Shown here: one piece after another, positions 1 to 64,000 of the stretch
Numbering within the stretch: the stretch's first letter is position 1
How the letters are laid out: each line of letters begins with the position of its first letter
NCBI GenBank assembly: GCA_018432315.1
Contig: JAHDLB010000030.1
Location: 1 to 64,000 of the forward strand
Source of the DNA: Anaerolineae bacterium
Lineage (GTDB): Bacteria > Chloroflexota > Anaerolineae > Aggregatilineales > Aggregatilineaceae
Direction: 5' to 3'
Length of the DNA stretch: 64,000 bases
Notes under the pieces: generated by a model
Told to the model about the DNA's origin: nothing
The model's database searches: none
What the model saw: the letters and a program-made list of their open reading frames with translations, nothing else
Translations under genes and position numbers: made by a program

Positions 1-44
<44 letters not shown>

Positions 45-129
45 TACACGGTTCTTCTCAACATTACCCCACAGGGCAATGCCACTTTCCTCTAGCTCGC
101 ACGTCGCTGTGCTTTCTGTCACTCTGCTG

Positions 130-141
130 TTGTTAAGGTGC
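130..141 (-). promoter_or_regulatory. boxA-like antitermination element in the rRNA leader
   Basis: On the minus strand these bases read GCACCTTAACAA, matching 10 of 12 positions of the bacterial boxA consensus GCTCTTTAACAA, about 85 bases before the 16S start. boxA binds NusB/NusE to form the rRNA antitermination complex. Position, orientation and match all fit; function is inferred. Confidence 0.55.
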
Positions 142-219
142 TGTCCCCGGTGCTTCCGAGGACGGATCTTCACCTGCTCGCCGGGGTGGCACACCGTGCC
201 GCCTCCCCAAGCGCGTCGT

Positions 220-272
220 ATTCTAGCAGACCGAATCAGGGACGGCAAGGGCGAATTTCAAAATTGCTCAAA
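220..272 (-). promoter_or_regulatory. rRNA operon promoter (UP element, -35, extended -10)
   Basis: On the minus strand TTGCCG (243-248) and TAGAAT (220-225) are separated by exactly 17 bases. The -10 is preceded by TGC, giving an extended -10. Immediately upstream, 254-272 is A/T-rich (AATTTCAAAATT core) like an UP element, in an otherwise GC-rich region. This is the layout of a strong rRNA P1-type promoter. The predicted start is near 213. Confidence 0.65.
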
Positions 273-347
273 CTGCCTGTAGCCGGTATGAGTTTCAATC
301 TGTCCGAACTGCCAGAGCCAAAGTTAACGATTTGGAAGCCGGCCTCC

Positions 348-1286
348 TCATTCCAGGCTGGCAATCGCATCGCGGACCACCTGTGCGCTCGCCCGAAGCC
401 CGCCATATTCGTCGTCGCTCAGCGGGAACAGGCAGTTCGAGATCACGCCCTTGCCGCCGACCAGATTGGGTAACGCCACTGTCACGTCCGGCACGCCGGC
501 GACTTCATCCACCGGCGCGCACACCGTCAGGATCGATCGCTGATCGTGCAGAATCACGTTCACCAGCCGCGCGATCGCGCTCCCAATGCCGTAATACGTT
601 GCGCCCTTCCCCTCAATGATGTGATACGCCGCGTTCCGTACCTGATCATCGATCCGATGGCGCGTGGTCTCGTCTACCTCTTCCCCCTGCTCGACACAGA
701 ACTCGATCAGCGGAATGCCCCCGATGCTCACCTCGGACCACGCCAGGACTTCCGAATCGCCGTGTTCGCCCAGCACATACGCGTGCACGTGGTACGCATC
801 CACGCCCAGGTGGCGGCCCAACAGCGCCCGGAAGCGTGCCGTATCCAGCATGGTCCCGGTGCCGATCACGCGACCGCGCGGCACCCCAAAATCCGCCGCC
901 AGCCGCGCGGCCAGATGAGTCATCACATCCACCGGATTTGTCGCCACGATCAGCACCGCGTCCCGCGCATGCTGGAAAATCTGCGGCACGATATCCCCGA
1001 AGATCGCGGCGTTGCGTTCCAGAAGCTGGAGCCGCGACTCCCCCGGTTTCTGGCCAACGCCCGCCGTGAGGACGACCACGCCACACCCGGCCAGGTCCGC
1101 GTAATCGCCGGCTGACACGTGCAGCGGATTGGCGAACGGGACGGCGTGCAAAATATCATCGGCCTCGGCGTGCGCGCGTTCCTTGTTGATATCAACCAGG
1201 ACGATCTCGCGCCCTACGCCCCGCATCACCAGCGCATACGCCGTTGTCGCGCCGACCGCTCCGGCTCCAACGATACCGATCTTCAT
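348..1286 (-). CDS. ldh: L-lactate dehydrogenase
   Basis: NAD-dependent reduction of pyruvate to L-lactate in the cytoplasm. The 312-residue protein has the usual LDH/MDH length. It has an N-terminal Rossmann motif [11 protein letters not shown], the acidic residue of the NAD site (VLVDI), and the ATNPVDV segment with the substrate-binding Asn. The GEHGDSE motif carries the catalytic His. The specificity loop reads GQKPGESR: Gln at the position that is Arg in malate dehydrogenases, which favours lactate over malate. A strong Shine-Dalgarno (AAAGGAG) lies before the ATG at 1286. It is transcribed towards the rRNA operon and is not in an operon. An inverted repeat at 1333-1346 sits just upstream and may be an operator. 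A malate dehydrogenase remains a minor alternative. Confidence 0.9.
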
Positions 1287-1332
1287 GGTCTTACTCCTTT
1301 ACCCAACAGGAACCCCCTGATGTCGCCCCCAA

Positions 1333-1346
1333 TGTCAATTGTGACA
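1333..1346. promoter_or_regulatory. Inverted repeat TGTCA-N4-TGACA upstream of ldh
   Basis: A perfect 5-base inverted repeat with a 4-base spacer lies about 47 bases before the ldh start and about 115 before the divergent gene at 1461. It could be the operator of a dimeric regulator. It does not match the Rex consensus (TTGTGA-N6-TCACAA), the usual ldh regulator in some bacteria, so the regulator is unknown. Confidence 0.3.
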
Positions 1347-1418
1347 GCATTCCCCGCGGCGCAGCAACTAGACTCGCCAATAGCACCAAAGTACACGGCA
1401 CACCAGGACCGACTCGCA

Positions 1419-1424
1419 TATAAT
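1419..1424 (+). promoter_or_regulatory. Putative -10 box of the gene at 1461
   Basis: TATAAT lies 37 bases before the ATG at 1461, in the spacing seen repeatedly in this window. A weak -35 (GGCACA, 1397-1402) sits 16 bases upstream. The call rests mainly on the perfect -10. Confidence 0.45.
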
Positions 1425-1460
1425 AAAGGGCAGTGAAGCGCCAGCCTATCGAGGATCGCC

Positions 1461-2240
1461 ATGTCACCTTTTCGCCGACTGTTGATTGCCCTCCTGCTGG
1501 GCATCGCTGTCTCCGCCTGCAACTCAGAGTCCGACCCGACCAGCACGCCAGCGCCGGCGACCGAGCCAGCGCTAACGACCGAGCCCAGTCCCACGATCGC
1601 GGAGGAGCCTCAAACCCTGGCGCCGACCCTCACGCCCTCGCCTACCAGCCCATCCAACCCCACGCGCACGCCATTCCCGACCCCCGGCCCCGGTGATGGC
1701 ACCGACGACCCGCCCGAAGACTACGTGCTGCCGGGTGCATGGCTCTACGCGCCGTTCACGGACACAGACGGCGCCGAGCGCACGCTCGAGGATTTCATCG
1801 GGCGCGGCGTCGTCGTGCAGATCACTACGGCCTCGTGCGATCTGTGCGTCGAGCAGCACCAATTCCTGCTGGCGGCCATTCAGGACCGGTACGACCTGGG
1901 CCTGCTGCCGGACACGGTCTTCATCGCCTTGGGGATCGATCAGCAGGAGACGCCGGGCCTGATCCGGACGGTGCTCCAGACCGAGCTGGCGGACGCCTGG
2001 GACACGGTCGAGCTTCTGGACGATCCGGACGTCCCTGCCGGCTGGCTGGCCGGGATCGCCAGCGTGGATCTCGTCGACGCCCTGGCCGAGGCGTTCGGCC
2101 CGCACACCAAGACGGCATCCGAACTGACCACGATCGTCATCCAGCCTGATGGCCTGGCGTTCCAATTCACCGGGACGCTCGCCGACGCCAGCACGCTCCG
2201 CAGCGCGATTTCGGCCTACGGCAATCCACCGATTCGGTAA
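1461..2240 (+). CDS. Lipoprotein with thioredoxin-like domain
   Basis: The 259-residue precursor has a lipoprotein signal peptide ending in VSAC (about residues 12-20). A Thr-Pro-rich linker runs to about residue 85. A thioredoxin-fold domain follows: an extended strand (GVVVQITTASC), a CxxC motif written CDLC in SCDLCVEQHQ, then alternating helices and strands. It is probably tethered to the outer face of the membrane, where the CxxC pair could take part in thiol exchange or peroxide reduction like AhpC/TlpA/SCO proteins. The partner is unknown. The ATG follows GAGGA at a normal distance. It may share the intergenic control region with ldh. Redox activity is inferred from the CxxC alone. Confidence 0.7.
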   Translation: MSPFRRLLIALLLGIAVSACNSESDPTSTPAPATEPALTTEPSPTIAEEPQTLAPTLTPSPTSPSNPTRTPFPTPGPGDGTDDPPEDYVLPGAWLYAPFTDTDGAERTLEDFIGRGVVVQITTASCDLCVEQHQFLLAAIQDRYDLGLLPDTVFIALGIDQQETPGLIRTVLQTELADAWDTVELLDDPDVPAGWLAGIASVDLVDALAEAFGPHTKTASELTTIVIQPDGLAFQFTGTLADASTLRSAISAYGNPPIR

Positions 2241-2333
2241 CGTTGTCGCAGGACAAATTGACGATCCGCTGCCATCTGGAATAGACTGAAGATAAACATT
2301 GAACACTTAATCGCACAATTTCAGGAGACGCAC

Positions 2334-5300
2334 ATGGCACCCGGCAAACGCACGCAACGAGCGGCGTGGGCGGTGCTGCTGCCTGTTTTGTTCATGATCG
2401 CAGCGGCGCTGGCCTGTAACCTGAGCACAAGCGACGACGAGGACCAGGCGGCAACCGGCACCCAGCTTGCCGCAGCCCAACAACCTTCGGTCGTCATTCA
2501 GGCGCCCGACGACGGTGCCCAGGTGCTGATCAACACGGACGTTTTGATTTATGCCGTCGCGACCGACCCGCAAGGCATCACGCGCGTCGAGCTGGTCGAG
2601 AACGATTCCGTCCTCGCGTCACAGGCATCGCCCGATCTTGAGTCTGGCGAGACCGAGTTTCAGGTCCTTTTGCGCTGGCAGCCGAACACCGCCGGCGAGC
2701 ACACGCTCGAGGTCATCCCCTGGCGTGGCGACGTGCGCGGCGACTCGGCAACGGTGCGCCTGATCGTGCGCGCCCGCGCCAGCGAAATCACCCAGACGCC
2801 CGGCCCCACCATCGCCTTCATGACCCCGACCGTGGCGCAAGACCGGACCTGCCGGGCGCAGGTCGCGGTTGGCGGGCTGAATGTGCGGCTGGGACCGGGA
2901 CTGGTCTACGACATCATCGACCGCGCCACCATCGGGCAGGTTCTCCCGATCACCGGGCGCCAGCTTTTCCCGGACCCGTGGTGGCAGGTGTTCATCAATG
3001 GGCGCGCCGGATGGGTGAGCGCGTATTACGTCAACCAGCTCGGCGACTGCTCCGGCGTTGGCTTCGTGCTGCCGCCGCCGACGCCCACGCTGCGCCCCAA
3101 CACGACCCCGCCCACCGTGCCGCCGACGCTCACGCCGCTGCCGCCGACCGCGACGCCCATACCGCCCACGCTGGTGCCGCCGCTGCCGGGAACCAGCACG
3201 CCGACCAACACGCCCGAGCCGTGCCGCGTGCGCATCACCACCGATGGGCTGCCGGTATACAGCGGCCCTGGTCCCGCGTACACGCGCATGACCGTGCTGT
3301 CCGCCGGGCAGGAGTTCACCGTCGTCGGGCGCGATCCGTCCGGGCAGTGGCGCCAGATCGCGATCGCGGGGACGACTGGCTGGGTCGAGACTGCGTTCAC
3401 GACGTCATCGGGCGCCTGTGACCGCGTCCCCACCGGGGTGATCCCACCGACACCATCGCCAACCGCCACGTACACGCATACGCCCGTCGCGACGGCGACC
3501 GTCACGCCTACCGTGACGCCATCGCTGACGCACACCGGAACGGCCACGAGCACGCTGACTCCGACGCCGACGATCACGCTTACGCCGTCGGACACGCCGA
3601 CCGGCACGCTGCCGCCGTCCGATACGCCCACGGCGACCTTCACGCCCAGCGATACGCCGACCTTCACACCGACGGTGACGGACACGGCAACAGCCACGCC
3701 GACCCTCACACCAACCGATACCGACACGCCCACGGCGACGTTTACGCCGTCGGACACGCCGACCGGCACGCTGCCGCCGTCTGATACGCCCACCGCGACG
3801 TTCACGCCCAGCGACACGCCGACCTTCACGCCGACGGTGACCGACACCGCAACGGCAACACCGACGCTTACGCCGACCGATACCGATACGCCCACGGCGA
3901 CGCTCACGCCATCGGACACGCCGACCGGCACGCTGCCGCCGTCCGACACGCCCACCGCGACGTTCACGCCCAGCGATACGCCCACGGCGACCGACACGCC
4001 GACGGACACGCCGGTGCCAACCGATACACCTGTCCCGACCGACACGCCAACGGACACACCGGAACCAACTGAAACGCCAACACCAACCGAGACGCCGACA
4101 GAAACGCCGGTACCGACCGACACCCCGACGGACACACCTGTTCCGACCGAGACGCCAACGTTCACACCGACGGCAACGGAGACACCGACTGAGACTCCGA
4201 TCCCAACCGACACCCCGACGGATACGCCGGTGCCAACAGATACGCCGACGTTGACACCAACGGCAACCGAGACGCCAACACCAACCGAGATTCCGAACAC
4301 GAACCCGGTCATCAACCCCATCCCGCCCGCCGAACTCGCACCCGGCGACGTGATTGACGTGCCGTTCGACGCGTCCGATCCGGATGGCGACCCGCTGACC
4401 GCCCTCGCTGCGTCGGACAACGACGCCGTCGCCAGCGCCTCCATCCCGCAGCCCGGCGTCGTGCAGGTCGCCGCCAACAGCCCTGGCTCGGCCACCATCA
4501 CCGTCACCGTCGACGATGGCCGCGGCGGCACCGCGTCGACCCTGTTCACCGTGACCGTCGTCCAGCCCAACACCGACCCGGCCATCAACCCGATCCCGCC
4601 CGCCGAACTCGCGCCGGGCGACGCGGTTGACCTGCCCTTCGACGCCTCCGATCCGGATGGCGACCCGCTGACCGCGTTCGCCGCGTCGGACAACGACGCC
4701 GTCGCCAGCGCCAGCATCCCACAGCCCGGCGTCGTCCAGGTCGCCGCCAACAGCCCCGGCGCGGCCACCATCACCGTCACCGTCGACGATGGCCGCGGCG
4801 GCACCGCGTCGACCCTGTTCACCGTGACGGTCGTCCAGCCCAACACCGACCCGGTCATCAGCCCGATCCCGCCCGCCGAACTGGCACCCGGCGACGTGAT
4901 TGACGTGCCGTTCGACGCGTCCGATCCGGACGGCGACCCGCTGACTGCCCTCGCTGCGTCCGACAACGATGGCGTCGCCAGCGCCAGCATCCCGCAGCCC
5001 GGCGTCGTGCAGGTCGCCGCCAACAGCCCTGGCGCGGCCACCATCACCGTCACCGTCGACGATGGCCGCGGCGGCACTGCGTCGACCACCTTCGCCGTAA
5101 CGGTCACCGAACCGGCAGCGCCGACCGAGACGCCCGCGCCGGAGATCAACCTGAACGATCTGCCCAACATCTCGCCGATCGAGGGGCCGGTCGCCAACAC
5201 GGCGCGCGACATCTACGCCCAGGGCCAGAGCATGGCGCCGCCCGCCGATCCAGGCGTGTTCAGCGTGGCCGGTGACACACCGCCCGGCCAGTTCCTGGGT

Positions 5301-5945
5301 GATCTGGCCGACGGCGACGCGAACTTCGGTGACCTGCCGGACGCCGGCGCGTTGAACGACCTGGTGTTCTACTATACGAGCGCGCCCCTGCCCGCCGGGG
5401 GCAACAGCTTCGACAACGGCGGCGCGCTCAGCACGGGCGCGAACTGGCGCGTGCGTGACCTGCTCGATCCGGGGCGCGCCGATCCGGGCACCTGCGCGGG
5501 CGGAGAATCGCCGCTGACCTGCGAGATTCGCGTCAACCGGCCCGCGGTCATGTTCATTATCGCGGGGCGCAACGACGTGTTGAACAACACGCCGCTGGAC
5601 GAGTTCGAGGCCAACTTGCTGGAAGTCGTCGACACAGTCATCGCCGGCGGGACGATCCCGATCCTGACGACGATTCCCGGCGACCCGGCGATGGTGCCCC
5701 AGTTGCAGCCGTACAACTCGGTGATCGCCCGGCTGGCCGAGGAGGAAGATCTCCCGCTGCTCAACGTGTGGCGGCGCGTTGCGAACAGCGCGCCGGCTGG
5801 CGTGAACCCGGACCTGAGCCTGACCACCTCCGGCGCGGGCGACCAGTTCGTCAACAGCGAGCTGAACAACTACGGCGTCCCGAACCGCAACCTGATCGCG
5901 CTGCGCATGTTGCAGCAGGTGCGCGTCAACGTGCCGATCCCGTGA
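2334..5945 (+). CDS. Giant lipoprotein: Ig-like, two SH3b, TP linker, three cadherin-like repeats, SGNH-like domain
   Basis: 1203 residues. A signal peptide ends at lipobox ALAC (about residue 28). An Ig-like domain (about 48-150) follows, then two SH3b modules (about 176-235 and 298-355, each starting at Cys with a G-L-x-V-x-x-G-P pattern and ending in GWV). A Thr/Pro/Asp-rich linker spans about 365-655 and contains a tandem repeat. Next come three nearly identical 91-residue cadherin/VCBS-like repeats (about 660-925, each with an SDPDGDP motif that suggests calcium binding). The C-terminal domain (about 945-1203) resembles SGNH hydrolases: IIAGRND matches the block III Gly/Asn motif and is followed by alternating strands and helices. 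It is predicted to be a surface-anchored adhesin or sensor with a possible esterase head. The catalytic Ser and His of the head are not assigned with certainty. A hairpin follows the stop. Confidence 0.75.
3581..3982 (+). repeat. 162-base tandem repeat (2.5 copies) in the TP linker
   Basis: Near-identical units start at 3581, 3743 and 3905, an exact spacing of 162 bases (54 codons). The third is partial and ends near 3982. Copies differ by a few, mostly synonymous, changes. The unit encodes a Thr/Pro/Asp-rich segment with blocks such as [14 protein letters not shown]. Being in frame, unequal recombination would change linker length without breaking the protein. Confidence 0.85.
4311..5115 (+). 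repeat. Three 273-base in-frame repeats encoding cadherin-like domains
   Basis: Units start at 4311, 4584 and 4857, exactly 273 bases (91 codons) apart, and are nearly identical at the DNA level. Each encodes a domain with the core blocks [40 protein letters not shown] and [16 protein letters not shown]. The high identity points to recent duplication or gene conversion. Confidence 0.9.
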
Positions 5946-5952
5946 CGCAAAA

Positions 5953-5974
5953 TGGGGACCGCCAACGGTCCCCA
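5953..5974 (-). terminator. Hairpin terminator between convergent genes
   Basis: A perfect 9-bp stem (TGGGGACCG / CGGTCCCCA) with a 4-base loop lies 7 bases after the stop of the gene ending at 5945. Read leftward it is followed by TTTTGC, the form of an intrinsic terminator for the minus-strand SCP2 gene. It may also stop rightward transcription. Confidence 0.75.
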
Positions 5975-6037
5975 CAGGTAAAACTATATCGCGCGGGCCG
6001 GGTTCCGGTCCGCGCTTTTGAATCGGGCGACAGCGCG

Positions 6038-6370
6038 TCAGCCCAGGCCGAACATCGCCTGGAGCTTCAACGCCAGGGCCATCTCGCCCTTGACCTTAAT
6101 CTTGCCCTGCATGAACGCCATCATCGGGTTGAGATCGCCGTTGACGACGGCGATGTAATCGTCGGCGGCAGCAGTCAGGATCATGGTTGGATCTTCATGT
6201 TCGCCCTCGTGCACGTCCACCTGCTGATCGGCCACCTTAACCCAGTACTGGCCGCCGTTCTCCCCGGTCATGTTGAACTGAAAAATAGCGTTCACGCCCT
6301 CTGCTTTGTCCGGCTCGAAGCCCTCGTCCATGTTCTCAAAAATCTCTTGTATCGAATTGACACGCGGCAT
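6038..6370 (-). CDS. SCP2 sterol-binding domain protein
   Basis: A 110-residue cytoplasmic protein that is a single SCP2-fold lipid-binding domain. It has an N-terminal helix, a YWVKVADQQVDV-type strand pair, a DPTMILTAAADDYIAVVNGDLNPMMAFMQGKIKVKG segment characteristic of the family (described here in two blocks: DPTMILTAAADDYIAV, then NGDLNPMMAFMQGKIKVKG), and a C-terminal helix. Such stand-alone domains bind fatty-acyl or other lipids in a hydrophobic tunnel; the bacterial role is generally unknown. GGGAGG precedes the ATG. It is monocistronic, convergent with the giant lipoprotein gene and divergent from the esterase. Confidence 0.85.
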   Translation of the reverse strand: MPRVNSIQEIFENMDEGFEPDKAEGVNAIFQFNMTGENGGQYWVKVADQQVDVHEGEHEDPTMILTAAADDYIAVVNGDLNPMMAFMQGKIKVKGEMALALKLQAMFGLG

Positions 6371-6500
6371 GAAAAGATCCTCCCATTGAAAATAAGTTCG
6401 CCCGTGCTGTGCAGCTACCTGTTACTATAGCAAGTTGTCAGCGTATTTCCTAGCCCGAAACTCCAACCTGACGCCTGCACGACGTTTCGCCGCCTGGCTG

Positions 6501-6529
6501 TTGCCCATCGTTACCCGCTTCGTTACAAT
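6501..6529 (+). promoter_or_regulatory. Promoter of the esterase gene
   Basis: TTGCCC (6501-6506), 17 bases, then TACAAT (6524-6529). The predicted start near 6536 lies downstream of the first in-frame ATG at 6530. This supports the GTG at 6557, preceded by GAAGGAG, as the true start of the gene. Confidence 0.55.
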
Positions 6530-6556
6530 GTGGTGAAGCCAGTGAAGGAGACAGCC

Positions 6557-7567
6557 GTGATCGCGAGCCCCAGCCGCGTCGAACAATTGCAGATCACCAG
6601 CCGGGCCCTGCACGATAACCCGCTCGGCGACCCCAGCACGCGCACCGTCGCGGTGTACCTGCCGCCCGGCCACGACGAGCGCCCCGAGCAGCGCTACCCG
6701 GTCGTGTACCTGCTGAGCAGCCACGGCAACACCGGGCCGGGCCTGATGAACTGGCGCCCGTGGGACGTGACGATCAAGGACCAGATCGACGCGCTGCTGG
6801 AGTCCGGGCAGATGGCCCCGGCCATCGTCGTCCTGCCCGATATGTGGACGCGCTTCGGCGGCTCGCAGTACATCAACTCGGCGGGCATGGGCCGCTACGA
6901 GGATTACCTGGTCGGCGAAATCGTGCCGCTCGTCGATCGCAGCTATCGCACCATCCCCGACCGCGATCACCGCGCGATCATGGGGCGCAGCAGCGGCGGA
7001 TTCGGCGCGATCACCCAGGCCATGCACCACCCGGACGTGTTCGGCGCCTTCGCCTGCCAGAGCGGTGACCTCTACTGGGAATACACCTGCCTGCCCGGCC
7101 TCAGCCGGATGCACCAGCACCTGGAGCGCCACGGCGGGCTGGATGCCTTCATCGCCGGGATTCCGGCGATCCGGCCCAAGAACGGCGCGTTCTGGGACCT
7201 GATCATGACGGTGTGCTGGGCGGCGGCCTTTGGCAGCAACCCGGACGCACCGCACGGCTTCGACCTGCCCATCGATCCGGTGACTGGCGCGCTCGACGAG
7301 CGCGTGTGGGCCCGCTGGCTGGAACACGACCCGATCCGCAAGCTGGACACCCCGGCCTACGCGGACGCGCTGCGGCTTGCGCGACTGGCCTTCATCGACG
7401 TGGGCCAGTTCGACGAATACCAGTTGCAGGTCGGCGCGCGCGTGCTTCACCAAAAACTGGACGCCCTGGGCATACCGCACGTGTACGAGGAATATCCCGA
7501 CGGGCACCGCGACACGCACTATCGCTATGGGACCTCCCTGCCCCGGCTGGTCGAGGCTTTGACGTGA
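6557..7567 (+). CDS. Alpha/beta-hydrolase esterase (esterase D-like)
   Basis: A 336-residue serine hydrolase of the esterase D/Fes/antigen-85-like group. It has a strand YPVVYLLSSHG, a cap segment, and the nucleophile elbow GRSSGGFGA (Ser of G-x-S-x-G). A C-terminal DGHRDTHYR stretch can supply the catalytic His. No signal peptide is visible, so it is probably cytoplasmic. The substrate is unknown. I chose GTG at 6557 because GAAGGAG sits 6 bases upstream and the promoter -10 overlaps the earlier ATG. It is followed after 2 bases by the LysM lipoprotein gene, so the two are probably co-transcribed. Confidence 0.8.
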   Translation: MIASPSRVEQLQITSRALHDNPLGDPSTRTVAVYLPPGHDERPEQRYPVVYLLSSHGNTGPGLMNWRPWDVTIKDQIDALLESGQMAPAIVVLPDMWTRFGGSQYINSAGMGRYEDYLVGEIVPLVDRSYRTIPDRDHRAIMGRSSGGFGAITQAMHHPDVFGAFACQSGDLYWEYTCLPGLSRMHQHLERHGGLDAFIAGIPAIRPKNGAFWDLIMTVCWAAAFGSNPDAPHGFDLPIDPVTGALDERVWARWLEHDPIRKLDTPAYADALRLARLAFIDVGQFDEYQLQVGARVLHQKLDALGIPHVYEEYPDGHRDTHYRYGTSLPRLVEALT

Positions 7568-7569
7568 TC

Positions 7570-9147
7570 ATGACGCGAGGGCGGGTGACTCGTTGGGCCG
7601 CGGTCGGGCTGGTTGCCGCGGCGCTGGCGTTCGGCGCGATCGCCTGCTCGCGCTCGACGACCGACGTAATCTACATCACGGCCACGCCCATGCTCGATGA
7701 GCTCGGCAACCCGATCATCCCGCCCTCGATGACGCCCGATGAACCGACCAACACGCCGATCCAGCCAACGCCCAACCCCACGCGCGAGGTGCCCCAACTC
7801 GCCAGCGGTGGCGCGTACGTCGTGCAGGGCGGCGACACGCTCGGCACCATCGCCAACCAGTTCGGCGTCAGCATCGAGGCCATCCTGGCCGCCAACGCGC
7901 TGACCGACCCGAACGTGCTCGAAGTCGGGCAGACGATCACCGTGCCGGGCGTGGAGATGGCTTACGGCCCCGACTTCAAGCTGATCCCGGACAGCGAGCT
8001 GGTCTACGGGCCGAACGCGGCCACCTTCAGCGTGGCGGGTTTCATCAAGTTCCAGCAGGGGTTTCTGAAAGCGTACTCCGAAGACTACCAGGGCGAGACC
8101 TGGACCGGCGTCGAGATCGTCGATTTCATCGCCCGGTCCTACAGCGTCAACCCGCGCCTGCTGCTGGCGATCCTCGAATACCGCAGCGGCTGGCTGACCG
8201 ACGCATCGCCTTCCGAGGAAGACACGCGCTACCCGATGGGCATCGTCAAGGAAGGGCGCGAGGGCCTCATGCGCCAGATGCTGGACGCCGCCGACAGCCT
8301 GAACGCGGGTTATTACGGCTGGAAGTACCGCGGCCTGACGTCGATCTCGTTCGTGGACGGGCCGCGCGTGTTCTTCGCGCCGACGCTCAACCCCGGCACA
8401 GTGGGCGTGCAGTACATGCTGGCCCAGGGCGCGCCCAGCGCGCGGTGGCAGCAGGACGTCCACCCCACCGGGTTCTTCGAGACGTACATGAGCCTGCTCG
8501 GCGATCCGTTCGTCGTGGCCGTCGAGCCGATCACCCCGCCGGACCTCACCCAGCCGGAGCTGACGCTGCCCTTCGCCAGCGGCGAGGAATGGGTGTATAC
8601 CGGGGGGCCGCACGGCGCCTATAACAGCGGCTCCGCCTGGGGCGCGATCGACTTCGCCCCGCCCGAGCCGCCCGACGAGCTCGTGATGGCGCAGGGAGCG
8701 TGTTACGTCTCACTCAACTGGGTGACGGCGGCGGCCCCTGGCGTGATCGCGCGCAGCGGCGAGGGATACGTGATCCTCGACCTGGACGGCGACGGAAACG
8801 AGCACACGGGATGGGTCCTGGTCTACCTGCACATCGACGATCACGAGCGCATCGCCGCCGGGACGGTCGTCCAGACGGGCGACAAACTGGGGCATCCGTC
8901 GTGCCAGGGCGGCATCAGCAACGGGACGCACCTGCACCTCGCCCGCCGCTACAACGGCGAGTGGATCCCGGTCGCCTGCGAAGCCTGCGCCCCCGGCGTG
9001 ACGGTCCCGCCGTTCGTGCTCGGCGAGTGGACGGTGCACGGCTGGACCAACCAGGAATACCAGGGATACATGACCCGCGCCGGCGATGACGGCTATCGCC
9101 AGGCGGATCAGTCCCGCGATTACACGATGAACAGGATCATATGGTGA
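7570..9147 (+). CDS. LysM lipoprotein with degenerate M23-like peptidase domain
   Basis: 525 residues. A lipoprotein signal ends at lipobox AIAC, and a short TP-rich linker follows. A LysM module (about residues 77-125: YVVQGGDTLGTIANQFGVS) comes next, then a 200-residue helical middle region. The C-terminal domain resembles LytM/M23 endopeptidases: a GAIDFAPP block, a long strand-rich core, and GTHLHLARR with the HxH zinc motif. In M23 enzymes the first block is HxxxD; here the His position is Trp (AWGAIDF). One zinc ligand is therefore missing and activity is doubtful. It probably binds peptidoglycan or a related glycan. The ATG at 7570 directly follows the esterase stop; a GTG at 7564 is an alternative. 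The stop overlaps the next gene by 7 bases. Confidence 0.75.
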   Translation: MTRGRVTRWAAVGLVAAALAFGAIACSRSTTDVIYITATPMLDELGNPIIPPSMTPDEPTNTPIQPTPNPTREVPQLASGGAYVVQGGDTLGTIANQFGVSIEAILAANALTDPNVLEVGQTITVPGVEMAYGPDFKLIPDSELVYGPNAATFSVAGFIKFQQGFLKAYSEDYQGETWTGVEIVDFIARSYSVNPRLLLAILEYRSGWLTDASPSEEDTRYPMGIVKEGREGLMRQMLDAADSLNAGYYGWKYRGLTSISFVDGPRVFFAPTLNPGTVGVQYMLAQGAPSARWQQDVHPTGFFETYMSLLGDPFVVAVEPITPPDLTQPELTLPFASGEEWVYTGGPHGAYNSGSAWGAIDFAPPEPPDELVMAQGACYVSLNWVTAAAPGVIARSGEGYVILDLDGDGNEHTGWVLVYLHIDDHERIAAGTVVQTGDKLGHPSCQGGISNGTHLHLARRYNGEWIPVACEACAPGVTVPPFVLGEWTVHGWTNQEYQGYMTRAGDDGYRQADQSRDYTMNRIIW

Positions 9148-9938
9148 CGCGTATTGACAGGCTACAACGACGCCGGCTCGGTGTGCTCGTGGCCGGGTTC
9201 ATCCTGGTGGTGAGCACCTCCATCGCCTGGGCGGGATCGTCCGGTGCGGACACGCACCGCGAAGCGGCGGCCCAGGGCACGCCCGTACCGCTCCAGTTTC
9301 CGACGGCCACGCCTACCGCCGGCCCGCCCACCGAAACCGCGACGCGCACGCCCACCTCCGAAGGGCGGCCCTATATCGAGGCGATCTCCAACGACACCAA
9401 CGTGCGCGCCGGGCCGGACATCAACGACACGCCTGTCGGCAAGATCTTCCCCGGCAGGACGTACCCGGTGCTCGGCCAGCGCTTCGACTGGTACCAGATC
9501 GAGTTCCCGGACACGCCTTCGGGCACCGCCTGGGTGTATTCCGGCGTCGTGACGCTGACCGGCGACGCGTCCCTGATCGTCCAGTTCGAGCAGGAAGACA
9601 TCCCGACCCAGGACTCGGCATTCGTCGCCGCCCAGGAAACGCTGGCGGTGGTCACCGGGACGCCCGGCGCTATCGCGACGCTGACGGCGCAGGTGCAGAT
9701 CACGCCGACCGGCGTCTTCACCGCCGCGCCCGGTGAGGAAGGCCCGACGCTGATGCCCGGCCAGCCGCTGCCCACGTTCACATTTCCGGCTCAAACCAGC
9801 ACGCCGGTGATCATCCCGCGCGTCGCCCCGTCGTCCGTGCAAACCGACTCGGGCGGCCTGCCGCCGCTCGTGCCGATCCTGGCGCTGGGCGCGTTAGGGC
9901 TGTTGGGCCTGCTCGTTTCGCTGCTGCGTCGCCTGTGA
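9141..9938 (+). CDS. SH3-domain membrane protein with C-terminal anchor
   Basis: 265 residues. An N-terminal signal sequence or helix (about 13-31), a TP-rich linker, one bacterial SH3 domain (about 77-140: NDTNVRAGPDINDTPVGKI...WVYSGVVTL), a low-complexity segment, and a C-terminal transmembrane helix (about 242-260) ending in RRL. This C-terminal layout resembles a sorting signal, but no LPxTG is present, so I read it as a plain anchor. It overlaps the preceding LysM gene by 7 bases (ATG inside the end of that gene), which suggests translational coupling in an esterase-LysM-SH3 operon. It probably interacts with wall or envelope glycans. Confidence 0.7.
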   Translation: MVTRIDRLQRRRLGVLVAGFILVVSTSIAWAGSSGADTHREAAAQGTPVPLQFPTATPTAGPPTETATRTPTSEGRPYIEAISNDTNVRAGPDINDTPVGKIFPGRTYPVLGQRFDWYQIEFPDTPSGTAWVYSGVVTLTGDASLIVQFEQEDIPTQDSAFVAAQETLAVVTGTPGAIATLTAQVQITPTGVFTAAPGEEGPTLMPGQPLPTFTFPAQTSTPVIIPRVAPSSVQTDSGGLPPLVPILALGALGLLGLLVSLLRRL

Positions 9939-10907
9939 CGAAGCCGTCGCCGGGTCCGCCGCGCTGCCCTGGCGCGCGTCCACGTCCAGCGCCGCCATGG
10001 TCGCGATCGCGGCGGCGACAATCACCAGCGGCAGCGCCAGTCGCGCCAGTCGCCGGTCGGGCTCTCGCCGGGCCGGGACGTAATCCTCGCGGTAGCGCAT
10101 CACCTGGAGCGCGACGAACGCGCCGAATCCGCCCAGCAGGATGACCGTCAACCAGGCCGGGTCCCAGTGGGCTTTGCGGCCCAACTCGCGGAACAGGTCG
10201 TCCGCCCAGGCCAGCGACGCGTAGGCGAACGCGAACTGCGCCGCAAACCCGGCCCAGGCCGACCGCGCCAGCGCGACGCTCCACGCGGCCACGCACCCCG
10301 CCAGGACGTATCCGCCCAGCGACGCCAGCCCCCACGGCATGGCCGGGGTAATATCCTGAGGAGTGCTCAACGCCCAGAACACGCCCGCCAGCGCGCCCGC
10401 CGCCCAGGTCCCGCGCCGGCTTCCCAGGAGCGATTCCAGCTCCGGCAGCGCCATCCCCCACCACAGCCACGCCCCCACCAGCGGGATCAGCACCACGGCG
10501 AAGGCGACCCCAAGCTCGTAGGCGGCGGGTTGCAGGTCCAGCCCGGCCAGCGAATCCGCGAGTTGGGTGATGGGCTGCGGCTGGGGCAAACGCCCGGCCA
10601 CGTCTTCGAGGCCCGTGTTGGTGAGATCCATGAGCCACCACGCCGCGGGCCAGATGCCCAGCGCGGCCAGCCCGCCCAGCGCGAGGCTCACCGGATCGGG
10701 CGCATGGCCCGGCGGCGCCGCGTTCACCCCGCGCCGGGCGACGAGCGCCGCGCCGCCGGTGACCAGCACGGCGAGCGCATATCGCAGTGTGACGATGTCC
10801 GTCTCCGCCAGCGTATACTGAATCACGAACAGGGCGCCCGCCGCAAGGGCCGCCATCGACAAGGCTTGCCCGGCGCGCCGGTTCCCGGATGGAGTGGAAT
10901 TGTGCAT
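9894..10907 (-). CDS. Multi-pass membrane protein, unknown function
   Basis: 337 residues with about eight hydrophobic helices and a Gln/Ala/Ser-rich C-terminal tail. One stretch (PELESLLGSRRGTWAAG followed by FWALSTPQD) loosely recalls the EE...R and FxxxH motifs of CPBP (CAAX-protease-like) membrane proteins, but the catalytic Glu pair and His are not conserved, so I do not assign that family. The last 45 bases overlap the end of the convergent SH3 gene. The start ATG follows an AGGCAG stretch, and a leftward -10 lies at 10938-10943. Confidence 0.55.
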   Translation of the reverse strand: MHNSTPSGNRRAGQALSMAALAAGALFVIQYTLAETDIVTLRYALAVLVTGGAALVARRGVNAAPPGHAPDPVSLALGGLAALGIWPAAWWLMDLTNTGLEDVAGRLPQPQPITQLADSLAGLDLQPAAYELGVAFAVVLIPLVGAWLWWGMALPELESLLGSRRGTWAAGALAGVFWALSTPQDITPAMPWGLASLGGYVLAGCVAAWSVALARSAWAGFAAQFAFAYASLAWADDLFRELGRKAHWDPAWLTVILLGGFGAFVALQVMRYREDYVPARREPDRRLARLALPLVIVAAAIATMAALDVDARQGSAADPATASSQATQQRNEQAQQP

Positions 10908-10937
10908 ATCTGCCTGCCCTTCGTCGCGAACAACCCG

Positions 10938-10964
10938 ATTATAACGGCAAATCGGTGATATAAT
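10938..10964. promoter_or_regulatory. Divergent promoter pair
   Basis: Rightward: TGA-TATAAT, an extended -10 at 10956-10964, 36 bases before the STAS gene at 11000. Leftward: TATAAT on the minus strand (10938-10943), 31 bases before the membrane-protein start at 10907. The two -10 boxes are 15 bases apart, so polymerases would compete. No convincing -35 is seen for either. Confidence 0.55.
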
Positions 10965-10999
10965 TCTGTGCAGCGCGGTGAAGGAGGCACAACAGCACC

Positions 11000-11335
11000 A
11001 TGTCCACGATCAACGTCAGCGAAATCAAGGGCGTTCAGGTCATCGAAATCACGGGACGGATGGATGGTGAGCTGGCTGCACGGATGGGCCAGGCACTTGA
11101 CGAGGTCCTCAGCCAGGGCCACGACCGGCTGGTGCTCGACCTGGGCAGCGTCGATTACATCAGCAGTCCCGGCCTGCGCGAGATCGTCCGGGCGTACAAG
11201 CGCGCCCAGGCGGGCGGCGGCGACCTGCGCATCGCCAACCCGTCCGACCGGGTGCTGGATGTCTTCAAGCTGGCCGGGCTCGATACCACGCTCCGGATTT
11301 ACCGGTCGGATGCGCAGGCGATCGACAGTTTCTAG
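11000..11335 (+). CDS. STAS-domain anti-anti-sigma factor (RsbV-like)
   Basis: 111 residues forming one STAS domain, the size of SpoIIAA/RsbV. The phosphorylation segment is VDYISSPGLREIV; the Ser equivalent to the phospho-acceptor is kept, though the usual following Ser is Pro. In the known partner switch the unphosphorylated protein binds the anti-sigma kinase and frees its target; phosphorylation by that kinase turns it off. A kinase fusion (11795) and a phosphatase (12638) follow on the same strand. An AAGGAGG stretch lies upstream of the ATG. It has its own promoter. Confidence 0.85.
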   Translation: MSTINVSEIKGVQVIEITGRMDGELAARMGQALDEVLSQGHDRLVLDLGSVDYISSPGLREIVRAYKRAQAGGGDLRIANPSDRVLDVFKLAGLDTTLRIYRSDAQAIDSF

Positions 11336-11366
11336 CCGTTCCCCGGCTGGCATGCTGCCCGCCGGA

Positions 11367-11375
11367 TGGTATAAT
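11367..11375 (+). promoter_or_regulatory. Extended -10 of the second STAS gene
   Basis: TGG-TATAAT, an extended -10, lies 30 bases before the ATG at 11405. It allows the second STAS gene and its downstream partners to be expressed separately from the first. Confidence 0.55.
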
Positions 11376-11404
11376 CGCCGTCATACTCAAAAGGAGATGC
11401 CATT

Positions 11405-11743
11405 ATGGTCATGGAAATCAACACGTCTGAGATGAAACGCGTCCAGCTCTTCGAGGTCATCGGACGTATTGATAGCACGAATGCCGCCGAACTGGGGAGC
11501 GCGCTCGATCGGTCGGTGGACGAGGGACGCAACAACCTGGTGCTGGACCTGGGCGGCGTGGAATACATGAGCAGCGCCGGCCTGCGCGAGATGGTACGCA
11601 TCCTCAAGCGGGTCAAGCGCGGCGGCGGCGACCTGCGCATCGCCAACCCGTCCGACCGGGTGAAGGAAGTCCTGGAGCTGGCCGGGCTAGACTCTATATT
11701 CGAGATCTACCCGACGCAAGTCGAAGCTGTCGGCAGCTTTTAA
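11405..11743 (+). CDS. STAS-domain anti-anti-sigma factor (RsbV-like), second copy
   Basis: 112 residues, a clear paralogue of the protein at 11000; both end with DLRIANPSDRV followed by a short helix and a final SF. The phospho-acceptor loop reads VEYMSSAGLREMV with the key Ser kept. It probably competes with or complements the first copy for the kinase at 11795. AAAGGAG precedes the ATG at 11405 by a normal spacing. The 51-base gap to the next gene and the common direction suggest co-transcription. Confidence 0.85.
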   Translation: MVMEINTSEMKRVQLFEVIGRIDSTNAAELGSALDRSVDEGRNNLVLDLGGVEYMSSAGLREMVRILKRVKRGGGDLRIANPSDRVKEVLELAGLDSIFEIYPTQVEAVGSF

Positions 11744-11794
11744 CACCGTCCGGATTCGACCATCTACTCGATTCCAGCTATTCCGAGGATTCCT

Positions 11795-12601
11795 ATGGGC
11801 GAAGTAAGCCGCCTCGCTATCCCTGCCCGTCTAGAAGAAGTGCGTCACGCCTGCGACTTTGTGGTTGAGGTGGCCGAAGCAGCGAATCTGGATGAACGCG
11901 CCGTGTATCACTGCCAGATGGCTGTCGATGAGACGATCACCAACATCATCGAGCATGGCTACGGCTACGAGGGGGGGGACAGCCAGATCGAGATCATCTG
12001 CCGCACCGAGGGCGAGCATTTTCTCATCACCATCACCGACGACAGCCCGGCCTTCAATCCCCTGGAGCACGAAGCGCCCGATCCATCCGAGCCGCTCGAC
12101 ACCCGCGAGCCCGGCGGGTGGGGCATTTATTTCATCCGCAAGTTGATGGACGATGTCACCTACGACCGGGTGAACAACCGGAACCAGCTCACGCTCGCCA
12201 AACGCCTGCCCGCCGCCGCGCCTCTGCTGGCCGAGAGCGGCGCCGAAGCCGAGGAGATGTTTCCCACTCAGGCGCTCAACGGCGACGCGGCAGCCGTCTT
12301 TCCCGCCGGGCGGCTGGACAGCAACACCAGCGTCATGCTGGAGAAGACCTTGAACATCCAGCTTCAACAGGGTCACGTGTGGCTGTTCGTCGATATGTCC
12401 CAGGTGGAGTATATTGCCAGCAGCGGCCTCAAGGTGCTGGTGGCCGCCTGGCGGCGCGCCCAGGGACAGGCCGGCGACGTCATTTTGAGCAGCCTTCAGC
12501 CGCGCATCGTCGAGATCTTCGAAATGGTCGGTTTCGACATGCTGTTCCAGATCTTCCCGGACCTGGACGCCGCCCTCGCCGCTCAATCCAAACGAACGTG
12601 A
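11795..12601 (+). CDS. Anti-sigma kinase fused to a STAS domain (RsbW-STAS)
   Basis: 268 residues with two domains. Residues 1-140 are a GHKL ATPase of the SpoIIAB/RsbW type: N-box VDETITNIIEHGY, G1 box ITDDSPAFNP, G2 box GGWGIYFIRKLMD. Residues about 155-262 are a STAS domain with the loop VEYIASSGLKVLV, which keeps the phospho-acceptor Ser. Kinase and antagonist in one chain would allow intramolecular control of the switch. No sigma factor is encoded nearby, so the output target is unknown. It lies between two RsbV-like genes and a SpoIIE phosphatase gene. Confidence 0.85.
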   Translation: MGEVSRLAIPARLEEVRHACDFVVEVAEAANLDERAVYHCQMAVDETITNIIEHGYGYEGGDSQIEIICRTEGEHFLITITDDSPAFNPLEHEAPDPSEPLDTREPGGWGIYFIRKLMDDVTYDRVNNRNQLTLAKRLPAAAPLLAESGAEAEEMFPTQALNGDAAAVFPAGRLDSNTSVMLEKTLNIQLQQGHVWLFVDMSQVEYIASSGLKVLVAAWRRAQGQAGDVILSSLQPRIVEIFEMVGFDMLFQIFPDLDAALAAQSKRT

Positions 12602-12637
12602 CCTAACGATCCGGGTTCCACGAGGGAAGCCATCGCC

Positions 12638-15600
12638 TTGGACACCACGCTCATCGTCGTCATGGTGGTCGGCGCCACACTGGCAGTAGGCAGCGCGGGC
12701 GTGGGCCTTGCCTTCGGCTACTGGCGCGGGCGCGCGCGGGGGGTCAGCCTCGCCGTCCACGAGGACGTCAGCCCCGAGCTGGACGTCCTGGCCGGGGTGG
12801 GCAACGCCATCCTCAGCGTGCAGCTCAAGGTCGATGCGCTCTGCGAGGTCGTCTACCAGCAGGCCACGCGCATCGTCGACACGCAGAACTTCCAGATCGG
12901 GCTGTTCGACGGCAACGATTACGTCATCAAGGTCTGGCTCAAAAACGCGGAGCGCATGCCGCCCCAGCGCTTCGAGAACAACGCCGACGACGGCATCATC
13001 GGCTGGATCCGGCAGAGCGGCACCGGCCTGCTCGTCCACGATTTCGAGCACGAATGGGACACGCTGCCCGCCCGCCCCAGCTACAGTGGAGGCAACCCCG
13101 CCCGGTCGGCCATCTTCGCCCCGCTGATGTCCGGCGGCGAGGCGCTGGGCGTGATCGCCGTGCAGAGCGAACGCCCCAACTGCTTCACCGACGAGGACAT
13201 GCGCCTGCTCACCCTGCTGGCGAACCAGTCCTCCGGGGCGATCCGCAACGCGCAGACGTTCGAGGCCACGCAAGAACGCGCCCGCCAGCTCCGGCTGATC
13301 AACGACGTCTCGCGCCAGGTGACGGCCATCCAGCCGCTGCCCGACCTGTTCCGCCAGATCGTGACGCTCATTCAGGATGCGTTCGGCTACTATGCCGTCA
13401 ACATCTTCATCGTGGACGAGGCGGCGGGCACGATCCAGCTTCAGGCCAGCAGTCACGAGTCGCTCTCGCCGGACGACCTGATCCTCGCGTCCGGCCAGGG
13501 GTTGGTCGGCTGGGCATGGGCCAATGTGAAGCCGGTCATCGCGCCCAATGTCGCCCAAGACGAGCGCTTCATGCACACCGTCACGCTCGACGCCACCCGC
13601 TCGGAGATCTGCGTCCCGCTGGCCGTTCAGAAACGGGTGATGGGCGTGCTCGACGTGCAGAGCAACCGCCTGGACGCCTTCGGCAGCGACGACGTCTTCA
13701 TGCTGGAAACGCTCGCCAGCCAGCTCGCGCTCGCCATCCAAGAGGCGCAGACCTACGACGCCGAGCGCCGCCAGACGGAGCGGATCAACGCCATGACCGA
13801 GGTGGCCCGCGCCCTGGTGTCGATCCTCGACATCGACGACCTGCTCGACGAGGTGGTCGACCTGGTGACCGATCACCTGGGCTACGATCGCGTCCACCTG
13901 TTTTTACGCATCGGTGACCGGCTGGTTTTCCGCAGCGGGAGCGGCGTGCACAGCGGGCGCTGGGCACTCGAAAAGCTGTCCTACGACATCGACGGCGCCG
14001 GCATCATCCCGTGGGTGGCCCGCGAAGGCCAGCCTCGCTGGAGCGGCAACGTTCATGACGACGAATGGTATATCGTCGGGCCGGGCGTGGAGGACACGCT
14101 CAGCGAGATGACCATCCCGATCCGGATGGGGTCGCACATCCTGGGCGTGTTCGACATTCAGAGCACCGAGGCCAACGCCTTCAGCGAAGAGGACATCGTC
14201 TTGATCCAGGCGCTGGGCGACACCGTCGCGATCGCGCTGCGCAACGCGAGCCTGTTCGCCAACGAGACTCGCCGCCGGATGCTTTCCGAAACCCTGCGCG
14301 AGCTGAGCACGGTCCTCGGCTCGTCGCTCGACCTCAACAGCGTGCTGGACGGCATTCTCGTCGGCCTGGAGCGCGTCGTAGAATACACCGCCGGGCTGAT
14401 CCTGCTGCTGGACGAAGACGACGACGTCTACACCGTCAGCGCCGCGCGGGGCGAGATCCTCGACCCCGAATCGGACATCTGGGACGAGACGATCCCGTTC
14501 GACGAGGCGACCGACCAGCGCCTGGGCGACCTGATCCACCGGCTGAACACGCATCCCGAAGAAGCCGAGGCCATCGCCCACGACGACATCCTGGTGCCGC
14601 TGCGCGTGGCCGGCGAGCCGATCGGCTACCTGGCGATCGAGCGCATCGGCCCGGACCGCTTCACGCCGGAAGAAAACGAGATCATCGCCACCTTCGCCAA
14701 CCAGGCCGCCGTCGCCATCACCAACGCCCAGCTCTACATGGCACAACGCGAAGAAGCCTGGGTGTCCAACGCGCTGCTGCAGGTTGCCGAGGCGACCGCG
14801 CGCGCCACCAACCTGGACGAGGTGCTCAGCACCGTCGCCCGCATCACGCCCCTGCTGGTTGGCGTCGAGTGGAGCGCGGTGGTGCTGGCCGACGACGCGA
14901 ACACGTTCCGCATCGTCGAGATCGCCGGGCCGTCCGCCGAGGTCACCGGCGCGCTGACCGGCCTCACCCTCACGCCCCAGTCGTGGCCGCTGCTGGCCCA
15001 GATCAAGCAGGACGGGCAGCCGGTCCTGATCGACAGCGACACCGTCCAGCCCACCAACATGCCGATCGACGTCAACATCGGCCAGGGCGTGATCCTGCCG
15101 CTGTTCGCCAAGGGCGAGGTCATGGGGCTGCTGCTCATCGGGCAGCAGGACGACAGCGAGCCAATGACCGATCGCAAAATCGAGCTGGTGAGCGGCATCG
15201 CCAATCAGGCCGCGCTGGCGATCGAAAGCGCCCAGCTTTTCGCCGCCCAGCAGGAAGAAGCCTGGGTCACCACCGCCCTGCTCCAGGTCGCCGAGGCCGT
15301 CAACACCCAGATCGACCCCGACCAGAGCCTGGAAACGGTCGTCCGCCTGACGCCGCTGCTCGTCGGCGTGGAGCGCTGCGCGATCCTGCGCTGGGACAAC
15401 GACCAGAACTGCCTCGCCGGGGGACCGTCGTGGGGCCTGCCTCCCGACGCGACCGCGGCGTTTCACGGCCTGACCTTCACCGAGGAGGACGGCCAGTTTC
15501 TCGCGGATTTGTTGACCTGCACCGAGCCGCAATCCGCCGGAGTCGGGACGGACTGCCCGCTGCCGCCCGCGCTCCAGCGCCTGTTCGAAAGCCCCACCCT

Positions 15601-16537
15601 GCTCGGTCTGCCGTTGATCGCGCGTGGGCACCTGGTAGGGGCCATGCTGGTCGATCACCCGGCGCTGGGCGGCCAGATCGATCAGCGCCGGCTCAATATC
15701 CTGAGCGGCATCGCCCACCAGACCGCCCTGGCACTCGAAAACTCGCGGCTGCAATCCGAAGCAACCGCCGCCGAACGCATCGAGCGCGAGCTGGAAGTCG
15801 CGCGCGGCATTCAAACCAGCTTCCTGCCGGACACATTCCCGGATGTGGCCGGGTGGGAAGTCGCGGCGGTGTACCGCGCGGCGCGGCAGGTCGGCGGCGA
15901 TTTCTACGATTTCTTCCCGGTCGACGAACACCACTGGGCGATCGTGGTCGCCGACGTGGCCGACAAGGGCGTGCCGGCGGCGCTGTTCATGGCCCTGTCG
16001 CGCACGCTGCTGCGCGCGGTCGGCTCCAACCGCCAGACGCCGTCCGTCACCCTCAGCCGCGTGAACGATCTGCTGCTGCGCGACACGCGCTCGGAGTTGT
16101 TCGTCACCGTCTGGTACGGCCTGTGGGATGCGCAAACCGGGCAGATCACCTACTCCAGCGCGGGACACAACCCGCCGGTCATCGTCCGCGCGGACGGGTC
16201 CGCCCAACTGCTGAGCATCAGGGGGATCGCCCTGGGCGTCATTCCGGAGATTACGCTCCAGCAGCAAGAGGTCACGCTGGGGCCGGGGGATATGCTGGTA
16301 GCGTACACCGACGGCGTGACCGAGGCGCTGCGCTCCGATCAGGCCGAGTTCGGCGTGGTCGGCCTGCAATCGACGCTCGTCAATCTGCGCGCCAAACACG
16401 CCAGCGACATCGCGAAAGGCGTGCTGGGGGCGGTGGACACCTTTGCGGCAGGCGAACCCCAGTTCGACGACGTGACCCTGATCGTCCTCAAGCATGCCAG
16501 CGGCGAGAACGCCCCGGAGGGAGCCCAGGCGGGCTGA
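12638..16537 (+). CDS. Six-GAF SpoIIE-type protein phosphatase (RsbU-like)
   Basis: 1299 residues. One N-terminal transmembrane helix (about 5-27), six consecutive GAF domains (about 45-205, 206-370, 371-545, 546-705, 706-875, 876-1045), a short helical linker with the typical ERELEVARGIQ...LP motif, and a C-terminal PP2C/SpoIIE phosphatase (about 1065-1290). The metal-binding blocks are intact: GGDFYD, ADVADKG, YTDGVTEA and FDDVTLIV. It should dephosphorylate one or more of the three STAS domains encoded upstream, with the GAF array sensing small ligands. The start is TTG at 12638, 11 bases after GAGGGA; no better start is visible before the membrane helix. It is 36 bases after the kinase gene and ends the module. 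Confidence 0.88.
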   Translation: MDTTLIVVMVVGATLAVGSAGVGLAFGYWRGRARGVSLAVHEDVSPELDVLAGVGNAILSVQLKVDALCEVVYQQATRIVDTQNFQIGLFDGNDYVIKVWLKNAERMPPQRFENNADDGIIGWIRQSGTGLLVHDFEHEWDTLPARPSYSGGNPARSAIFAPLMSGGEALGVIAVQSERPNCFTDEDMRLLTLLANQSSGAIRNAQTFEATQERARQLRLINDVSRQVTAIQPLPDLFRQIVTLIQDAFGYYAVNIFIVDEAAGTIQLQASSHESLSPDDLILASGQGLVGWAWANVKPVIAPNVAQDERFMHTVTLDATRSEICVPLAVQKRVMGVLDVQSNRLDAFGSDDVFMLETLASQLALAIQEAQTYDAERRQTERINAMTEVARALVSILDIDDLLDEVVDLVTDHLGYDRVHLFLRIGDRLVFRSGSGVHSGRWALEKLSYDIDGAGIIPWVAREGQPRWSGNVHDDEWYIVGPGVEDTLSEMTIPIRMGSHILGVFDIQSTEANAFSEEDIVLIQALGDTVAIALRNASLFANETRRRMLSETLRELSTVLGSSLDLNSVLDGILVGLERVVEYTAGLILLLDEDDDVYTVSAARGEILDPESDIWDETIPFDEATDQRLGDLIHRLNTHPEEAEAIAHDDILVPLRVAGEPIGYLAIERIGPDRFTPEENEIIATFANQAAVAITNAQLYMAQREEAWVSNALLQVAEATARATNLDEVLSTVARITPLLVGVEWSAVVLADDANTFRIVEIAGPSAEVTGALTGLTLTPQSWPLLAQIKQDGQPVLIDSDTVQPTNMPIDVNIGQGVILPLFAKGEVMGLLLIGQQDDSEPMTDRKIELVSGIANQAALAIESAQLFAAQQEEAWVTTALLQVAEAVNTQIDPDQSLETVVRLTPLLVGVERCAILRWDNDQNCLAGGPSWGLPPDATAAFHGLTFTEEDGQFLADLLTCTEPQSAGVGTDCPLPPALQRLFESPTLLGLPLIARGHLVGAMLVDHPALGGQIDQRRLNILSGIAHQTALALENSRLQSEATAAERIERELEVARGIQTSFLPDTFPDVAGWEVAAVYRAARQVGGDFYDFFPVDEHHWAIVVADVADKGVPAALFMALSRTLLRAVGSNRQTPSVTLSRVNDLLLRDTRSELFVTVWYGLWDAQTGQITYSSAGHNPPVIVRADGSAQLLSIRGIALGVIPEITLQQQEVTLGPGDMLVAYTDGVTEALRSDQAEFGVVGLQSTLVNLRAKHASDIAKGVLGAVDTFAAGEPQFDDVTLIVLKHASGENAPEGAQAG

Positions 16538-16579
16538 GCCTCGCGCCCCGTTCGACGCCCCGCCGCCAGGCCGGACGCG

Positions 16580-18328
16580 CTAGTTGCGCCCCCAGTTGTC
16601 CCATTCCAGGCAGGTACCCGTCGCCGGGTTGTAATGGCTCGCGCCGCCGTAGCACGCGCCGGGCAGCGGCTCGCCGTTTTTGTCCACCCGGTTCTGGTCG
16701 ATGTCGTCGAGATTCACCTGGTCCGGCGACATGACGGTCACGCAGTCGATCGCGCCCAGCGGGTTGATCGGCTGGCGCGGTTCGAGCAGCGGCTGGCTCG
16801 GGTTGAAGTAGTTGTACGTCAGCCGGCTGACGTCTTCGATCAGCTCCCACGCCTGGAGCGTCGGCAGGTTGTTGCCGTCCTTGTCCAGCTCCCAGGTGTA
16901 CATCACGAGCACGTAATCGCCGCCGGGCGAGAACACGATCGCCGCGTCGGCGCTCGTACCGGGCGGCCCCCAACCGTTCTTGTGCGCTACGCGCGTCCCT
17001 TCCGGCACGCCCAGCTCGATCAGTCGCCCGATCCGGTTGCCGCTCAGCACTTCGAGCATCTGCCGGCATTCGGTCTGCGTGATGTCGTCCGGGTAGAGCG
17101 CCATCAGGCCGCTGCCGTTGTTGGCGCAGTCGTAAATCTGGGTGAGCAGCATCCCCATGTCCTCGGCGGTCGTCTGCGCGTACGGATCGCTCGCAGCGTT
17201 GAAATCGGGGTTACTCTGCGTCTGCGGGCGGCACACCGCCGCCTCGAATTCGTAAGCGCGGTCGGCCACCCACAGCGGCGCGCTGATGTAGGTCTGTTCC
17301 GCGCCGAGTTCCTGCGCCGAGCACGACACCTGATTCAGCCCGTTGCGGAGTTGGGCTTCCGCCGCCGTTATGTCGCCAGTCGCGCCCGAAACCTGCATCA
17401 GCAGGTTCGACGAGGCGTTGTTGCTGCACAGAATCGACTCGGTGAGCAGGTACGCGGACTCCTGGTCCATCAGCAGTTTCTGTTTGAACAGGTTGATCAT
17501 GATCGGGATCTTGATCGTGCTCACGGCGCTGTGGCGCACGTCTTCCAGAATGCCGATCTCCTCGCCGGTCGCCAGGTCCATGACGTACACCGACGCCAGC
17601 GTTTCGTCGCCGTTGTACACAAAGCCGCGGTTCGCCATCAAGTCGAGGATCGCCTGCCGCAGCGTCTCCATGCCGCCCTCCGCGCCGCCCACTTGCAGGG
17701 TCGGCAGGTCTACGCGCCGGTTGGGCGCTTCGGGCTGCACCAGGGCCTCCATCACCAGCGGCACCGCCGCATCGACGTCCAGCCCCTGACCCATCTGCCC
17801 AGACCGGAACGTGAGCGTCCCCAGGTCGAACCCGGCATCGCCCGGCTGGATGTCATACCGTTCCTTGAGGGCCAGCAGGTAGTCGCGGACGTTGCTCTCG
17901 ACCACCTCCGCGTTCAGCGGCACGGTCACCGCCGCCACCGGGCGCCGCCCCAGGAAGTTCCAGAACCCCGCCCAAAAGTCCTGCGATTGCGTGCTCTGGG
18001 CGCGGGCTTCGGCCAGCATGGCCTCCGTGTTCAGGCGAAAACCGACCTCGACCGGGTCCAGCACGATCGGGCTGCCCATGTAAAACAACTGAACCGGCTG
18101 GTCTACGTAGATTTCTTCCAGGCGAATCTGGACGTCGGCCTCGCTCAGCCCGCCGACCGGGATCCCCGCGATGGTGAGATCCGTCGGCAGATCGTCCTTC
18201 GTGCTGCTGTACTCGACCAGTTCGAGCATCCCCAGGATGATGGCGCCAAACAGCAGCATCGACGAGAGAATTTCCAGCACGGGCACGCGCATCCGGTGCT
18301 GGCGTTCGCCTAATCGTCCGTATTCCAC
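16580..18328 (-). CDS. Membrane-anchored class A beta-lactamase-like serine hydrolase
   Basis: 582 residues from the GTG at 18328, preceded by GGGAGGT. One N-terminal transmembrane helix (about 17-38), a region of about 200 residues of the type found in front of L,D-transpeptidases and beta-lactamase-like proteins, then a penicillin-binding fold (about 240-540). It has STIK (SxxK nucleophile and base) in the block SAVSTIKIPI, SNN in place of SDN, and HKNGWG at the KTG position. A Cys-containing tail follows. It could be a D,D-carboxypeptidase-like enzyme or a beta-lactamase homologue acting outside the membrane; antibiotic resistance is not implied. The start overlaps the end of the upstream NUDIX gene by 19 bases. 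Confidence 0.75.
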   Translation of the reverse strand: MEYGRLGERQHRMRVPVLEILSSMLLFGAIILGMLELVEYSSTKDDLPTDLTIAGIPVGGLSEADVQIRLEEIYVDQPVQLFYMGSPIVLDPVEVGFRLNTEAMLAEARAQSTQSQDFWAGFWNFLGRRPVAAVTVPLNAEVVESNVRDYLLALKERYDIQPGDAGFDLGTLTFRSGQMGQGLDVDAAVPLVMEALVQPEAPNRRVDLPTLQVGGAEGGMETLRQAILDLMANRGFVYNGDETLASVYVMDLATGEEIGILEDVRHSAVSTIKIPIMINLFKQKLLMDQESAYLLTESILCSNNASSNLLMQVSGATGDITAAEAQLRNGLNQVSCSAQELGAEQTYISAPLWVADRAYEFEAAVCRPQTQSNPDFNAASDPYAQTTAEDMGMLLTQIYDCANNGSGLMALYPDDITQTECRQMLEVLSGNRIGRLIELGVPEGTRVAHKNGWGPPGTSADAAIVFSPGGDYVLVMYTWELDKDGNNLPTLQAWELIEDVSRLTYNYFNPSQPLLEPRQPINPLGAIDCVTVMSPDQVNLDDIDQNRVDKNGEPLPGACYGGASHYNPATGTCLEWDNWGRN

Positions 18329-18837
18329 GTGTGCACCTCCCGAATCGCTTTTTCGTGAAACGCCACCAGCGGCGGCAGCGCGTCGCGCGGCGCCCAACGA
18401 TAACTCATCAGCTCGTGGCTCAGCCGGATCGGCTGCGACTGCCCGGCCAGCTCGCACAGGTAAACCACGTCCATGTGGGCGCGCATATCCGGCGCCCGCT
18501 CGATCAACACCGGGCGGACTGCCCGCACGCGCAGTCCGGTTTCCTCGAAGAATTCACGCTCGACGGTCTGCGCGGGGTCCTCGCCGCGTGCCAGCCACCC
18601 GCCGGGCAGGCCCCAGGGTCGCCGCGCGTGGAGGACGTGCTCCACCAGCAGCACCCGCCCCGACGAGTCGAACAGCAGGCCCACCACGCCCACTGTGAAC
18701 CGGGGCTGGAACAGGCCGTATGCCCGCTGCACGAGGCGCGCCGCCCACGGGTGGCGCTGCACCAGCCCGGCGATGCGCCGGTGCCATTGGCGCCGCTCGG
18801 CATGGATCACGCCCGCTGTTCGTTCCAGGTCGGTCAC
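18310..18837 (-). CDS. NUDIX hydrolase
   Basis: About 175 residues. The Nudix box is complete: G followed by E and then REFFEETGL in the order GX5EX7REUXEEXGU (starting GGWLARGEDPAQ). These enzymes hydrolyse nucleoside diphosphates linked to another moiety; the substrate cannot be told from sequence. I chose GTG at 18837 because GGAG lies 9 bases upstream. A TTG at 18909 would add 24 residues but has no ribosome-binding site. It is the first gene of a two-gene unit with the beta-lactamase-like gene. Confidence 0.82.
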   Translation of the reverse strand: MTDLERTAGVIHAERRQWHRRIAGLVQRHPWAARLVQRAYGLFQPRFTVGVVGLLFDSSGRVLLVEHVLHARRPWGLPGGWLARGEDPAQTVEREFFEETGLRVRAVRPVLIERAPDMRAHMDVVYLCELAGQSQPIRLSHELMSYRWAPRDALPPLVAFHEKAIREVHTWNTDD

Positions 18838-19039
18838 TCGCCCCCGCTCCGCCGTACAAACCACAAGAGGCCAAAAACGCCTGATCACACCAGACGCCTG
18901 GCCCCCCAAGTATGCTCATCGATGTCGCGAGCGAGTGTACCGCGCCGCTTGCGGAAATGCCAAATCCGGTATGTACTAGTATAATTCAAACCGAATTGCA
19001 ACCCCTAACCGACGACTCCGGGCGTGTGGCGCGCGACCG

Positions 19040-19048
19040 TGCTATACT
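19040..19048 (+). promoter_or_regulatory. Extended -10 of the histidine kinase gene
   Basis: TGC-TATACT lies 36 bases before the ATG at 19085. A further TATAAT on the plus strand at 18980-18985 overlaps a TATACT on the minus strand (18978-18983) that could serve the NUDIX gene. Confidence 0.5.
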
Positions 19049-19084
19049 GAGCCAACACCGAGGGGGATCCGGAGAGGAGCCACG

Positions 19085-22000
19085 ATGGATTCAGCTCCAG
19101 AGTTTTTCGACCTGTTCGTCGAGCCGACGGGCGAACTGATTTATTTCCTGGCGGTGTTTGCCATCAGCCAGGCGGCCCTGTTGATGGCGCTCGGCCAGCG
19201 GATGCGCGGCTCCGGCGAGACTGCCGCCGGTCGCTACGCGATTCTGCTGGCGGGCGTCGTCGCGGCGTGGATCGCCATGGGCGCGGGCGGGCTGTACGCG
19301 GTCGTCACCGACACACCGAACGACGCCGTCCTGCCGCCGCTGGAGCGCGCGGTCAACACCCTCGTGATCATCTTCGCCAGCGCCGCCCTGCTGGCCGCCG
19401 ACGCCGAGGAATCCCAACGCCGGACGTGGCGGCTGACCGGCCTGCTGGCGCTCGCAACGGTCGCCGCTTACGCGTACACCGCCTGGAAGTGGGAGCCGCT
19501 GGCCGGTAGCGAAGCGTTCAACCAGCACGACCTGGGATTCGCCTGGACGTTCGCCACGGGGCTTTTGCTCATCGGCGGGACAGCCCTCCTCCTGACCCGT
19601 TTCAAGCAAACCGCCGACATCCCGCTCAAACTGCTGTTCTTCGTCGTGCTGCTCATCGGGCACAGCTACACGCTCATTCGCATGAACGGCGACCGGCTGG
19701 AAGGCGACACGTCGGGCGCGATCCGGCTGGCCTTCCTCACCGCGATGCCGGTGCTCACCGTGGTCATCTACCGGCTGGTGCTCGAACGGCTGACCATCGC
19801 CATCGACGAGGTGTCCGAATACGCCGAGGCCGTTTCGCGCCCACAGACCGCCGCCGGGGCGCCCCCTGCCCCGCGCCCCATCCAGACCACGCCCGCAGGG
19901 TTCGTCTCCCATTCCGAGTCGATGATCCTGCTCAAGGCCATTGGCCTGATGCTCGAGAAGGAAGAGCCGGACGCCATCCCGCGCCAGATTGTGAGCGCGG
20001 TCGCCTCGGTGCTCAAGGCAGACGTCGCCGTGCTGCTCTCGCGCGATGACGACCAGTGGGCCGACGTGATCGCCGCCTTCGACAACATTCAGCAGCGCCT
20101 GATCCCCGGCCTGGCCCTGAACCTGGACGAGCAGCCTACGCTGCGCGAGGCCATCGCCGGCAAGTCGCAGATGATCCTGCGCGCGGACACGAATATCGAT
20201 GAACTGGTCGATCTGTACACGCGCCTCGACATCACCCAGCTTGGCCCGGCGTACATCCAGCCGCTGACCCGGTCCGGCGCGGTGGTGGGCGTGCTGGTCG
20301 TCGGCCTGCCGTATACCAATCGCGAGCTTTTGAACACGGAATCGAGCCTGCTCGAAGGGCTGGGCCCCGTCGCCGCCCGCCTGATGGCGCTCAGCCGCGC
20401 CGCGCAGCTTCGCCACGTGGAAGCCGAAGGTAAGGCCATCGAGGCGGTGGTGGCCGGCGAAGCTCCCGACGAAATCGACGCCGAGAGCGTGCAGCGCATG
20501 CGCCTGGAGATGCAGAGCAGCCTGGCGCTGGCCCAGGAGCAGATCGCCGAATTGAGCCGCATGGTGCGCGATCTGCAGGTCGAGCTGGACTACGAGCGGA
20601 GCCGCCTGGCCCAGTTGGTCGAAGACGGCGACGAAGCGCAAACCATCTCGCAGCGCATCGAAACGCTCTCGCGCGAGCGGCAGGAGCTGGCTGCCGAGCG
20701 CGAGCTGCTCTCGCAGGCGCTCCAGGAGGCGCAGACCGCCCTGGTCAGCGCAACCGCCGAAGGGGACGAGAGCATCTACACCACCATGATCGAATCGCTG
20801 CGGCGCGAGCGTGACGAGCTTGAAGTCCAGAAGACCAAGCTGGAGCGCGCGCTAGAGGACATCCGCGCCGCGCGCGAGGTCGCGGTGCCGCAGGCGCTGC
20901 GCGATATGCTCGAAGAACTGAGCGAGGACAAGGCCCGCCTGACTGCCGAGCGCGACACGATCCAGCAGGAGCTTGAGGACGTCCAGTCCCAGCTTCAGGC
21001 GCTGGGCTTCGAGGGCGGCCCGCTGGCCGTGGCGAAGGCGCTGGGCCAGCTCACCGAGGAGCGCGCCTATTTCAAGTCCCGCGCCGAGAAGATCGCCCAG
21101 GAACGCGATCTGCTGCGCGAGGAACGCCGCCAGCTCGAGGACAAGCTGCGGCGCGAGGCCGAGCGCGAGGCCCAGCTCGCCGCCCTGGAAGCGGACATCC
21201 GGCGGCTGGCGACCGACCGCGAGGCAATCGGCAAACAGCGTGACTCGATCCGCGCCGAGCGCGACGACCTGCTGAAGGCGCGCGAGCAGTGGTTCGACCA
21301 GCGCACGCGCCTGATCGCCGAAGCCACCGTGATCCAGAACGAGATGGACGACGCGCTGTTCGAGATCAACCACGTGACGGCGCGGCTGAACGAGGTCAGC
21401 GCCGAGCGCGCCGATCTCGAAGCCGACCGCGACCGGCTGCTGGCCGAGACGACCGCGCTCAGGACCGAGCGCGACCAGCTTCTCGCCCGCGACGAAGGCA
21501 ACCGCGAGCTGCTCGAACAGTTGGGCGCGGATGGCGTGGGCGCGCTCAAGCACATGATCGACGAACTGACCGAAGAACGGCACCGGCTCGAAGGTGAGCT
21601 GCTGGAAGCCCAGCAGCAGGTTTCGCTGCTCCAACAACAGCACGTCCGCGCGCCGAGCGGCTCCACCACGCAGCAACTGCGGCCCATCGCGCCGGAAAAC
21701 GCCGACGTGGTCATGGCGATTGCCCAGGAACTCCGCACGCCGATGAGCTCGATCATGGGCTACACCGACCTGCTGCTCAACGAATCGGTCGGCATTCTGG
21801 GCGCCCTTCAGCGCCAGTTCATCCAGCGCGTTCAGGCCAACGTGGATCGCCTCGCGCACCTGACCGAGGACCTGATCAGCCTGACCATGCTGGACTCCGA
21901 GGAGTTCAAGCTCCAGCCCGCCATGCTGGACATGCTCGAAGTGATCGAGGATTCGCTCACCCGCGCCGGCAACCAGTTCCGCGAGAAGGACATCACGCTT

Positions 22001-22447
22001 CACATGCGCCTGGCGGACCGGCTGCCACCGCTGCGCGCCGACCGCGACGCCATGCAGCAGGTGATCATGCAGCTCCTGTCCAACGCCTATCTGGCATCGC
22101 CGGTCAGCGGCGAAGTCACCATCACTGCCGAACAGGCATCGAACTTCGTGCCACCCATCAGCGACGACGTGGCGCCGGTGCCCGCCCCGGCGGATGTCGT
22201 GCACGTCACCATTACGGACCAGGGGGGCGGCGTCCCGCCCGACCAGCAGCGGCGCGTATTCGGACGCCTGTACCGTGCCGACAACCCGCTGATCGAAGGC
22301 ATCGGCGACACCGGTGTGGGGCTGTCCATCGCCAAGGCGCTGGTCGAGGCTCACGACGGGACCATCTGGCTCGAAAGCGAGTTGGGAACAGGCAGCACGT
22401 TCCACTTCATCATCCCGCTCTCGACTTCCGCGACTGAGGAGGCATGA
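19085..22447 (+). CDS. Membrane sensor histidine kinase with long coiled coil; H-box His replaced by Gln
   Basis: 1120 residues. About seven transmembrane helices (1-240), a GAF-like domain (about 290-440), a very long charged coiled coil (about 460-865, rich in ERD/REL heptads), then a HisKA dimerisation helix and a HATPase domain. The H-box reads AQELRTP: the phospho-acceptor His is Gln881 (codon CAG). The ATPase boxes look intact: N-box LLSNAYLAS (Asn1000), G1 DQGGGVP, G2 GDTGVGLSIAK. It may therefore act without His phosphorylation, for example as a pseudo-kinase or a partner of another kinase. GGAGAGG precedes the ATG. The next gene begins 4 bases after the stop. Confidence 0.85.
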   Translation: MDSAPEFFDLFVEPTGELIYFLAVFAISQAALLMALGQRMRGSGETAAGRYAILLAGVVAAWIAMGAGGLYAVVTDTPNDAVLPPLERAVNTLVIIFASAALLAADAEESQRRTWRLTGLLALATVAAYAYTAWKWEPLAGSEAFNQHDLGFAWTFATGLLLIGGTALLLTRFKQTADIPLKLLFFVVLLIGHSYTLIRMNGDRLEGDTSGAIRLAFLTAMPVLTVVIYRLVLERLTIAIDEVSEYAEAVSRPQTAAGAPPAPRPIQTTPAGFVSHSESMILLKAIGLMLEKEEPDAIPRQIVSAVASVLKADVAVLLSRDDDQWADVIAAFDNIQQRLIPGLALNLDEQPTLREAIAGKSQMILRADTNIDELVDLYTRLDITQLGPAYIQPLTRSGAVVGVLVVGLPYTNRELLNTESSLLEGLGPVAARLMALSRAAQLRHVEAEGKAIEAVVAGEAPDEIDAESVQRMRLEMQSSLALAQEQIAELSRMVRDLQVELDYERSRLAQLVEDGDEAQTISQRIETLSRERQELAAERELLSQALQEAQTALVSATAEGDESIYTTMIESLRRERDELEVQKTKLERALEDIRAAREVAVPQALRDMLEELSEDKARLTAERDTIQQELEDVQSQLQALGFEGGPLAVAKALGQLTEERAYFKSRAEKIAQERDLLREERRQLEDKLRREAEREAQLAALEADIRRLATDREAIGKQRDSIRAERDDLLKAREQWFDQRTRLIAEATVIQNEMDDALFEINHVTARLNEVSAERADLEADRDRLLAETTALRTERDQLLARDEGNRELLEQLGADGVGALKHMIDELTEERHRLEGELLEAQQQVSLLQQQHVRAPSGSTTQQLRPIAPENADVVMAIAQELRTPMSSIMGYTDLLLNESVGILGALQRQFIQRVQANVDRLAHLTEDLISLTMLDSEEFKLQPAMLDMLEVIEDSLTRAGNQFREKDITLHMRLADRLPPLRADRDAMQQVIMQLLSNAYLASPVSGEVTITAEQASNFVPPISDDVAPVPAPADVVHVTITDQGGGVPPDQQRRVFGRLYRADNPLIEGIGDTGVGLSIAKALVEAHDGTIWLESELGTGSTFHFIIPLSTSATEEA

Positions 22448-22451
22448 TCTG

Positions 22452-24215
22452 ATGCAGCGCCGCCGGAACCGCAGCAGTGAACTAGTGGTCGCCATCGTCG
22501 CCGTGGGCACGGTCGCCCTGGCCCTGACGCTTGGCGTGATTCTCAGCCTGAGCCGCAGCGCGGACGAGCCGTCAGCAGACGAGGAAACGAGCACGGCTGT
22601 CGCCCGCGTCGAGGACGTCGCGACGGATACGCCCACCGTGACGGACACGCCGCGCCCCAGCGACACGCCCACTGCCGAACCGGACACCGCCACTCCGACG
22701 CCGCCTCCGGCCACGGTGACGCCCACCCGCGAGCCGTCCGTGACGCCGTCGCCCGAACCCAGCGACACGCCCGAACCGGCGCCTACTATCGAGCCAACGG
22801 ACACGCCGCAGCCAGAGCCATCCGATACGCCGCAGCCGGTCATCGCCGCGACCGATACGCCGCAGCCAGCGCCATCCGATACGCCTGAGCCGATCATTGT
22901 CGTCGTGACGAACACGCCGGAGCCGTCCGACACGCCGCAGCGCACCCAGACCGCCGCCGCCGTCGCGGCGCTGGCGAGCACGGCCACACCCGTCCCCAGC
23001 CCGACCAGCACATCGACTCCCGAGCCGACCGACACACCCACCGCGACCGCTACGGACACGCCGACGAACACGCCGGAGCCAACCGTCACGCCGACGGATA
23101 CGCCGACGACCACGCCAGTGCCAACGGCAACGAATACGCCAGAACCGACCGAAACACCCACGGACACACCCGAACCGACGGCTACGCTCACGCCGCCGCC
23201 CACCTCAACCGATACGCCGGAACCGACGGCCACACCAGAACCCACTGCAACGGAGACGCCGGAACCGACTGGCACACCGGAGCCAACGGCAACCGATACG
23301 CCCCGGCCAACCAGCACCGTGACGCCCAGCGCGACGAACACACCGACGCCGCAGCCGACGGCCACCAGCACGCCGACCGCGACCACGACGGCCACTCTCA
23401 CCCACACACCGGAGCCTACCGCGACGGTCACACCATCGCCCACACCGCAGCCGACCAGCACGCCGACACCGACCGCGACCCTGACGCCGACCTTCACGCC
23501 GTCCAATACACCGACGGACACGCTGACGCCGACGCCCACCGACACGCTCACGCCGTCGGCCACGTTCACGCCCACGGCCACGCTGACCTTCACGCCCTAC
23601 CCGACGCTCACGCCCAGCATCACACCGTTTGGCGGCGAGCGGACGCGCACCCCCAGCCCCGGCGGCTGCCTGATCCCGCAGGACTGGGTCGCCTACACCA
23701 TCCAGCCGGGCGACACGCTTTTCCGGTTGTCGCGCCGCTTTGGGCTGCCCGTGGACGAACTGACCGAGGCGAACTGCATCGAAGACCGGGACAACATCAC
23801 CGCCGGGCAACTGCTGTACGTCCCGCCGGGCACCGACGTCACCCCGCTGGCGCCGCTCGCCACGCCGGGCACCTTGAGCGCGCCGGCTGGCCCGCTGAGC
23901 CTCGACTGTGGCAACCCAGCCGCTACCATCTCGCAGCCTCTGCCGGGCACGGTCCTGCGCGGAGCGGTCGCCATCTACGGCGCGGCCACTCACCCGGACT
24001 TCCAGTTCTACCGGCTCCAGGTGTCCGGCAGCACGACGCAGGACTCAGCCTTCGCCACGCTGGACGTGTACCGCTCCCCGGTGCAGCAAGGCCAGCTCGG
24101 CACCATCAACACGGCGGCGTTCGCGCCCGGCGACTACTGGCTGCGCCTGACGGTCGTCGACAACACCGGCAACTTCGTGCCCCAGTGCACGATCCGGGTC
24201 CGCTTCGAGCCGTGA
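22452..24215 (+). CDS. Membrane-anchored LysM protein with long TP linker
   Basis: 587 residues. A single N-terminal transmembrane helix (about 12-33), a Thr/Pro/Glu/Asp-rich linker of about 340 residues (repeats such as NTPEPT and DTPTP), a LysM domain (about 415-462: YTIQPGDTLFRLSRRFGLP), and a C-terminal Ig-like domain (about 480-587) with two Cys that could pair. It is probably a wall- or matrix-binding protein held at the membrane by its N-terminus. It begins 4 bases after the kinase gene stop, with GAGGAGG upstream. Co-expression with the seven-helix sensor suggests an envelope-linked function for both. Confidence 0.78.
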   Translation: MQRRRNRSSELVVAIVAVGTVALALTLGVILSLSRSADEPSADEETSTAVARVEDVATDTPTVTDTPRPSDTPTAEPDTATPTPPPATVTPTREPSVTPSPEPSDTPEPAPTIEPTDTPQPEPSDTPQPVIAATDTPQPAPSDTPEPIIVVVTNTPEPSDTPQRTQTAAAVAALASTATPVPSPTSTSTPEPTDTPTATATDTPTNTPEPTVTPTDTPTTTPVPTATNTPEPTETPTDTPEPTATLTPPPTSTDTPEPTATPEPTATETPEPTGTPEPTATDTPRPTSTVTPSATNTPTPQPTATSTPTATTTATLTHTPEPTATVTPSPTPQPTSTPTPTATLTPTFTPSNTPTDTLTPTPTDTLTPSATFTPTATLTFTPYPTLTPSITPFGGERTRTPSPGGCLIPQDWVAYTIQPGDTLFRLSRRFGLPVDELTEANCIEDRDNITAGQLLYVPPGTDVTPLAPLATPGTLSAPAGPLSLDCGNPAATISQPLPGTVLRGAVAIYGAATHPDFQFYRLQVSGSTTQDSAFATLDVYRSPVQQGQLGTINTAAFAPGDYWLRLTVVDNTGNFVPQCTIRVRFEP

Positions 24216-24224
24216 GGGCGAGTG

Positions 24225-24728
24225 ATGGGCTCCGCTGACGTCTTTCGTCTCACGCTCGACACGCCGATCGGGCCAGTCACCGTCACCGGGAACGCGAACG
24301 GGATCACGCGCGTGGGATTCGACGACGACGCGCCGGCAGCGAGCGATCCCGCCGGCGTGCCCGACGTCGTGCGCGACTGCGCCCAACAACTCCGCGAGTA
24401 CTTCGACGGAAGCCGCCGCGAGTTTTCCGTGCGACTCGCCCCGTCCGGCACACCGTTCCAGCAGCGGGTATGGCGCGCGCTGCTGGCGATCCCCTTCGGG
24501 CAGACGACGACCTACGGCGCGCTGGCCGCGGAGCTTGGCGATCCGAAGACGATCCGCGCCGTGGGCCGCGCCAACGGGCAGAATCCGATCGCGATCGTCG
24601 TGCCCTGCCACCGCGTCATCGGCAGCGACGGCTCGCTGGTGGGCTATGGCGGCGGTCTGTGGCGCAAGCAGTGGCTGCTGGAGCACGAAGGGCGCGCCGT
24701 CCAACCGCCGCTGTTCCCGCTCGACTGA
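24225..24728 (+). CDS. ogt: Methylated-DNA--protein-cysteine methyltransferase
   Basis: A 167-residue suicide DNA-repair protein that transfers the methyl group from O6-methylguanine to its own Cys. The active-site motif PCHRV is present, with the acceptor Cys near residue 128. The helix-turn-helix region (FQQRVWRALLAIPFGQTTTYGALA) is described here by its ends: FQQRVWRAL and GQTTTYGALA. The Asn hinge is in GRANGQNPIAI, and there is a C-terminal KQWLLEHEG. Length is normal for Ogt. The start is ATG 24225; the GTG directly before it is a possible alternative. It lies 9 bases after the LysM gene and is probably co-transcribed. Confidence 0.93.
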   Translation: MGSADVFRLTLDTPIGPVTVTGNANGITRVGFDDDAPAASDPAGVPDVVRDCAQQLREYFDGSRREFSVRLAPSGTPFQQRVWRALLAIPFGQTTTYGALAAELGDPKTIRAVGRANGQNPIAIVVPCHRVIGSDGSLVGYGGGLWRKQWLLEHEGRAVQPPLFPLD

Positions 24729-24847
24729 CGCGGCGGCTCCGGGCCGGGGCGCATCCGAACGCTTTCCCAACGCTCCGCCGCCGGACACTTGCCAACATCC
24801 GATCCCGCGCTAGACTATCGCTGCATACCCACCACGGAGATGAATTG

Positions 24848-26422
24848 ATGCTGCGTAGGATTCATGTCATTGTCCCGGCCCTGATGGTATTGTTTGTGTC
24901 GAGCGTTTTCCTGATTCCGCCTGTGCTTCCGGCGGGAAATGCGTCGGCGGCGTTGCAGGCCACCGTGCCGCCTACCAACACCCCGCGCGTGACGATCCCG
25001 CCCACGAATACGCCGCGCGCCACCACGGCGCCCCTGCTGCCCACGGCGACCGACACGCCGCCGCCCAGCGCCACGTGGACGCCCAGCCCGACCGTCCCAC
25101 CCACCGACACGCCGACGCCCGAGCCCACCGAGCCATCGCACCTGCCCACGCCGACGCTGTATTACCCGCCGGACTATACGCCCAAGCAGCCCCAGCCGAC
25201 CGCCATCCCGACGGCGATGCCCCGGCTGCGCTCCACGGACGAGACGGGCGCCCCCTACGAGCTGCTGAACATCCTGTTGATCGGCCACGACGGGGCGCTG
25301 GTACCCAACGACCCGAACTTCCACACCGACACCATGATCATCGTGTCGATCAATCGCGGCACGAACACGGTCAGCATGATCTCGCTGCCGCGTGACCTGT
25401 ACGTGTACATCCCCAACTGGGGTATGCAGCGCCTGAACCAGGCGTATTGGTACGGCGAGGCCATCGGCTGGACGGACGGCGGCTGGGGCATGATGCGCCA
25501 GACGATCCTGTACAACTTCGGGATCGAGACGCACTATTACGCCATGGTCGATTTCGACGGCTTCGAGGAAATCGTCGACGCGGTTGGCGGCGTGACGATC
25601 GCGGTCGACTGCCCGATCCTGGACGACATCTGCGTCGAGAACTGCGACGACGGAATCGCCGGCAACGAAACCTGGGACAAGAAAGTGATCGACGTCGGCG
25701 TGCATCACATGGACGGCGACGAAGCGCTGTGGTATGCCCGCAGCCGCGAGAACACGATCGACTTCGACCGGGGCCGCCGCCAGCAGCAGTTGCTGCGCGC
25801 CATCTGGGCCGCCAGCCGCGACGCCGGGATCATCACCCAGCTCCCGGACCTGTGGGACCAGATGACCTCGGTCGTGCAGACCAACTTCCCGCTCACCGAA
25901 GCCATCCCGCTCATCCCGCTGGCGCTGAGCCTGGAGCCGAACAGCATCGAGAACCACTTCTTCCGCAAGAACGTCGAGACGGTCGCCTGGTCGCCGGACG
26001 GCGTGACCAACGTCCAGCTCCCTCACCCGGACGGCGGCATGCAGCGGCTGGTCGAGAACTTCCTGTCGCCGCCCACGCACAACCGGCTCGTGCTCGAAAA
26101 CGCGCGGATCGACATCTGGAACGGCACCGAGAACGATGGCTGGGACATCGTGGCGACCGACCGGCTGGCCTGGGAGGGGTTCGCGCCTCACCCGGCAGGT
26201 CTCGCCGCCCAAACCGATTACGCCGACACGGTCATTTACGACTACACCGGCAACACCAAGGGCAGCAGCCTGAACGATCTGGTCAAACTGCTGAACATCA
26301 AGCCGGAGAACGTCTTCCCCGATCCGGACCCGAACCGGACGGTGGATTTCGAGATCATCCTCGGCGCCAACTACAACTCCTGCGTGAATCGCCAGTGGAT
26401 CGATCCGGCGACCATGAACTGA
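24848..26422 (+). CDS. LytR-CpsA-Psr (LCP) family cell-envelope ligase
   Basis: 524 residues. N-terminal signal anchor (about 6-30), TP-rich linker, LCP catalytic domain (about 130-380) and a C-terminal LytR_C-like region (about 410-510). LCP hallmarks are present: the NILLIGHD start, DTMIIVSI, the SLPRDLYVYIP block with its conserved Arg, DGFEEIVDAVGG, and YARSRENTIDFDRGRRQQQ. LCP enzymes transfer lipid-linked glycopolymers to the cell wall or to protein. In a lineage with an unusual envelope the acceptor is uncertain. GGAG lies upstream of the ATG. It is separated from ogt by 119 bases and ends at a hairpin. Confidence 0.85.
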   Translation: MLRRIHVIVPALMVLFVSSVFLIPPVLPAGNASAALQATVPPTNTPRVTIPPTNTPRATTAPLLPTATDTPPPSATWTPSPTVPPTDTPTPEPTEPSHLPTPTLYYPPDYTPKQPQPTAIPTAMPRLRSTDETGAPYELLNILLIGHDGALVPNDPNFHTDTMIIVSINRGTNTVSMISLPRDLYVYIPNWGMQRLNQAYWYGEAIGWTDGGWGMMRQTILYNFGIETHYYAMVDFDGFEEIVDAVGGVTIAVDCPILDDICVENCDDGIAGNETWDKKVIDVGVHHMDGDEALWYARSRENTIDFDRGRRQQQLLRAIWAASRDAGIITQLPDLWDQMTSVVQTNFPLTEAIPLIPLALSLEPNSIENHFFRKNVETVAWSPDGVTNVQLPHPDGGMQRLVENFLSPPTHNRLVLENARIDIWNGTENDGWDIVATDRLAWEGFAPHPAGLAAQTDYADTVIYDYTGNTKGSSLNDLVKLLNIKPENVFPDPDPNRTVDFEIILGANYNSCVNRQWIDPATMN

Positions 26423-26432
26423 GGTTCTTGAC

Positions 26433-26461
26433 AGAGCAGGGCCGGACAGCGGCCCTGTTCT
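26433..26461 (+). terminator. Hairpin after the LCP gene
   Basis: An 11-bp stem (AGAGCAGGGCC / GGCCCTGTTCT, one G-T pair) with a 7-base loop, 11 bases after the stop. There is no real T-run after it, so it may be a weak terminator. Confidence 0.45.
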
Positions 26462-26583
26462 GCTATACTGCGCTTGGGGCGTGACAATCACTTCTCGCGC
26501 TCGACGTGATCCCGCCCTCGCCATCATAGGCGCCGGTGCGATCGGCGCGCTTGCCACACGCGCCCACCGGGCCTAAGCTTAGG
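26461..26583 (+). promoter_or_regulatory. Extended -10 and 12-bp palindrome before the lipoprotein gene
   Basis: TGC-TATACT (26461-26469) is an extended -10. A perfect palindrome CCTAAGCTTAGG lies at 26572-26583, 34 bases before the ATG at 26617. The palindrome could be an operator within the leader. No coding sequence is seen in this gap. Confidence 0.35.
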
Positions 26584-26616
26584 GGCAGTGTTTCAGGTCA
26601 TCCCCAGGAGCCAGCC

Positions 26617-27171
26617 ATGCGCTTTCCCTCGCCGCCGCGATATCTGCTCATGCTCGGATTGTTCCTCGGCGCGCTCGTCCTTGCTGCGTGTGGCAGCGAG
26701 AAGACCGGCAGCGTCCCCGGCAACGTCGTGATCACACTCCGGCCCCGGCCCGTCGCCACCGTCTTACCGGGCTGCGTCACCGGCGAGCTGTCGGACTGGT
26801 ACGAGATCGCCGGGACGCTGATCGGCACCTTCAAGGACGAGAGCAACGCGGCCCTCGACCGGGCGCCCGACGCGATGGGACCGGTCCTCGACCGCCTGAT
26901 CGACCTGCGCGACGCCATCGCCAACCAACCGGTGCCGGAATGCGCGCTGGACGCCCACGGCGAGATCGCGCTGGCGATCCAGGAAATGCTGACCGCCTTC
27001 CAGCGCTACATCAACGGCGACCTCGACGCGGACGGGCTGGCGGAACACGTCACTGCCGGCAGCACCCGCATCGAGTCCGACGTGGCCGACCTGCTGGGTG
27101 GCGTGCGGGGCACGCTCGACGAGCAGAATCGCCGCGACCGCCAGACGCCCCAGCCCACCGCCAGCAACTAG
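26617..27171 (+). CDS. Small lipoprotein, unknown function
   Basis: 184 residues. A signal peptide ends at lipobox LAAC (about residue 24), a short linker follows, then a mostly helical domain of about 130 residues containing two Cys (CVTGELSDWY and PECALDAHG) that could form a disulfide. No family recognised. ATG 26617 has CAGGAG upstream. The gene stands alone between the LCP hairpin and the yebC promoter. Confidence 0.65.
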   Translation: MRFPSPPRYLLMLGLFLGALVLAACGSEKTGSVPGNVVITLRPRPVATVLPGCVTGELSDWYEIAGTLIGTFKDESNAALDRAPDAMGPVLDRLIDLRDAIANQPVPECALDAHGEIALAIQEMLTAFQRYINGDLDADGLAEHVTAGSTRIESDVADLLGGVRGTLDEQNRRDRQTPQPTASN

Positions 27172-27200
27172 AAACCTTGCTTGTCGATTGCGCTGTCAGG

Positions 27201-27206
27201 TATAAT
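27201..27206 (+). promoter_or_regulatory. -10 box of the yebC transcript
   Basis: TATAAT 65 bases before the yebC ATG. A possible -35, TTGCTT (27177-27182), lies 18 bases upstream. Confidence 0.45.
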
Positions 27207-27270
27207 TGGGGCTGAAAAGAAACGACCTGAAAAAGCCAACAAACGAACACATTGGGGAGATACCAACTAC

Positions 27271-28026
27271 ATGTCTGGTCACAGCAAGTGGTCCACCATC
27301 AAGCGGAAGAAAGGGGCTGAAGACGCGAAGCGCGGCAAGATCTTCACGCGGATGGCGCGGGAGATCATGATGGCGGCTCGCGAGGGCGGTCCCGACCCAG
27401 AGTCCAACTCGGCGCTCCGTCTGGCGATCGACAAAGCCAAGGGCGTGAATATGCCCAAGGACAACATCGAGCGTGCCATCCATCGCGGGGCCGGAATCGG
27501 CGAAGACGCCGTGCAAATGGAAGAGATCGTGTACGAGGGCTATGGCCCGCATGGCGTCGCCTTGGTCATCAACGTGGTGACCGATAACAAGAATCGCACG
27601 CTCGCCGACCTCAAATACGTCTTCAACCGCAACGGCGGCAACATGGCGAGCGCGGGCTCGGTCACCTGGCAGTTCGACCAAAAGGGCTACATCGCGATCA
27701 AAGCCGCCGGCGCCGATTTCGAAGAGGCGTTCATGGTCGCGGCTGAGGTGGGCGCCGACGACGTGCAGGAAGAAGGCGAGATCTTCGCCGTCTACACCCC
27801 GCGCGAAGACCTGGCCCGCGTGGCAGCGGCCCTGACCGAAGCCGGTTTCGAGCTCGAGGAACGCGAACTCATCTGGATGGCGCAAAACGAAGTCGCGCTG
27901 GAGACCCAGCAGGCCCTCCAGGTCATGAACCTGATCGAGAAGCTCGAAGACCTGGACGACGTGCAGAGCGTCGCGTCCAACCTGGACATCACCGACGAAG
28001 TCGCGTCGGCGCTCGAAGCCGCCTGA
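27271..28026 (+). CDS. YebC/PmpR family regulator (TACO1-like)
   Basis: A 251-residue cytoplasmic protein with the family's invariant start SGHSKWSTIKRKKGAEDAKR and three-domain layout. NMPKDNIERAIHRG, YEGYGPHGVALV and RNGGNMASAGSV are all present. Family members act as transcription regulators or as translation factors relieving stalls at polyproline. The latter is of interest here, given the many Pro-rich proteins, but that link is inference. GGGGAGA precedes the ATG. It heads a gene series yebC-ybjN-ruvC-ruvA-thyX, and yebC next to ruvC/ruvA is a common bacterial arrangement. Confidence 0.93.
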   Translation: MSGHSKWSTIKRKKGAEDAKRGKIFTRMAREIMMAAREGGPDPESNSALRLAIDKAKGVNMPKDNIERAIHRGAGIGEDAVQMEEIVYEGYGPHGVALVINVVTDNKNRTLADLKYVFNRNGGNMASAGSVTWQFDQKGYIAIKAAGADFEEAFMVAAEVGADDVQEEGEIFAVYTPREDLARVAAALTEAGFELEERELIWMAQNEVALETQQALQVMNLIEKLEDLDDVQSVASNLDITDEVASALEAA

Positions 28027-28130
28027 GCCGGCCTGCTTCCGCCTGGACTATACCGCGCGCCCATTCCCCAGGGCGGACCGGTCGCTGCCGGCGTCGCTCT
28101 GGGGCTCATTCTCCACGACAAGGACACACC

Positions 28131-28583
28131 ATGGGGCCCATCTTTGACGCAGTGCTGCGTTTCTTCGAGGACGACCGCTGGGACGTTGCCCGGCTGGACG
28201 GCGAGCCGGTGTTGAGTATGAACGTGGCCGGGAAAAACGGCCAGTGGCGGTGTGTCGCCAAGTCCCGCGAGGAGCAAAAGCAGTTCGTCTTCTATTCCGT
28301 GTGCGGCACGTCCGCGCCCGAACACCGTCGCCAGGCCGTGGCCGAATTCGTCACGCGGGCGAACTTTGGCATGGTCATCGGCAATTTCGAGCTGGACTTC
28401 GACGACGGCGAAATCCGCTACAAGACGAGCATCGATGTCGAGGGCGTCCCGCTGGCCCCGGCCTTGATCAAGAATCTCGTGTATGCCAACGTGCTGATGA
28501 TGGACCGCTATCTGCCGGCGATCACACAGGTGATCGAGGGCACTGCCTCGCCACGGGCCGCGGTCGCGTCCGTAGAAAGCTGA
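28131..28583 (+). CDS. YbjN domain-containing protein
   Basis: 150 residues forming one YbjN-type domain. The diagnostic stretch is EFVTRANFGMVIGNFELD followed by GEIRYKTSIDVEG, in a wider alpha/beta chaperone-like fold. The biochemical role of YbjN proteins is not settled. It lies between yebC and ruvC in the same direction; ruvC starts 9 bases after its stop, so it probably belongs to that transcript. Confidence 0.8.
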   Translation: MGPIFDAVLRFFEDDRWDVARLDGEPVLSMNVAGKNGQWRCVAKSREEQKQFVFYSVCGTSAPEHRRQAVAEFVTRANFGMVIGNFELDFDDGEIRYKTSIDVEGVPLAPALIKNLVYANVLMMDRYLPAITQVIEGTASPRAAVASVES

Positions 28584-28592
28584 GACTCACGT

Positions 28593-29087
28593 ATGCTCGT
28601 GTTAGGAATCGATCCCGGCACCGCGACCACCGGCTATGGGCTGGTGCGCGAGCACGAAGACGGCGCGCTGGAAGCCATCGCCTACGGCGTGATCACCACG
28701 CCCGCCCGCACGCCCATGCCGGACCGCCTGCGCCAGATCTACCACGACATTACCGCGCTCATCGCGGAGCACCGGCCCGACGCCGCCGCCATCGAAACGC
28801 TCTACTTCGGCAAGAACGTCACCACGGCGATCACGGTGGCCCAGGGGCGCGGCGTGATCCTGCTGGCGCTGGCCGAGGCGAACCTGCCGATCCGCGAGTA
28901 CAAGCCTGCCGAGATCAAGCAGGCCATCGCCGGGTACGGCAATGCCGACAAGATCCAGGTCCAGGAGATGATCCGCCAGCTTCTCGACCTGGACTCGCTC
29001 CCCCGGCCCGACGACGCCGCCGACGGGCTGGGCGTCGCCATAACCGATCTGAACGCCAGCCGGTTCGACCGGTTGGCATCCGGCTAG
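28593..29087 (+). CDS. ruvC: Crossover junction endodeoxyribonuclease RuvC
   Basis: The 164-residue Holliday-junction resolvase cleaves four-way junctions symmetrically as a dimer in RuvABC recombination repair. The RNase H-like fold and acidic catalytic residues are visible: Asp7 in GIDPGTATTGYG, Glu in AIETLYFGKNV, and the Asp pair in PDDAADGLGVAI. The length is normal. It is followed after 18 bases by ruvA. ruvB is not in this window. Confidence 0.95.
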   Translation: MLVLGIDPGTATTGYGLVREHEDGALEAIAYGVITTPARTPMPDRLRQIYHDITALIAEHRPDAAAIETLYFGKNVTTAITVAQGRGVILLALAEANLPIREYKPAEIKQAIAGYGNADKIQVQEMIRQLLDLDSLPRPDDAADGLGVAITDLNASRFDRLASG

Positions 29088-29105
29088 AGGGGTGAGGATG
29101 CCGCG

Positions 29106-29681
29106 ATGATTGATGTTGTAACCGGGCAGATTGCCGCTATCCACAATACGCACATCGTCGTGATGGTGGGCGGCGTGGGGCTGCGCGTGCTGGTCCCCAA
29201 GACGGTATTCGACGCCATCGACGGGCGCGGCCAGACGGTCACGCTGTACACGCACCTGGCCGTGCGCGAGGACGATCTCGCGCTGTACGGATTCGTGGAC
29301 CCGGACGAGCGGGGCCTGTTCGAAACGCTGATGAAAGTCAGCGGCGTGGGGCCGCGCCTGGCGCTGGCCGTGATCGGCACCCTCACCATCGAGCACCTCA
29401 ACCACGCCGTCGCCCACGAGGAGCCGGACATCCTCACGCGCGTGCCCGGCGTGGGCAAGAAGCTGGCCCAAAAACTGGTCTTCGAGTTGAAGGACAAGCT
29501 CGCGATCGACCATGCGACCGGGCTGACGGCCATCAGCGACATCGACACCGACGTCCTGGCGACGCTCACCGCGCTTGGCTACAGCGTCGTCGAGGCGCAG
29601 GCCGCCCTGCAAGCCATCCCGCGCGACGCGCCGCAAGACGTCGAAGAGCGCGTGCGGCTGGCGCTCCAGTATTTCAGCTAA
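29106..29681 (+). CDS. ruvA: Holliday junction branch-migration protein RuvA
   Basis: 191 residues with the three RuvA domains: an N-terminal OB fold (about 1-63), paired helix-hairpin-helix motifs (SGVGPRLALAVIG and VPGVGKKLAQKLV) that grip DNA, and a small C-terminal domain (ALTALGYSVVEAQAAL) that contacts RuvB. RuvA binds junctions as a tetramer and directs the RuvB motor. It is co-oriented and tightly spaced with ruvC and thyX (18-base gaps), so it is very likely in one operon. Confidence 0.95.
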   Translation: MIDVVTGQIAAIHNTHIVVMVGGVGLRVLVPKTVFDAIDGRGQTVTLYTHLAVREDDLALYGFVDPDERGLFETLMKVSGVGPRLALAVIGTLTIEHLNHAVAHEEPDILTRVPGVGKKLAQKLVFELKDKLAIDHATGLTAISDIDTDVLATLTALGYSVVEAQAALQAIPRDAPQDVEERVRLALQYFS

Positions 29682-29699
29682 CCGGGAGAGAACCCCCTG

Positions 29700-30431
29700 A
29701 TGAGTGACACCCCCACCCCGCGCGATGAGCTATTCAACCGTCGCGTGCCCGTGCTCGACAAAGGCTGGATCGAGCTTCAGGACCTGATGGGCGACGATCT
29801 CGCCATCGTCAACGCGGCGCGCGTCTCGTTCCTGGGTGAGAGCAAGGGGTCCGAAAAGGACAAGAAGCTGCTGTTCTACCTGCTCAAACACCGCCACACC
29901 TCGCCGTTCGAACAGGTCGAGTTCAAGTTTCGCGTGCGGGCGCCGCTGGTGACGTGGTGGCAGTGGGTGCGGCATCGCACCTGGAGCGTGAACGCGCAGT
30001 CCGGGCGCTATACCCCGTTCGAGGAGGGCGACTTCTACGTGCCGGACGCGTGGCGGCTCCAGTCGCCCGACAACAAACAGGCCAGCCTGGGCGAGCTGGA
30101 CGCGGACCGGGCAGCCGATCTCACCGGCAAACTGCTGGCGCATTACGAGCACTCGTACCGGCTTTACCAGGAAGCGATCGAAGCGGGTGTCGCGCGCGAA
30201 ATGGCGCGCATGTTCCTGCCCGGCTTCGCCGTGTATTACACCTGGGTCGTCAAGGTGGACGCGCACAACCTGATGAACTTCCTGCGGCTGCGCATGGCGC
30301 CGGATGCCCAGTACGAGATTCGCGCCTACGCCTGGGCCATCTACGAGCATTTCTTCAAGCCGGCCCTGCCCTGGACCGCCGAGGCGTTCGAGAAGTTCAT
30401 CATCCCCACGCTGGGACCGATGGCCGGCTGA
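29700..30431 (+). CDS. thyX: Flavin-dependent thymidylate synthase
   Basis: 243 residues. Makes dTMP from dUMP using methylene-tetrahydrofolate and FAD/NADPH. The ThyX signature RHR-x7-S is present near residues 91-101 (RHRTWSVNAQSGRYT), with the earlier RVSFLGES stretch and the LPGF...VDAHNLMNFLRLR segment. No thyA was seen in the window. GGGAGA precedes the ATG. The gene closes the yebC-ruvCA series and ends at a hairpin shared with the convergent lipoprotein gene. Confidence 0.95.
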   Translation: MSDTPTPRDELFNRRVPVLDKGWIELQDLMGDDLAIVNAARVSFLGESKGSEKDKKLLFYLLKHRHTSPFEQVEFKFRVRAPLVTWWQWVRHRTWSVNAQSGRYTPFEEGDFYVPDAWRLQSPDNKQASLGELDADRAADLTGKLLAHYEHSYRLYQEAIEAGVAREMARMFLPGFAVYYTWVVKVDAHNLMNFLRLRMAPDAQYEIRAYAWAIYEHFFKPALPWTAEAFEKFIIPTLGPMAG

Positions 30432-30442
30432 CCGGACAAAAA

Positions 30443-30476
30443 ATGGGCAGACGCCAGTCGTCGCGCGTCTGCCCAT
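30443..30476 (-). terminator. Intrinsic terminator between convergent genes
   Basis: A perfect 11-bp stem (ATGGGCAGACG / CGTCTGCCCAT). Read leftward it is followed by TTTTTTG, a full intrinsic terminator for the minus-strand unit ending at 30500. It lies 11 bases after the thyX stop and may also end that transcript. Confidence 0.8.
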
Positions 30477-30499
30477 CCCGCTCATTCCCCCCTGGGAAA

Positions 30500-31192
30500 C
30501 TACGGGAACGAGGTAATGATCTCTCCGCTGATGGCGTAGCACACGCGGTCGCCATTCTCGTCGATCGCCCTGACTTCCCACCCGTACACGTTCGCCTGAG
30601 TGAAGACATCCCCCGGCACGGTATACGCACTGCCCGGCGCGATGGCGCTGTGCACCACGCTGCCGCCGGGGTGCCGTATCTCGACGAGGTAGTTGTCGAA
30701 CCGCCCGATCGGCTGCCACGACAGCGTCACCGACTGGCCCACGTAAACGCGGACGTCACCGATAATGGCTTGCAGCTCGCGGCAGTAATCGGGCTGGGAC
30801 GTCCAGGTGGGCGCGGGCGTCCCGGTCGGGATATTGGAGCTTGCGCCGCTCTGCCCGGTGTCACCGCCGGTCGCGGGCCGGACGGAGCGCGGCGTCACGG
30901 TGGGCCGCGCTTGCGCTGCGCCGGGAGTCCACGTCGGCGGGAGCTGCTGGCCGCCCGGCGACTCGCCGGCGTTCACGTCCGCGCCCTGGGCGGCGGGCTC
31001 GTCAGCCGTGTCGTCGGGGAGGACGGTCACCGTGGGCGACGGAACGAACCCCGGCGGTGACGGCGTCCAGGTGGGCGGGAGCGGTGTCGGCTCGAACGGC
31101 GTGCGGCTGGGCGTGGCCGTGGGCGCGGTATCGTCGCCGCCGCAGGCCGCCACCAGCAAGACGAGGGCTGCCCCCCAGATCAATTTGCGCAT
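30500..31192 (-). CDS. Lipoprotein with TP-rich linker and Ig/FN3-like domain
   Basis: 230 residues from ATG 31192 (GGGGAGC upstream). Lipobox VAAC near residue 13, a Thr/Pro-rich linker of about 110 residues, and a C-terminal beta-sandwich-like domain (about 135-230: SVTLSWQPIGRFDNYLVEI and VYGWEVRAIDENG). Two Cys in that domain may pair. No enzymatic motif is seen. It is the last gene of a leftward unit globin - small membrane protein - lipoprotein. Confidence 0.7.
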   Translation of the reverse strand: MRKLIWGAALVLLVAACGGDDTAPTATPSRTPFEPTPLPPTWTPSPPGFVPSPTVTVLPDDTADEPAAQGADVNAGESPGGQQLPPTWTPGAAQARPTVTPRSVRPATGGDTGQSGASSNIPTGTPAPTWTSQPDYCRELQAIIGDVRVYVGQSVTLSWQPIGRFDNYLVEIRHPGGSVVHSAIAPGSAYTVPGDVFTQANVYGWEVRAIDENGDRVCYAISGEIITSFP

Positions 31193-31219
31193 GTGCTCGC
31201 TCCCCGTTCGCAGCAAGGT

Positions 31220-31597
31220 CTACAGCAAGTATCCAAATGCCAACCCAAACAGCACCAGGGCCACCAGAATCACCAGCCCGGCAGCGCCTGCCACAATGTA
31301 CAGCACTGCGGGCGCACCCGGCCTCCACGGCTCCTCGAACCCGATCATCGCCCACCAGCCGATGCCGTACAGGATCACGCCGAACACGGCGGCGATGATC
31401 GCCGGAGTCATCGGGTCGACGTCGCCGTCCACCACGGCATCGATCAGCAGGCGGTCCACCGCCACCGACAGCAGGACGGTCAGCTCGATCGCGATCACCA
31501 GCGCCAGCACGACCCGCGCCAGGTGCGAAAGCCGGGCCAGCCGGTCCGCCCACACATCGATCCGCGACTCGGTGATCGCTTCAGCCTGGTTGCTCAT
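31220..31597 (-). CDS. Small membrane protein with three helices
   Basis: 125 residues. A short charged N-terminus, then about three hydrophobic helices (about 30-50, 64-85 and 100-122). It has no recognised family and may be a subunit or insertion-assisted small membrane protein. GGGGAGC precedes the ATG. It lies between the globin and lipoprotein genes with gaps of 15 and 27 bases, so it is probably co-transcribed. Confidence 0.65.
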   Translation of the reverse strand: MSNQAEAITESRIDVWADRLARLSHLARVVLALVIAIELTVLLSVAVDRLLIDAVVDGDVDPMTPAIIAAVFGVILYGIGWWAMIGFEEPWRPGAPAVLYIVAGAAGLVILVALVLFGLAFGYLL

Positions 31598-31612
31598 GTG
31601 CTGCTCCCCATG

Positions 31613-31999
31613 TCATTCAGGAAAGATCGTGTTGATCATGGCCGTGGCGCTCGCCTCGAAATAGCGCACGAGTTCGCCGTAGGTCGGCTCCGGGATGTTC
31701 GCCTCGTCGAGCGCGGCGCGCATGTGCCGCATCCAGACGTCGCGCGCGGCCTGATCAATCCTAAAGCTCATGTGGCGCTTGCGCAAGCGAGGGTGGCCGC
31801 GCTCGTCGGAATACGTCGTGGGGCCACCGAACAACTGGATCAGGAACAGGCGCAGCCGGCGCTCGGCAGGCTCCAGGTCCTCCGGATACATCGCCGCGAG
31901 CAGCGGGTCCGCCGCCACGCGCCGGTAAAACGCCCGCGTCAGCCGCTCGAACCCCTCCGCCCCGATACGCTCATAGACAGTCTGCGATGAGTCAGCCAT
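31613..31999 (-). CDS. Truncated hemoglobin (group II-like)
   Basis: 128 residues with the 2-on-2 globin pattern: an N-terminal YERIGAEGFERLTRAFYRRV, the LAAMYPE CD region, FLIQLFGGP, then HPRLRKRHMSFRID where the proximal His of helix F is expected, and a C-terminal WMRHMRAALDEA helix. It should bind heme and handle O2 or NO. Start: ATG 31999, preferred to a TTG nine bases upstream. It is the first gene of the leftward unit from the shared promoter at 32062-32076. Confidence 0.85.
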   Translation of the reverse strand: MADSSQTVYERIGAEGFERLTRAFYRRVAADPLLAAMYPEDLEPAERRLRLFLIQLFGGPTTYSDERGHPRLRKRHMSFRIDQAARDVWMRHMRAALDEANIPEPTYGELVRYFEASATAMINTIFPE

Positions 32000-32061
32000 G
32001 GTCGTCAATCCCCATTAGGTCACATTCACCCGGTCCAAACGCCCGCCGGGGCGAGGCGTTG

Positions 32062-32076
32062 TGGTATTATAGCATG
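32062..32076. promoter_or_regulatory. Overlapping bidirectional -10 boxes
   Basis: On the plus strand TGG-TATTAT (32062-32070) faces rnhA at 32135. On the minus strand TGC-TATAAT, with the hexamer at 32066-32071, faces the globin gene. Both have the extended TGn form and share five bases, so only one polymerase could occupy the core at a time. Confidence 0.55.
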
Positions 32077-32134
32077 GTCGCTCGCCAGAACCGGATGTTT
32101 TGCTCAAACCGTCGAAAGGAAATCGCACCCGCCC

Positions 32135-33061
32135 ATGACCGATCGCCCCACCGTCACGATCTACACCGATGGCGGCAGCCTTCCCAATCCCGGCCCCGGC
32201 GGCTGGGCGGCAGTGCTGATTGCCGGGAATGGCTACACGAAGGAACTCAGCGGCGCCGAGCCGGACACGACCAACAACCGCATGGAACTGACCGCCGCCA
32301 TCGAGGCGCTGCGCGCGCTCAAGGGGTCGAGCCGCGTCACGCTCTACACCGACTCGGAATACCTGCGCAAGGGCATCACGGAGTGGCTGCCCGGCTGGGT
32401 CGCGCGTGGCTGGCGGCGCAAAGGGGACAGACCCGTCGAGAACGAGGACCTGTGGCGCGCGCTCTACGCAGAAACCAGGCGCCACACGATCGATTGGCAG
32501 TGGGTGAAAGGCCACGCCGGGAACGAGTACAACGAGCGCGTCGACCGGCTCGCCACCGAAGCCCGCCGGCGGCTGACCGGTGAGGTATCCCCCGCGGCAG
32601 ACCGCCTCGCCCCGGCTGGCGAGACGCCCGCTTACGAAATCGCCCTGCGCGTCTCCGTGCCCAAACCGGGAAGCGCGGGCGGCTGGGCTGCACGTATCGC
32701 CGCCACCGGCGAAGACGCCTCGCCGGAAACCATCACCGGGCGCAACCCGGAGACGACCAGCAACCGCCTGATCCTCGAAGCGGCGCTGGCCGCGCTGCAG
32801 GCGATTCCCGGCGGCGAGCCGGTGCGCCTGTACTGCCCCGACGACTACCTGTACATGGGCCTGACGGCGTGGCTCGCCGGCTGGGGGGCGCGCGGCTGGA
32901 AAACCAAGAGTGGATCGCCGGTGAAGCACCAGGACCTGTGGCGCGCCCTGGCGGACGAGTTGGCCCGGCGACCGGTCGATTGCGCGCTGGAGCGCGAGCG
33001 GCCCACCGAGCTGGCGCGCGGCCTGGACCGGCTCGCGGCGGACGCTGTCGAACCGCGCTGA
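32135..33061 (+). CDS. rnhA: Ribonuclease HI with a second, degenerate RNase H domain
   Basis: 308 residues, twice the usual RNase HI length. Residues 1-150 are a complete enzyme: Asp12 (YTDGGS), Glu51 (NNRMEL), Asp73 (YTDSEY), His127 (KGHAGN) and Asp137 match the catalytic set of E. coli RNase HI (D10, E48, D70, H124, D134). It cleaves RNA in RNA-DNA hybrids. Residues about 165-300 repeat the same pattern: GGWAARI, TTSNRLILEAALAAL, a CPDDYLYMG block, LAGWGARGWKTKSGSPVKHQDLWRAL (given here as LAGWGARGW and HQDLWRAL), and LDRLAADA. The first three acidic residues and the His are lost. The second half may bind hybrids or regulate the first. Confidence 0.9.
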   Translation: MTDRPTVTIYTDGGSLPNPGPGGWAAVLIAGNGYTKELSGAEPDTTNNRMELTAAIEALRALKGSSRVTLYTDSEYLRKGITEWLPGWVARGWRRKGDRPVENEDLWRALYAETRRHTIDWQWVKGHAGNEYNERVDRLATEARRRLTGEVSPAADRLAPAGETPAYEIALRVSVPKPGSAGGWAARIAATGEDASPETITGRNPETTSNRLILEAALAALQAIPGGEPVRLYCPDDYLYMGLTAWLAGWGARGWKTKSGSPVKHQDLWRALADELARRPVDCALERERPTELARGLDRLAADAVEPR

Positions 33062-33062
33062 G

Positions 33063-33428
33063 CTAATCGCGCCGGCGCCGGCGCGTGCTCACCGGCAGCG
33101 CCGTCACGTAATGCGCGCTGCGCGCGATCCAGGGGCGCAGCGCGTCCGGGTTCAGCAGGTGCGCGGGCACCCGCACGTACTGCCGCGTGCTGGTGCCGTC
33201 CGACTCGAAGCGCAGGTGAGCCGCCCCCTCTTCCGCGAGCAGGTCGCGCTGGTCGGCTTCGGCCAGCTTCAGCCCCAGGCCGTCGCCGGTCACCAGCGCG
33301 AAGACTCGCCCCCGCGTGTAGGCTGCCAGCCCGCCGAACATGTGCCGCGTCTCCAGTTCCAGCCCCGGCATGTCGCGCGCCGTCGCATGCAGCAGCGCTT
33401 TCATCGCCTCGACCCGTTCATCGGCCAT
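33063..33428 (-). CDS. TfoX N-terminal domain protein
   Basis: 121 residues matching the TfoX/Sxy N-terminal domain: RHMFGGLAAYTRGRVFALV with the following GLGLKL. The tail is poly-Arg (RRRRRD). In gamma-proteobacteria the family is linked to competence control; stand-alone domains elsewhere have unknown roles. Start: ATG 33428 with GGGAG upstream; an earlier ATG at 33458 lacks one. The stop is one base from the convergent rnhA stop, and a perfect 18-bp palindrome (33068-33085) lies in its last codons. Confidence 0.8.
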   Translation of the reverse strand: MADERVEAMKALLHATARDMPGLELETRHMFGGLAAYTRGRVFALVTGDGLGLKLAEADQRDLLAEEGAAHLRFESDGTSTRQYVRVPAHLLNPDALRPWIARSAHYVTALPVSTRRRRRD

Positions 33429-33468
33429 ACGCTTTTCTCCCAGGTGACACACGAACACAAGTTCGACT

Positions 33469-33477
33469 ATTATACCA
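33469..33477 (-). promoter_or_regulatory. Extended -10 of the TfoX-like gene
   Basis: On the minus strand TGG-TATAAT (hexamer at 33469-33474), 41 bases before the ATG at 33428. Confidence 0.5.
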
Positions 33478-33545
33478 TGTGGGTATTCTCAATTGGGCCA
33501 TCTGGCGCTACAATACCCCTGTCGGTTCCCGCATACTGGTTGAGA

Positions 33546-35012
33546 ATGGGCATCATGTCCGCTTCGCGAGCCACAACCCACGCGCAGAATACCGCCGAAG
33601 TCCGGCGCATCCTGTGGGCCATCCTGGTGCTGAACGCACTGGTCGCCGCCGCCAAGCTGGTGACCGGCCTGCTGACCGGCGCCGTCGCCATGATCGCCGA
33701 TGGTTTTCACTCGTCGATGGACGCGTCGTCGAACGTCGTCGGGCTGGTGGGCCTGAAACTCGCGGCCCAGCCGCCGGACGAGGATCACCCGTACGGGCAC
33801 CGCCGCTTCGAGACGCTCGCCACGCTGGCGATTGGCGGCCTGCTGCTGGTCGCCGCGTGGGAGATCATCCAGACGATGATCGACCGGATCCTCAACGGCG
33901 GCAGTCCCGACGTCACACCAATCAGCTTTGGCGTGATGATCGGCACCATGATCCTGAACCTGCTGGTCACCGTGTACGAGCGACGCAAGGGCAAAGCGCT
34001 CGGCTCGGAGATTCTCCTGGCCGATGCGTCCCACACGGCCAGCGATTTCTACGTCTCGCTGTCGGTGATCGTCAGCCTGATCGTCACGTCCCTGGGCTAT
34101 CCGGGGATCGATCTCGTCGTCGCCGTGTTGATCGTGGGCGTCATTGGCCGCGTGGGGTTCTCGATCATCGGGCGGACCAGCAACATCCTGGCCGATCACC
34201 AGATGCTCGATCCGGGCGCGGTCCGGGCCGTGCTGGAAGGCGTGCCGGGCCTGGAAAACACCGTTCGCGTGCGCAGCCGCGGCCCGGCGGACGGCGTGCA
34301 CGTCGACATCGACGCGCAGATCAAGCCCGCCACGACCACCGATCACGCCTACGCCATCGCCAAAGAGATCCGCGAGCGCGTCCGCAGCACTTATCCCGAA
34401 GTCGAAGAGGTCCAGGTGCATTTCGCCCCGCAGCGCGATCATGCCCTGGACTATACGCTCGAAGCCCGCGCCGCCGCCGACGCGATGGGCCTGAGCGTGC
34501 ATGAAGTCGTGCCCATCCCGGTGCGCGGCGGCATCGCGCTCGAAATGCACGTCGAGGTCCAGCCCGGCCTCACGCTGGGCGAAGCGCACCAACAGGTCAG
34601 CGAGTTCGAAGCGCGCCTCAGGAGCCGGATCGCCAGCGTGCGCGAGATCGTCACCCACATCGAGCCGGCCAACGAGCAGGGCGCCCCGCTGATGCACACG
34701 CAGGCCGCGCTCGACCTGCGCGACCAGGCGCTCGCCGTGGCGCGCCGCCTGTATCCGGACGCAAGCTGGCACAACCCGACCGTCCGGCTGGCGCTGGGCG
34801 GCTACGCGCTGACCATGCACTGCAACCTGCCCTCGTCGGTGAGCGTCGAGGAGGCGCACGCCATCGCGGAGCACGTCGAAACCACGATCCGCACCGAGTT
34901 GCCCCCGGTGCAGCGCATCACGATTCACACCGAGCCGTCCGATGCCGCCAGCGCGCCGCCGCCACCACCGAATGCGGGGAGCGCGGATGGCCGGCAGCCT
35001 GATGACCGGTGA
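33546..35012 (+). CDS. Cation diffusion facilitator transporter with three C-terminal cytoplasmic repeats
   Basis: 488 residues. The N-terminal 200 residues form the six-helix CDF transport domain with the metal-site helices ADGFHSSMDASSN (TM2) and DASHTASDF (TM5). A typical ZT-dimer domain follows (about 205-290, ending QVHFAP). Two further segments of similar length and pattern follow (about 300-375 ending VTHIEP, and about 385-465 ending ITIHTEP), then a Pro-rich tail. CDF proteins exchange Zn, Fe, Mn or similar divalent ions for protons; the metal here is not predictable. ATG 33546 was chosen; ATG 33555 is equally possible. Confidence 0.85.
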   Translation: MGIMSASRATTHAQNTAEVRRILWAILVLNALVAAAKLVTGLLTGAVAMIADGFHSSMDASSNVVGLVGLKLAAQPPDEDHPYGHRRFETLATLAIGGLLLVAAWEIIQTMIDRILNGGSPDVTPISFGVMIGTMILNLLVTVYERRKGKALGSEILLADASHTASDFYVSLSVIVSLIVTSLGYPGIDLVVAVLIVGVIGRVGFSIIGRTSNILADHQMLDPGAVRAVLEGVPGLENTVRVRSRGPADGVHVDIDAQIKPATTTDHAYAIAKEIRERVRSTYPEVEEVQVHFAPQRDHALDYTLEARAAADAMGLSVHEVVPIPVRGGIALEMHVEVQPGLTLGEAHQQVSEFEARLRSRIASVREIVTHIEPANEQGAPLMHTQAALDLRDQALAVARRLYPDASWHNPTVRLALGGYALTMHCNLPSSVSVEEAHAIAEHVETTIRTELPPVQRITIHTEPSDAASAPPPPPNAGSADGRQPDDR

Positions 35013-35065
35013 CCGGTCCCCGGTTTCGTCCCGACCCTGTGTCAAGTGAGCCAGGAGCGTAACAC

Positions 35066-36094
35066 GTGGCCCCGTCCATGAACAACCACCGTTATCCGTT
35101 CGATCTGTCCGTCGTCCTGCCCGTCTTCAACGAAGAGGACAACATCCAGCCCGTACACGAGGAACTGGTCGGCGTCCTGGCCGGCCTGGACCTCCGCTAC
35201 GAGATCATCTACGTCGACGACGGCAGCTCGGACTCCAGCGCCCACCAGATCGACGCGCTGGCGCAGAGCAACCCGGACTCGGTGCGCGCGGTCATGCTGC
35301 GCCGCAACTTCGGCCAGACCGCGGCCATCCAGGCCGGGATCGATCACGCCAACGGCGCGATCATCGCCCTGATGGATGCCGATCTCCAGAACGACCCGCA
35401 CGACATCCCGCTGATGCTCGAGCAGATGGAGACCGACGGGTACGACCTGGTCAGCGGCTGGCGCAAGAACCGGCAGGATCGCGCGCTGTCGCGCAAGCTG
35501 CCGTCCCGCATCGCCAACCGCCTGATCTCGATCGTCACGCGCGTCGAGCTGCACGACTACGGCTGCACGCTCAAGACCTATCGCCGCGAGGTGCTGGATC
35601 ACGTCCGGCTGTACGGTGAGATGCACCGCTTCATCCCGGTGCTGGCGAACGCCGCCGGCGCGCGCATCGTCGAGCGGGTGGTCAACCACCGCCCGCGCAT
35701 TCACGGCAAATCGAAATACGGGCTGTGGCGCACGGTCAAAGTCGTGCTCGACCTGATGACCGTCACCTTCCTCACCAAGTACAACACGCGCCCGATGTAC
35801 ATCTTTGGCGGGACCGGTTTCATCCTCTCGGTGTTGAGCGGGATCAGCATTTTGGCGATGCTGCTCAGCGGCATCTTTACCGGGGACCTGCGCTGGAATT
35901 CGCCGTGGCCGGTGCTGGCGGCGATGTTCGGCGTCCTGGCGCTTCAATCCGTTCTGCTGGGCCTGATGATGGAGATGCTCATGCGGACGTACTACGAATC
36001 GCAGGGCAAAGGCCCCTACGCCATCCGGCGCGTGATCAACGGGCACCGGCACGTGCCGCTGTCCGTCACGCAGGACGGTCACACCGGATCGTAA
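35066..36094 (+). CDS. Family 2 glycosyltransferase, polyprenyl-phosphate type
   Basis: 342 residues. A GT-A domain (about 10-245) with VVLPVFNEEDN, IIYVDDGSSD, the DxD-like MDADLQNDP, and HDYGCTLKTYRREVLD. Two C-terminal transmembrane helices (about 250-275 and 285-315) follow. This is the layout of DPM1/ArnC/GtrB enzymes that make polyprenyl-phosphate sugars on the inner face of the membrane. It could supply sugar donors for envelope glycans or for glycosylation of the Thr-rich lipoproteins; that link is inference. GTG 35066 has AGGAG 8 bases upstream. The 3' end overlaps a convergent gene by 16 bases. Confidence 0.88.
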   Translation: MAPSMNNHRYPFDLSVVLPVFNEEDNIQPVHEELVGVLAGLDLRYEIIYVDDGSSDSSAHQIDALAQSNPDSVRAVMLRRNFGQTAAIQAGIDHANGAIIALMDADLQNDPHDIPLMLEQMETDGYDLVSGWRKNRQDRALSRKLPSRIANRLISIVTRVELHDYGCTLKTYRREVLDHVRLYGEMHRFIPVLANAAGARIVERVVNHRPRIHGKSKYGLWRTVKVVLDLMTVTFLTKYNTRPMYIFGGTGFILSVLSGISILAMLLSGIFTGDLRWNSPWPVLAAMFGVLALQSVLLGLMMEMLMRTYYESQGKGPYAIRRVINGHRHVPLSVTQDGHTGS

Positions 36095-36645
36095 ACCGCG
36101 CCGATCTTCGTGCAGAGCGCCTCCGCTTCGGCCCGGCTCAGCACCCGGTAGGCCGGGCGGTAGGCGCTTTGATATGGGGGGGAGTGGTGCACGGCGGGCC
36201 AGCTCTCCACGGCGCGCGTCCGGCCAAAGAGCCGCACCTCGCGCAGGTCGAACTGCGCCGCAAACTCGCCAGCCGGCTCGCAGTGCGACTCGAACAGGCG
36301 CCAGCGGTGGGCCATCAGCGCCGGGTCGCCCTGGACCTGCCCGGCAGAGCGCACGAACGCATCCAGCAGCGGCTTCAGCTTGCGTTCGTAGGCGAGATAG
36401 GGCCGCAGATGCACGCGGACGATATCGCCATTGGGATGCACGCTCTCGACGAGCGGCTCGCCCGCCGCCGGGACGACCTGCCCGGCTTCCTGCTCCAGCC
36501 ACTCGCGCGCGTTCTTGCGGTTGGCGATCAGGTGCCCCGGCCCAAACGTCGCCTGGTGCAGCAGCTTGTAGACGTCCAACATGCCCGCTTCCGGATAGCG
36601 CCCCAGGTGTACCCGGATCACCTCAATCATTCGCTCGTCACTCAT
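36079..36645 (-). CDS. Conserved hypothetical protein
   Basis: 188 residues, no signal peptide or membrane segment. Notable segments are VYKLLHQATFGPGHLI, RVHLRPYLAYERKLKPLL and HHSPPYQSAYRPAYRVL. The look is of a soluble enzyme-like protein, but I do not recognise a family. It starts 6 bases after the stop of the GNAT gene, so the two are probably one operon. Its end overlaps the glycosyltransferase gene by 16 bases. Confidence 0.6.
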   Translation of the reverse strand: MSDERMIEVIRVHLGRYPEAGMLDVYKLLHQATFGPGHLIANRKNAREWLEQEAGQVVPAAGEPLVESVHPNGDIVRVHLRPYLAYERKLKPLLDAFVRSAGQVQGDPALMAHRWRLFESHCEPAGEFAAQFDLREVRLFGRTRAVESWPAVHHSPPYQSAYRPAYRVLSRAEAEALCTKIGAVYDPV

Positions 36646-36651
36646 TCGGAC

Positions 36652-37272
36652 CTACCCTAACCCTGTGCCGTACCCGAGCGCGCTGGCTCTCTCGACCAGT
36701 CCCAACTGCTCCACCAACGCGGCGCGTCCGGGCCATTCCTCGCGCAGCAAGCCATAGACCAGGTTCGCGTGTCGCTGCCCCTCGTAATAATCGACGTCGC
36801 GCCACGCGCCCTCCAGCGTGAAGCCGCACTTTTCGACCTGCCGCTGGGCGCGAACGTTGTCATCCCGCGTGCGGAGCCACAGCCGCCGCAGATCGAGCCA
36901 GTCGAAGGCATACGCCGTGATCAGGAGCATCGCGTCCGAACCGTATCCCCCGCCCCAGTAGTCCGCATCGCCGATTCCGGCGCCGACCTCCGCGTGCCGG
37001 TGCACGCCGTCGATGCCGACCAGGGCGAACATGCCAATAGGGCGGCCCTCTTTGGTTCGCACACCGAACCGCGCAACGCGATCGCGATGGCCCCACCGCG
37101 CATCTCGCTCCTCGCGCAGGTACTCAAAGCGGCCCTGGCTCAGCAAGCCATCCAGCCCCCACCACTCGCGCATCGGGCCGTTCAGCCACGCGCGCTCGCG
37201 CTCCTCGAACGCGGCCCCGAACGGCACCAGGTCGACCAGCAGTCCCTCTAGCACAACATCAGCCTCCCGCAT
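36652..37272 (-). CDS. GNAT family N-acetyltransferase (RimJ/RimL-like)
   Basis: 206 residues. The N-terminal VDLVPF strand, the AEVGAGIGDADYWGGGYG acetyl-CoA-binding motif A (the Q/R-x-x-G-x-G/A loop read as YWGGGYGSDA), and the C-terminal NVRAQRQVEKCGFTLEG motif are those of the Acetyltransf_3 group that modifies ribosomal protein N-termini or small molecules. The acceptor is unknown. It is first in a leftward pair with the conserved hypothetical gene. A -10 lies at 37320-37325. Confidence 0.85.
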   Translation of the reverse strand: MREADVVLEGLLVDLVPFGAAFEERERAWLNGPMREWWGLDGLLSQGRFEYLREERDARWGHRDRVARFGVRTKEGRPIGMFALVGIDGVHRHAEVGAGIGDADYWGGGYGSDAMLLITAYAFDWLDLRRLWLRTRDDNVRAQRQVEKCGFTLEGAWRDVDYYEGQRHANLVYGLLREEWPGRAALVEQLGLVERASALGYGTGLG

Positions 37273-37319
37273 GTGTCATACACACTCAACGCGCCGAAAC
37301 CTCAACGGCACGGTCGCTT

Positions 37320-37383
37320 ATTATAGTCACGTGGTCCCGAACACGAAAACGGCCCCGAACCGTCCGCGTGACGTCCGGGGCCG
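37320..37383 (-). promoter_or_regulatory. -10 of the GNAT gene next to the terminator of the Mrp gene
   Basis: TATAAT on the minus strand at 37320-37325 precedes the GNAT start by 48 bases. Just upstream, 37350-37383 holds an 8-bp stem (CGGCCCCG / CGGGGCCG) that leftward is followed by TTTTC, a terminator for the Mrp gene ending at 37408. The two units are thus insulated within 65 bases. Confidence 0.55.
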
Positions 37384-37407
37384 CGCCCGCTTCGCTGCCC
37401 ACCCAGC

Positions 37408-38469
37408 CTATTTGATCACGTTCAGCGGGATGGTATTCTGTGTGCTCAGCAGCAGCACGCTCACGCGGGCCGCGATGGCCTGCGCCACGGTGTGAAACGC
37501 CTTGCCGGCCTCGGAATCGGGATCGTCGGCAACGACCGGGTGCCCGCTGTCGCCGCCTACGCGCACGTTCGACACCATCGGAATGCGCCCCAGGAAGGTC
37601 ACGTCCCGCTCCTGGGCCAACTGCTCGCCGCCGCCCTCGCCGAACAGCTCGCCGGACATATTCTCGATCACGCCCAGGATCGGCACGTTGAGCTTCTCGA
37701 ACATCGCCAGGCCGCGGCGCGCATCGTCTACGGCCACGCTCTGCGGTTGGGTCACGATGACCGCGCCGGTCAGCGGCACCGACTGAGCCAGGCTGAGCTG
37801 GGCGTCGCCGGTGCCCGGCGGCAGATCGACGATCATGTAATCGACCTCGCCCCAATCGACGTCGGTGAAGAACTGCCGGATCGCGCCGTGCAGCATCGGG
37901 CCGCGCCAGATCATCGGCGTGTTCGGATCGGCCAGGAAGCCCATGCTCATCACCTTTAGGCCGAACGCCTCGTAAGGAACGAGCTTCTTCTCCGGCGTGA
38001 TTGGCGGCGGCGCATAGCCCAACCCGACCATCTTGGGGATGTTCGGCCCCAGGATGTCGGCGTCCATCAGGCCGACGCGCGCCCCGCTCTGGACCAGCGC
38101 CACGGCGAGATTGACCGCCACCGTGCTTTTGCCCACGCCGCCCTTGCCGCTGCTGATCGCGATCACGCTGCGCAGCGGTACGGACACGTGCCCGAAGATG
38201 CGGCCATCGGTCGGCACGTTGGAGTCCCACTTGATGTCGACGTCCTGAATGCCATCGACTTTGGTCACGGCCTCTTTCGCCGCCTTGTACATTACGTCCT
38301 TCAACGGGCAGGCCGGGGTCGTCAGCATAATTGTGAAGTGAGCCACGCCGTTCTCATCGATCGACAGGTCTTTCACCATATCGAGGCTCACCAGATCGCG
38401 ATGCAGCTCCGGCTCGATCACGGTTCCCAAAGCAGCCATTACGTTGTCGTGCAGTTTTTGATCGGTCAC
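37408..38469 (-). CDS. apbC: Mrp/NBP35-type P-loop ATPase for Fe-S cluster handling
   Basis: About 353 residues. N-terminal MIP18/DUF59 domain (about 1-85, with TTPACPLKD) and a ParA-like ATPase with the deviant Walker A SSGKGGVGKST, DADILGPNIP, and YMIVDLPPGTGDA. These proteins bind and deliver Fe-S clusters. The CxxC pair common after ENMS in many homologues is absent; here the segment reads ENMSGELFGEGGGEQLA, so cluster binding would need other ligands. I chose GTG 38469 since GAGG lies 6 bases upstream; ATG 38475 and GTG 38481 are alternatives. Confidence 0.87.
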   Translation of the reverse strand: MTDQKLHDNVMAALGTVIEPELHRDLVSLDMVKDLSIDENGVAHFTIMLTTPACPLKDVMYKAAKEAVTKVDGIQDVDIKWDSNVPTDGRIFGHVSVPLRSVIAISSGKGGVGKSTVAVNLAVALVQSGARVGLMDADILGPNIPKMVGLGYAPPPITPEKKLVPYEAFGLKVMSMGFLADPNTPMIWRGPMLHGAIRQFFTDVDWGEVDYMIVDLPPGTGDAQLSLAQSVPLTGAVIVTQPQSVAVDDARRGLAMFEKLNVPILGVIENMSGELFGEGGGEQLAQERDVTFLGRIPMVSNVRVGGDSGHPVVADDPDSEAGKAFHTVAQAIAARVSVLLLSTQNTIPLNVIK

Positions 38470-38818
38470 GTACATCCTCACTTTTTCTGATCGGCGCCGT
38501 GTGTCCGGCGCTTCAGATCATCTCAAATCGGCCCGATTATAACGCAAACGCCCACCATGCCACGCCATCCGCATCCACGCGCGTCCTACCTGTAGTCTAT
38601 TATAGGGGCACGCCGCCGCACTTGACGACGATCAAGTCTCTCCATGCTCACAACCACCCCGTTTTCCCTGGTATTTTGGCGCCAACAACCCATTTGGTGA
38701 AATTAGACCGAAAATCAAACCATACTCTAGTGGTTTTGTAATACGCTCCGCTTTCGTGTCCGTAGTCATTCCGGTAGAATGAAAAACATCAGGCCGATTG
38801 GCGCTGAGGTTGATCCCG
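38470..38818. other. Intergenic region with divergent promoters
   Basis: About 350 bases between the Mrp and kinase genes, visibly richer in A/T than the surroundings. A leftward -10 (minus-strand TATAAT, 38536-38541) serves the Mrp gene. A rightward TAGAAT (38775-38780) lies 38 bases before the kinase start at 38819. A 5-bp inverted repeat (CTTGA / TCAAG) is at about 38622-38637. I see no gene or known RNA family in it. Confidence 0.55.
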
Positions 38819-40027
38819 GTGACTGACGAGCACTCGACAGCGTTGTTTCACGCGCAGGTCCCTACGGACGTGGCGCGTATCACGCTGCTGATCGCCTGTG
38901 GCGACCGGCGCACCGCCAGCGCCTTCAAACGAGAGCTGGCCGCCTATGGGTACGCCGTCGTCATGGCCCGGACCGGCGACGAAACCATCCAGGCGATTTA
39001 TAGCCAGCGCCCGCACCTGGCGCTGATCGACACCAGCCTGCCGGATACGGACCCCGCCCCGCTCGCCAACCGGCTCAAGGCGGACGACACGCTCGGCTTT
39101 CTCCCGGTCATCGTCCTCACCGATCTCGCGCAGAACGGCTGTGCCGATGGGCCATCCTGCCAGGCCGACGTCGTGCTGCCGCGTACGGTCCCGGTGGCCG
39201 ATCTGCTCACCTGGGTGAACTCGCTGCTGCACATCCGCGGCCGGGTCGACCACCTGCTCTACGAAAATCGCAGGCTCAACACCGAATCGGAAACCATCAA
39301 CTGGCTCCAGACCGAGATCATCGACACCGTCTCGCACGAGCTGCGGACTCCCCTGCTCCAGGTGAAGTCCGCGGTGTACCTGCTGTCGGAAGACATCGAG
39401 CAAGGCTGCCAGCGCGACCAGGCTAAGCTCGCGCACATGGCGACTGAGTCCGTCGCGCGCCTGGAAAGTATCGTCGAGAACATGCGCCAGCTCGCCCAGA
39501 CGCACGATATCCGGTTCGGCACGGTGTCCGTCGAACATGCCGCCGAGCTGGCGACTCAGCACCTGAAGCGCAGTTGGGCATCGCGTTACTCGTTCGACCG
39601 CATCGAGCTGCAGATCGAGGCCGGCCTGCCGCTGGTCCTGGCCGACAAGCGGGCGCTGGGCCGGCTGCTGCAACTACTGATGGACAACGCGCTCAAGTTC
39701 AGTCCCGACGATACACCGGTCATCCTGCGAGCCTACCAGCTCTCGGAGAACCGCGTTTATATCGGCGTGGAGGATCGCGGCATCGGCATCCCGCCCGAAG
39801 AACACGACCGGATTTTCCAGGCGTTTTACCAGGTGGACCGCTCGCCCACCCGGCGCTATGGCGGCACCGGGGCCGGGCTGGCGCTCGCCTTGCTGCTGGC
39901 GCGCGAGATGAACACCACGATCCAGCTCGACAGCACGCCCGGCGCCGGCAGCACCTTCTGGTTCTTGCTGCCCGTCGTCGATCCCGACGATCCGCTGGAA
40001 TATCCCGACCTGACCGCAGCAGGTTAA
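38819..40027 (+). CDS. Hybrid receiver-like sensor histidine kinase
   Basis: 402 residues, soluble. An N-terminal receiver-like domain (about 15-135) with LLIACGD, PHLALIDTSLPD carrying the likely phospho-Asp, and VIVLTD. A HisKA helix with an intact H-box SHELRTPL (His173) follows, then a HATPase with LLMDNALKFSP, DRGIGIP and GGTGAGLALAL. This order (receiver before kinase) suggests it is itself controlled by another kinase. Start: GTG 38819 with GAGG upstream; an upstream TTG at 38798 is less likely. A tRNA gene follows within 50 bases. Confidence 0.85.
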   Translation: MTDEHSTALFHAQVPTDVARITLLIACGDRRTASAFKRELAAYGYAVVMARTGDETIQAIYSQRPHLALIDTSLPDTDPAPLANRLKADDTLGFLPVIVLTDLAQNGCADGPSCQADVVLPRTVPVADLLTWVNSLLHIRGRVDHLLYENRRLNTESETINWLQTEIIDTVSHELRTPLLQVKSAVYLLSEDIEQGCQRDQAKLAHMATESVARLESIVENMRQLAQTHDIRFGTVSVEHAAELATQHLKRSWASRYSFDRIELQIEAGLPLVLADKRALGRLLQLLMDNALKFSPDDTPVILRAYQLSENRVYIGVEDRGIGIPPEEHDRIFQAFYQVDRSPTRRYGGTGAGLALALLLAREMNTTIQLDSTPGAGSTFWFLLPVVDPDDPLEYPDLTAAG

Positions 40028-40053
40028 CCCTTTTCCAAACATCGATTGCCTTT

Positions 40054-40059
40054 TATAAT
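40054..40059 (+). promoter_or_regulatory. -10 box of the tRNA-Leu gene
   Basis: TATAAT ends 13 bases before the tRNA 5' end, so transcription would start a few bases before the tRNA. A clear -35 is not seen. Confidence 0.5.
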
Positions 40060-40072
40060 GAGAGCGCCCAGT

Positions 40073-40154
40073 GGGGGAGTGGCGGAACTGGCAGACGCGC
40101 ATGACTTAGGATCATGTGGAGCAATCCGTATGGGTTCGAGTCCCATCTTCCCCA
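40073..40154 (+). tRNA. tRNA-Leu (anticodon UAG)
   Basis: An 82-base tRNA with acceptor stem GGGGGAG / CTTCCCC, discriminator A and no encoded CCA. The anticodon stem is CATGA / TCATG with loop CTTAGGA, giving anticodon TAG at 40107-40109 (reads CUN Leu codons). The long variable arm expected for tRNA-Leu lies at about 40117-40130. The T-arm contains GGTTCGAGTCC. Confidence 0.95.
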
Positions 40155-40159
40155 TGCCG

Positions 40160-40185
40160 CGGGGCGCCGCCAGCGCCCCGTTTTT
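40160..40185 (+). terminator. Intrinsic terminator after tRNA-Leu
   Basis: Stem CGGGGCGC / GCGCCCCG (8 bp) with a 5-base loop, followed directly by TTTTT. It begins 6 bases after the tRNA end. Confidence 0.9.
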
Positions 40186-40220
40186 GTGCATAAGACCTCT
40201 GTAAGAAGCCCGGCAGGCTA

Positions 40221-40249
40221 TGGTCACTGCCCGGCCTGAATGTTATAAT
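40221..40249 (+). promoter_or_regulatory. Promoter of the tig-clpP-clpX operon
   Basis: TGGTCA (40221-40226), 17 bases, then TGT-TATAAT with the hexamer at 40244-40249. The -10 is extended. It lies 30 bases before the tig ATG. Confidence 0.6.
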
Positions 40250-40278
40250 CGCCGTGTTGCGAGATTGTGAAGGACAGC

Positions 40279-41916
40279 ATGTTGAACGTTCAAACCGAAC
40301 ACCTGGAAAATCACACTGCCCGACTGACCGTCGAAGTCGATCCGGAACGCCTCGAACAGGCGATGCGCCAGACGGCGCGCAAGATCGCTAAGAAGGGCCG
40401 CATACCGGGATTCCGTCCGGGCAAAGCGCCGTACAACATCATCCTCAACATGTACGGGCGCGAATTCGTCCTCAGCGAGACGATCGAAACGCTGGGCAAC
40501 GAGATCTACCGCGAAGCCCTCGACGAATCGGGGATCGAACCGTATGCGCCGGGCGCGCTGGAGGATGTCAACGAAGAAGACGGCCTCAAGCTCGTGTTCG
40601 TCGTCCCCAAGCGTCCCGAAATCGACCTGGGCGATTACCGCGACATTCGCGTCGAATACGAAGTCGCCGAGGTCACCGACGAGATGGTCGACCGGGCGAT
40701 GGAAAACCTGCGGCAGGGACAGGCTGTGCTGGAGCCCGCCGAGCGCCCGGCGAAGATGGGCGACCAGGTGACGTTCTCGCACATCGAAGTCGTCATGCTG
40801 GCCGACGAAAACGCGGACGATGACGACGGCGATGAGGCTGGCGACGTCGAAGAGGCGAGCGAAGACGCCGAAACGACCGGCGCGGACGAGGCCGAGGCTT
40901 CTGCCGAAACCGCCGAGGAGTCCGGCGAGGCGAGCGAAGACGTAAGCGAAGACGCAGACGACGCCGAAGAAGACATCGACGAGGACGACGGCGATCACGT
41001 GCTCATTCACCAGCACGGCTACGACCGCGTGCTGCGCGAGGACGATGACGATCTGTTCCCCGGCTTCTCCGCCCTGGTAGTGGGGATGAGCGCCGGCGAC
41101 GAAAAGACCTTCACGATCGACGTGCCGGAAGATTACGACACCGAAGCGGTGGCCGGTCGCACGCTGCGCTGCGACGTGCACCTCGAGAAGGTGCAGTCGC
41201 GGACCGTGCCCGACTGGAGCGACGACCTGGCGAAGCGCATCGGCCAGGACGAGGTCGAGACCATGCTCGAGCTGCGGATGAAGGTCCGCGAGGAGCTCCA
41301 GCAGGAAGCCGAGCGGATCGCCGACCAGCAGGTACTCGAGGAAGCCATCGAGAACCTGATCGAGGGCGCGACGATGCACTACCCGGAGGATGTTGTCGAG
41401 GATTACCTGGACGACCTGCTCGAAGAGATCGACCAGAACATGCGCCAGCAGGGCCTACCGCTGGCCGAATACCTGAAGATCACGGGCCGCACTGAAGAGG
41501 ATGTGCGCGGCGAGTACCGCGAGCGGGCTGTCTGGCGGGCCGAGCGCGCGCTCGGCCTGGGTGAGTTGGTGCGCCGCGAGGAACTGGGCGTGACCGACGA
41601 GGACGTCGAAGCCGAGATCGACCGCATCAGCCAGATGTGGGGCGGCGAAGACGCGAGCCGGTTCCGCCAGTATCTGGCAACCGACCAGAGCCGCAGCAAC
41701 ATCTCGAACCAAATGATTTCGGACCGGGTGCTGGGCCGGCTGGTAGCAATCGCCAAGGGTGAGAATCCGCCCATCGGCCCAGACCAGCCCGAGCCGGAGG
41801 CCGAACAGGCCGAGGCGCCCGCCAGCGAGCCGGAAGCAGAGAACGTCATCGAAACCGTTGAGGAAGACGCCGCCGCACCGGAAGCGGTTGACGAACAGAC
41901 TGACATCTCGAACTAG
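40279..41916 (+). CDS. tig: Trigger factor with a large acidic insertion
   Basis: A 545-residue ribosome-bound chaperone and peptidyl-prolyl isomerase. The N-terminal ribosome-binding loop GFRPGKAP is present. The PPIase domain starts at [11 protein letters not shown] but is split by about 65 Asp/Glu/Ala/Ser-rich residues (about 175-240). It resumes with [19 protein letters not shown] and VPEDY. The helical substrate-binding C-terminal domain follows (about 300-500), then a second acidic tail. The ATG has AAGGAC upstream; a GTG at 40267 is less likely. It leads clpP and clpX as in many bacteria: folding at the ribosome next to ATP-dependent proteolysis. Confidence 0.93.
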
Positions 41917-41930
41917 AGAGGAGCCTGAAT

Positions 41931-42575
41931 ATGGACCTGTACAACGGTCTTATCCCGATGGTCATCGAGACCAGCGGGCGCGGAGAACGGGCCTACGACA
42001 TCTATTCCCTGCTGCTCAAGGAACGTATCATCTTCCTGGGCACGGGGATCAACGATCAGATCGCGAACCTGATTGTGGCGCAGTTGCTGTACCTCAACCG
42101 GGAAGATCCTGACAAAGAGATCCAGATGTACATCAACTCGCCCGGTGGTATGATCTATGCTGGCCTGGCGATCTACGACACCATGCGCCAGATCAGCGCG
42201 CCGGTGATGACCGTCGCGGTGGGGCTCACCGCCAGCTTCGGCACCATCTTGCTCACGGCAGGGACGCGGGGCCGGCGGTTCGCGCTGCCGAGCGCCACGA
42301 TCCACATGCACCAGCCGTGGTCTTCGGGCGGCGGCGGGCAGGCGTCGGACATCGAGATCCAGGCGCGTGAGATCATCCGCCAGCGTGACCTGCTCAACCG
42401 GATTCTGGTCGAGCGCACCGGGCAGCCCCTGTCGCGCATCGAGGAAGACACCGACCGCGACGTGTACATGACCGCCCAGGCGGCCGTCGACTACGGCCTG
42501 ATCGATGGCGTTCTGGACCCGCCCGACAAGGGCGAGAGCAAATCGCAGTCCAAGAGCGAAGGCAAGTCGAAGTGA
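41931..42575 (+). CDS. clpP: ATP-dependent Clp protease proteolytic subunit
   Basis: A 214-residue serine protease that forms a tetradecameric chamber. The catalytic residues are visible: Ser102 in TASFGTILL and His127 in MHQPW, with the Asp in the [10 protein letters not shown] region at the expected distance. The length is normal, and the Lys/Ser-rich tail [11 protein letters not shown] is unusual but short. GAGAGGAG lies just upstream. Its stop overlaps clpX by 4 bases, so the two are coupled. Confidence 0.96.
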
Positions 42576-43861
42576 CCTATCTGATCGGACCCCAGCGATG
42601 CTCGTTTTGCCGGCGCAGCATCGAGGAAGTACACCAGCTTATTCCCGGCCCGGATGGCGTGTTCATCTGTGATGAATGCGTCCATCTGTGTTACGACATC
42701 CTCCACGACGATCACAAAGATCAGGGCGAGGGTGAGTTCCAGATCGAGCACGTCCCCTCCCCGCGCGAAATCGTGGACGTCCTGAACCAGTACGTGATCG
42801 GCCAGGAAGCGGCCAAGCGGGTGCTGTCCGTCGCGGTGTACAACCACTACAAGCGCATCAACGCCCGCAGCGCCATGCCGGACGTGGACCTGGACAAGAG
42901 CAACGTGCTGCTCATCGGCCCCACCGGCAGCGGTAAGACCCTGCTCGCGCAGACTCTCGCGCGCATGTTGGACGTCCCGTTCTGCATCGCGGACGCCACG
43001 TCGCTCACCGAGGCGGGCTACGTGGGCGAGGACGTCGAGAACATCCTGCTGCGCCTGATCCAGGCCGCCGACTTCGACATCCCGCGCGCCGAAAAAGGCA
43101 TCATCTACATCGACGAGATCGATAAGACGACGCGCAAGTCCGGCGACAACCCGTCGATCACGCGCGACGTCAGCGGCGAAGGCGTGCAGCAGGCGCTGCT
43201 GAAAATCATCGAAGGCACGCTCGCCAACGTCCCGCCCCAGGGAGGCCGCAAGCACCCGCACCAGGAGTTCATCCAGATCGACACGACGAACATCCTGTTC
43301 ATCTGCGGCGGCACCTTCGACGGCATCGACAAGGTCATCGCGGACCGGGTCGAGGTCCGGGGCGCGCTGGGCTTTGGGGCGCGACATTCGAAGAACGACG
43401 CCTCAACCGCCGCGCTTCTGCACCGCATCGCCCCCGAAGACCTGATGAAATTCGGCCTGATTCCCGAGTTGGTCGGGCGTCTGCCGGTGCTCACGGTCGT
43501 CGATCCGCTCGACCGCGAGGCGCTGGTGCGCATCCTGACCGAGCCAAAAAACTCGCTGGTCCGCCAGTTCGAGCAGATGTTCCGCCTGGACGACGTCGAG
43601 CTGGTCTTCACCCCGGACGCACTCGACGCAGCCGCCGATCTGGCATCCGAGCGCGAAACCGGCGCGCGCGGCCTGCGCAGCATCGTCGAAAACGCGCTGC
43701 TCGACGTGATGTACGAGATGCCGTCGCACAAGGACATCATCCAGCGGGTGATCGTGGATGCCGAGGCCATCCGCGGGACGGGCCGCCCGAAGATCATCGT
43801 CAAAGAAGATGGCAAGCAGCTCCAATGGCGCGATGACGGCACGCTCGGAAGCGCAGCCTAG
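42572..43861 (+). CDS. clpX: ATP-dependent Clp protease ATP-binding subunit ClpX
   Basis: A 429-residue AAA+ unfoldase that feeds substrates to ClpP. It has an N-terminal C4 zinc finger (CSFCRRS and CDECVHLC), Walker A GPTGSGKT, Walker [10 protein letters not shown], and a sensor region [10 protein letters not shown]. The C-terminal domain ends in [10 protein letters not shown]. The start is a GTG whose last bases form the clpP stop (GTGA). The operon ends at the terminator 43889-43929. Confidence 0.97.
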
Positions 43862-43888
43862 GCTGCTCCACCCGTACCGGTCACGATA

Positions 43889-43929
43889 CAACCGTTCCCG
43901 GCGCTATTGGCGCGTGGGAGCGGTTGTTT
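43889..43929 (+). terminator. Terminator of the tig-clpP-clpX operon
   Basis: An 11-bp stem CAACCGTTCCC / GGGAGCGGTTG (one G-T pair) with a 16-base loop, followed by TTTG. It begins 28 bases after the clpX stop. Confidence 0.7.
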
Positions 43930-43953
43930 GCTAGAACCTGCCGGAGGCCCACT

Positions 43954-45609
43954 ATGCGACACCGGTCCCTCTCCCTCCTGCTGCTCGGCGTTCTCGGCGC
44001 GGTCCTGGCCGGCTGCACGTTCACGCGCGGTGAAGAGCCGATCGTCGTCACGGCGACGCTGTCCGTCCCGCTGACCCTTCCGGCCACCGTCACGCTGGAG
44101 AGCGCCACCCTGGCCGCGGTCGTTTCGACCGACGTCCCCACGCCGGCGCCCACCGCCACGGATGAAGAACCGTCGCCCAGCCCGGCCCCGCCCACCGAAA
44201 CGCCCGCCTTAACGCCCAGCGACACGCCAACGCCGGCCCCCACGCGCACCGTCCTCCGACCGCCGACCGTGCTCCCCCTGGACGATGGCAGCGGGCGGCT
44301 CGTCCCGGACACCGGCACGAACCAGACCGTGTTCCGGCCCATTCCCGATCTCGAAGCGCTGCCCGAAACGCTCTATTTCCTGTCGGAACAGGCCGGGCTG
44401 GCCCAGGTCTGGCGGCTCCCCTATGGGCTGGGCTACCCTGAGCAGCTCAGCCTGAGCTTCACCGCCGTCACGGCGTTCGACGTCGCGCCGGATGGCAAGC
44501 TCGCCTACCTGACAGCGGATGGCGGCATGGTGATCGATGGCCTGCCATTCCTCCCGCCCAACACCGCCGATGGCCGCCTGCCGCACGTGACGGCGCTCGC
44601 GTGGTCGCCTGCCGGAGATTGGCTCGCGTACGTGCTGTCGACGCCCGCCGTGGACGGTTCGCGGGCCGCGGGGCAGGATGTCGATGGCGTGTGGATCCGC
44701 AACATGGCCGGCCAGGCGGTGCGCCTGGGTGCCAGCAGCTACGACCCCGGCGAGGGCTACCGGCACTTCACCGGTCCGATCGAGTGGCGCCCCGGTGGCG
44801 CCGAGTTCCTGGTCCGGCTCGATCTGGAAGCGGGCAGCGCCTACGGGCGGGTCGATATCGAGTCCGGCGCGCTCACGCCGGTCTGGGATGCATCCGCGCT
44901 CGCGCCGGGCGCCTTCGAGACGGCTCACTGGTCGGTCAACGGCAACGCGATCATCACCAGCGGCGCGCGCGAGGCGCTGCGTATCGAGCCCGGCACGCTG
45001 GGCGCGCAGACCCTCGTCGCGGAAGATAGCGACCTGTGGATCGAGGACGCGCGGCAGTTCGCCAATGGGACGCTGACGTTTCTCGGATCGGCCACCGGCG
45101 ACTCAGGGCCAGCAGGACCGCGCCGCCTCTACCTGCTGCCCCCCGGTGCGGATCGTCCCCAGGCGGTGAGCGGCGAGCTGAGCGCCGAGGGCGCGGTCGA
45201 TTTTCTGTGGGACCACTTTGGCGAGCAGGTGCTGATCGTGACCTATGACGCCCCCGGCGACCTGATGGGGACCGCCACGCTGCTCGGCCTGGACGGGACG
45301 CAGCACGACCTGTCGCCGCTGACCGGGCCGGTCGGCGCGCCAAAGTGGGGCCCGCACGTCAAGCCGGGCGATTCGGCGCGGGTCCAGGCCACGCAGGGCG
45401 AAAGCCTGAACGTGCGCGCCCAGCCGGGCGGGCAGATTCTGGTGCAGTTGGCGAACGGCGTGCGGGTGACCATCCTCGGCGGCCCGCGCCAGTACGAGGG
45501 GCTGCGCTGGTGGCAGGTCCGCACGCCGGACGGCATCGCCGGCTGGACGGCGGAATCCGTCACGAATGCCAGTGGCCGCCGCCAGTGGACGCTGCTGCCC
45601 ACCGGATGA
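43954..45609 (+). CDS. Lipoprotein with beta-propeller and C-terminal SH3 domain
   Basis: 551 residues from ATG 43954 (GGAGG upstream). Lipobox LAGC near residue 20, a TP-rich linker to about residue 100, then about 360 residues with TolB/WD40-like repeats (blocks such as LAQVWRLPYG, VTALAWSPAGDWLAYVLS, GPIEWRPGGAEFLVRLD and WSVNGNAIITS). A bacterial SH3 domain is at the end (about 480-545: GESLNVRAQPGGQ ... GWTAES). A surface-tethered scaffold or sensor is likely. It stands alone between two hairpins. Confidence 0.72.
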   Translation: MRHRSLSLLLLGVLGAVLAGCTFTRGEEPIVVTATLSVPLTLPATVTLESATLAAVVSTDVPTPAPTATDEEPSPSPAPPTETPALTPSDTPTPAPTRTVLRPPTVLPLDDGSGRLVPDTGTNQTVFRPIPDLEALPETLYFLSEQAGLAQVWRLPYGLGYPEQLSLSFTAVTAFDVAPDGKLAYLTADGGMVIDGLPFLPPNTADGRLPHVTALAWSPAGDWLAYVLSTPAVDGSRAAGQDVDGVWIRNMAGQAVRLGASSYDPGEGYRHFTGPIEWRPGGAEFLVRLDLEAGSAYGRVDIESGALTPVWDASALAPGAFETAHWSVNGNAIITSGAREALRIEPGTLGAQTLVAEDSDLWIEDARQFANGTLTFLGSATGDSGPAGPRRLYLLPPGADRPQAVSGELSAEGAVDFLWDHFGEQVLIVTYDAPGDLMGTATLLGLDGTQHDLSPLTGPVGAPKWGPHVKPGDSARVQATQGESLNVRAQPGGQILVQLANGVRVTILGGPRQYEGLRWWQVRTPDGIAGWTAESVTNASGRRQWTLLPTG

Positions 45610-45625
45610 GATGGAAAACAAAACA

Positions 45626-45656
45626 GAGAGCGGCTCGTGTGGGCCGCTCTCGCTTT
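45626..45656 (+). terminator. Terminator after the propeller lipoprotein
   Basis: A perfect 9-bp stem GAGAGCGGC / GCCGCTCTC with an 8-base loop, followed by GCTTTC, 17 bases after the stop. Confidence 0.7.
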
Positions 45657-45850
45657 CAAATATTCTCCATTACCAAACGTGTATTAAGTATCCAAACGCA
45701 TTTTTACGATGTCTGAGATGATCAAAAATGTCACTGTTTATCGCGTAATCTATTCGGTAGATCAAACAGGCTGTTTTCGATGCTCTTCCAATCCAGGCCA
45801 CACAAAGTTTTCTATTATGATGCCGACCAAATGTATTCTTGGAAACCACT
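45657..45850. other. A/T-rich intergenic stretch between convergent genes
   Basis: About 190 bases with clearly lower GC than the rest of the window, between the hairpin and the MBL-fold gene stop. The minus strand carries an open frame through it that has no start signal and no recognisable motif. It could be a decayed insertion or simply spacer. I see no inverted terminal repeats. Confidence 0.5.
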
Positions 45851-46471
45851 CTACCGCATCTTGTCCAACATGACAACTTTTGATCGATCGCCAATTTCGC
45901 GCGCCAACGCCTGCACGTCCAGGTGAGTCCCGCCGAGCGTGCCCCAGTGGCTCCCAATGACCCACGTCGGGCGCATCCGGTCCACCAGGGATGCCGCCTG
46001 CTCTGCCGACATCGTCCCCTGCCCCGCGGCCACCGGCAGGATCGCCACGTCCGCCTGGACGTGCTCTAGTTCGGGCACGACGTCGGTGCTCCCGGCGTAG
46101 TAAATGTCGTAGTAATCGAGCGAGATGATGAACCCCAGCTCGCCTTTGGAAACCGGGTGATGGTAGGTGAATGTGTAGGCCGGCACCGCCGTCACGCGGG
46201 CCGAGCCGATATTCAGGCTCTGCCACGGGCGCAGCACCCTGGCGTGATCGCCCAGCGCCGCCGCCGCCGGCGGGTTCGCCACGACGATGGTATTCGGGCC
46301 GCGCAGCTTGTCGATGTCCGCCGGAGAACAATGGTCGTACTGGTCGCTGGTGATGAGAATCGCGTCAGCGTGAAACGCGTTGCGAGCCACGTGCCACGGA
46401 TTGATGTAGATGAGGGGAGGACCTTGAATCCGAAAGCCAGCATGGCCCAGCCATTGGATACGGTCGATCAT
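45851..46471 (-). CDS. MBL-fold protein with altered metal site (UlaG-like)
   Basis: 206 residues with the UlaG-type metallo-beta-lactamase layout: WLGHAGFRIQ start, INPWHV, then TSDQYDHCSPADI where active enzymes have THxHxDH. Further blocks are VTAVPAYTF, YYAGSTDVVPEL (normally AGDTD) and VIGSHWGTLGG. The first two His ligands are Ser and Gln, and the bridging Asp is Ser, while the DH pair and the last His remain. Two-metal catalysis seems lost or changed. Start: ATG 46471 with GGGGAG upstream, preferred to a GTG at 46531. Confidence 0.82.
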   Translation of the reverse strand: MIDRIQWLGHAGFRIQGPPLIYINPWHVARNAFHADAILITSDQYDHCSPADIDKLRGPNTIVVANPPAAAALGDHARVLRPWQSLNIGSARVTAVPAYTFTYHHPVSKGELGFIISLDYYDIYYAGSTDVVPELEHVQADVAILPVAAGQGTMSAEQAASLVDRMRPTWVIGSHWGTLGGTHLDVQALAREIGDRSKVVMLDKMR

Positions 46472-46618
46472 AGACACTCCCCGTCGACGGTGTAGATTGG
46501 GTAAGTGCTCATCACAGATCGAGTGTACCATTCGCCAGACCGTGGTGCAATACCCGATCCCACCGTCGACGGTTAGAAAACGATAAGAAACGCGCCCAGC
46601 CTGCTCCCGGCAGCAGGG

Positions 46619-46624
46619 TATAAT
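46619..46624 (+). promoter_or_regulatory. -10 box of the aminotransferase gene
   Basis: TATAAT overlaps the first in-frame ATG (46623), so that ATG cannot be the start. The GTG at 46665, with AAAGGA before it, is the likely one. Confidence 0.5.
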
Positions 46625-46664
46625 GTGGGCCGTATTCGTGTCGATCTGCCGAAAGGAATTATCC

Positions 46665-47867
46665 GTGAACGGCCCTCAACCACAGTACGCGCTGGACGAC
46701 GTGCGCGCGAATTTCCCGATCAGTCAACAGCTCATCTACGTCAACCACGCCGCCATCGCGCCGCTGCCGCTGCCCACGCAGCGCCTCATGCAGTCGGTGA
46801 CGGAGCAAATGGCGCTCGATCCCGCGTTCGCCTTCACCGCGGCCCCGCCCGAGAATATCTTCGCCCGCTTTTCGACCGAGATCGCGGCTTTCATCAACGC
46901 CGAAGCGGCGCACGAGGTCGTCGGCGTCGCCAGCACGTCCGTCGCGATGAACCTGATCGCCCATTCAATCGACTGGCAGCCGGGCGATAACATCGTCCTC
47001 GCCGACGTCGAGTTTCCGTCGAACGCCTACCCGTGGATGGTCATGGAGCGCCACGGCGTGGAATGCCGGTTGGCCCCCGCCGACCAGGGCGGCGCCAGCG
47101 TGGATGCCTTCGCCCCGCTGGTGGACGACCGCACGCGCCTGGTCGCCGTCAGCGCGATCCAGTTTCTGTCCGGTCACCGGGCGGACCTGGCCGCCATCGG
47201 CGCGTTCTGCCGCCAGCGTGGCATCCTGTTCGTGGTGGACGCGATCCAGTCCGCGGGCCACTGCCCCCTCGACGTGCAGGCGATGAAGGTCGACGTGCTG
47301 GTCGCGGGCGGGCACAAATCGCTGATGGGCCCCGCGGGCCAGGGCTTCCTGTATGTGCGCGAGGAACCGTGCGCGCGCATGATGCCCGACCTGATCGGGT
47401 CCAACGCCGTCGAAGGCTGGGAGCACTGGCTGGCCTACGACATGACGCCGCGCCAGGGCGCGCTGCGCTTCATGATGGGCACGCCCAACGTGGAGGGAAT
47501 GTTCGGCTTGCTGGAGAGCATCCGCTTCCTCGACGGGCTGGGGGTGGCGAACATCGACGCCTGGACGCAGCACCTGTCGCGGGTCGCCATCGACGAGTTG
47601 GCCGGGCTGGGCTACACCGTCATCACGCCCGCCGATCCAGCGCATTACGGCCCCATCGTCACGTTCCGCGTCGGCGATCCCGCCGACATCCCCGCCGCCG
47701 ACGCGACCGCCAGCGCGCTGAACCGGCACCTGACGCGCCACAACATCCGCGTGACGAAACACCTCGACGCGCGCGGCGTGCCGCATTTGCGCATTTCGAC
47801 ACACTGCTATAATACGGAGGACGAAATCCGGCAGATCATCGACGTATTGAAGGAGTTCCGGTCATGA
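46665..47867 (+). CDS. Class V aminotransferase (cysteine desulfurase-like)
   Basis: 400 residues of fold-type I PLP enzyme. An N-terminal YVNHAAIAPLP strand, TSVAMNLIA, VEFPSNAYPW, the PLP-interacting VDAIQSAGHCPLD, and the Schiff-base Lys in AGGHKSLMGPAGQGF. The C-terminal domain ends with HLRISTHCYNTEDEI. The family includes desulfurases, isopenicillin-epimerase-like and kynureninase-like enzymes. The true substrate is unknown. The stop overlaps the start of the AAA gene (ATGA), so the two products are probably made together. Confidence 0.85.
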   Translation: MNGPQPQYALDDVRANFPISQQLIYVNHAAIAPLPLPTQRLMQSVTEQMALDPAFAFTAAPPENIFARFSTEIAAFINAEAAHEVVGVASTSVAMNLIAHSIDWQPGDNIVLADVEFPSNAYPWMVMERHGVECRLAPADQGGASVDAFAPLVDDRTRLVAVSAIQFLSGHRADLAAIGAFCRQRGILFVVDAIQSAGHCPLDVQAMKVDVLVAGGHKSLMGPAGQGFLYVREEPCARMMPDLIGSNAVEGWEHWLAYDMTPRQGALRFMMGTPNVEGMFGLLESIRFLDGLGVANIDAWTQHLSRVAIDELAGLGYTVITPADPAHYGPIVTFRVGDPADIPAADATASALNRHLTRHNIRVTKHLDARGVPHLRISTHCYNTEDEIRQIIDVLKEFRS

Positions 47868-49198
47868 GCCTTCGCGCCAAGACGCCCCCCAAACCGCTCG
47901 CCCAGGCCCACGCACAACAGCCGTGGCTCCCGCCGCCGATTCGCTCGATCCAGGATACCGGGCTCAACATCGGCATCCTGCAGGACCTGGCGATCAAGAT
48001 TCTGTACTTCGGCGGCTATCTCTCCGGCAACCAGATCGCGGAGCAGATGCACCTGCCGTTCACCGGCGTGGTCGAGCACGTGCTGGAAGGGCTGAAGCGC
48101 GAGAAGTTCCTGGAAGTGCGCGGCGGGGGCGGCCTGGGCGCGGGCGCGTTCGAGTACGTCATCACGCTGAAGGGTATCGAGAAGGCGCACGAAGCGCTCG
48201 CCCGCACGCAGTACGCGGGCCCCTGCCCGGTGACGCTGGGCCAGTACGTGGACGCGATGAACGCGCAGGCGCGCGCTCGCCTGTCCGTCCACCAGGACAC
48301 GCTCGAAAAGGCCCTGCGCGGGCTGGTTCTCAACAACGAGATGTTCGGTCGGATCGGCCCGGCGGTCAACTCCGGCAAGGCGATCTTCATGTACGGGCCG
48401 CCCGGCAACGGCAAGACGACCATCGCCAAATCCGTCGGCAACATGATCCTCGGCAGCCCGATGTGGATTCCCTACGCGGTCGACGTGGACGGGCAGGTGA
48501 TCCGCGTGTTCGACAACGTCAATCACGAGGTACTGCCCGACGACTCCGACCGGCGCACCACGGCCACCGGCGAGCGGCGCGATCCGCGCTGGCTGCGCAT
48601 CCGGCGCCCGGTGATCATGGTCGGCGGCGAGCTGACGATGGACGGGCTGGACCTGGTCTACGATCCGATCAACAAGTATTACGAAGCGCCCTTTCAGATG
48701 AAGTCCAACGGCGGCATGTTCCTGATCGACGACTTTGGCCGCCAACAGGTCCGCCCGCGCGACCTGCTCAACCGCTGGATCGTCCCGCTCGAAAACCGCG
48801 TGGACTTCCTCACGCTGTCCACCGGGCGCAAGATCGAGGTCCCGTTCAACGTGCTGATCGTGTTCAGCACCAACATGCCCCCCGCCGACCTGGTGGATGA
48901 AGCGTTCCTGCGCCGCATCCCGCACAAGATCGAGGTGGGCGATCCCAGTTGGGACGAATTCCGCGAGATCTTCCGGCGCGTGTGCGAAGCCCGGCGCGTC
49001 CCTTACGACGAAAAAGAGATGGCCTACCTCGTCCAGGAATGGTACATCAAGGCCGGGCGCAACCCGCGCGCCGTTCACCCGCGCGACATCATCGAGCAGA
49101 TCATCGACATCTCGCGCTACCTGAACCAGCCGCCCACGCTCAACAAGGAAATGCTCAACCGGGCCGCCTCGGCCTACTTCGTCGATCTCGATTACTGA
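47864..49198 (+). CDS. AAA-type ATPase with N-terminal winged-helix-like domain
   Basis: 444 residues, cytoplasmic. Residues about 30-105 look like a winged helix (LSGNQIAEQMHLPFTGVVEHVLEGLKREKFL, read in two parts, ending VITLKGIEKAHEAL). The ATPase has Walker A YGPPGNGKTT near residue 180, a Walker B-like MFLIDDFGRQQ, sensor VLIVFSTNMPP, and an Arg-finger-like FLRRIPHK. The C-terminal lid is helical. The role is unknown; the fusion suggests ATP-dependent remodelling directed by a DNA- or protein-binding domain. It is coupled to the class V aminotransferase. A terminator follows. Confidence 0.82.
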   Translation: MSLRAKTPPKPLAQAHAQQPWLPPPIRSIQDTGLNIGILQDLAIKILYFGGYLSGNQIAEQMHLPFTGVVEHVLEGLKREKFLEVRGGGGLGAGAFEYVITLKGIEKAHEALARTQYAGPCPVTLGQYVDAMNAQARARLSVHQDTLEKALRGLVLNNEMFGRIGPAVNSGKAIFMYGPPGNGKTTIAKSVGNMILGSPMWIPYAVDVDGQVIRVFDNVNHEVLPDDSDRRTTATGERRDPRWLRIRRPVIMVGGELTMDGLDLVYDPINKYYEAPFQMKSNGGMFLIDDFGRQQVRPRDLLNRWIVPLENRVDFLTLSTGRKIEVPFNVLIVFSTNMPPADLVDEAFLRRIPHKIEVGDPSWDEFREIFRRVCEARRVPYDEKEMAYLVQEWYIKAGRNPRAVHPRDIIEQIIDISRYLNQPPTLNKEMLNRAASAYFVDLDY

Positions 49199-49209
49199 GC
49201 CATGATTCC

Positions 49210-49248
49210 GGGACCGTGGCGCGGTGTGCTCCCGGTCCCCCACTTTTT
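49210..49248 (+). terminator. Intrinsic terminator after the AAA gene
   Basis: Stem GGGACCG / CGGTCCC (7 bp) with a 16-base loop, then CCAC and TTTTT, starting 11 bases after the stop. Confidence 0.75.
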
Positions 49249-49249
49249 G

Positions 49250-49255
49250 TATAAT
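49250..49255 (+). promoter_or_regulatory. -10 box of nnr
   Basis: TATAAT directly after the terminator T-run and 57 bases before the nnr ATG. Confidence 0.45.
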
Positions 49256-49312
49256 CCACGTATCACGAGGCGCCTGGCAGCGCCGCGCTTGTTGAATAGG
49301 ACGAGGTGCTAG

Positions 49313-51028
49313 ATGCCGAAAATCGTAACGGTCGAACAGATGCGTGCCATCGAGCAGGCATCCGACAAAAAAGGTCACAGTTACGCCGATATGATGGACC
49401 ACGCCGGGCACGCCGTGGCCGAGCGCGTGCTGCACCTGCTGGCCGGCAGGCCGCAGCCGCGCGTCGCGGTGCTGGTCGGGCCGGGCAACAACGGCGGCGA
49501 TGGCCTGGTGGCCGCGCGCGTGCTGGCCGGGGAGATCGATCCCGGCAGCGTGGGCGTGTTCCTGCTGGCGGAGCGCGACGAAGACGATCCCGTGTTCGCC
49601 GCCGCGCGCGATGCCGGGGTGTTCCTCGCGACCGCCGCCGACGACAAGGCGGGCGGGTTTCGCGTTCTGCAAAACCTGGTCGGCAACGCCGACGTCGTGA
49701 TCGATGCCCTCTTTGGGACCAGCCTGCGCCTGCCGATCAAAGACGACGCGGCCAAGGTGCTCCAGGCAGCGGCCAAAGCACTCGCCCTGCGCAGAGCCGA
49801 GCGACCGCGCCCGGCCTACACTACCCCGGCGGAGCCCGGCGACGAACTGGCGGGCGACGGCCCGATCGTCGTCGCGGTGGACTGCCCCAGCGGCCTGGAC
49901 TGCGACACCGGCGAGCTGGACAGGCATGCGCTCCACGCCCACGAAACGATCACCTTCGCCGCCGCCAAGCCCGGCCTGCTGGCGTTTCCCGGTGCCGAGG
50001 CGGTCGGCGTGCTGCACGTGGCCGACATCGGCCTGCCGGGCAACCTGCCGGAGCTGAACGACGTCCCGCTGACCCTGGTCGATGCGTCGATCGCCGGGCA
50101 GCTTCTGCCGCCGCGGCCCATCGACAGCCACAAGGGCACGTTCGGCAAGGCGATGGTCGTCGCGGGCAGCCTCAACTACACCGGCGCCGCCTACCTGGCC
50201 GCGCATGCCGCCTATCGCGTTGGCAGCGGGCTGGTGACCGTCGCCGCCCCGCAGATCATCGTCCCGGCGCTGGCGGCTATGCTGCCGGAAGCGACGTGGC
50301 TGCTGCTGCCCCACGACATGGGCGTGATCAACGAGCCCGCGGTGAAAGTGCTGCGCAAAGAGCTTGAGGGCTACAGCGCCCTGCTGCTCGGCCCCGGCTT
50401 TGGCCGCGAGACGGTCACCGGCGACTTCCTGCGCGAGTTGCTCCAGCCTAAGGAAGAGATCCGGCGTTCGCGCGCCATCGGCTTCGTGCCCAGCGCGGCA
50501 CAGGATGGCGACGAGGCGCTCGCCGCCCACCTGCCCCCGCTGGTCATCGACGCGGACGGACTCAACCTGCTGGCAGCACATGAGGACTGGCCGGGCCTCG
50601 TCCCGCCGGGGACGATCCTCACCCCCCACCCCGGCGAGTTCGCGCGGCTGGCAGGCGTGGAGATCGCGGACGTGCAGGCCGACCGGCTGGCGCTGGCCGC
50701 GGGCAAAGCCGCCGAATGGGGCTGCGTGGTGGTCTTGAAAGGGGCGTTCACCGTGATCGCGGCGCCGGACGGGCGCACCGCCGTGCTGCCGTTCGCCAGC
50801 GCAGCCCTTGCCAGCGCCGGGACGGGCGACGTGCTGGCCGGGGCCATCGTGGGCCTGCTGGCACAGGGGTTGGAGCCATTCGAGGCGGCGGTGGCCGGGG
50901 CGTGGCTGCACGGGCTGGCCGGGGTGCGCGCGGCGGACCTACTCGGCACGACCGCCAGCGTCACCGCCGGGGACGTGCTCGAACTGCTGCCGGAAGCCTA
51001 CGCACTGGCGGAGCAGCAGCGCGGCTGA
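49313..51028 (+). CDS. nnr: Bifunctional NAD(P)H-hydrate epimerase / ADP-dependent dehydratase
   Basis: 571 residues, the fused YjeF form. The N-terminal epimerase (about 1-240) has VLVGPGNNGGDGLVAAR and VIDALFGTSLRLP. The C-terminal ribokinase-like dehydratase (about 265-560) has KGTFGKAMVVAGS, LTPHPGEFARL, VVVLKGAFTVIAAP and the ASAGTGDVLAG signature. It repairs damaged NADHX and NADPHX. A Pro/Ala insertion of about 30 residues sits in the epimerase half near 160-180. GAGGTG precedes the ATG at 49313. Confidence 0.95.
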   Translation: MPKIVTVEQMRAIEQASDKKGHSYADMMDHAGHAVAERVLHLLAGRPQPRVAVLVGPGNNGGDGLVAARVLAGEIDPGSVGVFLLAERDEDDPVFAAARDAGVFLATAADDKAGGFRVLQNLVGNADVVIDALFGTSLRLPIKDDAAKVLQAAAKALALRRAERPRPAYTTPAEPGDELAGDGPIVVAVDCPSGLDCDTGELDRHALHAHETITFAAAKPGLLAFPGAEAVGVLHVADIGLPGNLPELNDVPLTLVDASIAGQLLPPRPIDSHKGTFGKAMVVAGSLNYTGAAYLAAHAAYRVGSGLVTVAAPQIIVPALAAMLPEATWLLLPHDMGVINEPAVKVLRKELEGYSALLLGPGFGRETVTGDFLRELLQPKEEIRRSRAIGFVPSAAQDGDEALAAHLPPLVIDADGLNLLAAHEDWPGLVPPGTILTPHPGEFARLAGVEIADVQADRLALAAGKAAEWGCVVVLKGAFTVIAAPDGRTAVLPFASAALASAGTGDVLAGAIVGLLAQGLEPFEAAVAGAWLHGLAGVRAADLLGTTASVTAGDVLELLPEAYALAEQQRG

Positions 51029-51040
51029 CGGAGAAGAAAA

Positions 51041-51077
51041 CGCGATGGCCGCCCGCGATTTGGACGCGGCCATCGCG
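51041..51077 (-). terminator. Hairpin between convergent nnr and YtxH genes
   Basis: A perfect 12-bp stem (CGCGATGGCCGC / GCGGCCATCGCG) with a 13-base loop. Leftward it is followed by TTTTCTTCT, fitting a terminator for the minus-strand genes. It lies 12 bases after the nnr stop. Confidence 0.75.
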
Positions 51078-51082
51078 CCGGT

Positions 51083-51415
51083 TTAGCCTGGGGGCGCTTC
51101 GGGTTCCGTGCCCAGCACGCGGGTCGCAATCGACCGCCCCTCGCGCAGCGCATCCTCCACCGATTCGCCTTTGATCTGGCCCGCCTTCGCCTGGAGCTGG
51201 TCGATCTGCTCCTGGATTTGCTCGATCGGCTTGCGCACCGCCTGCTGCGTCTTGCGGCGAATGATCACGCCTTGCTGGCGAATCTCGCTGCGCGTTTCGC
51301 TGCCGCTGCGGGGCGACATCCACGCGGCTATCGGCGCGCTGATGATGAGCCCCAGAATCAAGCCGCCGATGAAGCTCGACGTTTCGCCGCCCTGATCGCG
51401 TCGTCGCCGGAGCAT
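51083..51415 (-). CDS. YtxH-like small membrane protein
   Basis: 110 residues. One N-terminal hydrophobic segment (FIGGLILGLIISAPIAAWM region, about 15-33), then the APxxG-like turn SPRSGSETR and a long amphipathic helix (about 45-95). This matches YtxH/gas-vesicle-like stress proteins of low complexity. GAGGGG precedes the ATG. It starts 3 bases after the upstream gene's stop, so they are coupled. Confidence 0.72.
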   Translation of the reverse strand: MLRRRRDQGGETSSFIGGLILGLIISAPIAAWMSPRSGSETRSEIRQQGVIIRRKTQQAVRKPIEQIQEQIDQLQAKAGQIKGESVEDALREGRSIATRVLGTEPEAPPG

Positions 51416-51418
51416 GGT

Positions 51419-51916
51419 CTACCCCTCCTCGCCGGATTTGCCGTTTTTCGACCGGCCCAGCGCGCGCCGGATGCCCAACACCTCGCGCAGGGCCGCGCCC
51501 ACGCCCGCCGTCAGCGCGCCGAACTTGATCACCGGCTCGACCACGTTCTGGCTGACGAACTGCGTCGTGCCGCGCACGGTCGTCACCGTTTCGTTCGCGT
51601 TGTCCACAATCGGCTTGATCTCGTTCTGGAGCACGTTCACCAGGGCCGCGAGCTGGAGAATCAACACGATCAAGGCGATGCCCATCAGCATCCCTTCCAT
51701 CGCCAGCACGATGATGAACACATCGCGGATGATGCCCACCCAGTTGGCCGCGTCATTCGGATCGGCCACCAGCGCCACGACCAGCGCGCCCACCAGCCCC
51801 ACCACGAAAACCGCCACCAGCGCGACCAGCCCGACGACAGGCCAGAAATACCAGGCGCGTTCCTTTTTCGGTTCTTCCTCGTGTGCCTGTTCTTGACTCG
51901 TTGGTTGCTCCACCAT
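51419..51916 (-). CDS. Two-helix membrane protein (DUF948-like)
   Basis: 165 residues. A charged N-terminus (EQAHEEEPKKER), two hydrophobic helices (about 23-50 and 65-92), and a C-terminal amphipathic region (LVNVLQNEIKPIVDNANET...) resembling DUF948/YtxG proteins, which commonly accompany YtxH. The pairing with the YtxH-like gene directly downstream supports this. The function is probably general envelope stress; not certain. Confidence 0.68.
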   Translation of the reverse strand: MVEQPTSQEQAHEEEPKKERAWYFWPVVGLVALVAVFVVGLVGALVVALVADPNDAANWVGIIRDVFIIVLAMEGMLMGIALIVLILQLAALVNVLQNEIKPIVDNANETVTTVRGTTQFVSQNVVEPVIKFGALTAGVGAALREVLGIRRALGRSKNGKSGEEG

Positions 51917-51974
51917 TACCTCGATTTCTCCGCACGGTACGGCGGCGTAGGATCGTCCGGTGCCCCGGCCCGGC

Positions 51975-52256
51975 TCACCGGTTGGATTGGGCCGATCGCG
52001 CTGAGCGGCGGGTGAGCAGGCGCGCCACGACCAGCGCCAGCCATGCCCCCACCGTGGCGGGAAGAACGTGCAGCGGGCCGATATCCACCAGGCTCATTCC
52101 GACCGTCTCGGCGACCGTCTGGCCCAGCGCAAACCCCAGCCAGGCCGCCAGCAAAAACAGGGCCAACCGCCGGGCATCTCCCCCGCTGATCACGTGAAAC
52201 GCCGCACCATACAGCGTCGCCAGGACGAAGCTAAACACAATCGACGGACTGGGCAT
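51975..52256 (-). CDS. Small hydrophobic membrane protein
   Basis: 93 residues with about three membrane helices (about 5-22, 30-50, 62-82) and a basic C-terminus (RRSARSAQSNR). No family recognised. It lies 58 bases upstream of the DUF948-like gene in the same direction and may share its transcript. The ribosome-binding site is weak, so the start is uncertain. Confidence 0.55.
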   Translation of the reverse strand: MPSPSIVFSFVLATLYGAAFHVISGGDARRLALFLLAAWLGFALGQTVAETVGMSLVDIGPLHVLPATVGAWLALVVARLLTRRSARSAQSNR

Positions 52257-52379
52257 CTTCCATCACGATTCCGGGGGCATCTTGCCTCTGCGCTATCCGG
52301 TGGTACAATGCGTCTAGTTTAGCACAGACTGCCCCAACGGACTAAAGAGGCGGGGCGTCTTGTGATGCCCGGCACGAAT

Positions 52380-52407
52380 TTGAGCGCGAACCGCATTGCG
52401 CTAGAAT
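52380..52407 (+). promoter_or_regulatory. Putative promoter of the SRPBCC gene
   Basis: TTGAGC (52380-52385), 16 bases, TAGAAT (52402-52407). A further extended -10 (TGG-TACAAT, 52301-52309) with TTGCCT 16 bases upstream lies farther back. Either or both may be used. Confidence 0.4.
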
Positions 52408-52452
52408 CTGGGCGCGCTTACTGCTCACAGTCGCTAGAATGGATGGTTCGTT

Positions 52453-53841
52453 GTGGCGCTGATTGACCAGCGTATTCTCATCGGCGCCCCGCCCGAAGGG
52501 GTGTGGCGCATCTTGTCCGATTCGAATGAGCTCTCCAGGTGGCACGCAGGGTATCGCGGCGTATCGGTGCTCACGACCCAGTCGACGGGGGTCGGGACGC
52601 GCCGCCGCTGCACGCTGTCCACCGGCAAAGACGTCATCGAGGAGATCACCGCCTGGGTCGATGGATGGGGCTATGAATACGTCCTGGTCGAAGGCGGCCC
52701 CTACCGCGCCTTCCAGGGACGGTTTCGCCTCCAGGCCGGACCGGACGGCACCAGCGTGCAGTGGACAGTGTCCTACCAGCCAAAGGGGTTGATGGGCATC
52801 ATCCGCGACCACCTGGGCGGCCAGCGCCGCGTTCAGGAGATGATAACGGTCAGCCTGCGCCAGCTTCGCCGCGCAGTCGAAGAACTGGGCGTGCGCATCG
52901 ACGACGATTACCGCTCGCGCGTCGCCATCCGCGAGCGCATGAATGCCGACGAGCGCGCCCAGTACCAGCGGCGCTACCAGGCGCCCGAAACAGCCGGCCC
53001 GGACTCGCCCGGCGAGGATCAGCCGCCGCCCGAACCGTCGTTCGTGGCCGATCTGACCGGCGCGGAGCCGGAACCGGCCACCGAAGCGCAGGAGGACACC
53101 CAGCCCAAGCCGCCGCCCGAGCTGCGCGAAGCGATCGCCGCGCAGGAGGCGCCGCCCGCCCCGGCAGATGACCCCGCCGCCCGCCAGGAGGTGCCGCCCG
53201 AACACGCCGCGTTCGCGCCGCCGCCGGAGCCCGCCGGGCCACCGCCTGCCGAGGCCGCGCCGGAAACCAACCTCAGCGCCGGCGACGATGACGACTCCGT
53301 TCCCGATTACAAGCGGGTCACGCCGCCGCGCGGGATTCCCGCCGTGCAGCCGCCAGCCGGAGCTATCGAGCCACCGCCGGGCAGTTCTCCGGCAGCCGAA
53401 CCGCCGGCCCGCGAGGAAGCGCCGCCGGAGCCGGCGAGCCGCCTTTCCGACCAGCCGACGGACAAGATCGAGCCGGTGAGCGAGGTAGCTGCCATCGGCG
53501 CCCCGCCGCGACAGGCATTCGAGATCACGCTGGCGAACGACCGGGCGCGGTCCCCGGCACCGGGCCTGCCGCCGCAAACGCCGCAGCACGACACCGGCGA
53601 GATCTCGATCTGGGACGTGTTTGGGGTACGCCGCCCCAGCGAGCAGGACTCCGAGGCGCTCGACAGCCTCGTGCAGTCGGTCCAGACACGGGAACTGTCC
53701 AGCCGCCTGGTTTACGGGCGCATTCCCAAGCGCCCGGTGCGCGTCCGCCGGGCGGCGGTGGCGTTGGGGCTGCGGCTGCGGCTGGCGTTGGCGAGCGCGG
53801 GCGTGCGCTTCCACCAACGATGGGGGCATGGTGGGCAATGA
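52453..53841 (+). CDS. SRPBCC-domain protein with long Pro/Glu-rich linker
   Basis: 462 residues. Residues 1-145 look like a START/SRPBCC ligand-binding fold (IDQRILIGAPPEGVWRILSDS, ELSRWHAGYRGVSVL and a C-terminal helix), similar to polyketide cyclase-like proteins. Residues about 175-390 are Pro/Glu/Ala-rich and probably disordered. The last 60 residues are basic and amphipathic (VYGRIPKRPVRVRRAAVALGLRLRLALASAG, read in parts), perhaps binding membrane or nucleic acid. Starts at GTG 52453 with a weak ribosome-binding site. The function is unknown. It is convergent with tRNA-His. Confidence 0.68.
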   Translation: MALIDQRILIGAPPEGVWRILSDSNELSRWHAGYRGVSVLTTQSTGVGTRRRCTLSTGKDVIEEITAWVDGWGYEYVLVEGGPYRAFQGRFRLQAGPDGTSVQWTVSYQPKGLMGIIRDHLGGQRRVQEMITVSLRQLRRAVEELGVRIDDDYRSRVAIRERMNADERAQYQRRYQAPETAGPDSPGEDQPPPEPSFVADLTGAEPEPATEAQEDTQPKPPPELREAIAAQEAPPAPADDPAARQEVPPEHAAFAPPPEPAGPPPAEAAPETNLSAGDDDDSVPDYKRVTPPRGIPAVQPPAGAIEPPPGSSPAAEPPAREEAPPEPASRLSDQPTDKIEPVSEVAAIGAPPRQAFEITLANDRARSPAPGLPPQTPQHDTGEISIWDVFGVRRPSEQDSEALDSLVQSVQTRELSSRLVYGRIPKRPVRVRRAAVALGLRLRLALASAGVRFHQRWGHGGQ

Positions 53842-53843
53842 AA

Positions 53844-53866
53844 AACCGGCGCTCGCTGCGCCGGTT
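53844..53866 (-). terminator. Intrinsic terminator of tRNA-His
   Basis: A perfect 9-bp stem (AACCGGCGC / GCGCCGGTT) with a 5-base loop. Leftward it is followed by TTTC, with the T-run beginning inside the stem (TTTTT in all). It lies 10 bases after the tRNA and also follows the convergent SRPBCC stop. Confidence 0.8.
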
Positions 53867-53875
53867 CGGTTGGTG

Positions 53876-53949
53876 GGTGGCTGGAGGGATTTGAACCCTC
53901 GACCTTCTGATCCACAGTCAGACGTGCTAACCACTGCACCACAGCCACC
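53876..53949 (-). tRNA. tRNA-His (anticodon GUG)
   Basis: A 74-base tRNA on the minus strand. Acceptor GTGGCTG / CAGCCAC plus the extra G-1 opposite C73 that marks tRNA-His. Anticodon stem TCTGA / TCAGA, loop CTGTGGA, anticodon GTG (plus-strand 53913-53915). T-arm contains GGTTCAAATCC. No CCA encoded. Confidence 0.95.
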
Positions 53950-53961
53950 ATGGTGGGACGC

Positions 53962-53967
53962 ATTGTA
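53962..53967 (-). promoter_or_regulatory. -10 box of tRNA-His
   Basis: TACAAT on the minus strand, 12 bases before the tRNA 5' end. No clear -35. Confidence 0.45.
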
Positions 53968-54049
53968 GCATAATGTACTGCCCTGCGCCAGAGTGAATCT
54001 CGCAAATAAGCGCCCGTTCGCCCGGTCAGTGAAACAACCGGAGGCCCTC

Positions 54050-55021
54050 ATGCCCGAACCACAGGCCCGCATCGTCTTCATGGGAACGCCCGATTTCGCC
54101 GTCCCGACTCTACACGCGCTCATCGACGCGCCCGACATGCAAATCGCCGGCGTCGTCACCCAGCCAGATCGCCCCGCCGGGCGCGGGCGGGCGGTCCAGA
54201 TGCCGCCCGTCAAACAGGCCGCGCTCGACGCAAACCTGCCGGTCATCCAGCCGGAGACGCTGCGCGATCCGGCAGCCGTCGACGCGCTGCGCGCCTGGGA
54301 GCCGGACTTCCTGGTCGTCGTCGCCTTCGGGCAAATTCTGCGCCAGGACGTGCTCGACATTCCGCGCATCGCGCCGGTCAACGTCCACGCGTCGCTGCTG
54401 CCGCGCTGGCGCGGCGCCGCGCCCATTCAGGCGGCCATTCGCGCCGGGGATCCGTACAGCGGGATCACGACGATGGTGATGGACGCCGGGCTGGATACCG
54501 GGCCGATCCTGCTCCAGGACTCGATCCCGATCGCGCCCGACGAAACGGGCCAATCGCTGCACGACAAGCTCGCGCACCTGGGCGCCGACCTGCTGGTGCT
54601 CACCCTGCGCTGGCTGCGCGCCGGCAGCATCTCGCCCCACCCCCAGCCGGCCAACGAAGCGCTGATCACGTACGCGCCCCAGCTCAAGAAAGAGGACGGT
54701 GCGATCGACTGGACCAGCAGCGCGGAGGCCATCGACCGTCACGTGCGGGCGTTCACGCCGTGGCCTGGTACGTACACCTATTGGAATGGCAAGCGGCTCA
54801 AGATTCTGGCGGGGTTCCCACACGGCGCAGCGGGCGGCGTCGCGCCGGGCCACGTCGCGGGGGTCCGGATCGCGGGCGCGAGGGGTGACGCGCCCTTCGC
54901 TATCGGGACGGGCAGCGGGGTTTACGTCCCGACACGGTTACAGCTTGCCGGTCGCCAGCCGGTCGATGCCGCCGAGTTTCTCAACGGCGCGCCCGATTTC
55001 ACCGGCAGCGTCCTGGGCTGA
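54050..55021 (+). CDS. fmt: Methionyl-tRNA formyltransferase
   Basis: 323 residues. Formylates initiator Met-tRNA using 10-formyl-tetrahydrofolate. Motifs: FMGTPDFAVPTL at the start, the Asn-containing APVNVHASLLPRWRGAAPIQ block (family SLLPxxRGAAPI), and DAGLDTGPIL. The C-terminal anticodon-binding domain is about 205-315. GGAGG precedes ATG 54050; an earlier ATG at 53993 lies in the divergent control region. The partner gene def is not seen nearby. Confidence 0.95.
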   Translation: MPEPQARIVFMGTPDFAVPTLHALIDAPDMQIAGVVTQPDRPAGRGRAVQMPPVKQAALDANLPVIQPETLRDPAAVDALRAWEPDFLVVVAFGQILRQDVLDIPRIAPVNVHASLLPRWRGAAPIQAAIRAGDPYSGITTMVMDAGLDTGPILLQDSIPIAPDETGQSLHDKLAHLGADLLVLTLRWLRAGSISPHPQPANEALITYAPQLKKEDGAIDWTSSAEAIDRHVRAFTPWPGTYTYWNGKRLKILAGFPHGAAGGVAPGHVAGVRIAGARGDAPFAIGTGSGVYVPTRLQLAGRQPVDAAEFLNGAPDFTGSVLG

Positions 55022-55024
55022 GCG

Positions 55025-55546
55025 TCACCACTCCTCCCAGTGAACGACCTCTTCCAGCGGCACCCTTCCCCCGGTGCGCGGGGGCCGGCTTCGCGGATCG
55101 GCGTCCGGGTGCGGATAGCCGAACGAGATCGCCCACGGCACGTCCATCTCGCCGGGGATGTGGCACGCCTGCCGCGCCACGTCCGGCTCGTAGATCGTCG
55201 CCATGCACGACGCCACGCCCAGCTCCCAGGCGGCCAGGATCATGTTCTGGCTCGCGCGGCCCAGGTCGAACGGCGTGGTGAGCGTGCGCGGCATGAGCAG
55301 GTCTTCGACGACGAGCACCGCCGCGAACGCCGCCCCGGCCAGGTGCCCGCACCACGGCCCGCATTCGCTGAGCGCCGCCAGCGTCTCGCGCCGGGTGACC
55401 ACCACAAAATGCCACGGCTGTTTGTTCTTGGCCGACCCGGCCAGACGCCCCGCGTTCACGATGGCCGTCATGTCCTCGCGGCTCACCGGTTGATCGGCAA
55501 ACTCGCGGATCGAGCGGTTAGTCTTGATCGCCTGCTGTACTCGCAC
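55025..55546 (-). CDS. Nitroreductase family protein
   Basis: 173 residues, FMN-dependent fold. N-terminal KTNRSIREFADQPVSRED, the FMN-contacting AGSAKNKQPWHFVVV, GRASQNMILAAWELG, and a C-terminal GGRVPLEEVVHWEEW. Members reduce nitroaromatics, quinones or flavin-like cofactors; the substrate is unknown. It starts with GTG after AGGAGA and overlaps the preceding large gene by 29 bases, so it is in the same operon. Confidence 0.88.
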   Translation of the reverse strand: MRVQQAIKTNRSIREFADQPVSREDMTAIVNAGRLAGSAKNKQPWHFVVVTRRETLAALSECGPWCGHLAGAAFAAVLVVEDLLMPRTLTTPFDLGRASQNMILAAWELGVASCMATIYEPDVARQACHIPGEMDVPWAISFGYPHPDADPRSRPPRTGGRVPLEEVVHWEEW

Positions 55547-57317
55547 CGTTCTCTCCTAACGCCGCCCCCTCCTGCACGGCCTTGCGCCTGCGCGATCCCT
55601 GCGCGCTCATCCGGTCCAGCTCCAGGCTGAAGATGCGCTGCAGCGTCGCCACAGCGGTCGCGTAGGTCGGCTCGGCGCCCAGGTAGCTCAGGCGACCGGC
55701 CCCCAGGTTCCGCCCCTTGGACATCGGCGTATCGCTCGCGTAGTGCAAAAACCCGATATCGAAGGGGGCGATATACAGGTTGACGATCTCGTCGACCGGG
55801 TGGCGCTGGGCGCGCACCATCTCGTAGATGGCGGACAGGTACGGCCCGGACTCCATCTCGACGATCGAGTAGCCCTCGCGATAGAACACGTCCATATAGC
55901 GCGCGTTCTGCAAAAACGTGCCGCGCACGCTCACGACTTTCTGGTTGTCCAGCACGCTGGTCAGCGTCAGGTACGGGATCACGTCCGACGCGGTGAAACA
56001 GTTGCCGAACATGTACGAGTTCTGGCTGTGCTCGTCATAGACCACGTTCGCGATCAGCACGTCGCCCACGCGCGCGTTGAGCGTCGCCGCCTTGCCGATC
56101 ACGTAGATGCCCTGCATCCGCGTGACGTACTGGCTGATCTTCGCCAGCACGTGGTACGCTGCCATCCCCAGCGGGTAATCGATGTTGACGATGACCGCGT
56201 CGCTGTCCATCAGCGGATCCATGCCATCCTCGCCGCAGCACACCAGCCGCGGATCGATGCTGTCGAGGTCCAGCTTGTTGAGCTCGATCACCTGGGCCTC
56301 GATGTCGAAGCCGTGCAGGCTCGACACGCGTGTGATCCCCACCGCCCCCTCCACCTCGCGGCGGCGGCGGTCGACATCGGGCAGCGTGGAATAGCGCCGC
56401 AGCGCGTAGTACAGGAAGTTGTTCTTGTTGTTGAGCTCCTCGCGCACGCGCACGTAATCGTATTCCGCCTTCAGCGCGGGATCGTTGGCGCGATCCACGT
56501 AGTCGAGGACCTCGTCTTCTTCCTGCAGCGCAAACCCGCTCAACAGGTTCGGGATGGCGTGCACGTTGCTCGACACGAAATACACGGGCCGGTCTTCGAG
56601 CACCACCGACGGCACCGACTGGCGCACGTTGAACCACCAGTCCGACGTGGCGCGCTGGTAGTTGATGTACGTGCCGGCCAGCAGCCGCAGCATGATCCGC
56701 TTGGGCGCGCTGGCGATCTTCTCCAGCGTGGGGATCATCTGGCTGCCCCAGGCTTCCTGCAAGCGGCTGAGCTCGTCCGGCGACACGCTCAGCACCTTCG
56801 CCAGGTCGGCGGTGCGCGCCAGGGTCGCGTTGGCGCTGTACGCCGCCAGAATCGCCTGGGACGAGGTCGGCTGCAGCAGCCCGTGCAGCTTGTTCCATTC
56901 GATCTGGTAGGCGACCAGGATCGGGATCAAGTCGTCGATGTCCGAGCGGCTCGCGATGTAGGCCGCCAGCGTGTGCTGGCCGTCGAACGCCATCCGGCGG
57001 CGGCGCGCCGGCGCGGAGGAGGACTCCCACGTCTCGATGTCCTCGTAGCCGTAATCGCGGAAGACGCGATCGGTCTGGCCCATCACCACCAGATCGACGT
57101 CGGCCATGCACAGTGGTAGGCGCATGATCGCGTAGAACAGCGCCGACGCGTCCGGCGTGGGCTGGCGCGCGTTGACGTGCAGCGACGAATTCATCGCCAC
57201 GTGGGCCTCGACCAGCGCATCGAGCTGCACCGCGTGGCTGGAACGTAGCAGGGAGTAGTACGTGCGGATGTAAAGCTCGATCTCTTCGCTGCCCGTCTTG
57301 GGTACTGTCCGGTCCAT
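55518..57317 (-). CDS. Large protein with nucleoside-phosphorylase-like C-terminal motifs
   Basis: 599 residues, no signal or membrane helix. Residues 1-330 are mostly helical with no family I can name. Residues about 370-570 carry, in order, GIYVIGKAATLNARVGDVLIA (read as GKAATL near 408 and GDVLIA), VEMESGPYLSAIYE (485-498) and HYASDTP (525-531). These correspond to the G(T/S)AGGL/GDVVV, (E)MExAA and (I)SD blocks of the PNP/MTAN superfamily, in the same order and similar spacing. The ribose-binding Met-Glu pair and the catalytic Asp would be kept. It may act on a nucleoside or bind one. I recall a DUF catalogued for such proteins (DUF6909) but cannot confirm it. It lies 27 bases after a TIR gene. 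Confidence 0.6.
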   Translation of the reverse strand: MDRTVPKTGSEEIELYIRTYYSLLRSSHAVQLDALVEAHVAMNSSLHVNARQPTPDASALFYAIMRLPLCMADVDLVVMGQTDRVFRDYGYEDIETWESSSAPARRRRMAFDGQHTLAAYIASRSDIDDLIPILVAYQIEWNKLHGLLQPTSSQAILAAYSANATLARTADLAKVLSVSPDELSRLQEAWGSQMIPTLEKIASAPKRIMLRLLAGTYINYQRATSDWWFNVRQSVPSVVLEDRPVYFVSSNVHAIPNLLSGFALQEEDEVLDYVDRANDPALKAEYDYVRVREELNNKNNFLYYALRRYSTLPDVDRRRREVEGAVGITRVSSLHGFDIEAQVIELNKLDLDSIDPRLVCCGEDGMDPLMDSDAVIVNIDYPLGMAAYHVLAKISQYVTRMQGIYVIGKAATLNARVGDVLIANVVYDEHSQNSYMFGNCFTASDVIPYLTLTSVLDNQKVVSVRGTFLQNARYMDVFYREGYSIVEMESGPYLSAIYEMVRAQRHPVDEIVNLYIAPFDIGFLHYASDTPMSKGRNLGAGRLSYLGAEPTYATAVATLQRIFSLELDRMSAQGSRRRKAVQEGAALGENGASTAGDQD

Positions 57318-57344
57318 AGTCTTTCCTTAACTCCTACCCCGATC

Positions 57345-57884
57345 CTACACCGGAATGATGCCAAAAGCGATCCCCAACAGCACGCCCGCCACCACGAGCG
57401 CCACCGCCACCAGGAAGCGCCGCCGCCGCTGCTGGCGCGAGATCAACCGTGGTGGGCGGCGCGGCGGGCGAACCTGCGCCGCCGGGTCCGGCGACAGCAG
57501 CAGGCTGGCCGGGCTGGGCACCGCCGCGAGCACGTCGGGCAGCACGTCTTCGTAGGTCCGGGTGCCGTCGACCATCGCCGCGTGCTCCAGGTAGCGCGGC
57601 ACGTCGCCCGGCGAGCGCAGCAGTACCACCACCGGCTTGTGCCGCCGCCGCGCCAGGATCCCCTCGTGGCGAATCCCGGTCCGGCGGCCCTCTTCCGGCG
57701 ACAGGATCATGATCATCGCGCCACAGCCCCGGATCGCGCGCCGGGTTTCGGCGGCCCAGGCCATCGTGCCCGCCTGGGTGACCGGATCGACGAACACCGG
57801 ATAGCCGCTGTCCTGCAGATCGGTCACCAGCCGGTGCGCGAATTCGTGATCATCGGGCGGGTAACTGATGTACAGGTGCTGCAT
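57345..57884 (-). CDS. TIR-domain protein with C-terminal membrane anchor
   Basis: 179 residues. TIR domain about 1-120: HLYISYPPDDHEFAHRLV (strand A with conserved Tyr and Asp), SGYPVFVDP, MAWAAETRRAI, CGAMIMILSPEE, then RHEGILARRRHKPVVVLL where the Glu fits the NADase catalytic position. A Pro/Arg linker follows, then one transmembrane helix at the end (about 157-177). TIR domains cleave NAD+ or mediate protein contacts; the anchored form would place it at the membrane, facing the cytoplasm. GGGAGG precedes the ATG. It sits 12 bases after the peptidase gene and 27 before the PNP-like gene. Confidence 0.82.
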   Translation of the reverse strand: MQHLYISYPPDDHEFAHRLVTDLQDSGYPVFVDPVTQAGTMAWAAETRRAIRGCGAMIMILSPEEGRRTGIRHEGILARRRHKPVVVLLRSPGDVPRYLEHAAMVDGTRTYEDVLPDVLAAVPSPASLLLSPDPAAQVRPPRRPPRLISRQQRRRRFLVAVALVVAGVLLGIAFGIIPV

Positions 57885-57896
57885 GGCGCCTCCCGG

Positions 57897-59486
57897 CTAG
57901 TTGGCGAACTTCATCACGAAGTAGTCCGGGTTCAGTTTCTCGCCGGTCGCGGCTTCCAGCGCGTCGTTCCAGTGCAGCGTCGCGCCCAGGGCGAACACGC
58001 GCTCGCGGAAGAAGTCCCCGGCCTCACGCCGTCCGACGATTCCGCCCGCGTGCTCGGCCAGCCAGCGATCCCATTGCAGCGACATCATGCGCCCCAGCAG
58101 GTAATTCTGGTAATAGGCCGGCACCAGCGCCACGTGATACTTGGTGGCCCAGTCCGGCAGGTGCTCGCGCCCTTCCGGCTTGTTGAGGAACTGGTACTTC
58201 TGCACGAGATCCCACCACGTGGCGTCCAGGTCGCGCGAGGGGTCCTCGTACAACAGCCGCTCGAAGTTCACCACGACCATCACCCACCGCGCGAAGATCA
58301 GCTCTTCGAGGCGGAAGCGGGCCGCGCTCGCCGCGCCGATGGTCGCCGCCTGCGACGGTGACGCCCCCAGATAGCGCACGTGCCATTCCGGGTCCAGCGT
58401 CTGCGCGCCCATCAACATCGCCATCGCCTCGGTGCTCAGAATGTGCGGGAAGGTGCGCAGCAGCCACGGCAGGTTCTGCGGGATGTATTTGTCGTACACG
58501 CCGTGGCCCAGCTCGTGCAGCAGCGTTTCCATCCAGCGCAGCACCGGCTGGAGGTTGCACAGCGTCCGCACATCGCCCTCGCGATCGACGTGCATACAAA
58601 ACGCGTGCTGGTCCTTACCCTCGCGCTCGTACAGGTCGCTGCGGTCCAGAATGTCGCGCACGTCCATGCCCAGATCGTCATACGTGCGCACCGCCAGCTC
58701 GACCAGGTTCTGCCCGGTAAACGGCGCGTCGTAATCGAACTCGCCGATCATCGGCGCGCGCTGGAAGAACGGATCGGCGTAGTGCCACGGCATCAGGTCG
58801 GCGGCGGGCACGCCAAACCGGTCGCTGAGCTGCGCGTCCATGGCGGCCTTCGCCCGGCGGTATGGCTCGTCGATCTTCGCCGCCAGGTCGTCCAGCATGC
58901 CGTACAGCCAGTCCGGGTCCAGCTCGTTGAGCGCCAGGCTCATGCGGTGGAAATTCTCGTAGCCCATGCGGTGCGCCGCGTCATTGCGCAGCTCGGCCAG
59001 CCGCCGGATCGAGTCCGCCACGCGCGGGCCGATCCGCTTGCTGGCTTCCCACGCGGCGCGCCGCCGGTCGGAATCCGTTTCGTTGGCGAGAATCGCGTCG
59101 ATGGCGTTGGCCGTCAGGCGCGCGCCATCCACCTCGGCGCGGAAATTGGTGTAGGCGTCGTCCAGGGTCTTCGACAGCGCCGTGATCTCGTCGATCGTCT
59201 CCGGATCGCGCTGCCCTTCGGCATAGCCCAGGTGCAGCATGTGCACCATCCGGGCGAGTTGCGCATCGTCGCCTGCCGCGCCATTTTCGTCCCACGTCTT
59301 GAACCGGTGATAGGCGTCGGGATTGGCCCAGAACCGCATCCATTCGGCGCGCGCCCCTGCCGCCGCGTCCAGCGCCTTCTGCCCCCCGGTGGTGGAGGCT
59401 TCCCAGTTGGTCAAATTCAGCTTGATGAACCGCTCACGTATCTGGGCTGTTGTCTCGTCTACAGCCGCCCGCACTGCGTCCGACAT
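57897..59486 (-). CDS. M2/M3-like zinc peptidase
   Basis: About 529 residues, cytoplasmic, mostly helical. The gluzincin motif is HELGHGVYD near residues 328-336, followed by WLLRTFPHILSTEAMAML with the downstream Glu ligand. This pattern (HExxH with Y-D after it, then LLR and EA) is closer to M2 angiotensin-converting-enzyme-like dipeptidases than to classic M3 oligopeptidases, but the two belong to one superfamily. It probably trims peptides. ATG 59486 has GAGGAG upstream. It is the first gene of the leftward operon with the TIR and PNP-like genes. Confidence 0.8.
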   Translation of the reverse strand: MSDAVRAAVDETTAQIRERFIKLNLTNWEASTTGGQKALDAAAGARAEWMRFWANPDAYHRFKTWDENGAAGDDAQLARMVHMLHLGYAEGQRDPETIDEITALSKTLDDAYTNFRAEVDGARLTANAIDAILANETDSDRRRAAWEASKRIGPRVADSIRRLAELRNDAAHRMGYENFHRMSLALNELDPDWLYGMLDDLAAKIDEPYRRAKAAMDAQLSDRFGVPAADLMPWHYADPFFQRAPMIGEFDYDAPFTGQNLVELAVRTYDDLGMDVRDILDRSDLYEREGKDQHAFCMHVDREGDVRTLCNLQPVLRWMETLLHELGHGVYDKYIPQNLPWLLRTFPHILSTEAMAMLMGAQTLDPEWHVRYLGASPSQAATIGAASAARFRLEELIFARWVMVVVNFERLLYEDPSRDLDATWWDLVQKYQFLNKPEGREHLPDWATKYHVALVPAYYQNYLLGRMMSLQWDRWLAEHAGGIVGRREAGDFFRERVFALGATLHWNDALEAATGEKLNPDYFVMKFAN

Positions 59487-59659
59487 TCGGGTCAACTCCT
59501 CAATTGGCCGGATACACGATTGTCTCCCAAGATATAACACAAAGCCGGGCGAAAAACGAGACGCGCCCGCCTTTCGGATCGCGCGCGAGTAGGCTATGAT
59601 TCGGTTGTTCGACTCTTCGACACGTGACCTGCGGGCTGGCCTGAAGGATGAATCGACCG

Positions 59660-60535
59660 ATGAGAGACCTGATTGTGAATGCTGACGACTTTGGGCGCGC
59701 GCCGGGCGTCAACCGGGGCATTCTCGAAGCCTACGAAGCCGGCATTGTCACCTCCACCACCGTCATGATCAATTTTCCGGACGCCGCCGCCGGGCTGGAA
59801 CAGGCGCTCGCCAGCGCGCCCGACCTGGGCATCGGCCTGCACCTGAACCTGACCTCGGGCCGCCCGGTGCTGCCCGCCGAGCGCGTCCCTTCGCTGGTGA
59901 ATGACGATGGCCGGTTTCACCACATCCAGGACTGGGCCGCCCACATGGACGCGTTCGAGCCGGATCACATCCGTGCCGAGCTCGTCGCCCAGCTCGACCA
60001 TTTCCTGAGCCTCGCCGGGCGCCCGCCCGATCACCTCGACGCGCACCACCACGCCATCTATCTCCACCCGGACGCGCTGCCGGTGATGCTCGAATTCGCC
60101 CACAGCTACAACCTGCCCATCCGCGACACGCAGCTCAGCGCGCTCGACGACTCGCCGGACGGCGCGCTGGCCGAGCTGATGAGCATCGTGCCCGGCCTGT
60201 CGGACCTCGCCGCGCAGAAACTCGTCGAGCGCCTGCGCCATGCGCTGGACCAGGGACCGGCTCCCCACTGCCCGGCGCGGCTGGAGCTTGGGTTCTACGA
60301 CAAACAGGCGACCCTCGGCAACCTGTTGGTGATCCTCACCAACCTGCCGGAGGATCGCCCCACCGAGCTGATGTGCCATCCGGGCTACGTCGACGAGGTG
60401 CTCGGCGCCAGCGGCTACGTGCACGGGCGCGAAGCCGAGATCGGCCACCTGACTCACCCGGCCACGCTGGAATGCATCCGCTCCGAGGAGATCCGGCTCA
60501 TTACCTTCGGCGACCTGGCGCGGAGCGCAGCATGA
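59660..60535 (+). CDS. ChbG/HpnK family deacetylase (YdjC-like)
   Basis: About 291 residues. The metal and catalytic blocks are complete: IVNADDFGRAPGVNRG, IGLHLNLTSG, DHLDAHHHAIYLHP, and MCHPGYVDE. The family removes N-acetyl groups from chito-oligosaccharides or hopanoid glycolipids. No signal peptide, so cytoplasmic. Start ATG 59660 fits the family's short N-terminus; ATG 59648 is an alternative. It overlaps the next gene by 4 bases (ATGA), so it is coupled to the dead-2H-like gene. Confidence 0.88.
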   Translation: MRDLIVNADDFGRAPGVNRGILEAYEAGIVTSTTVMINFPDAAAGLEQALASAPDLGIGLHLNLTSGRPVLPAERVPSLVNDDGRFHHIQDWAAHMDAFEPDHIRAELVAQLDHFLSLAGRPPDHLDAHHHAIYLHPDALPVMLEFAHSYNLPIRDTQLSALDDSPDGALAELMSIVPGLSDLAAQKLVERLRHALDQGPAPHCPARLELGFYDKQATLGNLLVILTNLPEDRPTELMCHPGYVDEVLGASGYVHGREAEIGHLTHPATLECIRSEEIRLITFGDLARSAA

Positions 60536-61551
60536 CCGACTATTACGACCCCGACGACGATCTGTTCTCTTACGAAGATTTCGAGGACATCGACAACGCG
60601 GCGTGGGACCCCGACGCGCTGGAGCCGATCGATCTCACCGAGCTTGACAGCGACGACGATCTGCAAGCGCCCAGCGACGCAGCGGAAGAACTGCTGGAGC
60701 GCATCGAGACGCTGGACGACGAGATCCCGCCGCGCCCGCCGGAGCCGTCCCTCGCGGATCCGCGCCTGGTGGACGACGAACGCCCCGCCGACGAATACGA
60801 ACCCCCGGACGACGATGAGCCCGGCGAGGAAGCCGAAATGCTCGAAGACGAGGAGCCCGGCGCGGACGATCTGCCCGAAGAAGCGCCGCCGCCCCGCGAG
60901 CGAACGATCCGCATCGGCGGACGCGGGCGGATGCAGCGGCTCCCGCTGGGGCCGCCCCCCACCCGCCCCGAGACAACCCACCGCGAAGCAGAGCTACACG
61001 CTCCGCCGGATGACGTGTACCGGCTGGCCCTGGCGCTGCCGCTCGACCTGGGCGCGGAAGTGCTGGAACTGCGCGCGCTGGGCGAGATCGAGGAAATGCC
61101 GCCGCCGGGGATCGACCTGGCCTTCGCGTTCCGGGCGGATGACCTGGCCGCCGCCGAGAGCGCGATCGCGGCCTGGGCGGAACGCTATCTGCCGCTGGAG
61201 CTGTCGCTCGCCGAGATCGTGGCCGAGGTCGCCGGGGCGCAGCAGTACATCGCCGCGTGGCGCGTCGAGCCGAACGCCGCCCTGCAGGACGCCCAGCTCG
61301 CGCTCCGGCGCGCGCTGACTCCACTGGTGACGCCGCTCGCCGAAGGGCCGGCAGCCCTCCAGCCGCGCATCGTCATCGGGGCGCACGTACCGGCCCGCAC
61401 CTACCCGCTGGTCATCGGCCAGATGCAGCGCGATTTCGCGCCCTTCGCGTGGCACGTCGCCTCAGTGGCCCTGTTCCGCGCCGAGGCGGGTGCCGATCCC
61501 GGCGCGTGGGAGCTGGCTCGCGCTTTTGGCTCCTCCGCCGGGCGCGAGTGA
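60532..61551 (+). CDS. Acidic protein with degenerate 2H/LigT-like domain
   Basis: 339 residues. The first 130 or so are strongly acidic and Pro-rich, probably disordered, with a short basic block (IGGRGRMQRL). Residues about 160-335 follow the 2H (LigT/2'-5' RNA ligase) pattern: a YRLALALPLD strand, then IDLAFAF at the place of the first HxT strand, WAERYLPLELSL, a helix LRRALTPLV, QPRIVIGAHVP at the second HxT place, and FAWHVASVALFRAE with a final W. In active 2H enzymes both strands hold HxT; here they read IDL and RIV. It is probably a non-catalytic binder, or not 2H at all. It is coupled to the deacetylase, and the SLATT genes follow after 38 bases. Confidence 0.55.
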   Translation: MTDYYDPDDDLFSYEDFEDIDNAAWDPDALEPIDLTELDSDDDLQAPSDAAEELLERIETLDDEIPPRPPEPSLADPRLVDDERPADEYEPPDDDEPGEEAEMLEDEEPGADDLPEEAPPPRERTIRIGGRGRMQRLPLGPPPTRPETTHREAELHAPPDDVYRLALALPLDLGAEVLELRALGEIEEMPPPGIDLAFAFRADDLAAAESAIAAWAERYLPLELSLAEIVAEVAGAQQYIAAWRVEPNAALQDAQLALRRALTPLVTPLAEGPAALQPRIVIGAHVPARTYPLVIGQMQRDFAPFAWHVASVALFRAEAGADPGAWELARAFGSSAGRE

Positions 61552-61589
61552 TCACACCAACGATTACGTAACCGTCAGGGAGAGAGTGT

Positions 61590-62363
61590 ATGTCCGAGCA
61601 ACCCGCATCCAACGCCACACCCGCCTCGATCGCGCCGTTCTATACTACCGAGCCTGACGAGCGCTCCCGGTTGTTCTTCCGGCGCCGCCGCCCCCGGTGG
61701 AGCTATCCGCGCGATTGGGTCCGCCCGCCGGAAGATCAGTACCAGGAGGAACTGGCCCGCGAAGGGTTCATCACCGACCAGTTTGCCCAACAGGCGCTCC
61801 GCCAGTCCATCTCTGACGACCTGCGCATCGAGCTGCGCGAGCTGGACCAGCACCTGCTGCCGCACTTCTGGCGGCTGGACCAGGAAGCCAAGTATTATCA
61901 GAACCGGCATTTTCTGTTCCAGTGGACGTTCATCATCTCGGCGTTTCTGACGACCGCCCTGGCCGCGGCGAGCGTATTCGCCTACGCGAAGGACTGGCAG
62001 GGGACGACGGGCCTGATACCGGCGGCGTTTGGCCTGGCGACGGCGATCGTCAGCGGAATCGCGGCTGCCGTGTCGTACCTGGACGCCAACCAGACGCCCC
62101 AGCGGCGCTGGTTCCAGGCGCGGGCCCAGGCGGAAAGCCTGCGATCGCTGTATTTCCTGTTCATCGCCCGCCAGCCGCCGTTCGACACGCCCTCGGTCCG
62201 GGAACGCGTCGAGATCATGCGCCAGAAGGTGGTCGACGTCCTCACCGAAAAGACCGCGCCCAACCGCCGCGCAACCGACAAGGACCAGCCCCAGCGCCCG
62301 CCCACGCCCGCGCCACCCGCACCCGAGCCTGAAGAACCCGCAGACGAGGAAGAATCACGATGA
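61590..62363 (+). CDS. SLATT/DUF4231-like two-helix membrane protein
   Basis: 257 residues. A basic N-terminus, an amphipathic lead-in (LDQHLLPHFWRLDQEAKYYQNRH), two transmembrane helices (about 113-133 and 142-165), then a conserved helical tail (WFQARAQAESLRSLYFLFIA, 20 residues long) and a Pro/Glu-rich end. This order is that of DUF4231/SLATT domains, proposed in the literature to be membrane effectors in nucleotide-signalling defence systems. AGGGAGAGAG precedes the ATG. It overlaps the next gene by 4 bases. Confidence 0.72.
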   Translation: MSEQPASNATPASIAPFYTTEPDERSRLFFRRRRPRWSYPRDWVRPPEDQYQEELAREGFITDQFAQQALRQSISDDLRIELRELDQHLLPHFWRLDQEAKYYQNRHFLFQWTFIISAFLTTALAAASVFAYAKDWQGTTGLIPAAFGLATAIVSGIAAAVSYLDANQTPQRRWFQARAQAESLRSLYFLFIARQPPFDTPSVRERVEIMRQKVVDVLTEKTAPNRRATDKDQPQRPPTPAPPAPEPEEPADEEESR

Positions 62364-62878
62364 GCGAGCAGGTCACACTCATGTCGGAAGAAGAGGCCCA
62401 ACTGCGCAGCATGTTGTACCTGCGCCAGCGCGTCGATTTTCAGGAAGAGTATTACCGGAAGCGAATCGACGAGTTCACCTTCAACTCGGACAAGATGCTG
62501 TGGGTATCCGCGGCCCTGATGGCAACCTCGACCGTCGTATCGTCCTATTCGATGGTGGCGAATGGCGTGGTGCTGTCGTTCATCACGGCGCTGCTGCCCG
62601 CCTGCGCGACGGCGGTCGCGGCGTTTCGCTCACTCTACCAGTGGCAGCGCCAGGCGACGCTCTACGACGCCAGCCGCCTGTCGCTCTTGCAGGCAAAGCT
62701 CGCCATGCCGGACACGGATTTTCTCGAGCCGGGCGACTACGCGCGCTATTTCCCGCAGTTGGTCCAACAGGCGGAGACGGTGCTGCGGAACGAGGCCGCC
62801 CAGTGGGGCCAGCTCGAAGGCGTGCTGACCAGCGGTATCACGGCTGCCGACTTGCAGCCGCCCGCCCCGCCGGAATAG
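62360..62878 (+). CDS. Second SLATT-like two-helix membrane protein
   Basis: 172 residues. Lead-in helix (VDFQEEYYRKRIDEFTFNSDK), two transmembrane helices (about 50-70 and 74-95), and a C-terminal helical part (WQRQATLYDASRLSLLQAKLAM, 22 residues described in two: WQRQATLYDAS and LSLLQAKLAM). The layout matches the protein before it, so the two could form hetero-oligomers. Its ATG overlaps the stop of the previous gene. The transcript ends just before the convergent mltG. Confidence 0.7.
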   Translation: MSEQVTLMSEEEAQLRSMLYLRQRVDFQEEYYRKRIDEFTFNSDKMLWVSAALMATSTVVSSYSMVANGVVLSFITALLPACATAVAAFRSLYQWQRQATLYDASRLSLLQAKLAMPDTDFLEPGDYARYFPQLVQQAETVLRNEAAQWGQLEGVLTSGITAADLQPPAPPE

Positions 62879-62886
62879 CGCGGGCG

Positions 62887-64000
62887 TCAGTCGCAGGTGA
62901 TCGCCGCCAGGTGCTCCTGGTAGGTGACCGAGAACGCGACCCCGCCGCCATCACAACGCGCGGCCATGTAATAATAGTCCGTCTGCGCCGGGTATACCGC
63001 CGCCAGGATCGCGCTCTGGCCGGGGCTGTTGACCGGCGCGGGCGGCAGGCCGGGGCGCGTGTAGGTGTTGTACGGCGAATCGACCTCCATGTTGCTGCCC
63101 GTGATGCGCGGCCACCAGTTGCCCGGCTGGCCGAGTACGTACTGCACCGGCACGGTCGATGCCAGCCGGTTGCCGTCGCGCAGCCGGTTGTAGAAGATGC
63201 TCGCCACCAGTTTCTGGTATTCCGCGCCGCGCGTCTCGCGCTGGATCACGGACGCCATGATCAACGCCTCGTAGAAGCTGATCCCCTGGGCGGCAGCGTC
63301 GGCGCGGACCTGGGGCGAGACGTTGGCCGCGAACGCCTCCAGCAGCATGTCGCGGAACGCCTCGGCAGTGGTTTCGTTCTCCACGGTATACATGCCGGGG
63401 AACAGGAACCCTTCCAGCGACGTTCCGGCGGGGCGCTCCTGGACAAAATCGAATGGGGCGCTGGCTCTCGGCCCGGTCACCGCCAGGAAATCCGCGCCGG
63501 TGAACATGGTTTCCGAGAGAGTGATCGCGTCGGCGATCTGCTCGCGCCGCCACCCCTCCACCACGCGAATCGTGCACGGGCAGTTCGGCGTCCGCGGGCC
63601 GGTCGCCCCGGCTTGTTCGGCGGGCACGGCAGGCACCGAGGGCGGCGCGTTCTCTGCTGCGCCGGGCGGCAGGAAGACCTGCTGCCCCACCAGCAGGTAG
63701 CGGCTGGTCAGGCAGTTGGCCGACACCAGATCGTCCACGCTGACCGCATTCTCAGCGCCCAACGCGAACGCAAACAGCGTATCGTCCTGCTGCACGATGT
63801 ACGGCTCCCAGCCATCCGGCGGGACGCATTCGGCTACCACCTGGGGCTCTGGCGCTTCGTCGCCGTCCGCCGGGGCTTCGGCGGGCGCGGGCGAGTCTTC
63901 AGCCGGGACCGGCTCGGAGGCGGTGGCCGTGGGGAACGGCGTCGCGCTGGGCGGTGGCGTGGGTGTCTGCGTGGGCTGGGGCGACGCGCTCGGGGATGGG
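62887..64000 (-). CDS. mltG: Endolytic transglycosylase MltG with N-terminal LysM (5' end beyond window)
   Basis: The frame stays open to the right edge, so the start and N-terminal anchor lie outside. Visible from the edge: a Pro/Thr/Glu-rich linker, a LysM module (about 63840-63670 in DNA: PYIVQQDDTLFAFALG), then the YceG/MltG domain with TSLEGFLFPGMY, MASVIQRETRGAEY (catalytic Glu) and SIFYNRLRDGNRLAST. It ends with PGQSAILAAVYPAQTDYYYM. MltG cleaves nascent glycan strands at the membrane. The usual DPTV substrate loop is changed (STVPVQY). It converges on the SLATT operon with 8 bases between stops. Confidence 0.9.
   Translation of the reverse strand, partial: PSPSASPQPTQTPTPPPSATPFPTATASEPVPAEDSPAPAEAPADGDEAPEPQVVAECVPPDGWEPYIVQQDDTLFAFALGAENAVSVDDLVSANCLTSRYLLVGQQVFLPPGAAENAPPSVPAVPAEQAGATGPRTPNCPCTIRVVEGWRREQIADAITLSETMFTGADFLAVTGPRASAPFDFVQERPAGTSLEGFLFPGMYTVENETTAEAFRDMLLEAFAANVSPQVRADAAAQGISFYEALIMASVIQRETRGAEYQKLVASIFYNRLRDGNRLASTVPVQYVLGQPGNWWPRITGSNMEVDSPYNTYTRPGLPPAPVNSPGQSAILAAVYPAQTDYYYMAARCDGGGVAFSVTYQEHLAAITCD

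What the first reader, a model, noticed from the sequence alone, without database searches (positions are those of the whole stretch)
55025..59486. Operon pairing a membrane TIR protein with a nucleoside-phosphorylase-like protein
Four minus-strand genes are packed with gaps of 12, 27 and -29 bases: M2/M3-like peptidase, TIR with a C-terminal membrane helix, a 599-residue protein with PNP/MTAN-type blocks (GKAATL...GDVLIA, VEMESGPY, YASDTP), nitroreductase. TIR domains can make NAD-derived nucleotides, and PNP-family proteins bind or cleave nucleosides, so one could make and the other sense or remove a signal. Both superfamilies are used in bacterial immunity. I know of no described system with this set.
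Basis: partly seen in the sequence, partly recalled or inferred. Interest (0 to 1): 0.68.

Follow-up and report, generated by a model that had tools for sequence, protein, structure and literature searches.

The report
Purine-type enzyme beside lineage-specific TIR gene
A bacterial protein family of unknown function turns out to look like a nucleoside-cleaving enzyme that sits in a purine-oxidation-type operon in related bacteria; its pairing with an immune-type TIR gene is confined to one bacterial family and is probably not a shared system.

Summary
The four genes are real and at the stated places. The 599-residue protein is DUF6909 (PF21850). Its predicted structure (pLDDT 90, pTM 0.90) has a nucleoside-phosphorylase fold over residues 224-567 (Z 19.8), and the VEME and SD motif residues are kept in at least 122 of 123 rows.

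The TIR/nucleosidase pair is weakly supported. TIR orthologues occur in 16 of 18 genomes of this family, always beside DUF6909; 33 DUF6909-bearing order-mates outside lack one. Within the family unrelated flanking genes are syntenic too, and one genome lost TIR and peptidase but kept DUF6909. In 45 of 66 other near loci DUF6909 lies with xanthine-dehydrogenase-like genes. All 16 family genomes with that xdhA keep those genes without DUF6909, so it probably moved.

Best reading: a purine-linked nucleosidase beside an accessory TIR gene. No activity was tested.

The parts
55518..57317 (-). DUF6909 protein (PF21850), 599 aa: largely helical N-terminal part plus a nucleoside-phosphorylase-fold domain
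   Evidence: PF21850 E 8.3e-213; model pLDDT 90.4, pTM 0.90
55617..56648 (-). nucleoside-phosphorylase-fold domain, residues 224-567, holding E487-M488-E489 and S528-D529
   Evidence: VIA-align Z 19.8, rmsd 2.7, 214 aligned against 3uay; conservation
57345..57884 (-). TIR protein, 179 aa, candidate catalytic Glu E74 in the invariant R-H-E
   Evidence: TIR_2 1.5e-12; model and Foldseek to SPARTA and SARM1 TIRs; alignment
57354..57410 (-). C-terminal membrane helix of the TIR protein (residues 159-177)
   Evidence: hydropathy; helix 150-173 in the model
57897..59486 (-). M2/M3-type zincin peptidase (ORF opens at 59540; most relatives align from about residue 19)
55025..55546 (-). nitroreductase-family protein, 173 aa
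   Evidence: PF00881 1.7e-21
53993..55021 (+). fmt, methionyl-tRNA formyltransferase (flank, syntenic in the family)
   Evidence: TIGR00460 above cut-off
59648..60535 (+). YdjC-like protein, first gene of the divergent gene set
   Evidence: PF04794 3.2e-60
60532..61551 (+). protein with a 2'-5' RNA ligase / 2H-type C-terminal part, just under Pfam's cut-off
   Evidence: PF13563 8e-06, 26.4 bits against cut-off 27
61590..62363 (+). SLATT_3 / DUF4231 two-helix membrane protein
   Evidence: PF18184 4.5e-10, PF14015 2.7e-12
62360..62878 (+). SLATT_1 membrane protein
   Evidence: PF18181 6.3e-13

Best explanation
DUF6909 is a large nucleosidase-type enzyme of the nucleoside-phosphorylase superfamily, most likely hydrolysing the N-glycosidic bond of a purine nucleoside or nucleotide. 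In an ancestor it was part of a purine-oxidation-type operon with a xanthine-dehydrogenase-like molybdenum hydroxylase that carries selenium-cofactor markers; in the ancestor of the window's family it moved to the fmt-ydjC segment, behind a peptidase gene and a lineage-specific, tail-anchored TIR gene. The TIR is probably an NADase-type signalling or effector protein that does not need DUF6909; if it has partners nearby, the divergently encoded SLATT pair and 2H-like protein are likelier. Shown here: fold, conserved motif residues, operon context, the empty place in the family's hydroxylase operon, the deletion case. Inferred: relocation (from gene order), hydrolysis rather than phosphorolysis (the GDPxR loop of E. 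coli PNP and uridine phosphorylase reads SSNxH by eye, with S249, N251 and H253 invariant), the purine substrate, and TIR activity.
For: Fold: model pLDDT 90.4, pTM 0.90; Foldseek top hit AMP nucleosidase 2guw, E 4.6e-7; VIA-align Z 19.8 to adenosine phosphorylase 3uay, with PNP, uridine phosphorylase, MTAN and AMP nucleosidase at 18.9-19.8 among the 50 rows shown. E487, M488, E489, D529 in 123 of 123 rows and S528 in 122 of 123; all five also in a Persicobacter homologue 21.7% identical to the window's. Context: of the 66 non-family loci among the 80 nearest, xdhBC lies within five genes in 45, xdhA is next downstream in 34, a small membrane-protein gene is next upstream in 25, and yqeB or yqeC accompany xdhBC in 25. 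A canonical PNP gene lies downstream on the same strand in 10 loci, two of them (L083, L156) apparently one contig. The own-genome operon has YqeB and YqeC equivalogs above cut-off and only 13 bases where DUF6909 sits elsewhere; 16 of 16 family genomes with the xdhA orthologue have xdhBC-small protein-xdhA without DUF6909 between. In G403/L033 TIR and peptidase are missing while DUF6909, nitroreductase, fmt and ydjC stay.
Against: No activity is known. Profile comparison with E. coli PNP, uridine phosphorylase, MTAN and AMP nucleosidase is not significant (hhalign probability 0.7%, E 0.076), only collinear at three motifs. The hydroxylase link is confined to class Anaerolineae: of 60 loci drawn across the phylum only L160 has xdhBC (apparently the same contig as L074) and L156 yqeC. 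Across 400 genomes YqeC and DUF6909 do not co-occur more than expected: 22 of 95 YqeC genomes have DUF6909, against 140 of 400 overall. So the purine link rests on operon context in one class, and 20 of the 66 near loci show no xdh gene. A canonical PNP is also present, so DUF6909 would need its own substrate. DUF6909 lies on the TIR's strand and contig in 16 of 16 family genomes, as a functional pair would too.
Confidence: 0.55

Rival explanations
1. One reading: TIR makes an NAD-derived nucleotide and DUF6909 senses or removes it, as a two-gene immune or stress module.
For: Same strand, 27-base gap; on the same contig and strand in 16 of 16 TIR-bearing family genomes; TIR under purifying selection, dN/dS 0.13-0.28 in the pairs with dS under 0.45; E74 kept in every TIR sequence read. 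PNP-superfamily and TIR effectors both occur in described conflict systems (passages of PMC10952713 and PMC7159879).
Against: No TIR orthologue of family-like score in 33 DUF6909-bearing genomes of the order outside the family (one search scored at most 43 candidates per genome); flanking genes are syntenic as well; DUF6909 kept where TIR and peptidase are deleted; TIR-DUF6909 gap is 241-283 bases in three loci and 1240 in a fourth; DUF6909 is one copy per genome in nearly all and widespread, which I read as metabolic rather than defensive.
Confidence: 0.13
2. The real module is TIR plus the divergent SLATT_3/SLATT_1 pair (with the 2H-like protein and perhaps the zincin peptidase): TIR makes an ADP-ribose signal that opens SLATT pores; DUF6909 is a bystander. 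This is compatible with the best explanation's view of DUF6909 but claims more for the TIR.
For: SLATT pair about 4 kb from the TIR in the divergent gene set. PMC9503650 (passage) reports phage TIR genes in conserved neighbourhoods with 2TM SLATT, sometimes with a zincin-like metallopeptidase; PMC7159879 (passage) reports PNP and TIR effectors with SLATT. Pair present with TIR in the window and L038, L039, L040, L210, L213; both missing at the locus in L033.
Against: L034 and L044 have TIR without SLATT at the locus; the other TIR-bearing contigs end too early or are rearranged; no whole-genome SLATT search was made; the two gene sets diverge, so co-expression is not shown; PADLOC gives only a weak SLATT hit (RTasSLATT, E 0.0072).
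Confidence: 0.22
3. DUF6909 is a catalytically dead or regulatory PNP-fold protein that binds a nucleotide through its N-terminal part and controls neighbouring enzymes.
For: The N-terminal part holds invariant residues too (R105-R107 in 123 of 123); the GDPxR phosphate loop is replaced (sequence).
Against: The Glu and Asp motif residues are unchanged down to a 21.7% identical Bacteroidota homologue, which is unusual for a dead enzyme.
Confidence: 0.1

Closest known systems
AMP nucleosidase (Amn; e.g. 2guw, 1t8w)
   Same: NP-I fold preceded by a long N-terminal part; Foldseek's best match; a hydrolase (recalled); its IGHCGGL segment resembles VIGKAATL in my reading of the sequences
   Different: no significant sequence relation; only model residues 215-571 align; N-terminal parts not compared
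E. coli-type PNP, uridine phosphorylase, MTAN (PF01048)
   Same: fold (Z about 19-20) and VEME / SD motifs (uridine phosphorylase has YEME and no SD; sequences)
   Different: PF01048 not matched; extra N-terminal part and an insertion; the GDPxR loop of PNP and UP reads SSNxH
Selenium-dependent molybdenum hydroxylase operons (xdh, yqeB, yqeC; PMC2276186, PMC11448449, passages read)
   Same: an operon of this kind is the commonest setting of DUF6909 in the near Anaerolineae loci; markers confirmed by NCBIfam for the own-genome operon only
   Different: 'nucleosidase' occurs 0 times in the main text of either paper; the window's copy lies outside the operon
Cap17/Detocs PNP effectors (PMC10952713, PMC11249213, passages read)
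   Same: PNP-superfamily fold acting on nucleotides
   Different: those are listed with PF01048 and PF18178; DUF6909 matches neither in Pfam at E <= 0.1, nor any PADLOC model
TIR-SLATT neighbourhoods (PMC9503650, passage read)
   Same: TIR, SLATT and a zincin peptidase lie together here
   Different: bacterial chromosome, divergent gene sets, SLATT missing at the locus in L033, L034 and L044

Membership tests
Nucleoside phosphorylase (NP-I) superfamily | NP-I alpha/beta fold | tested here: met
   Z 19.8, rmsd 2.7, 214 aligned; Foldseek 552 PDB matches at E <= 0.001 in all; on a predicted model
Nucleoside phosphorylase (NP-I) superfamily | ribose-binding Glu in an EME motif and catalytic Asp in an SD motif, as in PNP and MTAN (roles recalled) | tested here: met
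   E487/M488/E489 and D529 in 123 of 123, S528 in 122 of 123; residue-level superposition not done
Nucleoside phosphorylase (NP-I) superfamily | matches the PF01048 profile | tested here: not met
   only PF21850 at E <= 0.1
Phosphate-dependent phosphorylase (PNP/UP) | GDPxR phosphate loop | tested here: inconclusive
   the stretch I take as equivalent reads SSNxH (S249, N251, H253 in 123 of 123), but the equivalence is by eye, without superposition
AMP nucleosidase | AMP-specific hydrolysis and Amn-type N-terminal domain | not tested
   no assay; N-terminal part barely covered
TIR NADase | TIR fold with catalytic Glu | tested here: met
   E74 aligns with a Glu of 8qlo; the catalytic role of that place is recalled
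TIR NADase | cleaves NAD | not testable with these tools
   needs an assay
Thoeris | adjacent ThsA-type effector (SIR2-SLOG, macro etc.) | tested here: not met
   none among the neighbouring genes scanned with Pfam or PADLOC
Cap17/Detocs PNP effector | PF01048 with PF18178 (TPALS) | tested here: not met
   no PADLOC hit for DUF6909
TIR-SLATT module | TIR and SLATT genes stay together | tested here: inconclusive
   together in window, L038, L039, L040, L210, L213; TIR alone at the locus in L034, L044; other contigs too short or rearranged
Selenium-dependent molybdenum hydroxylase operon | YqeB and YqeC equivalogs beside xdh genes | tested here: met
   own-genome operon L209: TIGR03309 361.8 bits (cut-off 220), TIGR03172 166.6 (73.05); concerns the operon that DUF6909 seems to have left, not the window. 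The xdh subunits themselves score below NCBIfam's cut-offs for xanthine dehydrogenase, so the substrate is open

The most novel reading that the evidence does not exclude
A chromosomal conflict module unique to this Anaerolineae family: a tail-anchored TIR makes an ADP-ribose-type signal, DUF6909 recruited from purine metabolism cleaves the adenine or nicotinamide glycosidic bond of that signal (an off switch or a second signal), a 2H-like protein opens cyclic products, and the SLATT_3/SLATT_1 pair forms the responding membrane pore.
Probability: 0.09. Interest if true: 0.8.

Novelty: new variant of a known kind. Interest (0 to 1): 0.42.

Why it matters
DUF6909 is present in 140 of 400 Chloroflexota genomes, is 'of unknown function' in Pfam, and the library search for its name found no paper. 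A confident nucleoside-phosphorylase fold with intact motif residues, and an operon place between subunits of a molybdenum hydroxylase, make its function directly testable. If right, it would add a large, probably phosphate-independent branch to the superfamily and a possible step in purine use by uncultured Chloroflexota. The case also shows how adjacency inside one family can mimic a defence system.

Tried and rejected
Profile comparison with PF01048-type proteins of related genomes was uninformative: the first run picked wrong strands; in the second the set was still mixed (L236 wrong frame; three rows under 200 aa dropped; best E 0.0026 at probability 11.7%). With four E. coli proteins the result was not significant. 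PDB sequence search with the DUF6909 profile gave only chance hits (ferritins, one phospholipase). Folds not listed are not excluded, and the N-terminal part was not searched alone (no structure jobs left).

Co-occurrence of DUF6909 with YqeC over 400 genomes was tested and did not support a general link. Attempt to polarise the insertion with fmt: the eight order-mates outside the family read around fmt (L302-L309) show none of the window's other 13 genes within the fetched stretch, a ninth (L313) only part of nnr. In the family genome G407 (75% complete, no DUF6909 or TIR found) fmt keeps D462, C165 and B110 near but in another order (L310). Promoter/terminator scan was at chance level. PHROGs gave nothing for DUF6909 or TIR; on plasmids DUF6909 was found only in Persicobacter, 2 records. 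PADLOC over ten other window proteins gave weak AAA hits and DndA/SspA hits on an aminotransferase-V protein, which I take for housekeeping look-alikes; the rest of the window was not scanned.

Rows dropped: sequences under 520 aa, then those 90% or more identical to a kept one (124 of 139 kept); then L143 out and the Persicobacter row in. The tree is FastTree only. My gene caller is a longest-ORF heuristic and mislabels some loci (TIR of L039 and L040, peptidase of L032 and L044, DUF6909 of L035; checked by tblastn). L053 had a weak TIR-like hit several genes downstream at E <= 1e-3, gone at 1e-6. In the gap table L035 gives a senseless DUF6909-nitroreductase value from a broken frame and was not used. 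Some loci of different origin seem to be the same contig (e.g. L034/L211, L074/L160, L083/L156), so counts across the sets are not summed.
Full report
1. What is there. The four minus-strand genes were confirmed at the given coordinates with the given gaps and named by Pfam: M2/M3-type zincin peptidase, TIR_2, DUF6909 and nitroreductase. PADLOC, on these four, finds only the TIR part of TIR-pAgo-type and SAVED-TIR models and one weak PDC-S66 hit. The window's genome holds one DUF6909 gene. A contig of the same length as a named Bellilinea contig occurs among the 'same class' genomes (L025 and L100), so the class is probably Anaerolineae (my inference).

2. The 599-residue protein. DUF6909 occurs in 140 of 400 Chloroflexota genomes and in 0 of 14 control genomes; a paper search for the name finds none. 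A model from 70 aligned sequences has pLDDT 90.4 and pTM 0.90. Foldseek puts AMP nucleosidase first (E 4.6e-7). VIA-align gives Z 19.8, rmsd 2.7 over 214 residues for adenosine phosphorylase 3uay; the 50 rows shown lie at 18.9-19.8 and are tied (PNP, uridine phosphorylase, MTAN, AMP nucleosidase). The fold spans residues 224-567; the first 220 residues were hardly tested. Over 123 rows, E487, M488, E489 and D529 never vary and S528 once; a Persicobacter plasmid homologue at 21.7% identity has all five. By recalled knowledge these correspond to M180-E181 and S203-D204 of E. coli PNP. The GDPxR loop of E. coli PNP and uridine phosphorylase (sequences) reads SSNxH here, which suggests a hydrolase; this alignment is by eye. 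Sequence-profile comparison is not significant.

3. The TIR. It models as a TIR fold (pLDDT 85), closest to SPARTA TIRs, with SARM1 among the top ten. R72-H73-E74 is invariant in 13 aligned sequences, and R-H-E is in all 17 rows read (some rows are the same genome). E74 aligns with a Glu of 8qlo. Pairs with dS under 0.45 have dN/dS 0.13-0.28, so the gene is under selection; it changes faster than DUF6909 (same call).

4. How far the pairing goes. In the family, 16 of 18 genomes have the TIR orthologue (E <= 2e-70) and 17 of 18 have DUF6909; by coordinates all 16 TIR genes lie on a contig and strand with DUF6909, adjacent except in G410, where 1240 bases intervene (L042). G403 has DUF6909 without TIR; G407 has neither; both genomes are only 73-75% complete. 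In 81 genomes of the order, DUF6909 is in 50 (17 family, 33 others) and the TIR orthologue in 16, all family; a distant hit in G472 (E 1.3e-23) lies in a 591-codon frame on a contig other than that of its DUF6909; the peptidase is in 16 family genomes and two others (at most 43 candidates per genome were scored). Among the 80 nearest loci, TIR lies upstream of DUF6909 in 12 of the 13 family loci that can be judged (L043 starts inside DUF6909), and in none of the 66 others by tblastn, some of which have short flanks. In a FastTree tree the family rows form one supported clade, L045 (no TIR) is its sister, and the next clade is 27 of 28 hydroxylase-linked.

5. The control that matters. Genes with no obvious link to signalling (NAD(P)HX repair, a polyketide-cyclase-like gene, fmt, ydjC, a transglycosylase-like gene by recalled resemblance) keep their order across many family loci too, as far as contigs reach (names); in eight order-mates outside the family none of them lies in the stretch fetched around fmt. 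So adjacency within the family is largely background synteny. There are exceptions (L036, L037, L042, L216, L310 show changed or missing neighbours). L033 (G403) keeps fmt, nitroreductase, DUF6909 and ydjC and lacks peptidase and TIR; 37 bases that match the stretch just before the conserved start of the L034 peptidase remain, which points to deletion.

6. Where DUF6909 otherwise sits. Of the 66 non-family near loci, an xdhBC fusion gene is within five genes in 45, xdhA is next downstream in 34, a small membrane protein next upstream in 25, and yqeB or yqeC accompany xdhBC in 25; 20 show no xdh gene in range. The window's genome has the same operon on another contig, with YqeB and YqeC equivalogs, the selenium-hydroxylase marker pair (PMC2276186 and PMC11448449, passages), but with 13 bases between the small gene and xdhA. 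All 16 family genomes with this xdhA show xdhBC-small gene-xdhA without DUF6909 between. A canonical PNP gene lies downstream in 10 loci (L083 and L156 apparently one contig) and beside the operon, on the other strand, in the own genome. Hence DUF6909 probably left a purine-type operon and came to lie behind TIR. Limits: the link is class-bound (1 of 60 phylum-wide loci has xdhBC, L160, apparently the same contig as L074), YqeC and DUF6909 do not co-occur across 400 genomes beyond expectation (22 of 95 against 140 of 400), and the xdh subunits score under NCBIfam's xanthine dehydrogenase cut-offs.

7. What else is there. The divergent gene set holds a YdjC-like gene, a protein with a 2H-type part just under Pfam's cut-off, and SLATT_3 and SLATT_1 proteins. 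Passages of PMC9503650 and PMC7159879 tie TIR to SLATT, the former also to a zincin peptidase. SLATT genes lie at the locus in the window and five loci and are missing there in L033, L034, L044. This makes a TIR-SLATT link a serious rival, though not a shown one.

8. Verdict. Observation confirmed; fold prediction right; the two-protein system not supported beyond one family's synteny. Known PNP-type effectors (Cap17/Detocs) are listed with other domains (PMC10952713, PMC11249213, passages). In seven searches of the library I saw no listing that describes DUF6909 or a TIR-DUF6909 system; only the listed rows were seen, and the library lacks most subscription papers.

Noticed in passing
window 61590-62878: Overlapping SLATT_3/DUF4231 and SLATT_1 genes in the gene set divergent from the TIR operon; present at the same place in L038, L039, L040, L210, L213 and missing there in L033, L034, L044.
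   Followed up: partly
window 60532-61551: Acidic N-terminal stretch followed by a 2'-5' RNA ligase/2H-like part (26.4 bits against a cut-off of 27).
   Followed up: no
L209:3543-14477 (G000 contig C41): Molybdenum hydroxylase operon with selenium-cofactor markers, a calcineurin-like phosphoesterase gene, and an unnamed 133-aa membrane protein whose relatives lie between xdhBC and xdhA in all 16 family genomes that have xdhA.
   Followed up: partly
L100, L106, L108 (also L091, L101, L109): DUF6909 lies next to, or one small ORF from, a hydrogenase-maturation-protease-like gene, in L100 behind complex-I/hydrogenase-like genes (names from recalled resemblance; L100 is Bellilinea).
   Followed up: no
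G000 and G400-G416: Most genomes of this family carry several further TIR genes (4 to 14 hits of the window TIR profile per genome; one in G403).
   Followed up: no
L235:8001-9689: Distant DUF6909 homologue on a Persicobacter (Bacteroidota) plasmid, so the family is not limited to Chloroflexota.
   Followed up: partly
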